Shown one piece after another: positions 1 through 64,000 of a stretch of DNA of 64,000 nt; within the stretch, counting starts at the first letter, position 1; each line of letters opens with the position of its first letter. The position numbers and the translations under genes were made by a program. The notes under the pieces were generated by a model. It was not told the DNA's origin, ran no database searches, and was given only the letters and a program-made list of their open reading frames with translations. The stretch comes from Dryococelus australis. Taxonomy: Eukaryota > Arthropoda > Insecta > Phasmatodea > Phasmatidae. Where the stretch lies: contig CM057005.1 in the NCBI GenBank assembly GCA_029891345.1, positions 61,645,760 through 61,709,759 of the forward strand, in the 5' to 3' direction.

Positions 1-983
1 CTGGGAAGCACGTAAAAATTCACATACATTTAAAAAAATAATTCTGTACTATCTGTACCAAATCACTTATAATATTACATTAATCGTAATTTTTAAGAGT
101 AAAGGTAAAATTTTCAACTTAAAATATTAATACGTATTAATTAAAAAAAAAAAAAAAATTTAACACGAAGTTTGATATGAACTTAAGTGTTTCATGACGT
201 TACAGGAGTGACATGTTACAATTTCTTTGAAATACGACACTATTTTTACTGGCGGTAAATAATTAACCCGTAAATATTTTCACTTAAAATTTCATCTCAA
301 AAGTTTAACATTGAAATAATCAGGAATCTCACAGATGACTTCGAGGAAATTATTCTTAAGATATTCTAATGACGTGGACAATTATTATTATTATTTTATT
401 TTTTCACTTTTTTCAATTTTAATTTTTTTTACAAAAAAAATAAGATTCGTACAACTATTTTCATAAGCTTTTGAAATGTAATTTTATGCCAGTGTCATTT
501 TCACATACCAGAACTAAAAAAATGTGTCGTACTAAAAATGCGAAGTAAAATATTTTCACTTGAATGGCCTTAACGAACGAGTTCTGGTGTTCAAACTGAA
601 AAGTAGTGGTCATTTTAACTATGTATATTGGCTTTTCCATCGCACGTCATACACAGACACAGCTTAATGTAAATGTATCCTCATCAAAGAGAACATAAAA
701 CAATCTAAGAACTGTGGAGGGGCTTAACCAAGGAGCCACACATACGCTGGATGGCTTAAAATAACAATACCACAGAGAACCTGACTACGTAATAAATAAC
801 TTAACATGATGAAACACTTCCCCTAATCCATACTTAGCCGCCTCCTTATTAATGCTAACTGCTGTAACGTTGTTTCCCAATTTAATTGTTTGTTAATATT
901 TTAATTATCTAAATACTTCACTACGCCAGACTTAGTTAGTGTGTAAGCATTGATCCTTCTTTATCATCATCACCACCATGATC
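1..983. other. AT-rich DNA, nothing recognised
   Basis: AT-rich sequence with short A and T runs. I see no coding frame of note, no RNA gene and no copy of the repeat families found elsewhere in the window. Confidence 0.6.
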
Positions 984-1077
984 ATCGGGGACCACGGTTG
1001 TGTAGTGGTTAGACTACTCGCCTCGCACCAAGGTGAACCGGGTTCGATTACCTGCGAGGTAGCCCACGGGTTTTTTA
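984..1077 (+). mobile_element. SINE-A copy 1, tRNA-like head only
   Basis: The segment carries a tRNA-like pol III promoter: an A-box-like GTGTAGTGGTTAGAC stretch and a B-box GGGTTCGATTACC. It matches the heads of the other SINE-A copies in this window. The SINE body is missing, and the sequence runs straight into a MITE-B fragment at about 1078. Confidence 0.65.
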
Positions 1078-1277
1078 ATGCATCGAAGTGTAAAAATGAC
1101 CAGACATGTAAAGTATTAACTTTTCTAATAATTCCACAGTTTCACTTGATCGACACATGAATGAAGTGGTGAGGCCCATGGCAATGTTCACTTTACATAA
1201 GGCGGAAGAATACACGTGCATACGCATAGATCTGAAGTAGGGCAATAGAAATTGCTCATTTTACCATGAACCACCAA
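1078..1277 (+). mobile_element. MITE-B copy 1, right-hand part
   Basis: It matches the right half of the full MITE-B at 1542-1971 and of the copies ending at 45098 and 55817: a GTTTCACxTGAxCGACxCATGAATxAAGTG block, then a CATGGCAATGTT block, then a degenerate right terminal repeat. The left half is absent and SINE-A sequence sits at the break. Confidence 0.7.
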
Positions 1278-1519
1278 TATAGGCTATTCACGATAAAGTG
1301 AGCACTTTTTAAAGCCCTCTCATTTGGAATAATATTAAATAAATATATTTTATCTTATCCTTAGACGTTAACTTCCGAGTTCAGTGGAATATACAAACGG
1401 TGTTTAGTACTTACATGGCAATAATTTTTTTGAGGGATAGTTATAAAGGATGAAATATGGCTGAGAGGAAAAAGTAACTAGGACCTCAAGAGCGCTCACT
1501 TTACCGTGGACAGCCTATA
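1278..1519 (+). mobile_element. MITE-A copy 1
   Basis: A 242-bp non-autonomous DNA transposon. It has inverted ends of the form TATAGGCTRTTCACGRTAAAG and CTTTACCGTGGACAGCCTATA, with a TA at each edge as expected for a Tc1/mariner-type target. The interior holds an ATAAATATATTTTAT stretch and a GGTGGAATATACA-like block shared by all A copies. It has no coding capacity. It directly abuts MITE-B copy 1. Confidence 0.85.
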
Positions 1520-1541
1520 CCGCTATGCATAGGTCTGATTG

Positions 1542-1971
1542 TATAGGCTATTCGGTTAACTGAACACTTTTGAAGTAAAATTTTGAAAAATGTTACTGCC
1601 CCAACCTGCGCGCATTTCCAACGGACATAGAGCCGGGCATGTGCCGAGTAACGTCGGTGATGACGGAAGAGAAAGTAGTTCCGTGTCTAAAACGTTGAAT
1701 TAAAAATAAGATTATTTAGGTGGAAAACGAAATTATTTATATTACTTTCTGTTTATTTTTTTAATCACGTAATTGTAAGAATTAGCATTTGTTATTTTTA
1801 AATATGCAATTTTTTAAAATAATATCGCCCGTTTCACTTGACCGACGCATGAATAAAGTGATAAGGTACATTGCAATGTTAATTATACATATGGTGAAAG
1901 GATACACAGTGTGCATTTAAATAGATCCTGAGCAGGGCTTTGAAAATTGCTCAGTTTACTGTGAACAGTAT
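1542..1971 (+). mobile_element. MITE-B copy 2, near full length
   Basis: About 430 bp. The left end resembles MITE-A (TATAGGCTATTCGG...GAACACTTTT) and the right end is CAGTTTACTGTGAACAGTAT. The interior differs from MITE-A and aligns end to end with the inverted copy at 19773-20184. No open frame of note. Confidence 0.75.
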
Positions 1972-2004
1972 TTAAAGACGTTTTTTCACTTTAGACCAGT
2001 TAAG

Positions 2005-2411
2005 TATAGTCTATTCGCGGTTTATTCACACTTTTTGAATCAAACCTTGAAAAATCTCCCCATGTATGACGTGTTTAGTTATTTCTTATATATGTCATGT
2101 ATCACAAGCGTTTTATACTTGTGTTCATAAAAGTTACTTTTTTTTCTATTAAATTTAAATGTAATTCATATTTTATCTACAAATTATAATGCTTGATTGA
2201 TAAATAATGTGAACAAAAACAAGCGCCTTGTGAGAAATAGTTCTTATAGGAAATCCTGTAACACTGAGTGCGCACGAATGCGGTGCGTTGTCCTTTCGTG
2301 TAATTTTCCAGACTTAGTCAAGCTTCGTTTACACGGAGGCGGAGGAATATCCTTGAGGCAGAACTTTAGCAGGGCTTCAGAAAAGGCTGGAGTAGCCGTG
2401 AATGGATTACA
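2005..2411 (+). mobile_element. MITE-C copy 1
   Basis: About 407 bp. Left end TATAGTCTATTCGCGGTTTA, then CACACTTTTTGAATCAAACC. Right end GCCGTGAATGGATTACA. Shared family blocks are CATGTATGACGTGTTTAG near the left and GAGGCGGAGGAATATCCT near the right. It lies 34 bp after MITE-B copy 2 and is followed at once by a CpG-rich block. Confidence 0.8.
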
Positions 2412-2417
2412 TTAAAA

Positions 2418-2840
2418 TGTCGCGCCGTTGTAATTGGGCGAAACAACGGACACGCGCGGACACCGAAGCACACGGGGGAAGACGAGAAATCAGCGGAGGC
2501 GGGGTCACAAAGCCCTGCAGCACTCGCTGACGGGGAACATTGTGGTCGCGGCACTGCGTTGCAATATCCGACGGCGCCGAACTGTTCATTTCCCCCCCCC
2601 CCCTCCTCTTCGCCGCGGCATCGCAGGGCACCATCCGACACGAGCGAGATAGACCCGCCCGGCCGCTGTTAAGGTGATTTTCCACCCCCGCGCGGGGTAA
2701 GGGTGAGGGTTGGGGGGGGGAGCCTGCGGAGTGTGTCGAGGGCGAAGGGGGGAGGGTGTGCCGTCGGGAATTAGGCTAAACACGTGCCTCCCAGCGGTCT
2801 GAAGGGTGGGAGGGTTCGCGCATCGACGGCTGGTTTAAAC
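2418..2840. other. CpG-rich block
   Basis: GC- and CpG-rich against an AT-rich background, with a 12-base C run at 2592-2603. The several short frames here look like a by-product of composition. I see no splice-bounded exon. It could be a promoter-type island or the remnant of a GC-rich repeat. Confidence 0.5.
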
Positions 2841-2884
2841 CGGTCCAGTAACCTTTCACAGCCTCCATAAACCTCACTGTCCTT

Positions 2885-3361
2885 TATAGCTTATTCACTG
2901 TAAAGCGAGAACTTTTGGAAGCCGTCTCAATTGGAATAATAATCAATAAATATATTTTATTTTAGCCTTAGACGTTAACTTCCGAGTACGGTGGAATATA
3001 CATACTATGTTTATTAAAGGCTGTTCACGGTAAAGTGAGCACTTTTGTGGCCCTAGTTACATTTTCCTTTCAGCCATTTTTCATACTCTAACAACCTTTT
3101 TAAATAAAAACTGCCATGCAAATAATTAACACAGTGTGTATATTCCACCGCATCTGGAATTTAACGTGTAGGACTAAAATAAAGAATATTTTTTGGCTGT
3201 TATTACGAATTCGAGGGCTTCCAAAAGTGCTCACTTTACTGTAAATAGCCTATACTTACATTGAAATATTTATTTAAAAAAGTGGTTAAATGATAAAATA
3301 TGACTGAAAGAAAACTGTAACCAGGTCTTTAAAAGTACTCATTTTTCCGTGAACACTATAT
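2885..3361 (+). mobile_element. MITE-A copy 2, outer element split by another MITE-A
   Basis: The left half, 2885 to about 3015, reads as canonical MITE-A up to the ACTATGTTTATTA block. The right half resumes at about 3255 with CTTACATTGAAATATTTATTT and ends with a degenerate right terminal repeat, CCGTGAACACTATATA. Removing 3015-3254 restores a normal MITE-A order. Confidence 0.85.
3015..3254 (-). mobile_element. MITE-A copy 3, nested inside copy 2
   Basis: A complete about 240-bp MITE-A in reverse orientation, with ends AAAGGCTGTTCACGGTAAAG and CTTTACTGTAAATAGCCTATA. It lies inside the outer copy at a TA, so it inserted later. Confidence 0.85.
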
Positions 3362-3655
3362 AAAAGTTAGTAGTTCTGACTTTTTTTTTTCTGTATCGTT
3401 GGTAGTTTGCGTGGCTATGCGTGTGTCTCTGTAAATATATAATCTAGGAATACAAATTTTTACTGCAAAAAAAAAAAAAGGCAGTTTTCTAATCCCGCAT
3501 GGTTTTGCTTTCATCATATAAAGCGTATTCAAAGAGAAAATTGTCGTAAAAATGGGAAGGAAAAAAATCCCTTTTAGAGTTTGCCTAAGCAGTTCACTTA
3601 AGAGGTAGGAGAAGAATATAACCATACTTGCGTGGTTCAATTACAGCACTAAAAA
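3362..3655 (+). repeat. Repeat F, diverged copy
   Basis: It shares an order of blocks with 10605-11035: a CGTGTGTCTCTGTAAATA motif, a TACTG(C/G)A stretch with A runs, a GTCGTAAAAATGGG block and a TTCACTTAAGAGGTAGGAGAAG block. Divergence is high. Function and boundaries are unknown. Confidence 0.45.
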
Positions 3656-4212
3656 TGAGGCAGACTGATCTCGCTGGCTCCGCACAACCATACTCCATGT
3701 CCCAACATTGAACGGCTTTTCTGCCAACACGTCTAGCGAAAACGGGGTGGTTTTGGATTTTAGGTTAGAAAAATCATTTGTAAACAAGGGTTTAGAGATG
3801 TATGTATACTACCGCTAACCAATTTGTAATGCCATTTGATTCATTTCAAGTATTTTATTCATATAATAGTGCTTGTCATTTATAAAAATTAATATATAAA
3901 TTAACATTGTCATCACTGTTGACCATGTGACTTTGACATTTGTGTATGATTGGGGTAGGTCAATGTTGGGTACATGCACAGAAGATGAATAAGCAGTCTA
4001 CCTTATATTTATTCTATGGGTTCCATGTGTGGGTTTTCATCGTAGGACAGCGACTGACTCCCCTTTATGCATAATTATAGTGGCTTCCAACGAAACACAC
4101 TGTCAGACTGTACAATACGCTGAGTTCCATCAAAAGTAGCACAGACGCTATTAAAGTTTGCCAGTAAAGGGCTTAAAAAAAGAAGGCATGTATTATATAA
4201 CATGTGGATGAA
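3656..4212. other. Non-coding DNA, nothing firm
   Basis: No supported gene or repeat. The 3' part just precedes the transposase relic at 4225 and may be further decayed sequence of that element, but I could not read a frame in it. Confidence 0.4.
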
Positions 4213-4224
4213 TCATTTCTTGGG

Positions 4225-4335
4225 AAGTGGATAGGCCAACGAGAAAGTGTTGAGTATTCACCAAGATCTCCAGATCTAACACCATTAGATTTTTATCCTG
4301 GGGAACATTGAAGAACGCCGTGTTCAACTCAGCCA
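4225..4335 (+). pseudogene. Mariner/Tc-like transposase relic (C-terminal catalytic block)
   Basis: One frame reads WIGQRESVEYSPRSPDLTPL followed by DFYPG and then a stop. The SPDLTPLDF signature is the well-known C-terminal catalytic block of mariner/Tc-type DDE transposases, where the last acidic residue of the triad lies. Restoring frame after one indel gives LKNAV, as expected after the usual WG(H/T). Upstream catalytic residues are not readable. It is a short dead fragment, 80 bp before a MITE-A copy. Confidence 0.6.
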
Positions 4336-4412
4336 CGGACACTTGTTATGCTGGGCACTGGGGTGAGCCTGCCTTTAGACCTGCATACTCGCTGAACACA
4401 CCGTAGGTAGAC

Positions 4413-4657
4413 TATAGGCTGTTCACGGTAAAGTGAGCAGTTTTTAAGGACCTCCTAACAGGCTTTAACCACTAATAAATACATCTTACTGCGGCATCAG
4501 TCATTAAATTTTGAGGGCGGTGAAATGAATACACTGTGTTTATTCGTCACATTGCAATGTTTATATTAAAATGCAGCACGAAGATGGAAATAGGACGAAA
4601 GGAAAAAATTTATATAAGGGCCTTAAAAAGTGCTCACTTTACCGTGAACAGCCTATA
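4413..4657 (+). mobile_element. MITE-A' (subfamily) copy
   Basis: About 245 bp. Its TIRs are almost canonical for MITE-A: TATAGGCTGTTCACGGTAAA and TTTACCGTGAACAGCCTATA. The interior is a variant with GGCTTTAACCACTAATAAATA and GAGGGCGGTGAAATG, shared with the inverted copy at 52586-52827. It marks a second subfamily using the same ends. Confidence 0.85.
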
Positions 4658-6599
4658 AGCAGTATTCAGGACAATTTGCAAACACCTGTGATGAAAGAAT
4701 GCCAGTACGACGCTAGCAGCAAGGACACATAATCACAGGCCAATGGGAACAAAACAAGTTCTCGGCAGTTTCTCCACGAGGCGGGAAGTAAACAAGGACA
4801 ATTTTATAATACATAATAGTTAATAAAAGCATATCGCGCCCGGAAAAGCTGTCTGTCTGCAGCCAGCCACCGAAACGAGAGGACGCTGCCCTGGACGCAG
4901 CGCCATCGTGCACGATCGCCGTGTCCGTAATGAAGACCAGCCCACGGCGACGACTCAACAGAAGTTGAGCGTGCAGATATGGATATTAAGACTAAATTAA
5001 ATATGTGGCATTAAATATCCCTCCGTACGTTACAATTACTGTGATTTTATAACATTGTTGAATCCGGACATGTAAGACTCTAAATATAACCCTTTTATAT
5101 CATTTGTATCTTGTGATTAACTATATTCCAGTCTAAAATACATAATTAATGGTTTGTAATTATTAAATATAACGTGACACAACTCACTGGACGCCATGAG
5201 AGACGCGATTGTGACCGCTTGTGAATCCATTCATGTGTTAATAGAGTAGCTACTGTTTGTCGTTCTGTTCTACAGCGTCGCAGATTATGTCTTTGTTACT
5301 TATGGCGGTCTTTTTGAACACTTGTACCTGCTATTAACATTCTTATATGCCCAACGTTGTTATTATACCATCAAATACAAGCAGTCAGGACCATCCTATT
5401 ATCTTCAATAGTTTCTCTGTTATTCACTTCCAAAGAGTGTAAACATTAATTTTGAACAACCGGTATATGTGTACAGTTTGAAATTTCAGGCTTGTTTAGT
5501 ATTTTATCATTAAAAAAATCACACAAATTTTACGGTTACAGATAGCTGTATTGTTTTATTTATGTTATCACATAACTAGTTGGATATTTTGTACTTGTAC
5601 GGTAAAATTATTACATTTTGATGAAAACGGTATTCAACAAAGTTAGTTCCACGGGATTTTTGAACGAAAATCACTGAGCTCACCACACACTCATTAAAAC
5701 TACGGTACAACGATAAATATTCTTTTTTTTTTCAGTTATTCGCACTTTAGTTTCGCTGCACTTTATGCATTATGAACTTATTTTCCATATCATCTCGATG
5801 CAGGCGATCGCGCAATCACCACGTTAGATTTGTGTTCATCACATGCGTGCAGCGAATGTCCACCTTAATAAAGTCAGTGGTACGCACTTACTCCTTACGG
5901 TTGAGCAGGATTATATTTAGTTACACCAGGGGTTGTTTTCGAGCTTTACTGAGCCTTCTGCAGAGCTGCTGTGGCGTCACGTCCGGTGGCGTAAAAATAA
6001 TTAATCTGCCGACCGCAGTAGATAGTTTACAGTTTCTGTCGATACAGAACTTTCCAGTCCGTGCAATGGGAGACAAAAAAAAAAATATTCCACGCAAAGT
6101 AAATGAACCAAAATTGGCTAAGAACAGAACTGAAAATGTATGGTAATTCAGTTGTCTCATTTCGAATATTGTTAGTTCGAAATCTGTTAGACTCTCTGTG
6201 AGTGAATTATCCTCTTTATAAACGTAATTTTCGCTCGCGTTCATGGCCATAATCATTTCAAGTTGCACTCTCATTAGATTAAATTATTTTATAGAATCTT
6301 GCTTAATAAGAAAATAATTATGTTTTTACGTAGTAAGCATGACATTTTATTTCTGTAATAGATATTATTTCTCTAAAAACAGTACAAATATCTGTAGACC
6401 TTTTGCAGATGATGTACAAGACAAGACAACTGATACTGTGTGTAAAATATAATACTTTCATTTTGAAATGTTTGCATATTTCATAATACAGGCTGTATCT
6501 AAATTAGATCGACACACTTTGGCTGCTGGTTATTCACGAACAAAGAAGATGTAACATGCATTTATGACATATGGTATAACGTTAATCCTACGGGTGGTA
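4658..6599. other. Non-coding DNA without recognisable features
   Basis: AT-rich with a mildly GC-richer patch at 4800-4960. Two overlapping open frames of 124 and 117 codons on opposite strands around 5772-6274 have no recognisable motif and no clear splice context, so I do not call them genes. Confidence 0.5.
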
Positions 6600-7401
6600 C
6601 ACTGTAAAAAGTAATGGGAAAATTATCTCACAAGTGTAAGGTAATATCCGCAAACTTGTGGGCCAAACATAGTGTCCCTTGCAGGTAGGATAAAATTATC
6701 GCACTCTGGAGTAAAATTCACGTACATGGTAGTACCTCTTCCGCATTCTCAACAGCGAAATGGAGGGACGGGCGGAATAAACAATCATTTAACATATTAA
6801 TCTTCGCTAACACTGCTACGCTGACGTCGTGGTGTAATGGCCCTGCCCTCATAGTTCAGGGGTAGGGTGGCCGACTTGTAGTCGGAGGGTCGCGGGTTCG
6901 CGCCCCGGTGCCTCCGACGTGGCAGATGCTCAGTTCGATTGTCGCACTGGGAATTCGTCAACAAGTCGGTCTCACTAGAGCTTCGTCAACGCCAAAAATG
7001 TCACAACAACATCAAATGAAGGTTTTAAAAAAATGGGTAGCGCATCGGCCTATTATGATAGAGAATCATGGTTCGCGCCCACGCACCAGCAAGTGTCAGG
7101 GCTTTTAATGTTGAGGTTTCGGTTACTCTTTGTCAGCAGATATAAGTAATAAATGATTTAACAGCTTCTAATATTCCGTGATGTTTTTAAATATAATGTT
7201 ATTATACAATCTAGTTAAATTTCCCTTACTTGTATGGGATCCCCCGCCCCCACTCATGCCAGGTAGTTTTCCCGTACGATTAGGGAATAGTGCATTACTT
7301 ATTATGTAAAATTTACTCTACATTTAAGAGATAATTTTACATTACATGTAGAGGTTCCTTTACATGTAAGAGAATTTTACCTCAAGTAGTTTTTTACAGT
7401 G
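6600..7401 (+). mobile_element. Element Q copy 1 (CACTG ends, tRNA-like core)
   Basis: 802 bp. Left end CACTGTAAAAAGTAATGGGA and right end TTTTTTACAGTG are inverted repeats, with TA directly outside both ends. Subterminal blocks such as ACAAGTGTAAGGTAATAT and TCTGGAGTAAAATTCACGTA recur in the sister copy at 43219-43993. The centre contains GGTGTAATGG and GGTTCGCGCCC, A- and B-box-like pol III motifs. It is longer than the sister by a second tRNA-like segment, balanced elsewhere by small deletions. No transposase frame. Confidence 0.75.
6845..6915 (+). repeat. tRNA-like segment (Thr-TGT-like), SINE or tRNA pseudogene
   Basis: A 71-nt stretch with a perfect A-box TAGTTCAGGGG, an anticodon arm CCGA-CTTGTAG-TCGG giving anticodon TGT, and a B-box-like GGTTCGCGCCC. 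The acceptor ends (GCCCTCA and TGCCTCC) do not pair and the T-stem has one mismatch, so it is not a working tRNA gene as written. It is absent at the same place in the sister Q element, so it probably inserted there as a SINE. Confidence 0.55.
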
Positions 7402-7403
7402 TA

Positions 7404-8920
7404 CACATCTTTGAAGTTTGACCTGAGCCACAAGTTTATTACAAATATTGGAGAAATATTTTAAGATGTAACACTGAGTGTCTGGATAACGTGTAATAGA
7501 AAGAATGTCGATAAATACCACAGCATCTGCTTGCCGCTGTCATCAAATTATGTCATGGAAATTATCGCAGTTGAACCCATATTTCAACTTATTCTCCATG
7601 AAACTGTAGCATAATTGATATTCAAGAAGATGAATTATTAACCAGCATATAACACATGTTCTCATTATTCAGTCACTCAGTGTTCCATCTCCAGTATTTG
7701 TAGTCTACTCGTGCTTCAGGTGAAACATGTATTCCTATTTGGAAGGCACGTATAAATTAAGGAAAATATTTGTTGCGATATCCTCTTGAAATTTGCCTAT
7801 AATTAAACGAGGAAAATGCTCGTTTAATGAAACGTATCGAAACAGTCCGAATTAAAATTTCTCGAATTCTTCCTAGGTCACAAGTGTAGCAATATATTCA
7901 CTGTTACTTCAGTATTTGGAGAGGTTGAAAATTTTTACTCTATGTGTCCGAATGGTATTGTTTGATGGAAATTTCAATTGGCTGTGACATATTAACATTC
8001 TTTTTTAAAAAGTTCCACCTGGAAAAAAAAAATATTTATCTCTTCCGAAATAATAAATCTCTCATCTATCCTGACGCATGTTAACATAACTGCGGGGTTA
8101 ACGCGTAATATCCTTAAATTAGCAAGAAACGTGATTTTACATATGAAACAAACGTTAGTAAATATTACTCACAGTACTAAGTTAATCTCTGTAATAACGT
8201 TATTTACACACCCTTCTCCAATCAAGGCCATCACAATAAATATTGATACCTGGACTTACTGCAAGAGAAAATTCAGTAAATGTGGTACACACATTTGCAA
8301 CTGACAATATGCGCATTCTAGTGCGTGCTAACGGAATTATTACATAAAGTTTGCATTGTCTGAATTTGCCAATAACTGAAATACATTTATGCATTTTACA
8401 GACTGGTTGGTTTTGTATAAATCAGAAAACCATAATTTCCTTATTGATATAAACCCACCGATTCTCTTTTTTCTACAACGCAGCTCTACTAGACAGATAT
8501 TGGGCCTTATTCATATTGGCTTCTCGCACTCAATGTATATAAGTACATATGTTTGTATGAAATGGATAGTCGAGTATTTGGTCAATGTTGACAGTTAATC
8601 ATATTTTCACAAAGAATACAGATTCTGGCATATACATTTGAAATTATTGATCAGTGTTACTGCAACAGGTAAGAACTTCTATAATGTATTTTTATTATAT
8701 TTTCTCACCACAAAATTATGTTTCACCCTTTTGCCAACACGAACACGGTTTCAATGCACTCATGACGTATACTTCATACACGTGAATACAGGGCATAAAA
8801 CGAACTTATAGCATAGCTGAAGCTTTTCCTTTGGAGGTCAACACAATGCAAACACATGTTATTTCTTAAAACGTTTCCAATCATTTCTTTCAGAAGGCAG
8901 ATAGCAGTTAGCGAACATTT
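7404..8920. other. AT-rich DNA, nothing recognised
   Basis: No coding frame with support, RNA gene or repeat-family copy seen. Confidence 0.55.
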
Positions 8921-8924
8921 AAAG

Positions 8925-9545
8925 GGGTTTGGCCGCTAAAATCTGTTATTTTATTTTTTTACCGCGCACAGTTCAAGTTGTAGACTTTATCTGCGAATAC
9001 TATTTCGACAGATACATTTATTTTAGCTCGCGTGGATTTCGCAAAATTACATGTAAAAGTCCAAGTTTTACTGCTTCTGTGTTCGCAGAAATTTAACAAG
9101 GGCAACTAAAGGTGCCGTATAATTTAATTTTAAGTAGGTTTAGCCAAATTTATTTTACAAAAAAAAATTGTGGCAGCAGCTTTTCAAGAATATGAAATAA
9201 ATTCCCTATTTTCAGTCATTTTTTGACATTTCAAAAGATATTTCTTTGTACAATTTTATAAGTATCTTGATGTAGCTCGCGATATACTTTTCTTAGAATG
9301 AATTATCTCATTTATATACGCAAGTGTGTTTCTTCTTTCAGGATGAGCTGTCATTTCTTTACGTAAGTTAGTTTTTATTTTTTTTTACACCCGTGAAACA
9401 GCACAATTGTGACATTGACATATATTTATGCAAAAACTAAGCGTTAAAAATGTTTCTGTTTAACATGGAGAAAGTTATCGCAGATAATGTATATAAGCTG
9501 AACAGTAGATATGTGGCACAACTATAAAAAAAATCGGCGGCCAAT
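8925..9545 (+). repeat. AT-rich repeat K, copy 1
   Basis: The part from about 9130 aligns by eye with 10225-10560: an (A)GC(C/T)A(A/C)ATTTATTTTACAAAA block, AATTCCCTATTTT, and then an ACATTTCAAAA(G/A)ATAT block in the same order and orientation. The two copies are about 1.1 kb apart. Whether they are a local duplication or two insertions is open. Confidence 0.45.
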
Positions 9546-9654
9546 CCGTTTTAGAAGTTTTTAAACATTTATAATCAAATAATAAGAAAACGCAGAAGTT
9601 AACTGACGACAGGTGATAACGAAAGGGCATAATATAAGAGCGCCGCCCGTCGAA

Positions 9655-9800
9655 AGCAGTTTTCCGCTTACGAGGCCAACAAGTACGGGATGAATAAGGG
9701 CGAATATTGCACGAGCATCAAGTACGCCGTCGTCGCTACGTCCAGTGATCTGAACTGAGGTGCAGCGATCTCGTCGTTGGACTTCAGCGACCCTCAACAC
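9655..9800 (+). repeat. Repeat G, copy 1
   Basis: A GC-richer block sharing CATC(A/G)A(G/A)TACGCC(G/A)TCG, CTGAACTG and GTGCAG motifs, in order, with 22340-22465. It may be a remnant of a coding or promoter region. I cannot name it. Confidence 0.35.
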
Positions 9801-10224
9801 TTGTAAACGGGAAGTATGCGGCAAGGTTAAGTGTAGGCCTCCCGAGTACTTCGATATGCATGCAACCCGAATATTTTCAGATACAGCTGTGTTGGAGTGC
9901 CCAAGATGCAGTGTTTATAACGCGAGCGATGTCTTGAAAGTAATCGACCGGTGTAGGATGAAGTGCGAGTTCTTTCCGTGCATCGCGTAGGGTATTTCTA
10001 TCGTTGTAGCACGCAGCTCACAAACCAGATGAGCAAACACATTAACGGCGCCTGTCGCCATAATAACACATTATTTGCACTTGTAGACATTACTTGCAAA
10101 ATTACCAGTATACTTTCCTCGCATGAGAAAATTTATCTTGCGTAGTTTTGGCATTGCAGGTTGTAAAAATCACATTGTTAAGGTTTCTGGAGCTTACATA
10201 TAAAATGTCTTAATTCATTTTATG

Positions 10225-10560
10225 GTACCCTGAGCTACATTTATTTTACAAAAATCACAGACTACTGTTAAAAAAAAAATTCAAAAAATTCCCTATTTTA
10301 AGAAATTTTAAAACATTTCAAAAATATATTATGGGGCGATTTCAAATATTTATAGAAGCAACTCATGGTTTATTGATTTAGTGTGAATTGTCCCACTTGA
10401 GTAATTGAGATAGTTTTCATGATTTGTACATCTTAAAAACACGAATATTTTAATTGTGATGTGTAATTATGCAAATAATATGCGACTAAAGTTTTACGTG
10501 GAAGGAAATAGCACTTGTTAGTAATATCTATATGTTTAGCTGTTATTAGTTAAATTAACA
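10225..10560 (+). repeat. AT-rich repeat K, copy 2
   Basis: The second copy of the AT-rich blocks described at 8925-9545, same orientation. No coding capacity. Confidence 0.45.
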
Positions 10561-10604
10561 ATTAATAAAAAGTTGTCTGCGACGAGCGCTCTTTAAGGGT
10601 CCTA

Positions 10605-11035
10605 CGTACTGAAAAGTTTTCTGTGAAATCGTTGTTTGCGCATAAACGCGTGTCTCGGTAAATAAATGTTTTGGAAATACGAAGTTTTGCCAGAAAGGAT
10701 AAAAAAAATTATTGTCTATGTCGGTTTATTTCTACTTTTATCATATTTAATGTATTACTGGAGAAAAAATCGTGAAAGTGGTCAAATATCGCATTTTTAC
10801 AACTTGCCTATGAAGTTTCTTTAAGGGGTAAGAGAAAAGTGCGATTATACACAGGTAGTTTGATTTGTGTACTTTCATCGCGTGTAATAAAACCCCACAG
10901 TTACAGATCTAGTTTACGCAGTAAAGCGTTAGGACGGAAACACTGCACGCCTTGCGCGTAGGAGCGATGAGGCGCTAGGAGTGCGTGTTAGTGTCGCCCG
11001 TATCGCTCCCTCGCTTCGTGACCGTGGACGCACAA
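10605..11035 (+). repeat. Repeat F, copy 2
   Basis: The right end holds TCGCCCGTATCGCTCCCTCG, which is exactly inverted at 50060-50085. Further inward both copies share TACGCGC(A/G)AGG-type and CACTTTT/CTCTTGCC-type blocks and an AAATGCGATATTTGACCA block. The family is present as inverted copies 40 kb apart. The conserved end block suggests a terminal or promoter-like region. Confidence 0.6.
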
Positions 11036-11371
11036 AGTCCTCTTAATGAGTGCAGATAGTGTGAGTCGTTAGTGTGTGTATACATACACCAGGGTCGAAT
11101 TTTAAAGGGAGGTGGGAGGATGGTCAAGGAGTACATGCGCTCAACCATTAAAAAACTCACAGTGACACGAAACTGTCCTGCGAATGTTTTAAAAAAGTGA
11201 AACTGAAATATAGCACTGCTGTTTAAAATACCGTTTCCTAAAACTGCGCTGTGGCAGTGCTCTCTCTCATTCCAAGACTCGATAAAGTCAATACCTCCAC
11301 CTGCGGAATGGGAAAGTGAAATTCTCCCTTTCAAACCGAGAGTCAAGAACCTCTCCTGATGTAAACTGGCA
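11036..11371. other. Non-coding DNA
   Basis: An open frame of 123 codons on the minus strand has no recognisable domain. Nothing else supported. Confidence 0.4.
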
Positions 11372-11609
11372 TATCCTATTCACGATAAATCGAGCACATT
11401 TCAAAGCCCTCTCAATCGGAATAATGCTCAATAAGTATATTCCATTTCAGCCCTGGACGTTAACTTCCGAGTGTGGTGGAATATACATATTGTGACAGTT
11501 ACTTACATGGCAATATTTATTTAAGAAGGCGATTAAAGATTAAAATATGGGCGAAAGGAAAAAGCAACTACAGCCTCAAAAGTGCTCAATTTACCGTGAA
11601 CAGCCTATA
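11372..11609 (+). mobile_element. MITE-A copy 4
   Basis: Canonical interior (ATAAGTATATTCCATTTCAG, GGTGGAATATACATATTGTG). The left end is eroded (TATCCTATTCACGATAAA); the right end is intact (TTTACCGTGAACAGCCTATA). Its right edge lies 3 bp from MITE-E copy 1. Confidence 0.85.
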
Positions 11610-11612
11610 ATG

Positions 11613-11915
11613 TAGGGATAGGAAAATTTCGCGAGTTCGGTGACCTGTAGGCTAGACTCCACAGTCCTGCGTACACTCGAAATTGAAATGTTCGTTAATT
11701 GGCTGCTGCTCCAGAGAGTACCCAGTGTTACTTTGCACCAGGGAATGTGTAATTCGCTACTTGTTTCCTTGCTAGTTTGCTATTGGTTCAGACGCGTGGA
11801 GGGCGTGTATAATAAACTGTGATAACAATTGCAAAGGTGACTTCACTCTGTGTGTGTGTGTTTGACGGCTGTCTTGTCCCGAAACGAATTCGCGAAATAT
11901 TCCTATCCCTAACCT
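11613..11915 (+). mobile_element. MITE-E copy 1
   Basis: About 300 bp with inverted ends TAGGGATAGGAAAATTTCGC and GCGAAATATTCCTATCCCTA. A block near the left end (CCTGTAGGCTAGACTCCACA) is inverted in copy 2 at 56338-56633. The interior holds CAGTTTATTATACACGCCCT-like sequence and a short (GT)n. No transposase. Confidence 0.8.
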
Positions 11916-12029
11916 ATATTTTCCTGGTGATAGCGACGTTTCGTTCGCCAGTGAAACGCGGGGAAGCGCAGGAGAACGTTTGTAAGACACCACAGAACTG
12001 GGCGCACGCGGAGGTGTTGGATTCGTAAT

Positions 12030-12312
12030 GAGATAAGGACCCCGAGGGGTCGAGGGCTATTTCGGAACGCGTTTCCCGCATCTCCCCAGCCAGCCAGCCA
12101 GCCAGCGGAGCGATATGCCCCGGCGCCAAACGGAGCGGACGCGGCCCCTACATCTGTCCGCAGTCTACAGTAATCGGCCGGCGGAGCGACAGCAGGCGTC
12201 TTTAGACGGCCGCGGTCAGCTATAGGGGTCGGGTAGTTTACCACGGCTTCGGAGTCGTGCAACTCCACACCCCTCAACCTCCCCTCCCAAACTACACGCA
12301 CACGCGTATACA
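12030..12312. other. CpG-rich block with CCAG tandem repeat
   Basis: GC- and CpG-rich sequence with five CCAG units around 12087-12106. It directly precedes MITE-C copy 2. No supported exon. A promoter-type island is possible. Confidence 0.45.
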
Positions 12313-12316
12313 CGCA

Positions 12317-12714
12317 TATAGTCCATTCGCTGTTTCTTCAAACTTCTCGAATGAAAATGTTGAAAAATCACTCCATGTATGACGTCCTTGGTTCTTTCCT
12401 AAATATGTCATCTGTTAACGAAAAAGTATCTTATTTTCGGTTAAATTAGACATTTACTTTTATTTCACCTATAAAATATAATACATATTTTATACATAAT
12501 ACAAATGAAAAGGCTGAAAAAATAGGTATATTGGTAATACCTAGTAAGAAATAGTTCTTATGTAAAATATTATTGAAATGATTGCGCACGAATGCGGTGC
12601 GCTGCCCTTTGTTGTAATTGTATGTAATTGGTTAAGCTTTGTTTGCATGAGGCGGAGAAATATCCTGAAAGTAGAGCTTCAGAGAAGTTGGACGTAAACT
12701 GGGAATGGACTATA
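12317..12714 (+). mobile_element. MITE-C copy 2
   Basis: Left end TATAGTCCATTCGCTGTTTC, right end GGGAATGGACTATA. Family blocks CCATGTATGACGTCCTTGG and ATGAGGCGGAGAAATATCCT are present in order. About 398 bp, no coding capacity. Confidence 0.85.
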
Positions 12715-13867
12715 CACAAACAGCTGACTCATCGAAGACGTGAAGGATAGGCTGACCCCACAGTGGTATAGCAAAGAGTTCAAATGAGAAAATAATCCTT
12801 GCCCGGCTATTAGGGTGGGAACGTAAGGGGAGGCAGTGTAGGGGAGGGCTCTCCCGCACGCTCGCCGCTGGAGGGAGGGAAACCACGTGACACAGCTGGC
12901 GCTATACAGACCAAACTAACAACATCGCTCTCTACTACCGCGCTGCTAGCCCGTTCAGTCTGCGTGCCCATTGTCAAGGACATGTTGCAGTCGAACGATA
13001 TTTATGGCGGACGCTGTATGTACTCAACAAGGAATCAGTAGACGGTTTTTCGAGTATCTTAGATGTGGGAGATCTGATTTGTCCAAGGTTCTGCACCTCT
13101 CATTTGTGAATAGTTAATTTTTACATCTACCAACAGGCAGTGGGTAGTTAATTATGTTAACTGGCTGCAAGGACCGCGCTCGATACAGGTACAGTGCCCA
13201 CCAACAAAAATAAACGATTGCGATTCGTGAGCATGTAAATGAACTCGGGACTGAACGGGTTAGATACCGAGCTGCGCGACTAAGTTTTTCCGACAGTTAA
13301 CACACATACGGTGGGCAGCTCTCGCCCAACCGCTGTCGGCCGCTGTCGCTACTCGACTGAACAAACCACCAAACCTTCACGCAGCAGCAGTCGACTCGCC
13401 CGACGCGTTTTGGACCACTGCGCATTATGCTCTCATTTGGATCTCACTCCATAAACTAGATGCACAGCCCCGTAAGAAAAGAAAACAACCAAATTACAAA
13501 TAAATAGCGCGTACTCTACGACATCTTGAAGGGCTCCGCCTGAGTGGCGCATGAAACACGTTGCAAGCTCAAGGTCGAAAAAACGTGATTTTAAAACTGT
13601 TTGGCTTTTGTAGAGATGGCTGAACAAGAAAATCATTTAAGAAATGTCCCATGCCCAAAGAAGAGTTTCAAGCACTCATTTCAACTCCAAGGAATGCAAT
13701 TTTTGCGCGTCAAAATAGTTCAAACGGGTGGTAACACAACCAGTTTTAGCTGATAAATTTTCTAAACAGGGTCTTTGGAGTTGTCTTTAGAAACGCATTA
13801 TACTCTTATATTTATTATCGTGCCATAAAAGATATAGTGTCACCGCTTAAAGCCTCGTTCAGGCTTG
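12715..13867. other. Partly CpG-rich DNA without a recognised gene
   Basis: 12830-13430 is CpG-rich relative to its surroundings. Its short frames have no recognisable domains. No splice-bounded exon was found with confidence. Confidence 0.4.
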
Positions 13868-14012
13868 GTTGAGTGAGATTTGCGCTGCTCTTAATATCGA
13901 GGTCTTGAGAGCCGATGAATGTGAAGCGAGGTGAGTATGGGACAGCGCCGGATTGCAAGGGCGGGGTAAACGGGAGATTCCAGAGAAAACCCGCCGACCA
14001 GCGGCACTACGA
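13868..14012 (-). mobile_element. SINE-A copy 2, body only
   Basis: Inverted SINE-A body: it carries the complement of the GCTCTCAAGACCTCG block, of GGCGCTGTCCCATACTCACC and of GCTGGTCGGCGGGTTTTCTC. The tRNA-like head is missing, so the copy is 5'-truncated, as is usual for SINEs. Confidence 0.8.
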
Positions 14013-15237
14013 AAATGTCTTGCCATAACTTAAGAAATGTATTTTTAAGAATGCACTTTAGCGTGCTTTGTCACTACATGCATCAAAGGAATCATTTGCG
14101 CACATATTGAAACGTATGGTTGAGATATTTAGTCTGAAATATTTTGGCTTAATAAGCTCTTATCAAACCCTAGAAAGCGCTCATTTAGCCAAACAGAACA
14201 AGATTTGGTTAAGTGCCTACGAGTACTAGTTTTCAAGGGGTTTTGCTTAGATACCTTTTGACATATTTAGAGTTTCGACTAATAGGATTTTGCCTAATAG
14301 CACTTAATATAACAGACGTTTGGTCTATCATTCATTTTTCCTAAATGCGATTAGCCTACATTGTCGGCGGAACTTAAATGGCATTAATAACTGTCGAGCT
14401 TGCTGGTTAAAATTTATTTTGGACAAACTGTGTTTTATAATTTTCAGACGTTTATAACTGCGTAATGCAAACCATGTAATATAATCAATTGTTTTTATTC
14501 TAACATATCTATACTTGCGTCTTTTAAGTTTTGCAAAATCTGTTCTATTTTTAGTGTTTTAAAAATACATGTTTAAAGTGATTTTTATTTATCAAAGAAT
14601 TTTCTGTGGGATGGTCAGACGGAAAGCATTATCATATGCATGGAAGGTAAAGTAATGTAATTACAGAAATCCATCACCAAATGATAAAATGATTTCTCGA
14701 AAGCCTCTGGCGTGAGTAATAGCACTTAGGAGATTAAATTCAACTAACCAAATGCTCACGTCTCTCGAACAGTACTGACATTAAATTTTTGTCACGATAG
14801 AAGGACATTTCTAGATGCATTTGCATTGTGTTAGGCCTAAACATCAAATAAAAAACATGAATTGTATTAGTGATATATATTTTTAACTGTTGTACGGAAA
14901 CAATTCGCTATTTATATGAAAATAAAATACAATTAAATTATGTCACACGTGACCGCATCGCGTATTAAATAAATTCATAAAAACTATAATTATTTAATAG
15001 CCACCATTCTGAAAATATGTGTGTCCTACTTTAAAAAAAAATACCTTTTTTATTATGTCCCAGCAAAGTACAATATCTTCGCCATATTTGGTCAGAATGA
15101 GTTGATTGTTTCCCGAGATACGAGATAAAATCATAATTTTTGTATTGGCAATGTGACAGTGGGGTTCGTCACCATAGTGGAATTTGTACTTTTCTTTTAA
15201 GATTTCTTATGTGTTTTTTTTTTTTTTTTTTTTTTTC
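14013..15237. other. AT-rich DNA; T23 run before repeat H
   Basis: Mostly featureless. 15000-15130 contains CCACCATTCTGAAAATATG and TTGATTGTTTCCCGAGATA blocks that resemble 17430-17545 on the other side of repeat H. A run of 23 T at 15214-15236 is followed by CCAG, like a 3' splice site, but there is no exon evidence after it. Confidence 0.4.
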
Positions 15238-15571
15238 CAGAGTTGCTGCCTTGTGCGCGCGACCCCTTGGGTTGCTCCTGTGCAGCAGTGCCTTGGTGTG
15301 CGACTGGTTGCTTTGCGGAGGCTCAAGGCGCTCGTATTCTCTGCCTCGTGCTGATTGGATGGCTTTGACGTATAATAATGAATTATGTTGGGAAAGAGTG
15401 CGTTAGTGATGACGTCGGGTGGTCTCCGGAGAGGGGGCATGCCTGGTAGGGATTTTTATTTGGGCATAAATACCGGTGCTAGTGGCTGTTTCGGGGAGAG
15501 CGTCGCCGGCGCTGAGGCCCTTGAGAGGCCTTCACGGAACCGAGGGAGGGCGTCGCCCGGCGAGGATCGGG

Positions 15572-15810
15572 TATAGGCTATTCACGGTGAAGTGAGCACT
15601 TTTGAAAGCCCTCTCATTTACAATAATAGTCAATAAATACATTTTATTTGGCCTTGGAAGTTAACTTCCGATTGCGGTGAAATATAGACTCTGAGTTCGT
15701 TCCTTAGATGGTAATATTTATTTAGAAAATTGGTTAAAGGATAAGAAAATGCTGAAAGAAAAAAGTAACCAGGGCCTCTAAAGTGCTAACTTTACCGTCA
15801 ACAGCCTATG
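15572..15810 (+). mobile_element. MITE-A copy 5, inside repeat H
   Basis: Canonical ends TATAGGCTATTCACGGTGAA and TTTACCGTCAACAGCCTATG with the family interior. It interrupts the leader of repeat H and is therefore younger than that copy of H. Confidence 0.85.
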
Positions 15811-15885
15811 CCAGCGAAGCGGTCTTCACTGCGGGCTGGAGCCGGACCAGGAGATGGGAGCCTTATTACGAGGCTAGGATGTGTG

Positions 15886-15911
15886 CAGAGAGAGAGAGAG
15901 AGAGAGAGAGA
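15886..15911 (+). repeat. (AG)n microsatellite
   Basis: Thirteen AG units, followed by an A-rich stretch. Confidence 0.95.
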
Positions 15912-15959
15912 AAAACAAAGCATGACGAAAAAGTTAAGTATCGAGTAACATAGAATCCA

Positions 15960-16560
15960 GACTTAGAACATTTTCAAGTAGAGTGCGGGCTTTGAATAAT
16001 TTCCGGGCAGGGTTTTCGACCTTTGATTATTTTCGAGCAAATAGTGAACTTTGAAAAATATTTGCCAGAAAATGAACTTACAAATTTCTTTGCCCGTGAA
16101 TGTACTTTGAGTAAAACTTTTGGCCGTTCTCAGACTTTGATATAATTCGTGGCGTGTATGAGGACTTAGGATGGTATTGGCTGCGTGCGGACTTGGTGTT
16201 CATTTGCCTATGTGGGAACTTGGATTTCGACTTTTGGGGAAATTTTTCGTACTTTTACTTGTGCTGGGCGGTTTTGAATGAGGTCGCCGATAAGGTGAAG
16301 TCGGGACTTAGGGAAAATCACCGCCTCATGTGTAAGAGCGGAAACTTCGTCAATTTCGAGTATAGTAGAGACGGGAATTCTGGAACTCGTGATATGGCGA
16401 CTTTTCCGGGCGTCGACTTTGGGCAGTGTTGGGAGCAGTTGCCAAGAGAGCGTGTTCGGGACTTAGAAATTTCACTGCCAAAGTGGGCGAAGAGAAGAAA
16501 TTGGTCGTGTTACGAGTGGATGAGTTGAGGACTTTGGATTGTCTGTGTTGGAATACCTAA
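15960..16560 (+). repeat. Quasi-periodic GACTT(T/A)GA leader inside repeat H
   Basis: A GACTT-type motif (GACTTAGA, GGCTTTGAA, GACCTTTGAT, GAACTTTGAA, GAACTTACAA, GTACTTTGAG, GACTTTGAT, GACTTAGGA, GACTTGGTG, GAACTTGGAT) starts again about every 26-35 bases. It is followed in most units by a T-rich then G-rich stretch. Spacing becomes looser after about 16260. It reads as a decayed minisatellite of roughly 29 bp. Confidence 0.6.
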
Positions 16561-16689
16561 GTACAGGCGCAGGACGGGTTGAGTGAAGCATAGTTTTTGG
16601 ACTTGGATGGGGAATGCTACAATGATTCAGTTTTGGATCAGTTCTTGAGAAAACTGACTGGTGAATGTGGTGAGTGTGTGTGGTGTGCG

Positions 16690-16930
16690 AATAATATGCG
16701 AGAGCAATACCTACACTTTCGAGTGTACTGGTGGGGGCAATACACTCGTGATTTAGCCTGTGTGTATGTGCGAGTTGATAGTGTATAGCTTGTCATGTTA
16801 GGGCAATACCTATACCTCTGGTGTTCTGTTGGGGGCAATACCCCTGGGCTCTTGCATGCGAATGGGAGAGCGATACAGTTTGAGCAATACCAACACTTTT
16901 GAGTGTACTGGTGGGGGCAATGCCCTCAGG
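16690..16930 (+). other. Cluster of CAATA-loop hairpins in repeat H
   Basis: Short inverted repeats close on a (G)CAATA loop with different but complementary stems: TAGG/CCTA at 16799-16812, GGGG/CCCC at 16831-16844, GGGGGC/GCCCTC at 16913-16927 and a weaker TTG/CAA at 16880-16893. A separate ACACT-TTCG-AGTGT hairpin sits at 16713-16726 and a 7-bp GAGTGTA/TACACTC pair at 16721-16747. The inverted H copy has the same loop with other stems. Confidence 0.5.
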
Positions 16931-17429
16931 CTCAAATTTGTTTTACTGGATTGTTGGTGATGAGTGTTTTGGTGTAGAGTGTGTTGGTTTAAAAAGGGCA
17001 ATTTCGTGGGAAAGTGCTGGTATAATTTTTGGGCATTTAGATTCGGCGAACACTTTATATACGTGTAAATAAATCTATTTGCGAAATAGTTTAAAGCAAA
17101 TTGTTAGTTCAACAATTTAACAGGAATTTAATGAAATGCCAGTGTGTAATTTGTTTGAAGATTGTTTTTAGTGGTGCTTTTTATTAACCTTCAACGTTGA
17201 TGGACAAAAATTAATGTTCATATCAGTGAAATTGGGTTGTGTTGTATGTGTATACTTTTGACACCCATCCACTCTGGACAGAATAGTAAGACAATAACAA
17301 TACCTACTCTGCTGATAATGTTGATATTGGGTATGTTGGAGGGGAATGTAATTCCTTTCCTTCCATTTCCTTGGGGTTTCAGGCTTTAGTGGAGGGTTGG
17401 GAAGGAGGTTGTGTCGGTGATGATTTCAC

Positions 17430-17780
17430 AATGGTCTGTCACCATACAAAATTTGGTTTAAATCGGTTGACTGATTCCCGAATATGACACATCACCCAAA
17501 AAATTTTAATGGCCGCCATTTTGAAAGTAAGTGCCTGACGTCATCTTAAACTATAGAAGTCAGGTGACCTTACTAAGTGTTATATGCGTCCCAAGTCTGG
17601 TTAAATTTAGTTAAAGAGTTCAAAAATTTAAAGGGGACACACACACGCACATACACACACCCAGCCACTTACATACACACTAACACAACACACACGCACA
17701 CACACCCAGAAACCTACAGACACACACATACATACACACTACCACAACACACACACATACACACAGACAGGACAGTGATC
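17430..17780 (+). repeat. LINE-like 3' tail with (CA)n/(ACAG)n tract
   Basis: It has CAAAATTTGGTTTAAATCGG and GACTGATTCCCGAATATG followed by a long ACACAC-rich tract (about 17638-17765) ending ACAGACAGG. In arthropods this combination of AAATCGGT...CCGAGATA text and an ACACAGACAG tail is common at LINE 3' ends. That is inference, as no reverse transcriptase is present. Confidence 0.4.
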
Positions 17781-19009
17781 TCATAAACCTTTCTTTCCCC
17801 CGGAAAGTAGGCTAAAAACTGCTTATGATCTACTTTTCAGCTCAGATAGTATCCATCCACCAGACGTAAAATATTCATTGACTTGGGTACGTTCACTTTA
17901 TTCAATCACCAGTCGAGCGAAATCTGTAATTATTAAGAGCGTTAATATGTTATTGATAAGCGAATCGTCACTCTTATATGCACAGACCCATGATAAACTA
18001 CATTATAAAATTGAAACGACCATAAATCTTTAATTTTACACTTTTAATACGACGTTAAGTTATCGAATCATTTTTCTTACATAAATGCCAGCTTTGTATG
18101 CAGGAGAATATAAAAATTTGTTCCCGTTAACGCGTATGCGTTTTAGGAAAGAGGGTGGAGATTTTTCGATGTTTTATATCTGGAAATATGAATTAACTAC
18201 TATTCGTCAAAAGTAATTTTCTTTCCTGATCAAGATAATTGAATGAAATAACCTTTCGACAAAATATACTGTAACTCGGAATTTTGCATTTGGGGAACGA
18301 GGCGGATGTAGCCTTTAGACGGTGAATTTTGTTGAGGAGAGACACTCTCGCGTTTCATCGCTGTTCTAACACTGCTGCCATGAACGACAAAGACCTCGTT
18401 AAATCTTATCCTATTCTCGCAACTAATCTACATCTACCATCTACAGTCGACGCATAAAGGTATCCTTATTTTAAGTATTTATTTTTCAATCTAGTAGAGA
18501 TCCAGGCACGTTCCTCTAGGCGAGCACGGACGCGGTAATAAATCTGCGAGCACCTCTTTGCATGTGGAGTTGGTACATAACTCCCGAGGAGCAAATTGAG
18601 TGCGTCTGAGGGCGAACATTAACACGCCTGGCACCGTAGTTAGAGCGAGATAAAATGGACCCCGCGCATCGCGTGCTATAGCAGCATGCATGTCGATCAT
18701 GCAACTTCTTCAATTGAGGCCATGACATCGGCCACGAAAGAGGAAGTGTCTGAGGGCAGTTGCGAATATAAACGAGCACAGAGTAAGAGGGTGTTAGATA
18801 AGCTGTGAAGAGCATGCCAGAGGGTGGTGGAGGAAAGCTTGTTGCAACTATTTTTAATATTATTTTTAACGTTTTTGCTTTGTGTCTGAATGCTAATTTG
18901 ACACTACTGTTTAGATTGACATATGCATCAATAGCATCATGAGTTGGACTCTCGTAAACTTTCGTACAAAAGACCAAATGTAAATATGTTTGTAAATCGT
19001 ACTACTTTG
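17781..19009. other. AT-rich DNA, nothing recognised
   Basis: A minus-strand frame of 153 codons at 18516-18977 shows no recognisable domain, and no splice context was found. No repeat-family match. Confidence 0.45.
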
Positions 19010-19437
19010 TATAGTCTGATATCAGTAACTTCATACTTTTTGAATCAAACCTTTGAGAAATTATTCGGTGTATGACGTGTTTAGTTGTTTCCTATATATG
19101 GCATGTATCACAAACATTTTAATCCCTACACTTATTTTAAAATAAAATTATTTTATTTTTGATTAAATTAAACATTTACTTATATACATATTTAATTTAT
19201 AACATTACATTTATGATTAATTTGAATACAAACAGGGTGAAAATAAATGTGTTGGTATATGAATAGTTCTCATGCAAAATATTATTAAATTGAGTGCTGA
19301 TAAATACGGTCCGCTGTCCCTCTGGTAGAATTTTCTAAACTTGGTAAAGCGTTGTTTGCATGAGGCGGAGGAATATCCTAAAAGTAGAACTTTAGCAGGT
19401 CTTCAAATAAGTTGGAAGTGAACGTGAATGGACTATA
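19010..19437 (+). mobile_element. MITE-C copy 3
   Basis: Left end TATAGTCTGATATCAGTAAC, right end GTGAATGGACTATA. Family blocks GTGTATGACGTGTTTAGTTG and CATGAGGCGGAGGAATATCC are present. About 428 bp, the longest intact C copy here. Confidence 0.85.
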
Positions 19438-19772
19438 AGTTTGCAAAACTTTGTAAAAGTGCGTTTATACGATCCTTTGTAAGATTTCTGGTTCGTCCCG
19501 TTCCAAGAGAAAATGTTTTGTAGCGACCAGGAATTACTTTGAGTCGCGAAGTGAAGAGTTACAGACTATTACATTATGTGATAATGATTTCATTAAAACA
19601 AGTGAATGTTTTTGATAATGACGCAGTACTAATCAATAATCTTCGGTTTGGGGGAGAATGGGTGTGTTTCTTTGTATCGTCCTTTGGAGGTAAAAAAAAA
19701 AAACTTTGCATTTCAACCGCAGGCGTCGCCAGAGATGGGCAGTGCTGTGGTAACTGCAGAAGGGACACAATT

Positions 19773-20184
19773 GTAAGCTGTTCACGGCAAAATTAGCACT
19801 TCTGAAAGCCCTGCTTAAGAACTACATGTATGCACGTTGTGTACTTTTCCGCCGTGTGTAAAATTAACATTGCAATGAACCTCATCACTTTATTCATGCG
19901 CCAGTAAACAGAAATTGTGAGATTATTAGTAAATCTGCTCATTTTTTACACTTTGATGGATTAAAAAATATATATAAAGTGAAAGAAATAATTTAAGTTG
20001 TCACGAAATGGTTACCTAACACTTTAAATTCGACATTAAGACATCCAACTGCTTTCCCTCGAACGTTACCAACTTTACTGGACTTATGTCGCTCAGTGCG
20101 CTCATTAAAATGTATGCATGTATGGGCAGTGACATTTTTCTAAGGTTGGTATCAAAAGTGTTCACCTTATCGTGAAAAGCCTTG
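19773..20184 (-). mobile_element. MITE-B copy 3, full length
   Basis: Reverse orientation. Ends GTAAGCTGTTCACGGCAAAA and TATCGTGAAAAGCCTTGC. It aligns along its whole length with the copies at 1542, 44705 and 55425, including ATTGCAATGAACCTCATCAC and GTTACCAACTTTACTGGAC. About 412 bp. Confidence 0.85.
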
Positions 20185-20204
20185 CGTTTATTTTGTACTA
20201 GCAA

Positions 20205-20435
20205 AATTGCACTGCGGCGCCCGAAAGATACTGGTTCGGACCCCAGTTGGCAGTCGGTTGGTGCGCCGCCGGTATTGGGTGCAGGAGGCTCTGATTTCGA
20301 ATCCTAGGCAAGGCATGGGTGTAAGTTTAAGTTCGGTTATAAGTTAATTAATTCATACGCCATCTCATGATAAGCCTTAAGGCATAACACCGGGGGACGT
20401 TGATAAGATCTTTCCAATTCAATTCAGTGTCAGCA
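20205..20435 (+). mobile_element. SINE-J copy 1 (tRNA-derived)
   Basis: The head has A-box-like GGCAGTCGGTTGGTGCGCC and B-box-like GATTTCGAATCC, then GGCAAGGCATGGGTGTAAGT, ending in an AATTC pentamer tail. It matches 40721-40907 block for block. It is a different SINE family from SINE-A. The first 40 bp may carry a second, partial head. Confidence 0.7.
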
Positions 20436-21717
20436 AAGTCTGTATTACTTTCACCAATCCAGTTGGAAAGTTTCATTGTTTCTTTAAAATTGTTTTCGAG
20501 AGCATAATAATAATAATAATTTTACTTACACTTCCCAACAACGCAAGTTAAAATAATAGCTTATAATTAGTAGTATTACAAATATATGTATTGTAAGTAA
20601 AAAATCTTTTTTGTATCTCTACAAAAAATTTGTTGAAGCAAGCTACATAAGAAATGTAAAGTGAATCGAAGATTATTTGGTTATGGAGAACTTATGTTCT
20701 AATTAATACGCGGATGAAGTATGATGATGTTCCTTCACGTACTAAAAGCATTTGGAGAAATGTGAAAGAGGTTACGAGGATTAACGCAGCCATTGTTATA
20801 CCGCGTCTCTTCGGAACTTCTCGAAACAGTCACAGGAACTATCTTGTCTTTGGTAGTAAGAACATATGAGCTGCTAAAGACTTTCCCTTTACTTCATCTG
20901 ATGCCGCAACTCAAATTCGCTTTTAAGGTGTAAATATGTTTTGAATTATGAGACTTAGCACGCTCAGCAATTTACTATAAATTTTGGGATCCTATAAAAC
21001 TTCTCAAAAGTGTGCACGAGGAATTAAAAGTGGTTTTATGTTATTTTCATTTGTAATTATGTTTATGTTTTTTTCCCCTAATTTTTATCTAGAATCAAAT
21101 TTATGTAACGACCTCTCTCAGGCACACGAGCGATAGCGGAAAGTAGACTCCAAATTATGACTACAGTTCCTTGCTCGTAGGGAAATATTCAAGTGTGTGT
21201 GCCTCCATGTAAAAGCCTCGCGGTGAACGTCTGTCTGGATAAGCAGGGAGAAGTTATCCATGGTAGGCTAGCCGAATATTATGATGAGCCCACGTTGATG
21301 TTCTCCATTACTGAAGACTCCAGCTGCGCTGTAACGTAAGCCGGTTTATTTTCGTATTACCATCAAAAAACACCCTATGTAAATGTGGACGACTGCTGCC
21401 ATATTATGTAGATGAAGTCTGGCAGCTCGAGTCACTACTTTCTGAGGCCACAGGCGTGTTGCCGACGCCAAAAATGAAATTGAAATTTATTCATGTTCAA
21501 AAGTTTTAAACTTAGGAGCAACCAACATACCTTGATTTACAAACGGTTTTGTTATAAACTCTTGAGAATACAAAAGTATTTCAGTAAATGAGACCTCGCC
21601 AGTATTCAATGTCTTATTTTGTAAAGTACTGAAAGTTAACTCCTAGTTTTTCACTGGAAGAGCAGTTGAAAAATAACTTAAAAACAAAGTTCGACTTGGA
21701 GGAGATGGGTTCCCTAA
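20436..21717. other. AT-rich DNA, nothing recognised
   Basis: Contains a short (AAT)n at about 20505. No supported gene, RNA gene or repeat-family copy. Confidence 0.5.
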
Positions 21718-21905
21718 ATTCGTTCCACCTGGGCTAAACGGGTTCGATTCCCGGCGGGTCGCTTCCGGATTGCACTTGAGGGTATCGTGCAGGACGATGC
21801 CGCTGGTCGGCGGGCTTTTCCGGGGATCTCCCGTTTCCCCTGCCCTTGCATTACGGCGCTGCTCCATACTCACCTTGTTTCGCCCTCATTGGCTCTCAAG
21901 ACCTA
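21718..21905 (+). mobile_element. SINE-A copy 3
   Basis: B-box GGGTTCGATTCCCGGC followed by the full body (GACGATGCCGCTGGTCGGCG, GGCGCTGCTCCATACTCACC, GGCTCTCAAGACCT). The A-box side of the head is lost. Confidence 0.85.
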
Positions 21906-22339
21906 GAAGTTAGAAGATTCGTTAATTTTCGTGTTATTTCGAGTAAGCTAGCTCAATACCTGAATTCATAATTTCCGTCATACTTACGTACTTTTATGAA
22001 TGTTTTTAAGTTGGCAATAAAAGCATGACAAGTGTACAATTTGCAGCCCAGAGCAAGAGCTGAACCACTGCCATAAAAGGACAGGTCTTGACACTTTCCT
22101 ATCTAATAAAGTTCGCGAGTTGACACTCCCATCGAGCGATATAGTTCATGGTGTATCCGCGAAGCGCTACACCAAAATAATATGGTTTAGCGATGTTTGC
22201 ATATGGATAACACCACGGCCTTTGCCTATTTTTTTTATCCCCATAACCAGACCTATATGATAACATTTACAAACATCATGCTGTCAAAAATATATTCTTT
22301 GTGCTTTTCTTAAGTCTCTTGCCTACCCGGAGCCATTTT

Positions 22340-22465
22340 TTTTGCGTTTGAGGCCGGAAAGCGTGGGAGCGGTAAAGGTTAGACTGTCACGTGCATCGAA
22401 TACGCCATCGCTACTAAGCGCAAGGCTATGAACTGGCGTGCAGTGTTCTCGCTGTGCTACGAGTA
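22340..22465 (+). repeat. Repeat G, copy 2
   Basis: It shares ordered GC-richer blocks with 9655-9800 (see there). Unnamed. Confidence 0.35.
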
Positions 22466-22757
22466 CCTTTGGAACTTTAAGCGGCAGCCCTATCATTTTA
22501 CTGGAGGAAAGTCTGTAGCAATATTCAGAGCAGGATATCATAGTACTTTTATATGTAGAGGAAAGGATACAAATTTAGTTTTTTTAGTTATAGTTACTGT
22601 CTCTACTGTAGTACAACAACAAGAAAAATACAGCATGAACCTGAAACATTTACGCACACATCTGCATAACTGTAGCAACACATATTATCATAATTTTATG
22701 AAGAAAATATTTGTGTGAAAGAATATATTTTTGTGCAAATAAAAAAAAAGTTACTTA

Positions 22758-25025
22758 TATGGAATACCACTAAACACATTTTAAAAAATTAATGTACAAG
22801 AAAAATTTCCATGTCTTGCAAGTAACCCTAAAGAGTTATAAAATACTGCTATATGAAAAATATCAGACAAATTTGTAGACCTACAAGTAATTTAGTTAGT
22901 CTGTAGCGAAAATTTAAGTATTGCTGTGGTCAACATTACTTGCAGTAATCACAAACATAATGTCCACCTTCGTGACCAGCACATTCCACATGTGACCACA
23001 TTTCACAAAGCACACACATGATCCACTCTTCTCCGCGCACATCAGAGAATCTTCCACTGCAGAAAAGGCATTCTGCATCTCCATTCTCTGGCACCGACAC
23101 ATCAGGAATACTGAGATCGGACGAATCATCCCTAATGCTCATATCTGCACCCGTGTTTTCCGATGACGAGTCATCATCACAAAGAGAAATTGTGTGTATA
23201 GACTTTCTAGTGGCTCTCTTCGTCGTTTTTTTTTGTTTCCTACTAGCATTGGCCTGAGTGTAGTTCTAGGTCTACACTTTCCTCTTAAGATCTTCCCAGA
23301 ATTTTTTTTAAGGATTCTTCTAGCTGTAACTTGTATGGTGAAGACGTCAAGACAGCTGCTGTGCCAGCGTTTCTTCCTCGAGTACCCTATTTTTTTAATT
23401 TGGAAATTGGATATATGTTCCATGAGGCTACATAGGCTATTCACGAACGAGCTGAATAGCTAGATGTACCAGCAGCTATAGGTGAATCAGCTGAAGAGTT
23501 TGATGGACCAGCAGCCATAGGTGAAGCAGCTGAAGAGTTTGATGGATCAGTGAGTCTATTTTCTGGCAGACCAGCAGAACAGATAAAAGAATCAGTAGGT
23601 CTAAACCTACACCTAGCCCTGGACGAGTAGACAATGTCAATATCAGAAGTAGCCCTAGTGAATGCAATAGAAGTGGTGTCTGGGTCACTTGATGATAGGA
23701 ATTCATTGCCAGGAAATATGTGGGGATTAACTGGATAAATACCAGTCCATCTGAAACCATTTACTGCGATTTCACCTTTTTTTGTACTTTGAGGTACGCT
23801 TTGCTTAATAACTCTGCTACGTTGAAATTCGTTACAGGGCGGGTGTTTTATCGCATCCACAGCTGCACCAATGGCTCCCGGAGGAGCTCCCCTCATGAGG
23901 TGTGGACTCATATTTTTTCTAGGAAATACCAACATTGGAGGTACGTAATATCCGCCTGCACTCATGCATGTCACCACAGTAACAAGAGAGCCGCGCTCAG
24001 CTCAACTGATGGATGCTACTTGCAGTTTTACTTTCAGTGCGAGAACCTGTGGGATTTTACTTTGGACAATAGTCAGACCTGTTTCGTCTACATTGTAGAC
24101 CCTGTCAGCGGGGTATTTGTGCTTATTCAATTCTGACTCCAAAAGGGTAAAAAAAACTGCTGTACATTTTCTCTGTTAAATCCCACAGCTCTGTGAAACG
24201 AAGTTGCAGTTGGTTTACGAAATGATAAAATGTGCTTGTGTCGCTTTAAGAACAGTCTTAACCATCCCCTTGCCTGATGCAAAAGGATTACTGGTGTTGT
24301 TAGCTTTAGCAATTTGGTAAGCCATGTTTCGAATATCTTCCATCGTTAGACCAAAGAATTTATTCTCCACCAACAACAGATATTCTACGAGCTGCTTTTC
24401 ACATTCCGCGGGTAGGACTGTTTTCCTACCGAGCTTTGTTTGACACGCCACCTCAGGAGAGAGGGCTGTCCGGACAAGTCTAAACAATGTAGCTCAAGGA
24501 ACACCGAAAACCTTTGCAGCCTTTAGATAACCCATATTATTTTCTCTCACCTGGGATATAGCCATTTCCATAACTGCTGCATCCCACTGCTTTCTTTTCT
24601 CCTTCTCTTTTTTTCGATTTCCACGCGCCATATCTGCACAAAAAAATTTGAACATCAGGTCACAATTATGGAATAGTATTCCATATTAGTCACCTAGCCA
24701 TTTTGAAATACTTGCTGTCACAAATGTTGTACAACTGCGCCTTTATACAACAACAATTACATCTTTAGTAAGACTTATCCATGTACTTTAAGCTCCATTA
24801 TTACACCTATCCTAATAACTTACAATACTGTTGTAATTAAATAATAAATACATCCCTGTAAAAGTTTCCAATTCTTGAAAAATGTGAATAGCACAGCACA
24901 ATAAAAACGGAACTCGGAGAATGGTTGTGCTTCCTCACATGAGCAGCGCTGGTTCGGACGTCGTGTTTCTCAATGCTACCGACAGAGTGCAGCACCTACT
25001 TCATGAGATATTGTGGTATTCCATA
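22758..25025 (-). mobile_element. Pogo/Tigger-like DNA transposon, inactive
   Basis: A transposase relic (22936-24631, minus strand) lies between two inverted copies of TATGGAATACCAC: 22758-22770 and, as GTGGTATTCCATA, 25013-25025. A similar TATGGAATAGTATTCCATA stretch at 24676-24694 would be a subterminal repeat. If the outer TA pairs are the target duplication, the element runs 22760-25023, about 2.26 kb. TA targets and an HTH/DDE transposase fit the pogo branch of Tc1/mariner. The terminal repeats are inferred from one exact 13-bp match. Confidence 0.65.
22936..24631 (-). pseudogene. Pogo/Tigger-like transposase with C-terminal PHD-like zinc finger, deleted and frameshifted
   Basis: Read on the minus strand. 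Start ATG at 24631 gives MARGNRKKEKEKRKQWDAAV, then an HTH (psq/CENP-B type) with VRENNMGYLKAAKVFGVP and one stop (24489-24498 region). Next comes a second DNA-binding block with LGRKTVLPAECEKQLVEYLL and, after a frameshift, [19 protein letters not shown]. The first catalytic Asp is visible in VYNVDETGLT, near 24090. After [10 protein letters not shown]...GAPPGAIG (about 23880) the sequence jumps to the post-catalytic part ([16 protein letters not shown]), so the region with the second and third Asp is gone. The C-terminus has a C-x2-C, then CxLCEMWSHVECAG and CDYC, a PHD-like zinc finger. Two further frameshifts lie at 23140-23440. It cannot encode an active enzyme. Confidence 0.85.
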
Positions 25026-25270
25026 TTACAGCACTATTCCATATTTGTCTCCTTTCCTCTATCTAGAACGTACAATTTAAGATACAGCTCTTTAAAAAAA
25101 AAAAACCCCACATTAAAATTTACAAACAGCACAAATGGGTTTTTACCGACTTTGCATCAAACTTACAATCTTTTAAACAAATTTCCCCTTATAAAACACA
25201 CACTGAAACTCGCCGAGGTCTGGCTCTTAGTGTGGGTTCACTCTTACGAAACAATTTCCCACTCCCTTTG

Positions 25271-26562
25271 CAGTGGAGGCTCGTGACTTTTGAAACTGGG
25301 AGAGCTGTGGCGATCCTAACTTAGATCATTGCAAATAGCATTCTTTTAAATAGGCGCAATGATAAGTTCTTGTTTGAAGAAAAATATTGCATCACTCGAT
25401 TTGTAATGGTCAACATACTGTGTCCACTGGTTCAAAGCTAATCACTAGCACAGGTAATTGTTTATTTTAAGTTTGTTTAGGTTATATGCCTTCTAACCAG
25501 TACCTACGTGGTGTGGTACATCACACGAGACTACGAGAGACAAGATTATAAAAATACTAGTTCTACTATACTAATGGCGATGATAACTTAAATATACTAA
25601 AACAAATATTTTTTTTTAAACCAATACATACAGCACATACAAAATGCCTATCAAATTTAAATTAGAGGATGAAAGTGGCATATCTTAATATATTTATGAA
25701 CAAAATACGTTCTTCAACCAGTACGCGCTAACTAGCAATGAATATTCACCTTACAAATCACTGAAAATTTTATATCTTTTTTTTTCATATGTTGTAAACG
25801 GATTTAATATCTTCTAACTTGTCTCCCAAATGTTTCAGATATTTTACCCTATTAACAGTTCATGCAAGATCATTAAGCTTCACTATAAAAAAACTAAACA
25901 AAACAATGCATTTCTAACTTCACACCCGCATAGCCAGTCCGCGAAATTGTATGTACTTACATTGAATTTTCGCGTATACGAAACAATGCGTTTACCCCCT
26001 TGGCTTTGTTGTTTTGTTATATTTAACTGGCATTGCTGGTCCCAAATTCTTAAGCTCTAGTTTATTCCCGTATTTCAAAAATATTGTCGTAATAAGGTAT
26101 AAAATGTTACTCGCAGAATTATCCATTATTTACAAGTTTACACAACACGACATTAACAACAATTCAACCCTGCTTCTGACCGATGCTCATGGCTCATCGT
26201 TAACTAATTCAGGGCATTGCACACTATACTTGAAGATCACGTGAATTTGAACGATATCTATAAATAAAAACTATTCGAAATAAATACAAGCATCGTTATG
26301 AAATGTGTTAAACAACTGCAAAAAAGCGAAGCGCGAAAGTGTGCCTACAAAACATGTAGTGTATAACTGTATAACACATTCTGTTAAACAGTAGAATTCG
26401 AAGTTTTAGTATTGGTAGCCTTTTCAAGCTCCAGGAAACCGTTTTTGTGTAAGAGCAGGGGCGCACCGTGTTGTCTCTGATTTACAGAATGTAATTGGCT
26501 GAAAGGGGTCGAGCCTCTGAAGTCTTCTCTCCCTCCCGTAGCACCCCTCGTCAATTGTTATG

Positions 26563-26606
<44 letters not shown>

Positions 26607-26832
26607 CCCTCCACCCACTTCGGGGCGAAGAATCTGTAGCCCACCACTCCACATTTCCAAAAACATTTCTCTCGTGGCAAGCGTCTCGTCCATCTCAAAA
26701 ACATTGGCTGCGAAATAACCTCTGTATTCTTACGCAGTATTATTTGCTGAGTAGCAGATAAGTAGCAATCTGAGTTCTGAGATTTTATTAAGGGGGCTGC
26801 GCGCCGCAGCCCTCCCTCAGCAGCCACCACTG
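25271..26832. mobile_element. Non-autonomous hAT-like transposon
   Basis: 1562 bp. Left end CAGTGGAGGCTCGTGA; right end, read inward, CAGTGGTGGCTGCTGA. The flanks are TCCCTTTG (25263-25270) and TTCCTTTG (26833-26840), an 8-bp target duplication with one mismatch, as expected for the hAT superfamily. CAGTGG starts are frequent in hAT elements. No transposase frame is visible. It lies within repeat H. Confidence 0.75.
26567..26603 (+). repeat. (CT)n microsatellite
   Basis: About 18 CT units, inside the hAT-like element. Confidence 0.95.
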
Positions 26833-27004
26833 TTCCTTTGTCCTGAACAAACTACATAAACGAAAACCACCCTCACAGTCGTACTCCATATCTGAGCTTC
26901 CATACAGGTCACCATTCAGGTCCAATACCCAGTAATACTCTTCCCACAGGTTATGACTGGTACTGGGCCTCCACACTCTCATCTCCACTCTGCCAACTCA
27001 GGGT

Positions 27005-27081
27005 GAGGATATTGTCCTCATCGGTAGCCGAAGTTTCCCTGAGCTGACACACACACGTGTAGGGCTGAGGATATTGTCCCC
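27005..27081 (-). other. CAATA-loop hairpin pair in minus copy of H
   Basis: On the minus strand, GAGGA-CAATA-TCCTC (27005-27019) and GGGGA-CAATA-TCCTC (27067-27081) form 5-bp stems (the second with one G-T pair). The loop is the same as in the plus copy of H; the stems differ. Confidence 0.5.
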
Positions 27082-28159
27082 ACACTTTCCCGCGAACGGG
27101 CTGTACTTCCCTCCCCATTACCTAAACATACCAACACCCCACACCATACACATATCCAAAACCCACCCTTAAGCTTCCCTTTCCCACAACATCCCATATA
27201 ACCAATATGTCCAGGTCTCCACTGATTCGATCTTCTATCGCTCCCTCGTAGCAATCTCCCCAACCTCAACTTGCCGGATCGCTTCTTCACTCGAATGTCT
27301 CCAAAATTCCCAACGATTCTCACTTGAGGAAACTCCTCCCATAACACTGTCAACGGCCTAGTAGGGAACTCGACCTTGACAAGATCCTCACACGCATTTT
27401 GAGCCTACCGCATAGCAAAATCCGTAAACACATTAAATGCCCTTCCAGACGCAGGAAACGACTAAGTCCATAACGTCGTACACCGAAAAGTCAAAGTTTC
27501 CATAATTATTCACTGTGGCGTTCGGTTCCCATCTGGCATAAAATATGTCCCCACTAGTAATGACTTTCCAACAACATAGTTCCAGAAACAATACGGCGAA
27601 GAAATTCTAAGTCCCGATACTAGGAACCCCGACAACCTGGTTAATTTTCTAAGTCCCACATCCTACTGTCGATCGGAGCGACCTCTACCAGCATCCCGAC
27701 GTCCATTTACTTATCTTGGGATCTGCGAATCAGCATCCCGTTCCAAGGGCTGATAACTACTCAGACCCAAGGAACCTCGCTCACTGACGGGCGAATTCCT
27801 AGACTAAGGCTCGCGCCCCTCTATATATACCGGCCGCCTATCCCTACTCAAGCCTACCCCCTCCCAGGAGCCAGACCCCTGCTTCACCTATACGCCAGCA
27901 GCGCGCTCTTTACCACCCGAGCGTGCTCTATTCGCTCGCCATGCCATCTACTATACACAAATACTCGGCAAGCCCGCGAACTCGCCCCGCCAATAGGAGC
28001 TTAGTGCGTGAACAGAAGCCCAGTCTTGATAACACTGCAACTTGTACAACACTCGTGATGGGAGGGTTGCCCACTCATAGGCGTCTCAAGGCAACATACG
28101 AGACTTCAATGCAACACCATTTCACTCTCTCAATTTGGGACGGGAAACTCCGTCACAGC

Positions 28160-28316
28160 ACGTTCTGTATTCTTCCGCTTTATGTAAGATTAACACTGTT
28201 AAGGGCCTCATGCTTTATTCATGAGTTTTTTCAAGTTAAACTGTGAAATTGTTAGAAAAGCAAATATTTTACACATCTGCTCATTTTTACTCTTCGATGC
28301 ATTAAAAAAAACACTC
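28160..28316 (-). mobile_element. MITE-B fragment
   Basis: Reverse orientation. It has GTATTCTTCCGCTTTATGTA, GGGCCTCATGCTTTATTCATG and the CACATCTGCTCATTTTTACTC block of MITE-B. Both ends are missing. It abuts element P at 28317. Confidence 0.65.
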
Positions 28317-28855
28317 AATCCGAGATCGGATCTAGGATCGACACAAAAAACTGTTGCACCCTTCGAGTTCAGAGCTGGACTGGAGATCGAAATGAAGTTT
28401 ATTTCGAACCGCCGAAATTGGTGGTTCGAAATCTCGATTCGAGATCAGCAGCTATCGTCGACAAATGCAGTTTGAAAATACGCCAACAGATAGAGCTACA
28501 TTAGACTGTTTTCTTGGGAGATTAAAACAACATTTTACGCACTTTAATATTATTCAGTAAAATCCGTACAAAAATAATTAACTTAAAACAGAAAACATCG
28601 CACATCTAGTTTTATCTATAGTGAAAAATACGCCTGCTTCCGTGAAGTCATGTGGATATTACGAACCAATAGCAAAATTTGTCTCATACTTAATATCGAT
28701 CTTTCACTTTGGAAGCAAGATCGACGAATCGGAGATCCATAATTATGAAATTTCGTTGGTGCGACACTTTTACATTGGAACCAAGATAAAACTGGAACCT
28801 GGTTCGGAACTAGGATAATTCAATCTTGGATCGGGGAAGATGTTGGTGCGACCGG
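28317..28855 (-). mobile_element. MITE-P copy 1 (PIF/Harbinger-like)
   Basis: An inverted copy of 62236-62786. Shared blocks include CTGGACTGGAGATCGA, TTTCGAACCGCCGAAATT, GAAAAATACGCCTGCTTCCG, ACGAACCAATAGCAAAATTTG and the GGTGCGACCGG end. The outer part of the left end (window orientation) is lost at the junction with MITE-B. Short GATCT/AGATC palindromes are abundant. Confidence 0.75.
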
Positions 28856-29225
28856 GAATTAGTCGCTCTTTATCTCGGTTAGCTGAGTCAAATACCTCTA
28901 CGCTACAGAGCGATGGGGCACTTAAAAAAACGGTGAATCGTGGAATCGTCAAGTTTGCGGTAGAGTTTTTAAATGTTCGGTAATTTGCGTGGCAAGTGAT
29001 GTTGTACCTTCAGTGTGCAGTAGTGGTAGTCCATTTAAAAATGTTGGTCTTGGATGCCCTTACAAATTACATTTCGGCATAACTATGGTGTCCCGTTACT
29101 GTGTGTCCTTTTTTAACGTGCCAAGAAGTCAAAAAATGATAGCAATTTGTTAGCTGTTTGTGGGCGGATTAAATTTTAGATCATTGTAAATAAAATTCTT
29201 GCTGTAATGGAACCGACCGAGAAGC

Positions 29226-29227
<2 letters not shown>
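28856..29227. other. Non-coding DNA
   Basis: No gene or repeat-family copy recognised. Confidence 0.5.

Positions 29228-29292
<65 letters not shown>
29228..29292 (+). repeat. (TA)n microsatellite, left of trapped segment
   Basis: About 32 TA units. It ends directly at the 118-bp D segment. Confidence 0.95.
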
Positions 29293-30199
<907 letters not shown>

Positions 30200-30600
30200 T
30201 AACTATTTACGTGATTATTGATCGGGGGAGTTTAAGTGGAAATACCAAGATGATAATTAATTATAATAAGTTTTATTATCTAATGCCATTACTATTACAA
30301 ACTAATTGGATAGTCCTCACCTTGTTCATGTTGCCGGAGGTGTGATTCTAGCAGACGGTTATCGACGGCCGGACATACCCATCTCCATGCGCCTTGGTCC
30401 GCTGCCCCGATAACAAAAGACGCCGCTCCCAGTGTTAAGCTGGCCTATATCGGGTGCGTTGTTTAATATTTCCGTCCCCGTTTACTGGCCGGTGGAAAGG
30501 GTTTCTGCTACTGTCTTTCGCAAGGTTGTTATTGCAATCACGCTCATGCCCTGGTTCAATGTTTGAAGGTGTGATCAGGCAGGCCATTCAGCTAAAGCCA
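30200..30600 (+). repeat. Repeat D, copy 1
   Basis: It shares an order of blocks with 52080-52480 and 63590-64000: CGGGGGAGTTTAA, ACTAATTGGATAGTCCTCACC, GCCGGAGG, GGCCTATATCGGGTGCGTTG, CTGGCCGGTGGA, and CTGGTTCAATGTTTGAAGGTGTGA. Size is about 400 bp; type is unknown (SINE-like or LTR piece). No coding capacity. Confidence 0.65.
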
Positions 30601-30904
30601 GATCACTTCGTAAAAACACTGACGTAAATATCAATAAAATTTTACGATAACGTGTAATTAATGGTCAAGAAAATTTATCTCAGCGCCATCGTAACGATAA
30701 ACGCTATATGATTATCATAATCAAAAGCCCTTGTCAGATGATTAAATTTATTTATTTCAGACCAAAAAATAATAATTATGATTACAACTATTTTCATTTT
30801 TATCGCAAAATAAAATAATTAAGGCACTCCGGACGCGATGCTCCCACAGTCCGGCTGTATGTGTCGCATGGGCATTAAACCGTCCCTGGGCTGTGTACTC
30901 TCAC
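30601..30904. other. AT-rich DNA, nothing recognised
   Basis: No gene, RNA gene or repeat-family copy seen. Confidence 0.5.
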
Positions 30905-31130
30905 TAAAGGCCGTTCACGGTTACTTCAAACTTTTCTGAAGCCTTCATTAAGTTCTGCTTCCAGGATATTCCTCCACCTCGTGCAAACAAAACTTAACTG
31001 AATCTAGAAAAATACACCAAAGGGACAGCGGACCGCATTCGTACGCACTTTGTGTAATAAAAGTTTGAATGAAAACTATTTATTACTAGGAATTGCCAAC
31101 ACACACATTTTTTCCTTGTTTTATTCATGT

Positions 31131-31640
31131 ATCGCACGTGCACAGACTGAAGTCCAGGAAGAGTTTCCTAAGAACACCAAAGGAAATTAAAACCACAACT
31201 GGAAAAGCCTGATTGCAACTGTGGAAAGCTTAGGCCCCTCCCCCCCGCCCCCAAGGCTGGAAAATATTGTCTGAAACTTTACCACCTTGGCCATGACAAG
31301 GGACGGATGACATGCAGCTCTCTGAATAGGCTGAGATCTGGAGTGGGCAGATCCAAGGTTAATCTGGCAAAATGGGACTAAGCTAAGGACGACATCAAGT
31401 GTGACCGTGGAGAATATCAGACTATTCAACACACGCTCCAGTATCGACTTTATCCAGTCTCCTGCACGGAAGATGGCCTGTATCAGGCCTCGGAAAATGC
31501 ATTGGAAGTGGACAAGTTTTCGTCCAATATTATTTGAATTTTGTTACTGTGTAAAATATATATTGGGGTGTGTGTGTGTGTGTGTTTCTGGCATGAAAAT
31601 AATAATAATAACAATAATAAACCAAATATTATTACTTATA
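31131..31640 (+). mobile_element. 5'-truncated LINE tail inside MITE-C
   Basis: It holds the last about 70 codons of a non-LTR retrotransposon reverse-transcriptase protein, then a short 3' region with (GT)n (31566-31584) and an AATAATAAT-type tail (31598-31620). Both flanks are MITE-C sequence, so the LINE inserted into an existing MITE. Confidence 0.7.
31322..31537 (+). pseudogene. C-terminal end of a non-LTR retrotransposon ORF2-type protein
   Basis: The frame reads LNRLRSGVGRSKVNLAKWD, one stop, then IKCDRGEYQTIQHTLQYRLY and ENALEVDKFSS before the final stop. The pattern L-N-R-x-R-(S/T)-G...KW...C-x-C-G-x2-QT(M/I)xHxL-x-C is typical of the CCHC-like C-terminus of jockey/CR1-like LINEs. 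Here two cysteines have changed (CDRG, LQYR), and there is an internal stop, so it is dead. Catalytic domains are absent. Confidence 0.75.
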
Positions 31641-31720
31641 GATAAAATATAATTAAAAGTTCTACTTAACCAAAAACAAGGTACTTTTATAACACAAGTA
31701 TAAAGCACTGGTGATACATG

Positions 31721-31945
31721 GGGTCGCGGTGGCTGAGCGATTAGCACGCTCGCCTCCAACCAAGGCGATCCGGGTTCGATTCCCGCAAATGGGAATCGTG
31801 CCGGACGATGCCGTTGGTTGGCGAGTTTTCTCGGGGATCTCCCGTTTCCCCCCACCCTTTCATTCCGGCTCCGCTCCATATTCACTTCAATGGACCTCGC
31901 TGTTAAGAGCAGCCCAAATATCTTCACTCACTCACTTGCGATGCA
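31721..31945 (+). mobile_element. SINE-A copy 4, complete, inside MITE-C
   Basis: Head GCGGTGGCTGAGCGATTAGC with B-box GGGTTCGATTCCCG, full body and the AATATCTTCACTCACTCACT end. GATACATGG before and GATGCATGG after look like its target duplication (one difference). It is the best full-length SINE-A here. Confidence 0.9.
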
Positions 31946-32079
31946 TGGCATGTTTAGGAAAGAACCAATGACGTCATTCATGAGGTGATCTTTCAAAGGT
32001 TTGATTCAAAAAGTGTGAAGTTCCTGCAAATAAACTATAGCTTCTCTACTTAGCAGCTCTGTGGCAACAACAGAGCTAA

Positions 32080-32520
32080 AGTCCGTCCTCGTGTAAACTG
32101 GGTCCTGTGCGGGGTAACGCCATCGCGCTCAGCCAGCGCGGTTGGGTAAAGGGGAAAGCTGGCGGAGGGGAGAAGAAGGGGGCAAATACTCATCACTGCA
32201 AACGAGCGGCCATCCCCTGCACCGCGTGTTACCTTGTCGCAATATGCCACGCTTCTAATCCTGTTCCCTCGCCCGAGCAAGCAATTGGTGGTTCCGCGTC
32301 GGGCGTCATTCCCTGCCGCAAAAGCGCGCTCCCCCCCCCCCCCCCCCCAAACCCAACTACTCCAGGGACGGCCATCGTCCTACACGACGAGCTACACACT
32401 TTAGGGAATTGCTGTTGGCCACCACTGCGAGAACAAGTTTTGTTTCACGTACCTACAAATCGGTGTATTCCCCCCCCCCCCAACTCGTACAAGCATATAC
32501 ACATACATATCTAGCCGGCC
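32080..32520. other. CpG-rich block with an 18-base C run
   Basis: GC- and CpG-rich, C run at 32331-32348 and a second C run near 32470. The 135-codon frame crossing it has no recognisable domain. It sits 40 bp beyond MITE-C copy 4. Confidence 0.45.
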
Positions 32521-32635
32521 AAACGACGATAATAGTGATATTGTTGTGAGGAGTAACTGTTAATATTCTTGACGCTTGTGACGTGATTTATGCGGGCACA
32601 CTATTATTTCATCATGTTTACAGACATGTTTACGG

Positions 32636-32880
32636 AGGGGCCGCAGTGGTTTAGTGGTTATGCTAATCGTCTTCCTCCTAGGCGAACAGGGTTAAATTCC
32701 CGGCGGGGTCGCTCCCGGATTTTCGCAAGTAGGAATGATGCCGCTGGTCGGCGGGTTTTCTCGGGGACCTCACCCCCTTCATGCCGGCGCTGCTCCATAC
32801 TCACCTCTATTCGCCCTCATCGGCTCTTAAGACCTCGCTGTTAGAGTCGCCCTAATCTCTCCTGTCTCTCTCTTTCTACG
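32636..32880 (+). mobile_element. SINE-A copy 5, near complete
   Basis: Head GGGCCGCAGTGGTTTAGTGG, damaged B-box GGGTTAAATTCCC, full body through GGCTCTTAAGACCTCGCTGT, ending in a (CT)-rich tail. Confidence 0.88.
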
Positions 32881-33691
32881 GAAATGTACAGTGAATAAAC
32901 GTAAATGCAATCCATTATGACGATAAACGGAACTGAGCTTCGTAAATACAAAATACGAAAAGTCTCCGCATTTCCTATCGCTTCGGGTTTTGAAAACCGA
33001 ACAATGCCGACTCTACACGAAGCTTTCTCTGTCACAGTAACCAGAAAAACGATCGTTTGCGGCAGTTGTGATGTCGAAGAAAATTGGATTTATTACTTCA
33101 AACATCAAAAAAGTGGCGCCAGTTTTCTGTAACGCTTAGTAATGATTAAAACGAAAGTATTATTAGAAACAGTAAAATTTGCTTACATGACTCTTCTAAA
33201 AATAAAAAATTTGTACAAAATATTTTACCAGAAGTCTTACGTGAATGGTTTCAGGAACATTTAAACTTTAAACTCGAGTTCAAATCTCTCTGACGTACGT
33301 AACACTGTTACTTTTTTATTTCTTTATTTTTTTTATATAGTACAACAACCGCACAAGGAAAATTAAATATTTTAAAGCAATTTTTAAAAACTGGAAGTAC
33401 ACAAAACTAACAAATTTACGGAGATGTTCCGTGCATTCATGCAAAGTTCTGTGAAATTATAGGAATGTCCGTTATTGAAAAGGCAACGTGTCTGTAATTT
33501 TACGGACTGTTGTGGTGAATTTTTTACCAGCACGTTTCCGTAAAATTATGGAAAAAATTAGTGTCCAAGAATTTAATCAAGGCGCCATCGTAACAGAGCA
33601 GTTTAAGCCTCCGCGCAAGATGAGTTTTTTTTAAAACGGTATACATTTAATATTAACATAATTTTTTTCAAGTATTGAATTAGTTGCACAC
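32881..33691. other. AT-rich DNA, nothing recognised
   Basis: No gene or repeat-family copy recognised. Confidence 0.5.
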
Positions 33692-33808
33692 TTAATTCGT
33701 CCGGTACGATTCCCACTTGTCAAAATCCGGGAGTGACCCGGCTGTGTGGAAGGGGGGGGGGGTTGAACCCTCTAACACTCTAACCGCACAGCCACCGCGG
33801 CCCCACGA
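33692..33808 (-). mobile_element. SINE-A copy 6, head and start of body
   Basis: Reverse orientation: complement of the head (GTGCGGTTAGAGTGTTAGAG-like) and of CCGGATTTTGACAAGTGGGA. The rest of the body is missing; a G run lies at 33751-33761. Confidence 0.75.
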
Positions 33809-33921
33809 AGCGAACGTTGCCGATGATCATAATTTTTCCTCTAGGCACACAAGTTTCTCTCGCAAATGCATTAAGTCGCTGGCCCGACATAATTTTTCAT
33901 TTCACGCCACACTTCGGAAGC

Positions 33922-35642
33922 TGATGGGAGCCTAATTAAAGAGTTTTGAAAATAAAAAGTCAACACTTTTGTGGCTGAAACAGGATTCGAACCACCAACA
34001 CCATAGTTACAGAACTTGACTGAAATGTAGTTTTCATAGCTCTACTAAGAAAAGGAGATTTGTTTAAGTTACTTTAACATCAAATGAAGAGTTTATGGAA
34101 AGAAAATACTATTTTTCAAACACGGAGCAGCGCTGCTATGGATTTACTTTTTATTCGTTAAATTAATTTTATTTTGGCGTGCCAAACAACAAGATTAGAT
34201 AAGTAACTGGCAACCCATTAGTACACTTTCTGTATGGTTGTTAGTTTCACGCAATTTTCTAATTAGCGGATGACTGAGATATCTTTTCAGTTCGCGGCCG
34301 TTTGCGCATTATGCTTAGGATATCATGCAGTGCTTGTCGCTTAAACAAGGAATGTGATTTCTCTTCTGAAGACGACATGTAAATAATTTAATGTATTATT
34401 GCCTATATATTTAGAGTAAAAGTTAAAATTCAAGGGAACGGCCTGTATTATCTCTTTTGCGAAATCTCTCCCTTCCCAGAAATTTTTCAAAGAAATAAAA
34501 ACCAAATTGAAGTGATACAGTGACAGTAAAGGTGCTACTCAATTTTTTTTTTTAATTCTTTATTGTCTTGGCTACGCGAGGCGATGCTACGTTGCACAAA
34601 CGGATTATTAGCTTTCGCTGCAGACCAAGGAGAGAATACACAACACCACTGAATTAGCCATAGACAAAAAGTAAAATGACCTCTAAACTTACTAGCAGAG
34701 ATAACAGGGAACGGTAGATTTGTAACGTTGCAGTATAAGACATGCAATTATTAATACCGATTTAAAAGTAAATGGGGGTATATGTCTCTCAGAGAAGATA
34801 AATTCGCCGTATTATGTCGCAACTGACGGTTCTAAAGGAGCTACGACTTCAGGAAAAGCAGTGCAAACAACTGGTATTTATTCGCTACTTGCAAGCGAAA
34901 CTATTTGCGATATGAAATCTCTTGGGATAAACTATCTTCTCTAAGGTACGTTGGGATCGAAAACAATATCTGCTGAACGCAAACAATAAGTACGCTATAA
35001 AGGACACATACACAAAAATTGCAAAATTAAAATTTATGATGGTTAGTACGCATAAAGCCGAACATAATTTTTTTATGACAATTCTGAATTTAAAGTTGAT
35101 TTCATACTTTTAAAAGTTGCGACAAAACCTTGTCACTGAATCTTTAACTGAAATGTAACCAGTGGGGCAAAGAAAACATAAATCATTATCACGTAATATG
35201 AATTTTTGGTGTCATCCCCGATATTTTTTGGAAGAAATATTTCTAAAACATTTTAAAATTTGTTGATAACAAACGTGGGAAACAATTGCAAAGCTAGGAA
35301 TAAATTTTTTATATAAATATTTTATATTGCAATGGTATGTTATTAATGAATAATTTTTTACCGCTTTGGCACTCATATGAAATCATGGTTTATATATGAA
35401 AAATAATATATTAATAACAATACATATAAATACATATCATAATATAAATAATAAGATATAATAATATTTTCTTACAGTAAATTAAATAAATGTAATTTTT
35501 ATTAGAGCTATGAAAACAACATTCCAGTCGAGTTTTGAAACTGTGGTGTTGGTCGTTGAAATCCTGTTTCACCCACAAAGAAGTTGGCTTTTTATTTTCG
35601 AATTCTTTACATGCATGCATCTTTCTAATTAGGCTCCCATCA
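33922..35642. mobile_element. Long-inverted-arm element, non-autonomous
   Basis: TGATGGGAGCCTAATTA at 33922 is matched by TAATTAGGCTCCCATCA ending at 35642. The similarity continues inward for about 130 bp: left arm to about 34055, right arm from about 35502. The arms include a tRNA-like GGTTCGAATCCTGTTTCAGC (antisense in the left arm). The 1.45-kb interior is AT-rich with no transposase. Total 1721 bp. No clear target duplication. Confidence 0.65.
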
Positions 35643-38283
35643 TAAAATCAGAGGCTTAAATGTGAACATAAAAGTTTTAAGAGATGAACGTGAGAGTGTT
35701 AAGAAACCTTAGGCTGGGAATGCATTCATCAGTGCTCGTTTGTGACTGCCACTTCGAGCGGACTCAAATTATGTCCCGGTCTATTACGAACTGCGGCGTT
35801 TCGTCTTTCGCGATTCCACACCGCTCTTGGGAATTGTTATTTTCCCGTCAGAGGAGCGTTTTACTGCTCCATTCGTGCGAGATGAGGCGGCAGAGTCCAG
35901 ATTTTATGACGTCACCTAGAGCCATGAAGCCAGCAGCTGTGTGTTGTTGGCGAGGGAAGGGTGTCATCCTCCCATCTTCTGGGAGGATCACGACTGTCCA
36001 TCTTAGTTTCTCTACCTGTGTAGTTTTATGTGTGAAGCCACCCTTAGGGAGGGCTGGAGAGACAGGGCGGGATAGAGGGAGATAAGAGTGATTAAAGCTG
36101 GCACCTGCAGATGTCCTCAGTAGTAAGTCGAGACCCTCAAAATTCGCTTTATTATATGAGAACAAGTTAAACTTCAAACACGTGTACCTTTACAACATGT
36201 TTGTCATTGGACCATACTTTATTTGACTCGCCCTGGGTAACTCTGCACCTATAAATGAACGCTTCACCACTGTGTGCTCCAGTCACATGCAGTTAAGTCA
36301 GAAAGGGCGTGGCCTCACAGGTATACAGCAGCCAACGGAGAAACGACGTCGGCTTGAGTGTATACAGTACTGTAGAGTTTAGCTTGGTTCCGAATAATAA
36401 CGGGAATTTTGCATGTCCCTAGTAATAAAGAATAGTTTTTCCCGTAGGATAACTGAAATGGGGTGGAATTTATCAGTTGTGCGTGCGTGTGTTTTCTGAA
36501 TTTGTGGTTTTCCTACCGAGCTATTTTTGTTGATTGTGTTTATCAGCGACCTCAAAACCAACTTCGAGAAATCTTCAGAAAATTATGGTGATATTGCCAT
36601 TATTGTATGCCTACGTAAAGAACATTTCAGAGAGTTTGGCACACGTTTCCCCGAGGCGCTTAGAATATTTCAGCCGAAAAAAAAGCAATTGTGAAGAATT
36701 CAAGTAACAGGCTTTTTTTTTTTTTTCTGATCAATACTTCACTCGTTTACGTTGCTGCAGCGTAGAAAACAATTTTGGAGCCTGGACAATCTTACTCGCC
36801 GCACGACGTTCATCCCGTACTTACACCATTTCAGTGCCTTGCACGCACAGGCGATATAGCGTTAGATACGTTATACTTCGTTACTCAGCGCTTGATTGAT
36901 TCAGTACCTCAATAACGCAAGGTTCTTACTATGTGCAATTCTTGAGGCAGATTCGCAATGAAGTTAATACGGTGCTCGTTAAGTTATTTTGCACTCTCGG
37001 TATGTTTTGGTCTAGGTGACACAAGGGTGGTTTGCGTCAGAATAAATATGACGTTATATTATTTTTTCGTGCTAAATTTAAACTACTTCAGCCCAATGTA
37101 AATGCAACACAGTGTCTACCAAATAAATACAAGAACTATTAACTGTATTTTGTTTTCTGTATTCACTTTTGTCTCAAACAAACTTCCTTTGGTACTGTGG
37201 ATTGTGTTTTCGCATCAGCTCAAAAATTTTATTTGATTGCAATGGATGACTAAGTTTATTTCGTGAGCGAGCATGCGTCTTTGAGTGATAAAACAGATTA
37301 TCTATTTTAAAAACAGAATTGACACATTTCTAAAATTCATGGGCGCAAATGCGTGATGAGTGAGAAATATTTTCATGGGCACATAGGTGCAACTGCTTGA
37401 TATATAAAAACAACATCTTACAAATACTAAATATATTTGTTAGGCCTGTATTACGACTTAAGTCACGCGCGTTTCTTTACTCCATTCTGAATACAGCTAC
37501 TAATTTTAGTAACAATTTGAGCATATAGTTAAAGGAAAGCTTCCATTTTAACTGCAGTGTGAATCAGCCCCTTGGGCCGGGCTGAAACGGCAGATGTTTC
37601 TGTCTGTGTTATGTAAAAATTCCAATATTTCGTTTCCGGGAAAATTGAGGTAAGTACGATTTAATGTTTGTCCGTACTATGCCAATTAAGATCTACTTAG
37701 TATTATACATTGTTTCTTGAGCTGTGTATACTGGATTACACTGACCTCAAGGATTTCTTCGAATCGGCAATATTTTCCGAGACGTAATGATAAACCAAAA
37801 TAATAAAGGCTCACGATGAAAGTTAAAACTAACATAATTATAAAACAATTACTGATTGGTTTATAATGCCCACGAACTACAGATTTAAAAAAATCCATAG
37901 CTTTATTTATAAATTATTGAATTTTTACATAGTAGGTACCGAAAAATGTGAGCATTATATAAAAACCAGTAAACTGCCTAGGTAAATACCAGTACTGGTA
38001 TCATATACGTTTACAGGTAACCTAAAAAAATTTCTAAGTTATGTATTCTATACGTCACTTCCATGTAAAGGTTTTGGTAGTTACAGCCTGAAAATTTTAG
38101 GATTTATTAGAGAATCACGACTCAAATCTGTTCAGAGATTTCATCTGCAACTTCATCGAGGTAATTTTAGTTTTATTGGAAAATGAAAGCATACAAATAA
38201 GTAGTTGACGTCGGAAACAGTATATTTTATACCCGTAACTAATTAATCATATAAAAGTGTGGTTACAGTAGTGTTGAGTTGAG
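35643..38283. other. Non-coding DNA, nothing firm
   Basis: A GC-richer stretch at 35690-36090 holds a 133-codon frame without a recognisable domain. The rest is AT-rich. No repeat-family copy recognised. Confidence 0.45.
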
Positions 38284-38523
38284 TAATTTGGCGGCTCTTA
38301 ACAACAAGGTCTTGAGAGCCGACGAGGGTGAAATGAGGTGATAAAGAAGAGCACCGGAATGCAAAAGCAAGAGTAATAGGAGCTCTCCGAGATAACCCGC
38401 CAACCAGGGGCACCGTTCGGAACGATTCCCATTTGCCGAAATCCGGGGGTGACTAGGCCGTGGATTGAACCCGGTTTGCCTTGGTAGCGGGCGAGCATGC
38501 TAACCGCTCAGCCACCGCAGCAC
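38284..38523 (-). mobile_element. SINE-A copy 7, near complete
   Basis: Reverse orientation, from the complement of the 3' end (GGCTCTTAACAACAAGGTCT) to the complement of the head (GCTAACCGCTCAGCCACCGC). Confidence 0.9.
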
Positions 38524-38874
38524 CTATATTCATTGCGGAAAGGAGATGCGTTATATATATATATACATATATATAACTCTTACATCAATTGGGTGATTAC
38601 AAAAATTGGATATTTTAATATATTCATTGTGGAAAGGGGACACGTTATATATGTAAAAATATTGCGTACGTCATTAATGATATAAATTAATGATTTAATA
38701 AAACCGTATTTATGTAATATATTTGTTTTTGAAAGGAGAAATATTATATAGAAGTATTCTGTACGTCATTATTGATATAAATTAGAGATTCCATAAAAGC
38801 ATGATTATGTAATGTATAAAATGCTGAAAGGAGGCAGATTGTAAATAAATATTCGGTACATGGTTAATGATAGT
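38524..38874 (+). repeat. Tandem satellite L, about 97-bp units
   Basis: Units share a (G)AAAGG(A/G)GA(C/A)(A/G)...TTATAT block, then TACGTCATTA(A/T)TGATATAAATTA, then TTATGTAATGTAT. I read units starting near 38526, 38624, 38730 and 38822. The array stops inside a unit at about 38874, where element M begins. A last partial copy (AGTGGAAAGGGGACACATTA) is seen after M at 39783-39804. Confidence 0.65.
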
Positions 38875-39750
38875 GTTACGTGCTGCAGCTGGCGCCGACT
38901 CCGCTGCCCCGGGCAGTAATCGGAGACCCGCAAACCCCACCCACTCTTTCTGGAACGATGCGCTCGTGGCTGTCTGCCCCGATTCTGGGAATACCATGAA
39001 GGCCGACAGTGGCGAGACTTACTGGCGTCACAGACCACCTCTCGCCTGCTAGAGCTTCCGATACGTTTAGCGGTGACGCAAGAATGTTCTGGTGAGACTG
39101 GCTGGCGCCTCAGTCCTCCGCGACGCATCACGCGAGTTGGGGAAGAGTCTAGGTGGCGGCCTAAGACACTATATATACTGCCGCAATCCAGCGGCCGGCA
39201 GTCTTTGTGGAGGCCGCCTGGCGAGTGTGCGCAAGTGAAGAAATGTGTGGACGACGACTGGAGATTGCGGGACGACATCGGGCTAGGTGTCCGTGGCGTG
39301 ATTGGACGAGAGGGTGTGAAACCGACGAGTGAAGCCTGCTGTGCGTGAGGGCGCTTGGAGGACTCTAGAACATCACGACTGGCGGGACATGGACTGAACT
39401 GAGGTGGGACTGGATGAAAGTGTAATACTGATTTTATTGTAAATATTCAAAATGTAAAATCTGGAAGCATAAATTTTAAAATAATTTAATAGGTGGATAC
39501 ACTGTATATTGGGACTGATCTTTAATTATTTAATTTCATTGATTTCTTTATCGTAATTATAAACTCAATTAATTGGTATCAATTGTTAACATAACGTGAT
39601 TTCAATTTATTGTGAGAATTTGAGTTCAGAGAATTTTGCTGTTGTTATTGTAAATAAAATAAGGAAATTGGGATTAATTCTTTCATTTGATTAAGACCTC
39701 CACCCCTTAACGAACTTGGTATAGCCCACTTAATTTATATATATGTGTGT
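38875..39750 (+). mobile_element. Element M: GC-rich, LTR-like block
   Basis: It starts TGTTACGTGCTGCAGCTGGC and has a TATA box (TATATATA at 39170-39177) followed by a GC-rich leader. After that comes an AT-rich part with AATAAA at 39653-39658. Promoter, leader and polyadenylation order is that of an LTR. It interrupts satellite L. The right end is uncertain, and no gag/pol sequence adjoins, so it would be a solo LTR. Overlapping frames on both strands look non-coding. Confidence 0.45.
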
Positions 39751-40129
39751 GTGTGATTACAAAAAATCAGTGTTGTGTAATATTAGTGGAAAGGGGACAC
39801 ATTACACTCCGTATATTACCCGGAATCATCGCTTTCACAATGACAAAAGCCAGCCAAGCTTCAGGCATCTCTCACGGCTTTGGATCTGAGCAAAGGCGGG
39901 GCTGGTCTTGTGTGTTCCAGAAGCTGTATAGATGTCCGGATTACCGGCCAGCGGCGTAACGGTCGAGAGGTAGGTGCATTAAACAGGATCATACTGCGCG
40001 TCTCCTGGAGCAACAAGGATTCAAAGGTACTGGATGCTTATTTGTCGCGACAAGTTCTATCAACATTCATCTGACACTCATCATTGGTCGTTATGACACG
40101 CAACGCAACGCCTTTACTTGGATAGTAAC

Positions 40130-40167
<38 letters not shown>

Positions 40168-40339
40168 AAAGGAAAACTTTTTTTGAGGATTTTTGATGGA
40201 AAAGTAGCCAGATAGATTCCAATTTTTAAGTTATATCCTAGAACACAGCACTAAAATTTTGACCTACGATGAACGCAAGAATAAAAGGCTGATGATCTTG
40301 TATGTTCATACAAGCACATACTTGATAAACTTCCTTATG
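39751..40339. other. Satellite L remnant, then unassigned DNA with an A29 run
   Basis: 39755-39806 is an L-like unit. An A29 run spans 40137-40165 and could be a retroposed tail, but no recognisable SINE or LINE precedes it. Confidence 0.45.
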
Positions 40340-40574
40340 TAGGCTGTTCACGGTAAAGTGAGTGCTTTTGAAAGTGCTCTCCTTTTTTAATAATAGTCAA
40401 TGAATATATTTTATTTCAGTCTTAGACGCTAACTTCTGAGTGCGGTGGAATAAACACACTGTGTTTATTACTCACAGCAACATTTATTTTAAAAGGTGGG
40501 TAAAGGACAAAAATAGCCGAAAGAAAAAGTTACTAGGGCCTCAAAAGTGCTCACTTTACCGTGAACAGACTATA
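40340..40574 (+). mobile_element. MITE-A copy 6
   Basis: TAGGCTGTTCACGGTAAAGT left and CTTTACCGTGAACAGACTATA right, canonical interior. Confidence 0.88.
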
Positions 40575-40720
40575 AGAAGGTACATTAATAGTGAACAACG
40601 ATTAGTGCTTTAATGACCAATTTCTAGTTGCGTTATATCAGCCAACACTTACGCAGGAATAATCGCCTTTAATGTAAATAAGATTCTGAAAATATGGCCC
40701 GCTTATTTTCTTCCAACACC

Positions 40721-40907
40721 GTGGCGCAGTCGGTTGGTGCGCCACCGATCTGTGGTGCGGGAGGCTCTGGGTTCGCATCCCGGGTAAGGCATGGGTATTA
40801 ATTTGAGTTAGGTTAGAAGTTAGTCTGCAAGCTGTCCCCTGCTAAGCTTTCCAGCATAAAACCGGATGACGTTAAAAAGCCCTTTACAATACAACACAAC
40901 ACAATTT
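40721..40907 (+). mobile_element. SINE-J copy 2
   Basis: Head CCGTGGCGCAGTCGGTTGGT (A-box region) and B-box GGGTTCGCATCCC, then GGTAAGGCATGGGTATTAAT, ending in a CAACA-type tail. Same family as 20205-20435. Confidence 0.75.
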
Positions 40908-41640
40908 TCTTCCAACAGTTGTTAGGGTGTAAAACATAACATTAAAGAACTTTATTTCATAAGTGCATGTTTCACTGTTAAAGTGCGTGTTAGTATGTAT
41001 CACAGAAAAAATTAACACCCTGAAGTAAGTGCATGAGAAATACCATATATGTACATGGCACTTAATATATGACAGCATATCCCAAGTAGCAACCTACGTT
41101 GGCCCAACGGTTAGTATTTGGTTGGTAAGGTTGGAAATAAGTTGTTTTGGAATCCAAATTTTCCATAATGTTTTGAAATATAATTATAAATGTAATGTTG
41201 GTGTAGTAATATTTCCAGGCAAATTTCTAAATTGTATTTATAGAAAAGGTTTTGTTTCAAAGAAGATTTAATTAATTAATATAAACGAAATTCTTCCAGC
41301 TATAATTTTAAACGGAGAAGTAAGAGAATAAATTATTCTAATATTTTTGTTCCATTTGAAATATTTAACATCTAAGTAATTTATGAACTTGAAAGGATTT
41401 TATAGTGGAATGAATTATTATATTTTAACAATTGAAGTCTGTTTGGCACGTTGATATGAAGGCTTATGTTGGATCGCCAGTCATATTCGAATAAAAACTG
41501 GTATATGTTAACACACATCGATTTTCCACATATGTAAGAGAAAATTATCCTTGGACATTGTTCGTAATGTTATGCATTAAGCGCTTTGATTCACCAAAGT
41601 GTTTTAAAAGGTCGAGCGAGTAGGTTGAAGTAGTAGGTGC
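40908..41640. other. AT-rich DNA upstream of the candidate gene
   Basis: Contains a CTACGTTGGCCCAACGG palindromic motif at about 41096-41112. No TATA box or other promoter feature stands out. Confidence 0.4.
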
Positions 41641-41699
41641 GGGCTGATCCTGGACTTTCCTGTTTTCGGTTTTTTTTTGTGTTCTTACCTAGTCTCCAG

Positions 41700-41788
41700 G
41701 TACGTATCTGTGTTGCATTAATAGTTTATTTCCTTTTTGCATATTATATTAGTTTTTACGATACTTAACATTTTTTATTTTTTTTCAG
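41700..41788 (+). other. Candidate 89-nt intron in the 5' leader of the 41802 frame
   Basis: Donor CTCCAG|GTACGT at 41700, branch-like CTTAAC with A at 41768, T-rich tract, acceptor TTTTTTTTCAG|AT at 41788. Size and spacing fit small insect introns. Any single GT-AG pair can arise by chance, so this rests on the combined match and its position 13 nt before an ATG. Confidence 0.45.
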
Positions 41789-41801
41789 ATTTCCTCCTGA
41801 C

Positions 41802-42164
41802 ATGTATCCAAGGCGCATCCGTTCTTCTGGATACTACCCGAGGAAGGTTTATCGTAATATTGTGTCTTTTACTAAGTATGTCAATAAAGATGATAGGTCT
41901 TGGACAGTTAAGATCCTTAATATACAAGAGAGTTCTAATTTGTTGTCTTTTTTGTACCATTTTGGTCTTCAAGGAATAACTCCTAAAGCAGGTAGTGGTT
42001 TATTGGAAATGTATTTCTTCAGAAGATATCATGTCGAGAAGGAGCCTGCACCAAACGAGATTAGTGAGATTGATCCAAACAGGATAATATGTTGGAAGAC
42101 TTTTCCAGTTCATGAGGGCAAGGCAGGCAATACTGCTGTAATTAGTGTTTTTGGTAATGCCTGA
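41802..42164 (+). CDS. Unrecognised 120-residue basic protein, candidate gene
   Basis: Starts MYPRRIRSSGYYPRKVYRN, so the N-terminus is rich in Arg, Lys and Tyr, followed by a mixed alpha/beta-looking region with no signal peptide or membrane segment. The ATG is 13 nt after a good 3' splice site and is the first in the frame. The frame is unusually long for this AT-rich DNA. The stop lies at the edge of a MITE-A copy, whose AATAAA boxes (about 42257 and 42313) could serve for polyadenylation. I do not recognise a family. A basic N-terminus occurs in many nucleic-acid-binding proteins and in some small viral coat proteins, but nothing here proves either. It could also be a chance frame. Confidence 0.4.
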   Translation: MYPRRIRSSGYYPRKVYRNIVSFTKYVNKDDRSWTVKILNIQESSNLLSFLYHFGLQGITPKAGSGLLEMYFFRRYHVEKEPAPNEISEIDPNRIICWKTFPVHEGKAGNTAVISVFGNA

Positions 42165-42388
42165 AGTCAGTACTTTGGGGCCTTAGTTACTTTTTAAGTT
42201 AAGCCATTTTTTAATCCTTTAACCATATTTTGAAACAAATTTTACCATGTAAGTAATAAACACAGTGTGTTTATTTTCCACCCCACTTGGGAAGCTAACA
42301 TCCAAGGCTAAAATAAAATATATTTATTGACTACTAATCCAAAGGAGAGGGTATTCAAAAGTTCTCACTTTACCATGAATAGTCTATA
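42165..42388 (-). mobile_element. MITE-A copy 7, left edge eroded
   Basis: Reverse orientation. It begins within the terminal repeat (AGTCAGTACTTTGGGGCC, cf. AGTGAGCACTTTTGAGGCC) and ends TTTACCATGAATAGTCTATA. About 20 bp of the left terminal repeat is missing or altered where the 41802 frame ends. Confidence 0.8.
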
Positions 42389-42480
42389 CAATGTGTAACT
42401 GAAAATCACCGACAAACACCGGAGGTGATTCCTGACGAACATAAAAGACGATAATGTATGTAATATTTTTCCATAAAATG

Positions 42481-42859
42481 ATTATTAGGGGAACTACGCG
42501 GCTTCAAAAAACTACCTTATAAGTAATTTTCGTTACAAGTATCAGGAACTGCTTGCGATTAAGCAACGAGTCGGTGAATAGTGTTTTGTAAAACGGAGAT
42601 CTCACAGTGTAAAAATGTGGTTGGTAATACCATCCCCCTTCATCACAAAATAGTGGCACTGATGCTGATTCGTAACTAAACACAGGATGGGAACCTCTAT
42701 TTTCTAGGTTAAGAGGAGTCGTATTACCAGCCACATTTTCACATATATAAGATTTCTGTTCTACAAAACACTATTCACCGCTTTTGTTGCTTAATCGCAA
42801 GTAGTTCCTGATATTTGCAAATAAAATAATTTTTGGGGGTGCATAGCTCCTCTAATAAT
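42481..42859. mobile_element. Foldback element with about 145-bp inverted arms
   Basis: The left arm 42481-42633 and the right arm 42716-42859 are inverted copies. ATCAGGAACTGCTTGCGATT and GTGAATAGTGTTTTGTAAAA on the left match their reverse complements on the right with few changes, and both arms end ATTATTAG(G/A)GGA(A/G)CTA. The unique centre is only about 80 bp. No coding capacity. The single strand would fold into one long hairpin. Confidence 0.85.
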
Positions 42860-42884
42860 TACTTTAGGGAAATTGCCATAAATT

Positions 42885-43020
42885 GATTGGTCTCCAACTC
42901 ATAACACGACGTTGGACCAATGTAGACCCGAGTGTGATATTGATGTTCAACCGAAGTTGTTTTCACAACGTTGGCCCAACCTTAGATCAAACGTTGATCT
43001 AACTTTGTCACAACCAAAAA
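42885..43020. repeat. AACGTTGG-type palindromic repeat block
   Basis: Several copies of (C)AACGTTGG(A/C)CCAA and AACGTTGATCTAAC-like motifs in 135 bp, related to CTACGTTGGCCCAACGG at about 41096. Possibly a MITE remnant. Confidence 0.4.
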
Positions 43021-43218
43021 TTGCTGTATGGTTTACGAGAATCAAGAGCGTAGCACTGAGGAAAAATCAGGAATCGAATATCGTTCGCCGAAAATCTGAG
43101 GCGTAATGGCAGTTGGTTGCATTCCATAATGGCGTAAGTACGCATTGTTTGTGTGATCAACGAAGTTTGAGAAAGGTCCTATAGTGAGGTCTTCAAGAGA
43201 GCGGATGGTCAAACTGCA

Positions 43219-43993
43219 CACTGTAAAAAATAATGGTAAAATTTCCTGACAAGTGTAAGGTGGTATTTGCAAACTTGTGGGGAAAACATAGTTTTCCTTA
43301 TGTGTAAGGTAAAATTACCGCACTGTGGAGTAAAATTCACGTACATCTTAGTGAAAAATCCCATACATGGATGGGAACATTACCATACGACGTGTGGATC
43401 TCCTAGTCGACTTGTGACTATTTGATATTTGTATAAATATTTGTTTTCTACCTTAAAATTAATTTTTGTTTTGTAGTCATACAGGCTGTTCAACATTGCT
43501 CTTTATGTGTAAGGTATAATTGCCGCACTCTGGAGTAAAATTCAGCCAAGTGGGAGGAAGGGTGGAAAAAAAACGATCCTATAGCTCACTAATATTCACG
43601 TCTAAAGTCTTGTTTTGTGATCGCGGTGTAATGGATGGCGCCTCGGGTTATCATGGTAGAAATCCATGGTTCGCGCCCACTCTCTGGCAAATGTCGAGGA
43701 TTTTAGAGTTAAGGTTTCGGTTACTATTCCTCAGAGGATACAGGTAAAAAAAAATTAACAATATTAGGTGCATTTTTATATATAGTTTTATTGTACGATA
43801 TAGTTAATATTACCTTACTTGTATGGGATTATCCCCCACTTTTGTCAGATTCTTTTTCCGTACGATTAGGGATTAGTACCTTACTTGTAAAGTAAATTTA
43901 CTCCACATTTGACAGGTAATTTTACCTTTTATGTAGAGTAAATTAGCTTCCCTTACATGTAAGGGAATTTTCCCTTAATTTTTTTCTGCAGTG
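43219..43993 (+). mobile_element. Element Q copy 2 (CACTG ends, tRNA-like core)
   Basis: 775 bp. Ends CACTGTAAAAAATAATGGTA and TTTTTTTCTGCAGTG, with CA directly outside both ends. The core has GGTGTAATGGATGG and GGTTCGCGCCCAC, pol III box-like, then GTTAAGGTTTCGGTTACTATT as in copy 1. It lacks the extra tRNA-like segment of copy 1. Confidence 0.75.
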
Positions 43994-44704
43994 CAGAATA
44001 GCGCACCATGTTGGACTTGAAGTGTCAGCAGTGCGTTTATATTGGCTCCGTTGATCAGGGGAAGGTATTTTGGAGAGCAGAAAAATTTAAATTACCCCCA
44101 ATGATCGCTATAAAGTAGAAATGATCCTAGCAAACCGCACAGCAAAAACAGGGTAGATGAGAGGCAGTATTGATCAAGGAATAACAGCTAGGTCAAACAC
44201 AGCAAACGTTTGCTTGGAGTTAGGGTTCGAACATGCATCTTTCTTGACTGACTTCCAGCATCCAATGCTTTCTCCAGTACGCTCTCTAAATTAAAATACG
44301 TGGAAAACCCTTGATTTGCAGTGAAAATTCAACTACTCGAATCAGTGAAAATAGCTTCACCTAGAATCGGTAGAAAAACCACTTTTTTTTTCGGTGAAAT
44401 AATGTCACTGATTGAATCAGTGACAGCCATCTGCGTGCGGCGAATAAAATACTTGTTTGATTGAATTAAGCCTAATAATTACGGGAAATAAACATATTTC
44501 CGAAAGTCACTGTCCATATTGTGCAGTTTTAAGAAATTTAAAGTACTAAAAATAAAAATAATGATGTGCTCAGGATTTGTATCTGCAGTTTCTCACTTCC
44601 CAGACTGTTACCTTACCAATCGAACTACCATGCAAACGATGTATGTCCTTTATTTTGGTTTTTAGTTTAATTGGCAACATTAAGATCGTTTAAACAAATA
44701 GTAC
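43994..44704. other. Non-coding DNA
   Basis: Holds a perfect palindrome TCACTGATTGAATCAGTGA near 44405 within a patch of repeated GAATCAGTGA-like words. No gene recognised. Confidence 0.4.
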
Positions 44705-45098
44705 ATATGAATGCACTCACTTCATCACATTTTGAAACATTCAAACCCATGCTTGCATATAAGTAAACGGGCGCACTGAGTGACATGCCCCCGGTAAAGT
44801 TGGTTACGATGGAGGGAAGTAGTTTCATATAGTAACGTCGAACAAAAAGTGTTAGGTTATCATTTGTGATAACTTAAATCATTTTACTGGCTTTCTGTAT
44901 TTTTTAATGCCATTAAGTGGAACAATTAGTGCATTTATACAATATTTACATTTCAAATAATTTCACAAACGCGTGGATAAAGTGATGAAGCCCATGGCAA
45001 TGTTAATTTTGCACAAGGCGGAAGAATACGCAACACGCATTCAAGTAGATCTTTAGCAGGGCTTTCAAATGTGCTTATTTTACCATGAACAGCCTATA
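44705..45098 (+). mobile_element. MITE-B copy 4
   Basis: Left part eroded. From GGCGCACTGAGTGACATG onward it follows the family through GGTAAAGTTGGTTACGATGG, GATAAAGTGATGAAGCCCAT and the right end TTTACCATGAACAGCCTATA. Confidence 0.8.
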
Positions 45099-45944
45099 GT
45101 TATAAAAATCATGTTGACAATTTCTTCATAATTGATTGCAATAAAATTAATTTTTCAAAATAATTACTTTTTAAATAATATATTTTTGGTACGATTCTTT
45201 GGTAATATCTGTCATGCATAATTTTCTTTTACAAGAAATCTGAAAATGTACATCACATTAATCCACACTGCTTTTTTTTTTATTTTATTTTTTTTCACAT
45301 ACTGTTTTATCGTATTATCTGTATAGCCATTCATTTCATTTTTGACTACTTTTAATAATTGATTGTCATGAAATGCGAAGCTTCAAAATGATGCTATATT
45401 TGACATAAAAAATGTAAGTTCATTTCCAAAAGCGTTAACAAATACAAGCACTCTCTGCATAACTAAATAACTTATAGCCTACCACTTCAGTGACTATTGA
45501 ATCAGCATTGCATATAGACTACCCTGTTGTCTGACGTTCGAATAACTCAAACTATATCGGAATATAATTGTCGGAGAAAACTGGGGGTTTTAATACACAA
45601 GTACATATTATATTTAAGATATTTATAAATAAACACATATTAACAACATGTAAATATGTAAATTTTATATTTAAATATTTGTAGTATTAATATCATTTGA
45701 AAATCCTTTTTATTGAGTATTGAACACATGTATTTCTTCTGTACATGGAATGAAAACTTCATAACTATGCATGCAGTACTTTTCAAATCAAGATACGTTG
45801 TTTTAAGCGATGTTCTTGCGTAGATGCATCGTTTGTATCTAATAAATCATTCTGATGTTTTTTCCATTAACTACAACGCAAAAACTTAACAGAGTGAGTT
45901 ACCTCATTTGAGGTAAATATTATGCACGTGTGTGCGTTTAAACG
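45099..45944. other. AT-rich DNA, nothing recognised
   Basis: No gene or repeat-family copy recognised. Confidence 0.5.
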
Positions 45945-46440
45945 TGTAATGCTTGGTGCCGCTGTGATCAGTATTAGCCAGGGCTGGCAAGCGACGCTCT
46001 AGCGCCAAGGACGGTGCGATCACGACGAGCCAGCCGGGCTGTTATTAAAACACTTCCCCGCCGAGGAAGGTCGAGAGGCTAGGCGGAGTGGTATATAAGG
46101 TTGGAGCGATGGCGGTGTTAGGGACCTCGTGCTAAGCGGTAAGATTCTCACAGAGTCGTGAGCACTTCGCTATAGTTGTTGCTGCAGGTCAGCAGGAGCC
46201 ATTAATTGTAAAGGATAGTTTCAGAGTAGATATAACGAGTTAAGGGTATCGTAAAGACTAGTGCAAGTTGTGTGCATTATCGTGTAATGCTGTGAGTAAT
46301 AAAATACAGTAAATTTGTATATGAGTGCTCTCTATGTAGTTACGAACTTCCTCCTTCCTTGCGTGGCCTGATTCATCGTCAGGACAGGTCACAGAAGTAC
46401 GCTCGATCAATTTCGGCGACCAAGATGTGAAACGTGTGAC
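45945..46440 (+). mobile_element. Element N: LTR-like sequence with following primer-site-like text
   Basis: Starts TGTAATGCTTGGTGCCGC. GC-richer promoter part, TATA box GTATATAAGG at 46091-46100, leader, AATAAA at 46298-46303. It then runs to a TTTCGGCGACCAAGATGTGA block, which resembles the text that follows the 5' LTR in Gypsy-type elements. Gag/pol is absent. Either a solo LTR or a 5' remnant. The exact right end is not fixed. Confidence 0.45.
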
Positions 46441-49431
46441 TAAGCACCAATTCGTATCTGAAAATGTAATCTTGGTTTCGAGGACGGCGAAGTTAGGCTG
46501 GCCTGTAGATCAGAAAGTAAGAAATCAGAGCTCTCCCTCGCATTTCTTCGCGTACTTTAGCGAATGACGTTACAAATTTGTGGCACGTAATAGTCGCAAG
46601 AACACAGAGTGGAAGGCTCTCATACCGACCAAAGTTACGATCACATGATGTTATGACTCCCTTGCGACCAGATCCCAGTAATTCCTACTTTGCAAGGTAA
46701 GTCGATTGTAGGGCTTATAAAAAAAACCGTGATTTACAAAATGTTCATAAACCGAAATAACAAAACACCTACAGCAGATGTTTGAATGTTTTTATCTCCA
46801 TTTTTACTTCGCTTCTAGTTAATAAAGCAAAGGTTTTTTTTTCCCCCAGGTACTCGAGGGAAAAGTAATTCAACAAATTTTATTCCGTTTTAAACCCACT
46901 TGTTATGAATCGGAGTGGAGGCTTATTTTTTTGTGTTTATGTTCAACATCTCATCTATAACTTGTCTACTAGATGGTAGTACTACAGCTAATAATTCGTA
47001 TTAATAACTGTGCGTAATTTATTTGTGAAGATGGCCGTATTCTGAGGCGCAAACAGTGGAATGAGGATTATGATGATATCTGAATATACGTAAGACCCTG
47101 GACCTTGCAAGTAGAAAAATTACAAAAAATATCTTTAGAACTATCCCATTTACTCTGTCAGACAACCATAATGTTCATGGATTATCCATTTATTTATTCA
47201 TTCACCTCTGAATGGTTTGTTTCAGTCACCTGTCAAATTTATGACGCCTTTCGCCATGAGGTACTTACACCATTGACCAATGATAAACTGGTAAATCCAT
47301 TCTGACTGACGTTACGCAGCCACGTGTCTCAAGTGCGAAAATCGCCAGCAGAGACTAAAACTAATCTATATAGATTCTAAGCTATGCCTGCAGTTAAAGA
47401 GATTATACTTTCTGTACTAACTCTCATGAATGTGCGCGATTTCAATACTGAAAATCAACCAATTCTTTATAATAAATATGGTTTCTTTTCTAAACTTTGC
47501 AAGGAAATTGTTTGATAGCATAACGCATATCCTAAACAAATTAGTATAAATGCATACACTAAAGAAATTAGTATAAAGTTTAAGTAAAATACAAAATCGT
47601 AAAACGTAAAAAATTAATTCTACTCTTTACTGTTGAATTCATCTTACTGTATAATGGACGTTTCTGTATCTCAATTAATTGGCTGGTTCTCTTAAACATT
47701 TTCAGCTTTGTAATTGTATAATACAAGAGCGGTAATATGATCACATTTAAATAATTATCAAATATTTCGAGAACACCATCACTATATTCACAATGCGCTT
47801 AAGTTATTCCGATCTAGAAGTCAGGAATAAAGAGCCAATGCAAACAGACTTCAACACGAATCTTCATATTTATGTAATAAATGCATAATGGTTAATTAAA
47901 TTGTGACTTTCTTTTTCAATGATGGTTTTTAGAGTCATTTTACCCTAGGAGTAAAGTCGTAAAATAGAAAATATAACTCAAAACACTACAGAAAACATTT
48001 TTTTTTATTTTGGAAATATGAAAATCGTGATTAAATATTTTCAGAAAGAAAGATTAAAACTTATATTAATAACAGATTTTTATAATGACATAATTTTCCT
48101 ATGCAGTATATACGCATGATTGTCTTATATCCCACAGGAACACTGACAGAATAGCGTGAAATACACTTTGTAAAATGCATATAAGGAACAGAATCGATAC
48201 TTGGAACCAGAGGCAAGGCATTTCTTACCCAAGACCTCGCGTCTTATGGGAGGAGGCAAGCGAAGAGAGTAGCGAAATAACTTACCTCCTCTTCATCCCG
48301 CCCTCTTCGGAATAGCCTTATCGCTCTCCATTTCCTTCGTCATTCCTTCACGTCCATTACTGCACACAACTACAATGTTTTTTTTTTCCCCCGGGGTCTC
48401 AATTTTTTTTAACATTTCTCTTCTGAGCAAGGAATTTCTTGTGGCTAGGATTGTATGGAAAATGAACCTCACAATCTTTCGGCGTTTATTTTTAGTCTTC
48501 ATATACATTACAGCATGTATTTCCGAAATACAAAGCGATTTCTCCTTAAACGATCTCGAAGTATTAAATTCAAGCTGTTTTTCCAGTTCTGCGTAAAGAT
48601 TTATTTAAGTATAACTCTAATTTTGAAACTTTAAAATCCGCTGTTAAACCTGGATGTTTTGCAACATAATGATAGCTAAAAATATATTTCGAAAATCTTA
48701 CACCATAACTAATGGTAAAACAAACGCATGTGTGCATGTGTTATCATGAGAATTTACTGCAAATGTGTTTCATAACTTTCTATATAAATAACTCTATTGC
48801 TTCCACTTAATTTTAGATACTAAGACTAATTGTGATAGGAGGAAATATTTTTATAACTACATGGTAGACATACACTGAGATAAATGTTTAGTTGAAACAA
48901 ATGAAATTGGTTTGGTACAACTTAATTAATAGTTTGTATAGGGCCAATTAAATATTTTGTTGTAAACAAATTATTTTGCTGCTCTTGTTTGGTTGCCCCA
49001 AAACTGTAATATTTGGTCGGTGGAACAAAATATTTGTTTTTCTCCACGTACATTAAACAGTTACTGTTAGTACAAAAATAACTTGAAAGCCCGATCGATA
49101 GTCCAGCGATTCACCATAGCTAGAGACCTAAAAAAATTCGATGATCAATTACGAGACAAGATGGAATTCACAAACATGTACGTTCATGTTACATTTGCAA
49201 TTGGTCAACGCGTTGTTTGTCACTTCCGGGAGACGAATGAGCCAATAACAAACATCCAAAAAAAAAAACTGCAGGCTCTATCACCGCCTTGTACTGCCAC
49301 GACAAGCAACAAATGAAAATTAGAATTGTCTACGAGTTTATGCAAGACCACGAAGCCTGCCCTACGGGTTATTGAACTCGCGCATTTTTACAGTTCTCTA
49401 GCCAAAGCAACCGCAACTGAAGTGACTTAAA
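46441..49431. other. AT-rich DNA, one weak exon candidate
   Basis: No firm gene. A frame at 48375-48596 contains the stretch LTIFRRLFLVFIYITACISE, which looks like a signal peptide, but there is no supporting splice site or family match. 48872-49060 has CACTGAGATAAAT at one side and TTTTTCTCCACGT at the other and might be a decayed MITE. Confidence 0.35.
49362..49415 (-). mobile_element. MITE-E terminal fragment
   Basis: GGGTTATTGAACTCGCGCAT followed by a degenerate T-rich end matches the right terminal region of the copy ending at 56633 (GGTCATTGAACTCACGAATT). The remainder is absent. Confidence 0.5.
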
Positions 49432-49775
49432 GTCCATTCACAGTTACTTCCGACTTTTCTGAAGCCCTGCTAAAGTTTTACTTCCAGTATTTTCCCCTGC
49501 CTCATGAAACAAGACTTAACCGAGTCTAGAAAATTACGCCAAAAGGACAACGCACCGCATTCTTGCGCACTCTGTTCAAAAGTATTTTCAATAAGAACTG
49601 TTTCTTACTAGGCGTTGCCAACACACCTATTTTCTCCCTATTTAATTCGTATTAGTTATAAATTAAATGCGATGATGTAGAAATATAATATAAGTAAAAG
49701 TTCAATTTAATTTTTAAAAAATGTATTTTTGTATTAACACGTGTATGAAAAGCTTGTGATATATGACGTATCTAT
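49432..49775 (-). mobile_element. MITE-C copy 5, truncated
   Basis: Reverse orientation: AGTCCATTCACAGTTACTTC end, CTGCTAAAGTTTTACTTCCA, GGACAACGCACCGCATTCTT, GTTGCCAACACACCTATTTT, and CTTGTGATATATGACGTATC, after which the left family end is missing. Confidence 0.8.
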
Positions 49776-49984
49776 ATATAGATAAAGACACTGACGCGTT
49801 GAGAGTAGGGCTCTACAGCAAGAAATCACTTGGCCTACTAAATAACACACAAATGAACGCCAGCGTTATTCCGAAAATTCCGTGGACTGGCAACACTCTG
49901 CCGATTCCGTACGAACGGATTTGTATCTGTCACCCATGCGTAAAGTCAGCCTGTGGCACGCTTTGATTGCGTGAGCGAAACCAA

Positions 49985-50440
49985 CGCACTGTTGTCGCTT
50001 TATACATCACTTAAAGAGTGGGATGGACCCCCGTGGGAACCCCGCGTCCAAGGTCAAGAAGCGAGGGAGCGATACGGGCGACGCTAATACGCACGCCTAG
50101 TGCATCATCGCTCCTACGCGCAAGGCCGTGCAGCGTTTCCGTCGTGACTCTATACTGTGCAAAACTAGATGAAAGACCACAGATTAAACTGCGCCCGTAT
50201 CTTTGTACTTTTCTCTTGCCGCTTAAGGAAACTGCATAGAAAAGCTTTAAAAATGCGATATTTGACCATTTTCACGGATTTTGTTCTTCAAGAATACATG
50301 TAATGAGACACAAGTAAAAAAAATGGTGGCATAGATAACTGTTTTTTTTTCTGGCAACAAGTGTTAATTGCAGAAAATTTATTTACCGAGATGCGTGTAT
50401 CCCCGCAAACAATTATTTCCCAAAACATGCGGGTGTCCAT
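49985..50440 (-). repeat. Repeat F, copy 3
   Basis: An inverted copy of 10605-11035. The CGAGGGAGCGATACGGGCGA block and AAATGCGATATTTGACCATT are conserved in place. GC-rich at one end, AT-rich at the other. Confidence 0.6.
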
Positions 50441-50529
50441 CCCACTGATAAGAAGTTGAACTACGGTACATGATGCAATGGCGGATGATGTTACACCGTC
50501 AATGATCAGACTCCCGTTATCCAAATTCT

Positions 50530-50760
50530 TTGCAAGTTTTCCCACCAAGGCGATCCGGGTCCAATCCCCGGACGGGTTACTCCGGATTTCCGCATGTGAA
50601 AATCGTGCCGGACGATGCCGTTGGTTGGCGGGTTTTCTCGGGATCTCCCATTTCCCCCGCCCTTTCATTCGTGCCCTGCTACATACTCACCTCAATCATC
50701 CTCATCGGCTCGCAATACCTCGATGTTAAGAGCCGTCCAAATCTCTTCACTTTTTGCAAG
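50530..50760 (+). mobile_element. SINE-A copy 8
   Basis: Starts inside the head (CACCAAGGCGATCCGGGTCC), then the full body to AAATCTCTTCAC. The A-box side is lost. Confidence 0.88.
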
Positions 50761-52079
50761 TATATTTGTGGAATTCACAAAAAAAGAAGTCCTGAACTGT
50801 TTCATGAACATTTTTTTTTTTACTTGAATACATCTTTAAACTTGCAACCTAACTGGGAGGCAATCTAGAAAATCCGATGACAACAAAATCGGGGGATACA
50901 GTTTGGCATTGCAGCTCCGAATATCTGATTTACATTCAAAATTCAATTACACCACTCGATTGCCAAATGATCAAAGAGTGTGTTGCGTTGAGTGACGACT
51001 GTGAAGCATAGCGCTTGATGAGGAGGGGGAGGGCAATTTTTGAGTTCGTTTCGCTGCGTCTCATAACTTCCGCGTAGTATTAACTTTTGACTAGGAGAAG
51101 CTACGACGTTCGGTTACATTTCAATTGACAGCTATCGCCAAGCCCAATCGATTGCGTGTGTAAAAACATTTGTGTGGCGTGGTTATGTTTAAATTGAACG
51201 CATTTAGTGTAAAAATATAAGAAAACTTAACACAATATTGGCCTATACTTGTCAAAAAGCAAAGTCGAAATACATAAATCGTATACGGTTAGAAAGAGCA
51301 TCTCAAAAGCAATCCAGTGATACCCATAAAACCCCATGTGGCCTAATGAAGCGGTGCCGGGAACGTAAAAAAGAAAACATCAAGGCGTCCGAGCGCGTCA
51401 ACGTAGACGTATTCACGAAACAAACGGCCGTGCCCCCAATACAGCCGAACCCATTTTCCAGGATAGCGCTAGGCCGCATTGTGACACGACAAGGCTGTGG
51501 AAATTTTCGAGGAAAATTCTGGGAAGTTTCTATACACCCTCTGCACAGGCCATACAGCGCACCCAGCGATTTCTGGGCTTCCCCAGCACTGAAGACCGCA
51601 CACCACAATAAAATGTTACGTACAATCTCGTGCGTAAGCTTCCACGATACCTGCTACCTGAACCTGCGTGCAGTTATAGAGGGTTCTTTGGAATAACTTA
51701 TCCAATTACGAGTGCATTTTTATGACTTACTTCTGCGACTGCGGCCTAGAAACAGCTTTCACTCGCGACTTCAGCACAGAGTTTTGTTGTTATAACTGCT
51801 ACTTTCATGTGAACACGAATGTTTACCTTATGTTTCACATAACTGAATTAGTAGATATTTTATTGGTTTGTTAATCGCTATTTATTAATGTTTAATAGTT
51901 TTATCATCATTCTCGAAATAAAATAACAAAATTACTAAGATTACACGAAAATTGCTCACTGTTATGATTATCCCTTGCGGCTATACCCATAAACTAAGGG
52001 GTCGAGGGTCGTAGCTTGTAGATGAATGATAGATGGTAGAGCTTATCTGTAAATGAGGTGTTTTAATTATGTTATGTGA
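50761..52079. other. Non-coding DNA, one long frame
   Basis: A 152-codon plus-strand frame at 51238-51696 is the longest in this part. It shows no recognisable domain and no clear splice or promoter context, so I leave it unassigned. Confidence 0.4.
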
Positions 52080-52480
52080 CACAGACAATAAAACACATTA
52101 ATATTAACTGTACCGGGGAGCTACTTTTAACGATATTAAGTTATATATAACATTATGAATATCATGAACACCTCACGTCTTAGTGCTGTAAATCTATGTT
52201 GGCCAGTCCTCACCTGAAACATGACACCGGAGGCTGTATCTAGCTGTAAGGATGACGTCGGACAGACACACCCGTGGCTGCTATCTTCCCTGTAGTCTGG
52301 CCGGCCATGTAAAGATGCAGCGGCGCGCCTCGCGTCCGCCCATAACGGTGTGTTTAACGTTTAGACATAGCTGGCCTCTTTTCCTGGTTGGTGGAGGCTG
52401 TTAGCGCTTTGACGCAATCCCTGGCGCCCTGGTTTTACTGAAGGTGTGAGGCCGGGTTCAGAGTGGGAGGTTTTATTAAA
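52080..52480 (+). repeat. Repeat D, copy 2
   Basis: Blocks TTGGCCAGTCCTCACCTGAA, ACACCGGAGGCTGTATCTAG, AGCTGGCCTCTTTTCCTGG and GAAGGTGTGAGGCCGGGTTC follow the family order. More diverged from copy 1 than the trapped 118-bp piece is. Confidence 0.6.
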
Positions 52481-52585
52481 GTCCATTCATAACAACACGA
52501 CCAGTTGCGAAGACGTCCATGAAAACGGCTAGCAGTCGGCCAAATCTCCCATAGAACCATCCATACAAGCGGCCATGCAGGCTTG

Positions 52586-52827
52586 TATAGGCTGTTCACG
52601 GTAGAGTGAGCACTTTTTAAGGCCATTCTAAATTTTTCCTTTCGCCCTATTTCCATCTTCGTGCTGCTTTTTAATATAAACATTGCAATGTGACGAATAA
52701 ACACAGGGTATACATTTCACCACCCTCAAAATTTAATGCCTGATGCTACAACCAGATATATTTATTAGTGGTTAAAGCGTGTTGGGAGGACCTTAGAAAG
52801 TGCTCACTTTGCCGTGAACAGCCTATA
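52586..52827 (-). mobile_element. MITE-A' copy 2
   Basis: Reverse orientation, ends TATAGGCTGTTCACGGTAGA and TTTGCCGTGAACAGCCTATA. The interior matches the A' subfamily copy at 4413-4657. Confidence 0.85.
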
Positions 52828-52906
52828 ATGAATCGTCCAAGGAATCTTCCATAATGGCATAAACGTTTTACAAAGAATTACGAGAAAGGACGTCTACCAC
52901 AGACCA

Positions 52907-53075
52907 GGAAGTAAATGCTGTTAATCCCCTATTTTACAGTGACTATCCGAAAATGGCTTCACCATACGATTGAGAAGGTAGTCCATAGCTGTAAACGATG
53001 CATAATGTGTGAAAGTCGCTATTTCGGAACAGAAGCCAACACGAAACCTCCTACTTTCCCGGGGTCAGAACAGCG
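52907..53075 (+). pseudogene. Possible integrase zinc-binding fragment of a Gypsy-type retroelement
   Basis: One frame gives YFTVTIRKWLHHTIEKVVHS followed by CKRCIMCESRYFG and KPPTFP. The spacing of the hydrophobic start, IRK, CxxC-like cysteines and the following KP..P resembles the N-terminal integrase segment of Gypsy elements. The histidine pair is not where expected. It is short and isolated, so the call is weak. Confidence 0.25.
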
Positions 53076-53567
53076 ATCTTTGTCAACGTGCTTTCGGAGC
53101 AGACAGCAAAAAAAAAAAACATTTTCCCGCAGCAAATAAACATCTCGTTGTGTCTCAATTTATATATAATATACTTTATTAATATCAAACTTGAGACTGG
53201 CATCTATGCCATAAAATATTCTTGTATACAGGATATTGTGCATATTCTCAACATAACTTCAAAATTAATAAACACATGGGAATATATTTAACATTTTTGA
53301 ATGACCTATGTACAATGACTGTATCAATTTTTCACATTATTAAGAAATCTTATTAGGAAAATATACTGACTACAGCAATCAAGTAAAAGAGAAATATATA
53401 ATATTATTTGATGAGCGCTTTGTGTAATAAGAAGCTTTAAAAACGTTAAGGATACTAAAATCTTTTTTTTTATTTTTTAGCATACAATATAATTTTATTT
53501 TTCATTTTACTGTCATTTTTTACTGTCTTGAAAATTACGTACCAAAAAATTAATATAATAGGCTATA

Positions 53568-53631
<64 letters not shown>

Positions 53632-55424
53632 ATACAAAAATCTAATTAAGGAAAAATTATATATATATATGAGCATAGTGACCGAAAAATTGTTCCTGTT
53701 ATAATAATTAATATGATAAATTATATTTCTTGGCAAATTGGTTATGGGCTTTGTCCGTATTTCAATTTTAACTTACCGAAGTTGCGCTGTGTCAGATTTC
53801 AAAGAACCCGCAAAATGCCACTTCTCTGCCTGCAATAACCACTTTATCGGGAATTAAAATTTGTGTTAAAGTAACTTTCTGAAATTTTAATGATTCGAGA
53901 TATTAGGTTAAAATTTCCAAAAAAAAAAATATGAAAAACTACATTTGGAATTATATTGGAATTACTTTGGTAATTTAATAACGTTTTATTTGATGTCGTG
54001 TCGTGAAACCATAAAATACGTTAAAAAATCAAGAATAAAGCATCGCGGTTTTTCAACAGCTTCAAGAAAATTTGAAACATTTATTTCAAACGATTTCCCA
54101 AAACTGAATAAGTTGAGGTCTCTCAGACAAGATAACGGGTTATTAATATCTACATGCGATACATATTTGTAATACAAACAGTTTTGATTACTGAAATAAA
54201 TAAAATCAAAACGTATATAAATTTGCACCTTTGGTATATGTAACAGGATCAGAGAAAACATTGTGCGTACAAAATTTAAAAAAAAATAAAAATCAGTCTC
54301 TAGAACGAAATACTTTGTACGTAATGGCTGGTTTGATGACACATTTAAAAATAATTTGGAGAATTAATATGCGTTTTTCGTCGTTTTTTTCATTAACTGC
54401 GATAACGCATTTTTTGCAAAAATTGCGTCATAAAATTCTTAATATGGTGAGCGTAGTGGAGGTAAGGGGGGGGGGGGAACTCGGGGGGGGGGGAACTTTT
54501 ATCAACATAAAAAAAGGAATACCCATGGAAGCATGAGAACGATCCAGTAATGTAGCCTACTTGCCTTTGCGAAACGAATACGCATACACGAAATGTGCGT
54601 GGAAGGCGGAAAAAAGAGACTGGCAACTAAAATTACAGGAATAAAGACGATGCACTCATAGACTAGGTACCCAGTATCAAAGTGGTTCACTCGCAGTTGC
54701 TCTGAAAATAAAATGTCCGTGTTTATTATTACGCGATTTCTGTTAAATTAGCGTACTGCAGGCAATCTGTTTTAGATGGCACATGTCAGATAAATAATTT
54801 CTTGTAGCAAATTCTGGCTTTAGTTTTTTGGCTGACCAATGCGTTAAAAAATTTTTCTGGAAATTATTTTAACTGGCATCAAACTTTGGAAAATCCGATA
54901 CATCTGCTATTTAATTCTGAGACCTAACTATACCTAAACGAGCTGATTTTTTAGTGTTTATTATCTTTGCATTGTATAACTAACCAGACTAGGTAAATTT
55001 ACCCAGACGTTATCATCAATACATATGCACGCATTTTCCAAATTTTTTTGGTATCTTAAAAAAACTCAAAAATACCCATTTCCCGTGATTTGTTAAACAA
55101 ATAAACAACACGTACAAACTTGATGTGGTAATTTTAAGTATTTGTCGCAGGATAATTGTTTATAATTATGTACTTTCAATACGTGATTGTACGGAATAGA
55201 AAGAAGCACTGCTCTACTTACGCCACCAAATATAAGCCAAAGAAATAATAAAAAAAATCACACACGCTTCACGTAACCATATACACAAAATAAAGTCAAC
55301 ATTAATCTTTCTGCGGAGCACTTCTCGTAATTGCACTCAATAAACGCGGGTAATCTCCTACAGGTCACGCAATTAAAAAAATGGCATTTAATGAAGTAAA
55401 TTTGGGCTTGACGTAGTCTCGCCT
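53076..55424. other. AT-rich DNA with (TA)n and G runs
   Basis: (TA)n at 53573-53629 and two G runs at 54466-54477 and 54483-54493. Overlapping frames at 53945-54342 on both strands show no recognisable domain. Confidence 0.5.
53573..53629 (+). repeat. (TA)n microsatellite
   Basis: About 28 TA units. Confidence 0.95.
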
Positions 55425-55817
55425 TTCAAAAACTTCTGAAAACGAGTTCTTAAAACTCCACTCCTGCCTGCATATATTTCAACTAAGTAACATATGCCCA
55501 GTAAAGTTGGTAACGATGGTTGGAAAGTAGTTTCATTTCCTAACGTCGAATAAAAGTGTTAAGTGTCCATTTGTGATAACTTAATTATATTTTTTGTTTT
55601 CTGTTTTTTTCAGTGCACCGGAGTGTAAAAATTACCAGATTTGTAGCACATTTGCTTTTCTAATAATTTCACAGTTTCACCTGACCGACGCATGAATAAA
55701 GAGAGGAGACCCTTGGCAATGTTAACTTCTCATGTGACGGAATAATACATAACGTGCAAATAAGTAGATCTTAAGAAGGGCTTTCAAAAGTTCTCGTTTT
55801 ACCGTGAACAGCTTATA
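55425..55817 (+). mobile_element. MITE-B copy 5
   Basis: GCCCAGTAAAGTTGGTAACG, GCATGAATAAAGAGAGGAGA, CTTGGCAATGTTAACTTCTC and the right end TTTACCGTGAACAGCTTATA. The left end is degenerate. Confidence 0.8.
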
Positions 55818-56337
55818 AGCATGTGAAAACGTCCCGTTCCCCCCCCCCCTCATAATTTTTATAACAGGAGTAAGGCTGTAAAAAGTTGCTAGTTTATAGT
55901 AGTTTATTTCCATTCCAATAACACAAAAAATGTATTGAAAAAAACTTTTAAAATGCGATATTTTAATGACGCGCGAAAAGAAAATTTCCCACGAAGATGC
56001 CGTAAAGCCATAAATGACGCTTGAATACGGCGCCTTTACTTTTATCACCATACTTCAAACGAAGAACCACCGAACGAGTTTCAACTTAGTTTTCCATAAT
56101 GGTGATGAGATCATATTAAAGCTCCTTTTTCCTTCTCCCTCTCACTCGCTCGAAGCACACGCAGGTTATAAGGTACTCTGAAGTTGTAGTTATGACGATG
56201 AATCATACTCAATACTGATAATCATGACTCAATACTCGTCGCGGTTGCTAAAATCGTATCAGCGATTATTCTATGACCTGATAATATATTTTAACCATGA
56301 ACATTGAGTATAAATTCAACAGTATTTTCACTATAGG
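55818..56337. other. Non-coding DNA
   Basis: No gene recognised. An AAATGCGATATTTT stretch at about 55951 recalls repeat F but the match is too short to call. Confidence 0.4.
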
Positions 56338-56633
56338 TAGGAGTAGGAACATTTCGCGAGTTCATTTCAGGACAAGATAGACGTCAAACACGTGTTCACT
56401 GAAGTTGACTTTGGAATTGGATCGCAGTTTATTAGACACGTCCTGGACGACTCTGAGCCAATAGCATACTTGCAAGGGAACAAGTGGCGAGTGCCATACT
56501 GCCAGGTGTGAAGTAACGCTTACTACTGTATGGGGCAGCAGCCAATGAACGAACATCTGAGGCTCGAGTATACACATGACTGTGGAGTCTAGCCTACAGG
56601 TCATTGAACTCACGAATTTTTCCTATCCCTAAC
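56338..56633 (-). mobile_element. MITE-E copy 2
   Basis: Reverse copy of 11613-11915: start TAGGAGTAGGAACATTTCGC, end TTTTTCCTATCCCTA, and TGTGGAGTCTAGCCTACAGG near the right. A T28 run follows at 56646-56673. Confidence 0.8.
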
Positions 56634-56641
56634 TATAGGTA

Positions 56642-56677
<36 letters not shown>

Positions 56678-57436
56678 AATGATTGAAACGAGTAGTTTAT
56701 TTACGTTGCCTCGATAATTTCAAGATTAAGGTGGCGAAAGAAAAAATTAGTGACGAGAAAATTAACGAAATTTAGTGTTATCGCGGGTTTAAAAATTAAC
56801 TTATATTAATATAGCTACTATTGCCATGTGAGGCCAACATTCAACATTATATTCCTGCTCTTTTTTTCTTAACTTCACTCGTTTCATACTGAGTACGTAG
56901 TTAGCACGTAAGAAAAATCTTGAGTTTTCATAACTAATTATTTATATCAAGACGAATAAAAACAATTATAGTTACCTAGTTATTAAACTGAAATACTGTT
57001 AGTGGTAAGCTTACAGACCTTAGAAATACGAGTTCTCAGTGAAAAGTTGGATGACCAGTAATATTTCCTTAAATGTAAAAAAACTAGTTTTTTCCTCATT
57101 TTTTTACTAAGGTTGAATAGTCCAGTGTTTATTTGAAACCACTGAGTTACACATACGCCAAGAATGATAGTTTATTGACCTGATATTAACTGGATACTAA
57201 ACTTTATTTTAATTTTAATGCTGTATTTAATGGCTGACACTTCATACAGGTTCAAAATATTCGACACAAGGCAAATAAAGGATGTTAGCTCATCGAAGCT
57301 CCGCCTTGATAGAATCAGCGTTTGTACAGAGATACCTACCGGAAGTAGCTATTCTTAATTTTGAATATTAGGTATTTCAATAATTCTTCATATTTTAATC
57401 GTTACTCCTGTGTTTCAAATATAATTTCGTATAAAA
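56634..57436. other. AT-rich DNA, T28 run
   Basis: No gene or repeat-family copy recognised beyond the T run at 56646-56673. Confidence 0.5.
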
Positions 57437-57716
57437 TGGCACGAAAGCCTCCCACCTCATGGCACTATGTAGAGGTTAGACTACTCGACTACGACCGAGG
57501 CAAACCGGTTAGATTCCCAGTGGAGCCATATACCCATTTTCGCATGAGGTAATCGTGCCGGATGATTCCGCTGGTCGGCGGGTTTACTCGGAGATCTCCC
57601 GTTTCCCCTGCCTACCGTTCCGGCGCTGCTCCATACTCACCTCAATCATCCTCATCGGCTCTCAATACCTCTCTGTTAAGAGTTGCCCAAATCTCTTCAC
57701 TCACTCGATTGCGACA
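57437..57716 (+). mobile_element. SINE-A copy 9, near complete
   Basis: Head GGCACTATGTAGAGGTTAGA, decayed B-box CCGGTTAGATTCCC, full body, ending CTCTTCACTCACTCGATTGC. Confidence 0.88.
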
Positions 57717-58731
57717 CCAATGCGCCCTGGCGACGAAAATTCTAGTTACCAAGCTAAAAGCACCGAGCTCCTCCATCTGCTCAGAACGGGTTAAGAGCTG
57801 TGTGGAGTCAAGGCTCTTACACGATAGAAAACTTTAACATTTGAATTTACGTTTCCTTTCATTTGACGAAACAACCAATACACAATGCACATGTTAAGTC
57901 AGAATTCGGAAAATTTAACATGGGTTCTGCGAGATTCGTAAAAATGTGTATCTTGTTATGTAAATCATCATCATTATATCCAGGAATGCATCTTACGTAC
58001 ATTTACAAAATATATTAAAATTTATATTAAACGTTAATTTCGAAGCAAAAAACCTCACTTGTTTACGTTATTAAAAATATCAATTCACATTTCCTCTTCA
58101 CATTTATTAAAGAGGAGCTTTGTTTAATATGCCAAGATGAACATCGCCCTGCTATAAAACAACACACGTTACACATAACCTTTGTTAGATACTCGGCGAA
58201 ATGGATGCTTGACGTTGACTTCAAATTTCAACTTTTTTAAATCGTAAAGTCAAGAGAGCTTGACTTTACCTTTGGCAATTCCACCGTGTCAAGTTCCATA
58301 AGAAACAACATGTCGGAAAGCAAACGTAAAGTCAAATCGCAAAGTCAAATGTTAAAAAAAGTTTTCAATTGTGTAAGGGGCTTCAGCCGGTTGTTGCTCG
58401 AGGGCCAGGCGACGGGGTATCACATCCACGTGCCGGGGGGTGAGTTATTGCTTAATGACGCTGCGGGCGGGTTGGTGGAGTTGGTGAATGGTGGGGGAGG
58501 GGGGGGGGGTTGTTTCGCTCCAACCCTTGTTCGCACGTGCGCGTCGAACACCAGCTGTACTCGCCGACCGACCCGTACGCCGGGGTTTCCTGGAGCACCC
58601 AGCATCGTTTACGTTCCGCGAAATATTCTTTAACATCGCCGACGAACTATGGCAGGTCATTTCTCACGAAAATATAAGGCGAAAATGTATCTCTGCACTT
58701 TCCCTCTTAAGTTATGTTTAAATTGTTGTAA
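57717..58731. other. Non-coding DNA with a CpG-rich patch
   Basis: 58375-58620 is CpG-rich with a G run at 58493-58509. The short frames there show no recognisable domain. The patch ends about 110 bp before a MITE-C copy. Confidence 0.45.
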
Positions 58732-59153
58732 TCCATTCTCGGTTACTTCCAATTTATCTGAAGCCCTGCTAAAGTTCTACTTTCATGATATTCCTCCGCC
58801 TCGTGCAAACGAAGCTAAACAGAATCTTGAAAATCTCGCCAAAGGGACAACGTACAGCATTCGTGCGCATACACTTCAATAATATATTGACTGAGAACTA
58901 TTTCTTAGTCAGCGTTATCAACACACTCATTATATCCCTGTTTTTTCGTGAGCATTAACTAAAAATTAAATAACATAATTTATAAATAAAATATAGTTAA
59001 ACCTCAGTGTACTCAAAAATAAAATACTTTAATTTTAACGAATGTATAAAACGCTTGTGATACATGATCCATTTAGGAAACATCCAAATATTTAATACAT
59101 GGGGTGATTTTTCAAAGGTTTGATTAAAAAATTGTGAATAAACCGTGAATAGA
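58732..59153 (-). mobile_element. MITE-C copy 6
   Basis: Reverse orientation, from GTAATCCATTCTCGGTTACT through GATATTCCTCCGCCTCGTGC and CAAAGGTTTGATTAAAAAAT to ACCGTGAATAGACTA. Near full length. Confidence 0.85.
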
Positions 59154-59818
59154 CTACATTTCGTATTGTCATTGTGCAAGAAATATATCTGAAGAATAAC
59201 ATTTCAATCTAGAAGAGAAGTTAAAATAAATCACTGTATTTGTTACATTTTTTTTCCTGTTGTAGACAGCTCCGAAATTCAGAAGAACTATTTTTCTTTG
59301 CAAATAAATATTTAATGAAAATTTAGACTAGATACTCTTAGTAAAAATAAATTGACAGTATTACACATTTTAAAATGCAGTCAAGATTATTTGATCCAAT
59401 AAGCTGAATTTAGAAATTTTGATGTTCGTAATTCATTTGAAAAGTTTATTTTCAAATATATTTGAAGAAGAAAATTTGACAGTGTGGCAGTGACTTAGTG
59501 CTTAGCACTTTGAGGGCTAAGACATAGCTCAAATTACGCTAGTGAGGAATTTTGTACTTTTCGAAAGCAAAACTCACACCAATGCGGTTTCATTGCCTGG
59601 TATATGTTGGAATTTTACCTTTTTTTTAAGATACTAACATTTTCATTTACTGATACAGAGGAATTTCTTTGTTTATTTACTGATGGGAAACAAGTGTGTA
59701 CGTTAGGTTGCGTATCTCTCCATGAAAACGGGGTTTCTTTATACGGAAAGAAAGAAAACACTCTAATATTGCTGAATGTACATTCTTTGCGGTTATTATA
59801 TCAAATACATGTTTTTAC
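59154..59818. other. AT-rich DNA, nothing recognised
   Basis: The 120-codon frame entering the microsatellite at 59819 has no recognisable domain, and its C-terminal half is only microsatellite. Confidence 0.5.
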
Positions 59819-60170
<352 letters not shown>

Positions 60171-60569
60171 AAAAACATGTGTTCGATACAATAACAGCAA
60201 AAAAAATCACAGGCAGGAACATGCACATGTTTTCTTTCTATACGTATAGAAAATTTCATTATTTATATATATATATACATATATATATACATATATATAT
60301 ATACGCTCTGAAAGAACACATTTGTATAAGATCATATATATTCATATTATATTTACAGAAAAATTAGCACTTTTAAAAGCATTTAAAAGTAAATATTTCT
60401 TGTTAACTGCATATCCCATCCAATACACAATGACATGCAAGCTACCAATTAATTTGGCAGCGAATCAAGTAGAACAGTTCTAAATATGGCTTTTTATTTC
60501 GAGGGAAACTTCAAATTTATGTCACATAATGTTGGCGTTTTTTACTTTATTCATAATAGAGTGCGAATT

Positions 60570-60722
60570 AGCATATAAATGAGACATTTGCTTTCCTAAT
60601 AATTTCTCATTAAAATTTCCATTAGAATTGCGCATGAATAATATCATTAGGCCCAATAAAATGAAAATGTTGCGTATGGCAAGAGGGGACGAAATGAGGA
60701 GAAACGTATACTTTAAGCAGGG
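60570..60722 (+). mobile_element. MITE-B fragment, decayed
   Basis: CTTTCCTAATAATTTCTCA, GCGCATGAATAATATCATTA and GGCCCAATAAAATG, then TTTAAGCAGGGCC, follow the right half of MITE-B. Both ends are lost. Confidence 0.5.
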
Positions 60723-60936
60723 CCAAGGTAACCGTATCAAGTTCTAAATTAGTAAAATACATTTTAAAGTTGTGTTGAATATCTTCCTGGCCATTATGCC
60801 ATCTTCCGCTTGTTGTAAATACTTGCTGTACCGTGGTAAAAATTATCGTATTTTATGCATCTACCAGTTGACCGTATGCAATTGTTATAAATCAATGCAC
60901 GTATCAGCCCGATGGTTAACACGAACCACTTCCAAA

Positions 60937-61026
60937 CATTACACTTTTACTAACATGATACATTACACTTTTACTAACATGATACATTACACTTTTACTA
61001 ACATGATACATTACACTTTTACTAAC
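60937..61026 (+). repeat. 24-bp tandem repeat, 3.75 copies
   Basis: The unit CATTACACTTTTACTAACAT plus GATA is repeated at 60937, 60961 and 60985, with a partial fourth at 61009. Copies are identical. Being 24 bp it keeps frame, giving an eight-residue repeat in one frame, but there is no sign that this is coding. Confidence 0.95.
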
Positions 61027-62235
61027 TCGTTAAAACTTAGATATGGACGCCCTTGAATGTGGGGTCATTCAGTGTTTACATTTAAACTACTTACATGAGC
61101 AGATATGAGCGCTTTTATTTTTAATTGTTTGAAAGAGTTCATTCAGATGCATGAGAATAATAATCAGGGAACGAGATATAATTGCAGTACACTAGAATTA
61201 AAATAAGTTATTTCTGTGGAACTGTACATACACACTTCATTGCCATTTCATCCGGCAGTGGCCCTTGGTAAGGGCAAGGACCCGCTGTATGTTACTAACC
61301 AGCGTGTTGCCTATTGATGTTTGCAAGCGAGGTTTAGTGCTCAGAAATGAAGGGGGTAAGAGAAAAATTAAATACTGATGCAATTGATGGTTTAAAAATC
61401 TTTCCCGAGACTAGCATTGTGTGATTACAGTGTATTTCAGGTACGTAGCTGAAACCAAGATTACTCCTTACTTACTTTTTTTTTTTTACACTGGCTGTAC
61501 AATTTTCACGGCAAAATCCACTTCGGAGTTCTGAAGTTCCTTGTAGTTTCGTATCTTCCGCGTACCAGTGGGAAAATAATCTCACGTTTTCCAATTAAAA
61601 ACCATTTTTAAACATTTAGACTTCTCTATACTTTCTCCAATCTTTTATTTGCTTCTAATACTAACAAAACAAAATCAGCATCTTTATTATATTGGTTACA
61701 GATCTACAGAAATACAATTAGACTGAGGAAATGGACAACGTGAATAAATATGGGTAATATTACTTTGAAAAGATTGAAACACCTTCATAGGTCGGGGCAT
61801 ACTAACGGACCTATCCAAAGCCCGACCCTGCTAGAATTAACGACTTCGCAAACATCTAAAAAAAGGTTCTCAAAACCTGAGTTAATACTGATTAGCTAAA
61901 AATTGGCACCAGAACACAATTAACTTAAATGGCAATACATAAGGTGGGCTACAAGCAGAAAACTCTACAAATGAACGCGAGTATATGCGGGTCCTTTCAA
62001 CTAGCCAACAACATTACAGGGTACTGCGTTCACAACACTGTAACATGACTTCAGTCAAAATGCAAAATCCCGAAACGTAATAGGGCTCCACAGCGAACAA
62101 GTTACACCAAACTCAATTTAATTCAATTTTACCAACTACCGAAACAAGAATTTATAGAATGTTACTTAAAGCGCCTACACGATATGATTTTAAAACTTAC
62201 CAAGGTAATTGCTTCGCCGAAGCCTACCGACCTTA
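61027..62235. other. AT-rich DNA, nothing recognised
   Basis: No gene or repeat-family copy recognised. Confidence 0.5.
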
Positions 62236-62786
62236 AGGGCCGGTTGCACCGACATCGCCCCGATCCGAGATCGAATGATCCTAGTTCCGAAACAGGATCC
62301 TGTTTGATCTTGGTTCCAATTTAAATGTGTTGAACCAATGAACTTTCATGATTCTGGATCTCCGAGTTGTAGATCTTCGTTCCAATGTGTGAGGTCGAGT
62401 TTAAGTATGAAACAAATTTTGCTATTGGTTCGTAATATATGACGTCATGGAAGTAGGCGTATTTTTCACTATAGATAGAACTAGATGTGCGATGTTTTAT
62501 CTGTTTTGAGTGAATTATTGTTGTACGACTTTTACTGGATAATATTCATGTGCGTATAATGTTGTTTTAATTCCCCAAGAAAATCAATCGAACATAGTTC
62601 TATCTGCTGGCGTATTTTCAAACTACATTTGTCGATGATGGCTGCTGATCTCGGATCGAGATTTCGAACCGCCGAAATGAACTTAATCTCGATCTCCAGT
62701 CCAGCTCTGAACTCGAACAGTTTTCTGCGTCGATCTTAGATACGATCTCGGATCACGTTTCGAACCACGATGCTGCGACCGGCCCT
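62236..62786 (+). mobile_element. MITE-P copy 2 (PIF/Harbinger-like), full length
   Basis: 551 bp. Ends AGGGCCGGTTGCACC and GGTGC...GACCGGCCCT (here TGCTGCGACCGGCCCT), with TTA on the left and AAA on the right. GGGCCGGTTGCACC-like ends with three-base TWA-type targets are typical of PIF/Harbinger or ISL2EU-type MITEs. No transposase. Inverted relative at 28317-28855. Confidence 0.75.
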
Positions 62787-63327
62787 AAACCTGCTGCGCA
62801 GAACAATTTCAATGTCAGCTGACATACTGACTTCCTCTGCAGAGTCCCACGGGATTCTCAAGCAGCAGCACACCTGAGGGTTTATTTCCAATCAGAAGAG
62901 TAGATGTGGGCGAGACCAGCGCTGATGCAAAGGCCGTCCATTCGGAATTGCGTCACAACCAATCAGGATGTATCACTATCGCGCATGTATAAGATGATAA
63001 GGATTACATAGAGAATGGAAGGAAAAGGGAGGGGAAAGGTAACCAGAGCACTCGAGGCGGGGGAGTCACTGCTCACACATTAATTTTAGAGGCGCCCTCT
63101 ATAAAATTTGCCGCCGCCTCGCAGACACAAGCTGCGTAATAGCTTCAGCAATTTTTAGCGTCCAATAACTGAATACTATTTCGTATACAATGTGAAGGTA
63201 TGAAGGAAATCATCGAAATTAAACTGAATTTTCTTTCTTTTAGATTTTACTTGTTGAAAAGATGGGCTGAAATAATAGCCAGGACCACAAAACTCATTGA
63301 AAGCTAGTTGTTGTATGCAAATATTGC
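62787..63327. other. Non-coding DNA
   Basis: No gene or repeat-family copy recognised. Confidence 0.5.
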
Positions 63328-63450
63328 GTAAAGGCTGCTCACAGTGAACTGCTCACTTTTAAAATCCGCGCATAAGATCTAGTTGTATGCACATGGTGAG
63401 ATTTTCCGCCATGACTGAAATTAGCATTGCCGTGTGCCTGATGGTTTGAT
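63328..63450 (-). mobile_element. MITE-B fragment, terminal part
   Basis: Reverse orientation: TAAAGGCTGCTCACAGTGAA end, then CATGGTGAGATTTTCCGCCA and AATTAGCATTGCCGTGTGCC as in MITE-B copy 3. The rest is missing. Confidence 0.65.
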
Positions 63451-63589
63451 TTTAACATTTCTGTCATCTCGATACATGACAGTGTTAGGGGCGTAGTTCG
63501 ATGACACGATGAGGTGGTAGAGATATACTGAGGTTGAGGAGATTTATTTGGACATGAGGTACTTACCAGAACATGGTAGGGCAATATTA

Positions 63590-64000
63590 AACACTCGGGG
63601 GAGCACTATTAACTGAGATTAATTTAATTTACATTATTATGCCAACTCGCGCCACTAATCTGTTAAACTAACTGGACGGTCCCCACCTCAAACATGATTT
63701 CCGGAGGCTGTACCTGGTAGAGCGGTTAGCGGCGATCGGACACAGCCATTCTGCGTTCTCCCATTGTTGCTGGTCGGACGTTGAACGACGATGAGCCCTG
63801 CCATGTATTGGCCTATATCGGCGCGCTGTTTAGACACACATGTCCCTAATCGTTGGCTGGTGGAGGGGGTTTATGCTGTTGTTCCTTTTCACAATACCTT
63901 ATGTAATTCCTGGCGTCATGATTTAATATGAATGTGGGAGGCCGGGTTTCAGGCGGGGTTGTTAAGTTAAGGCTCTCCCATACAATCCTAACACTGATCA
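63590..64000 (+). repeat. Repeat D, copy 3, may run off the window
   Basis: CTCGGGGGAGCACTATTAAC, CTGGACGGTCCCCACCTC, TTCCGGAGGCTGTACCTGG, TTGGCCTATATCGGCGCGC, TGGCTGGTGGAGGGGGT and GTGGGAGGCCGGGTTTCAGG follow the family order. The right end is not seen. Confidence 0.65.

Follow-up and report, generated by a model that had tools for sequence, protein, structure and literature searches.

The stretch of DNA analysed here, hereafter the window, comprises 64,000 nucleotides of contig CM057005.1 of the phasmatid insect Dryococelus australis. Two sites in it (the H sites) contain short hairpins with a CAATA loop, which a sequence-only reading had picked out as a possible retroelement signal or as part of a structured non-coding RNA. 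The retroelement setting was borne out, as both H sites lie inside long terminal repeats (LTRs) of Ty3/Gypsy-type elements. The hairpin also proved real, but it is merely one arm, P3, of a three-way junction of ~66 nt that is arranged in tandem inside the LTRs of two related Gypsy-type families, with three units at 16695–16940 on the plus strand and two at 27118–26993 on the minus strand. Each junction is built from an outer stem (P1), a hairpin (P2) and a second hairpin (P3) bearing the CAAUA loop. Three search models are referred to below: R1, a covariance model trained on the plus units u1–u3; R2, a sequence-only model; and R3, trained on all five units. The features are as follows.

15152–17430, plus strand: LTR of the plus family, Ty3/Gypsy-type; starts TGTGACAG; 3′ end near 17430, within some nucleotides
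16695–16760, plus strand: unit u1, consensus fold, R1 83.1 bits (u1 is in the training set); degraded, its own minimum-energy fold is not a three-way junction
16733–16747, plus strand: P3 arm of u1 in the consensus fold, GGGGG-CAATA-CACTC, one mismatch
16794–16858, plus strand: unit u2, whose own minimum-energy structure is a three-way junction in which P2 is shifted and the loop has six letters (GCAAUA)
16831–16845, plus strand: P3 arm of u2 in the consensus fold, GGGGG-CAATA-CCCCT
16875–16940, plus strand: unit u3, own minimum-energy fold a three-way junction
16913–16927, plus strand: P3 arm of u3 in the consensus fold, GGGGG-CAATG-CCCTC
26833–28157, minus strand: 5′ part of the LTR of the minus family, with the TGTGACGG start at 28157 and TATATATA at 27829; cut off at ~26833
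26993–27047, minus strand: unit m2, R1 23.5 bits, E 2.3e-4; alone folds as a three-way junction
27005–27019, minus strand: P3 arm of m2, GAGGA-CAATA-TCCTC; relatives 97.7% identical over 300 aligned letters
27055–27118, minus strand: unit m1, R1 26.8 bits, E 2.4e-5; 3′ strand of P1 mostly deleted here, present in most relatives
27067–27081, minus strand: P3 arm of m1, GGGGA-CAATA-TCCTC; relatives 97.7% identical over 299 aligned letters

The LTRs that Carry the Junctions

Both LTRs start with TGTGAC (15152 and 28157) and have a TATA-like box ~315–330 nt further in, which in the plus LTR is TAAATA at ~15467. The two are distantly alike along their length: their alignment scores 636 vs 524 ± 35 for shuffled sequence (0/200 as high; the best other tile of the window reaches 557), and their 5′ parts alone score 320 vs 204 ± 24 (0/200). 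The start of the plus LTR was set by comparison with the minus LTR and with the point where the LTR begins in L053, a plus-family relative elsewhere in the genome. Relatives align from 15145 in one case (L067) and from 15200–15271 in others; because they mostly align 50–120 nt further in, the 5′ edge at 15152 rests on the TGTGAC motif, and at the 3′ edge their alignments end mostly at 17416–17428. In the minus family, which was profiled from 20 loci, 13 relatives begin aligning at 28157–28160 and the alignment of every one of the 20 breaks off at 26833–26843, indicating that the window copy is truncated there, as the relatives run to ~2.2 kb. The minus-family LTR measures 2161–2333 bp, and a 4-bp target-site duplication surrounds TGTGAC...GCTCA in 4 of the 10 loci scanned; among the other six, one has a 4-bp match at another end and five have no duplication. 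The same search gave no duplication for the two LTR copies of the window or for the plus relatives. An 11-bp repeat flanking the minus LTR, AAGAATACAGA, was rejected as a target duplication, since the LTR is truncated and the upstream one of the two copies is part of an older repeat. Nor was AATAAA at 26789 accepted as a poly(A) signal for the minus LTR, because the alignments of all 20 relatives have ended before reaching it; ten of the 20 minus loci were examined over the 700 nt that follow m2, and none has an AATAAA there. Just outside the truncated minus LTR (26784–26815, minus strand) lies a hairpin rich in GC, GGGCTGCG...CGCAGCCC, with TTAATAAA immediately after it.

The nature of the carrier elements was read from one plus-family element, L053, in which an LTR pair was checked. 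Two H-bearing repeats in the same direction, 79–81% identical, are separated there by ~3.8 kb, and three of seven tested pieces of the internal region have domain matches, namely to RT_RNaseH_2 (E 8.8e-27) and RT_RNaseH (9.3e-23), with further matches to RVT_1 (2.3e-5, below the curated cut-off) and zf-CCHC (2.6e-4). An LTR pair around remnants of RNase H, reverse transcriptase and a zinc knuckle identifies the carriers as Ty3/Gypsy-type; to judge by the divergence of its LTRs, this element is old, and it is broken. A Pfam search of 10 of the 100 listed open reading frames of the window gave no match among those at the H sites. Two plus-family H sites at C17:75816977 and C17:75827814, 10.8 kb apart on one strand, are possibly a second LTR pair.

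Two further repeats occur within these LTRs. A MITE-like family of ~240 bp with TATAGGCTRTTCACGG-like ends has an insertion at 15572–15812 in the plus LTR and further window copies at 1278–1521, 3018–3255, 11368–11608, 40340–40573 and 42164–42389; one relative (L040) lacks the insertion, its alignment running from 15510 straight on to 15788, and another (L048) apparently retains parts of the insertion's ends. The 64 kb contain four copies of the short motif GGGACTTAG (16303 and 16458 on the plus strand, 27657 and 27615 on the minus strand), all in the sense direction of the two LTRs and downstream of the TATA box, where degenerate repeats resembling GGACTTTG surround them; they may form a second motif array.

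A Three-Way Junction in Tandem

A structure-blind MAFFT alignment of u1–u3 was folded by RNAalifold into P1 (10 pairs), a short A-rich strand, P2 (8 pairs) and P3 (5 pairs with the CAAUA loop), and 14 of 2000 column shuffles folded as well. The P2 loop is of UUYG type in u1, u3 and m1. When both strands of the 64 kb were searched with R1 up to an E-value of 10, only m1 and m2 were found besides u1–u3; R2 recovered its own three training units only and missed m1 and m2. Pattern searches of viral contigs gave 0, 0 and 31 matches, and the 31, which are chance-like and were picked for the P3 16-mer, served as a control: their best R1 score was 16.2 bits, vs 26.8 for m1 and 23.5 for m2, and P3 alone therefore does not explain the latter two matches. 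With R3, however, one of these contigs, chosen for nothing but that 16-mer, reached 24.1 bits (E 0.0009); the E-values of the models are rough, and values of such size are not decisive alone. The five units aligned without structure reached a fold z of −6.8, with 0/1000 shuffles as good. Taken singly, the window copies of u1 and m1 did not fold into a three-way junction, and in a scan of 1598 tiles single-sequence stability was outstanding for u3 and m2 only.

The CAATA hairpins themselves are concentrated at the two sites. The window contains CAATA 173 times on both strands, seven of them in the H sites; a stem of at least four pairs (G-U allowed) closes 4/7 of these vs 12/166 elsewhere (Fisher p 0.0015), and for Watson-Crick-only stems the figures are 3/7 and 4/166 (p 0.0013). 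The copies at 16705, 16738 and 16885 have stems of merely 1–2 pairs. A degenerate P3 motif, G[GA]GG[GA]CAAT[AG][CT], has five matches in 64 kb (both strands), and all five lie within the two LTRs in sense orientation. Of the stems first described around the loop, GAGGA/TCCTC and GGGGA/TCCTC at the minus site coincide with the P3 arms of m2 and m1, and GGGG/CCCC at the plus site is likewise a P3 arm, but TAGG/CCTA falls outside the consensus fold. This last hairpin (16799–16812) is not kept in u1 and u3 and was dropped as a part of the motif. The GGGGGC/GCCCTC hairpin at 16913–16927 is a P3 arm as well, although it encloses AAT (CAATG in register) and not GCAATA as had been reported.

Copies Elsewhere in the Genome

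A DNA search of the genome yielded at least 54 matches to the plus site from 40 scored of 166 candidates, and at least 40 matches to the minus site from 40 scored of 511 candidates, from which 38 plus-type and 20 minus-type stretches were taken as relatives. Outside the window, R1 found 115 units in 38/38 plus-type stretches, always on one strand per stretch: one unit in six stretches, two in six, three in 20, four in one, five in two, and six (L053, with its two LTRs), seven and ten in one each. In the minus-type stretches, R1 gave 27 matches at E ≤ 1 (25 at E ≤ 0.01) in 18/20, and no unit at E ≤ 1 in L093 and L100. The stretch with ten units, L066, holds them at 2189–3100, mostly 92 nt apart, and represents a strong array expansion. 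The hundreds of candidate copies amount to a natural mutation record, in which the letters and pairs that mattered can be read from the genome.

Paired Changes in the Stems

Covariation was assessed on 112 distinct units of the 115 plus units outside the window, identical ones being removed. In an alignment fitted to the model, the summed covariation of 23 window-derived pairs was 218 vs 1.6 ± 40.5 in tree-based simulations (0/200), and 24 compensated double changes were counted on branches vs a mean of 3.4 and a maximum of 10 when partners were permuted (200 runs). These strongest counts come from the model-fitted alignment, and those from a structure-blind MAFFT alignment are weaker: for 22 pairs, a summed covariation of 82 vs 4.2 ± 46.4 (9/200), and 14 compensated double changes vs a mean of 3.2 and a maximum of 9 (200 runs). 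Most of the stem covariation falls in P1, the outer stem, and at the closing pair of the CAAUA loop. Across units, pair 3-64 is GC in 31, UA in 27 and AU in 15; pair 7-60 is AU in 47 and UA in 28; and pair 43-49, which closes the loop, is GC in 60 and AU in 29. The arms of P1 also pair better with their own partner (−7.51 kcal/mol) than with swapped ones (−5.43 ± 0.23 kcal/mol; 0/1000; 113/115 units, relatedness uncorrected). Folded alone, 47 of 90 plus units adopt the three-way junction vs 15% when the flanks are shuffled and P3 is kept; the 90 are those of the 115 units remaining after 25 in which the P3 loop was not located by pattern.

The sequence-only reading had claimed a kept loop with stems changing pairwise, and had proposed covariation over the genomic copies as the check. 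The claim is supported when the whole junction and the genomic copies are considered, through the tree-aware aggregates and the P1 arm swap, and support is weaker from the window alone. Covariation (computed with our own script, not R-scape) is detected as an aggregate but for no single pair: in a tree-aware single-pair test, no pair reached E < 0.05, and the best (E 0.12) lay outside the structure. The 115 distinct units used in that test also yielded no fold with RNAalifold; much unpaired decay in old copies may be the cause, but the result is a negative one.

The minus family provides a second set of units. In a 21-copy alignment, the 3′ strand of P1 of m1 has letters in 18/20 relatives (not in L096 and L102), and these are complementary to the 5′ strand. 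With the reference row L088 and the window left out of the counts, the 24 pairs predicted for m1 from L088 are standard in 380/429 cells of the other 19 relatives, and the 19 pairs of m2 in 323/347 cells, vs 31–58% in slid controls; the window copy of m1 has letters for 16/24 pairs, 15 of them standard, and that of m2 has 19/19. Among the 14/20 loci with two exact P3 cores, 12/14 copies of m1 fold alone as the three-way junction vs 13% with flanks shuffled and P3 kept, and 10/14 copies of m2 vs 11%. Unit m1 is thus damaged by deletion in the window but folds in relatives.

The pairing might be a chance feature that was inherited by descent, the arrays being a byproduct of tandem duplication and shared ancestry. 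Related units can beat letter shuffles without any structure, the tree-aware single-pair test was negative, and the arm-swap rank among the five units of the window was only 6/120 for P1 (12/120 for P3). The tree-aware aggregate tests were nevertheless positive, the minus units were found by the structure model and missed by the sequence model, and relatives retain, in complementary form, the m1 arm that the window copy has lost. Chance descent is accordingly regarded as very improbable, and an RNA structure is very probably conserved at the H sites. That the copies keep their shape while their letters change suggests that the element RNA needed the fold.

Letters, Strand and the Level of Action

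The letters kept in the junction are not those of its outer stem: in plus units, the loop letters AAUA are 95–97% conserved vs 38–79% for P1 columns 1–7. Two of the three letters of the first junction strand are 99% conserved in plus units, and the exact CAAUA loop occurs in 69/112. In the minus copies, identity to the window copy is 97.7% in each of the two P3 arms vs 84–94% per 100 nt of LTR. The P1 letters differ between the plus and minus families and still pair.

The strand was examined through G-U and A-C cells. G-U cells exceed A-C cells by 244:120 in plus units, 38:10 in m1 and 24:12 in m2, as expected for a sense-strand RNA. Counted as branch events, the ratio is 101:93 overall and 31:20 on internal branches; so small a bias suggests the sense strand, not more. 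The modules probably act as sense RNA.

An alternative at the level of DNA would be an array of palindromic sites for a dimeric DNA-binding protein, of a promoter-downstream or insulator type, in which the symmetry of the hairpin reflects two half-sites. The near-palindromic P3 is kept at 97.7% in the minus family, and the repeated motif GGGACTTAG, in sense direction at 4/4 occurrences in the two LTRs, indicates that these LTRs do carry short motif repeats. Such sites would not predict P1 and P2, however, and the P1 arms fit their own partner (no swap in 1000 did as well) and pair despite different letters in the two families; moreover, pair 40-52 is most often G-U (64/112 units). DNA-level sites are therefore considered unlikely, and both they and chance descent are less likely than the readings in which the modules act in RNA.

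A Possible Docking Array in the Element RNA

The H arrays lie within the LTR and downstream of the TATA-like box. From this position the modules would be transcribed into the 5′ leader (R-U5) of the element RNA and, if located in R, would also be present at its 3′ end; the transcription start and poly(A) sites of the carrier elements are predicted. Less surely, the CAAUA loops and the A-rich first junction strand may be read by a protein, for which a tandem array would offer multivalent docking. The zinc-knuckle Gag of the element itself is the first candidate reader, because the highest-affinity nucleocapsid sites of the HIV-1 leader are close to three-way junctions, according to part of the published account (PMC7395439), and the role would then be the selection and packing of RNA. 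As a whole, a junction array in the RNA leader acting as a multivalent, packaging-type protein-docking signal is the best explanation at hand, with a probability of about one half; the docking of Gag and packaging by the modules, which are argued by analogy, are put forward tentatively.

The main rival to packaging is that the modules act in RNA through a host protein that reads the CAAUA arms and thereby affects nuclear export or retention, stability, or cap-independent translation of the unspliced RNA. The structural evidence is the same for both, and the sequence gives this rival no preference over packaging. Precedents appear in the available portions of several sources: structured cis-acting export elements are known in LTR elements (PMC5767303), a Rex-response stem-loop has been described in HTLV-1 (PMC2664473), and a Gypsy LTR contributes to the nuclear retention of a locust lncRNA (PMC8786324). 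A host-protein role of this kind is possible, though we would not favour it.

Returning to the packaging-type docking array, a broader and rather speculative proposal is that the CAAUA three-way junction constitutes a new RNA motif family, an expandable docking array of insect Gypsy elements in which the number of units tunes the recruitment of the element's own RNA by Gag or a host protein. Under this proposal, tandem duplication would change the number of units, which ranges from 1 to 10 per stretch when L053 is set aside, and lineages would be free to rewrite the outer stem as long as the loop and junction letters are kept.

Relation to Known RNA Elements

To our knowledge, the cis-acting RNA signals of LTR retrotransposons are poorly defined outside yeast and vertebrate retroviruses, and we know of no CAAUA loop in the HIV-1 core encapsidation signal. 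Rfam 15 gave 0 matches at the gathering cut-off in the window and in 19 of the 58 relatives, and when both H sites were searched permissively, every match fell far short of the cut-offs. A literature search, which covered few subscription journals, found no comparable module in the titles and abstracts listed. The modules are placed among the cis-acting structured RNAs of LTR elements, of which their CAAUA three-way-junction form appears to be a new variant. LTRs, which are usually taken as promoters only, can hold a conserved RNA fold that escapes a sequence model from one family to the other.

The hammerhead ribozyme is a three-way-junction RNA with the core CUGANGA ... GAAA. It was rejected as an identity for the modules, as CUGANGA occurs in 1/120 units, followed by GAAA in 0/120, and no Rfam match was obtained. 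Retrozymes, small Gypsy-like LTR elements with hammerhead ribozymes, are similar in that they place a three-way-junction RNA in the LTRs of Ty3/Gypsy-related elements and occur in tandem copies, as far as the accessible part of the report goes (PMC4918200); they differ in having noncoding LTRs of ~350 bp, whereas the LTRs here are ~2.2 kb, have coding relatives and contain the hammerhead core in 0/120 units.

In the sections consulted of PMC7395439, the core encapsidation signal of HIV-1 comprises tandem three-way junctions with the highest-affinity nucleocapsid sites nearby. The likeness lies in three-way junctions in a 5′ leader, a predicted location in the insect element; the difference is that the HIV-1 signal is one of ~150 nt, whereas the insect has an expandable array of ~66-nt modules. 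RNA transport elements (musD, MLV PTE, RRE) and the HTLV-1 Rex-response element resemble the modules as structured cis-acting RNAs in the transcripts of LTR elements (PMC5767303, PMC2664473, each in part), but no three-way-junction array is named for the transport elements in the portion of PMC5767303 covered. The Ty1 and Ty3 elements are comparable as LTR retrotransposons whose RNA is selected for particles, and the localisation and packaging of Ty3 RNA depended on UTRs or POL sequences (PMC4974528, in part); according to the same pages of that review, the determinants are not precisely defined, and no comparable motif appears there.

Other Features of the Window

Two weak protein matches lie on the minus strand between the LTRs. 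An open reading frame at 22939–23265 has a weak PHD-finger match (E 0.0014, below the cut-off), and broken pieces at 23444–24493 have a weak HTH_Tnp_Tc5 match (E 0.011, below the cut-off); we take the latter pieces to be of a pogo/Tc5-type transposase. A repeat family with copies at 21770, 31781, 50588 and 57538 shares an ATCGTGC-GGA-GAT block and is, as a guess, SINE-like.
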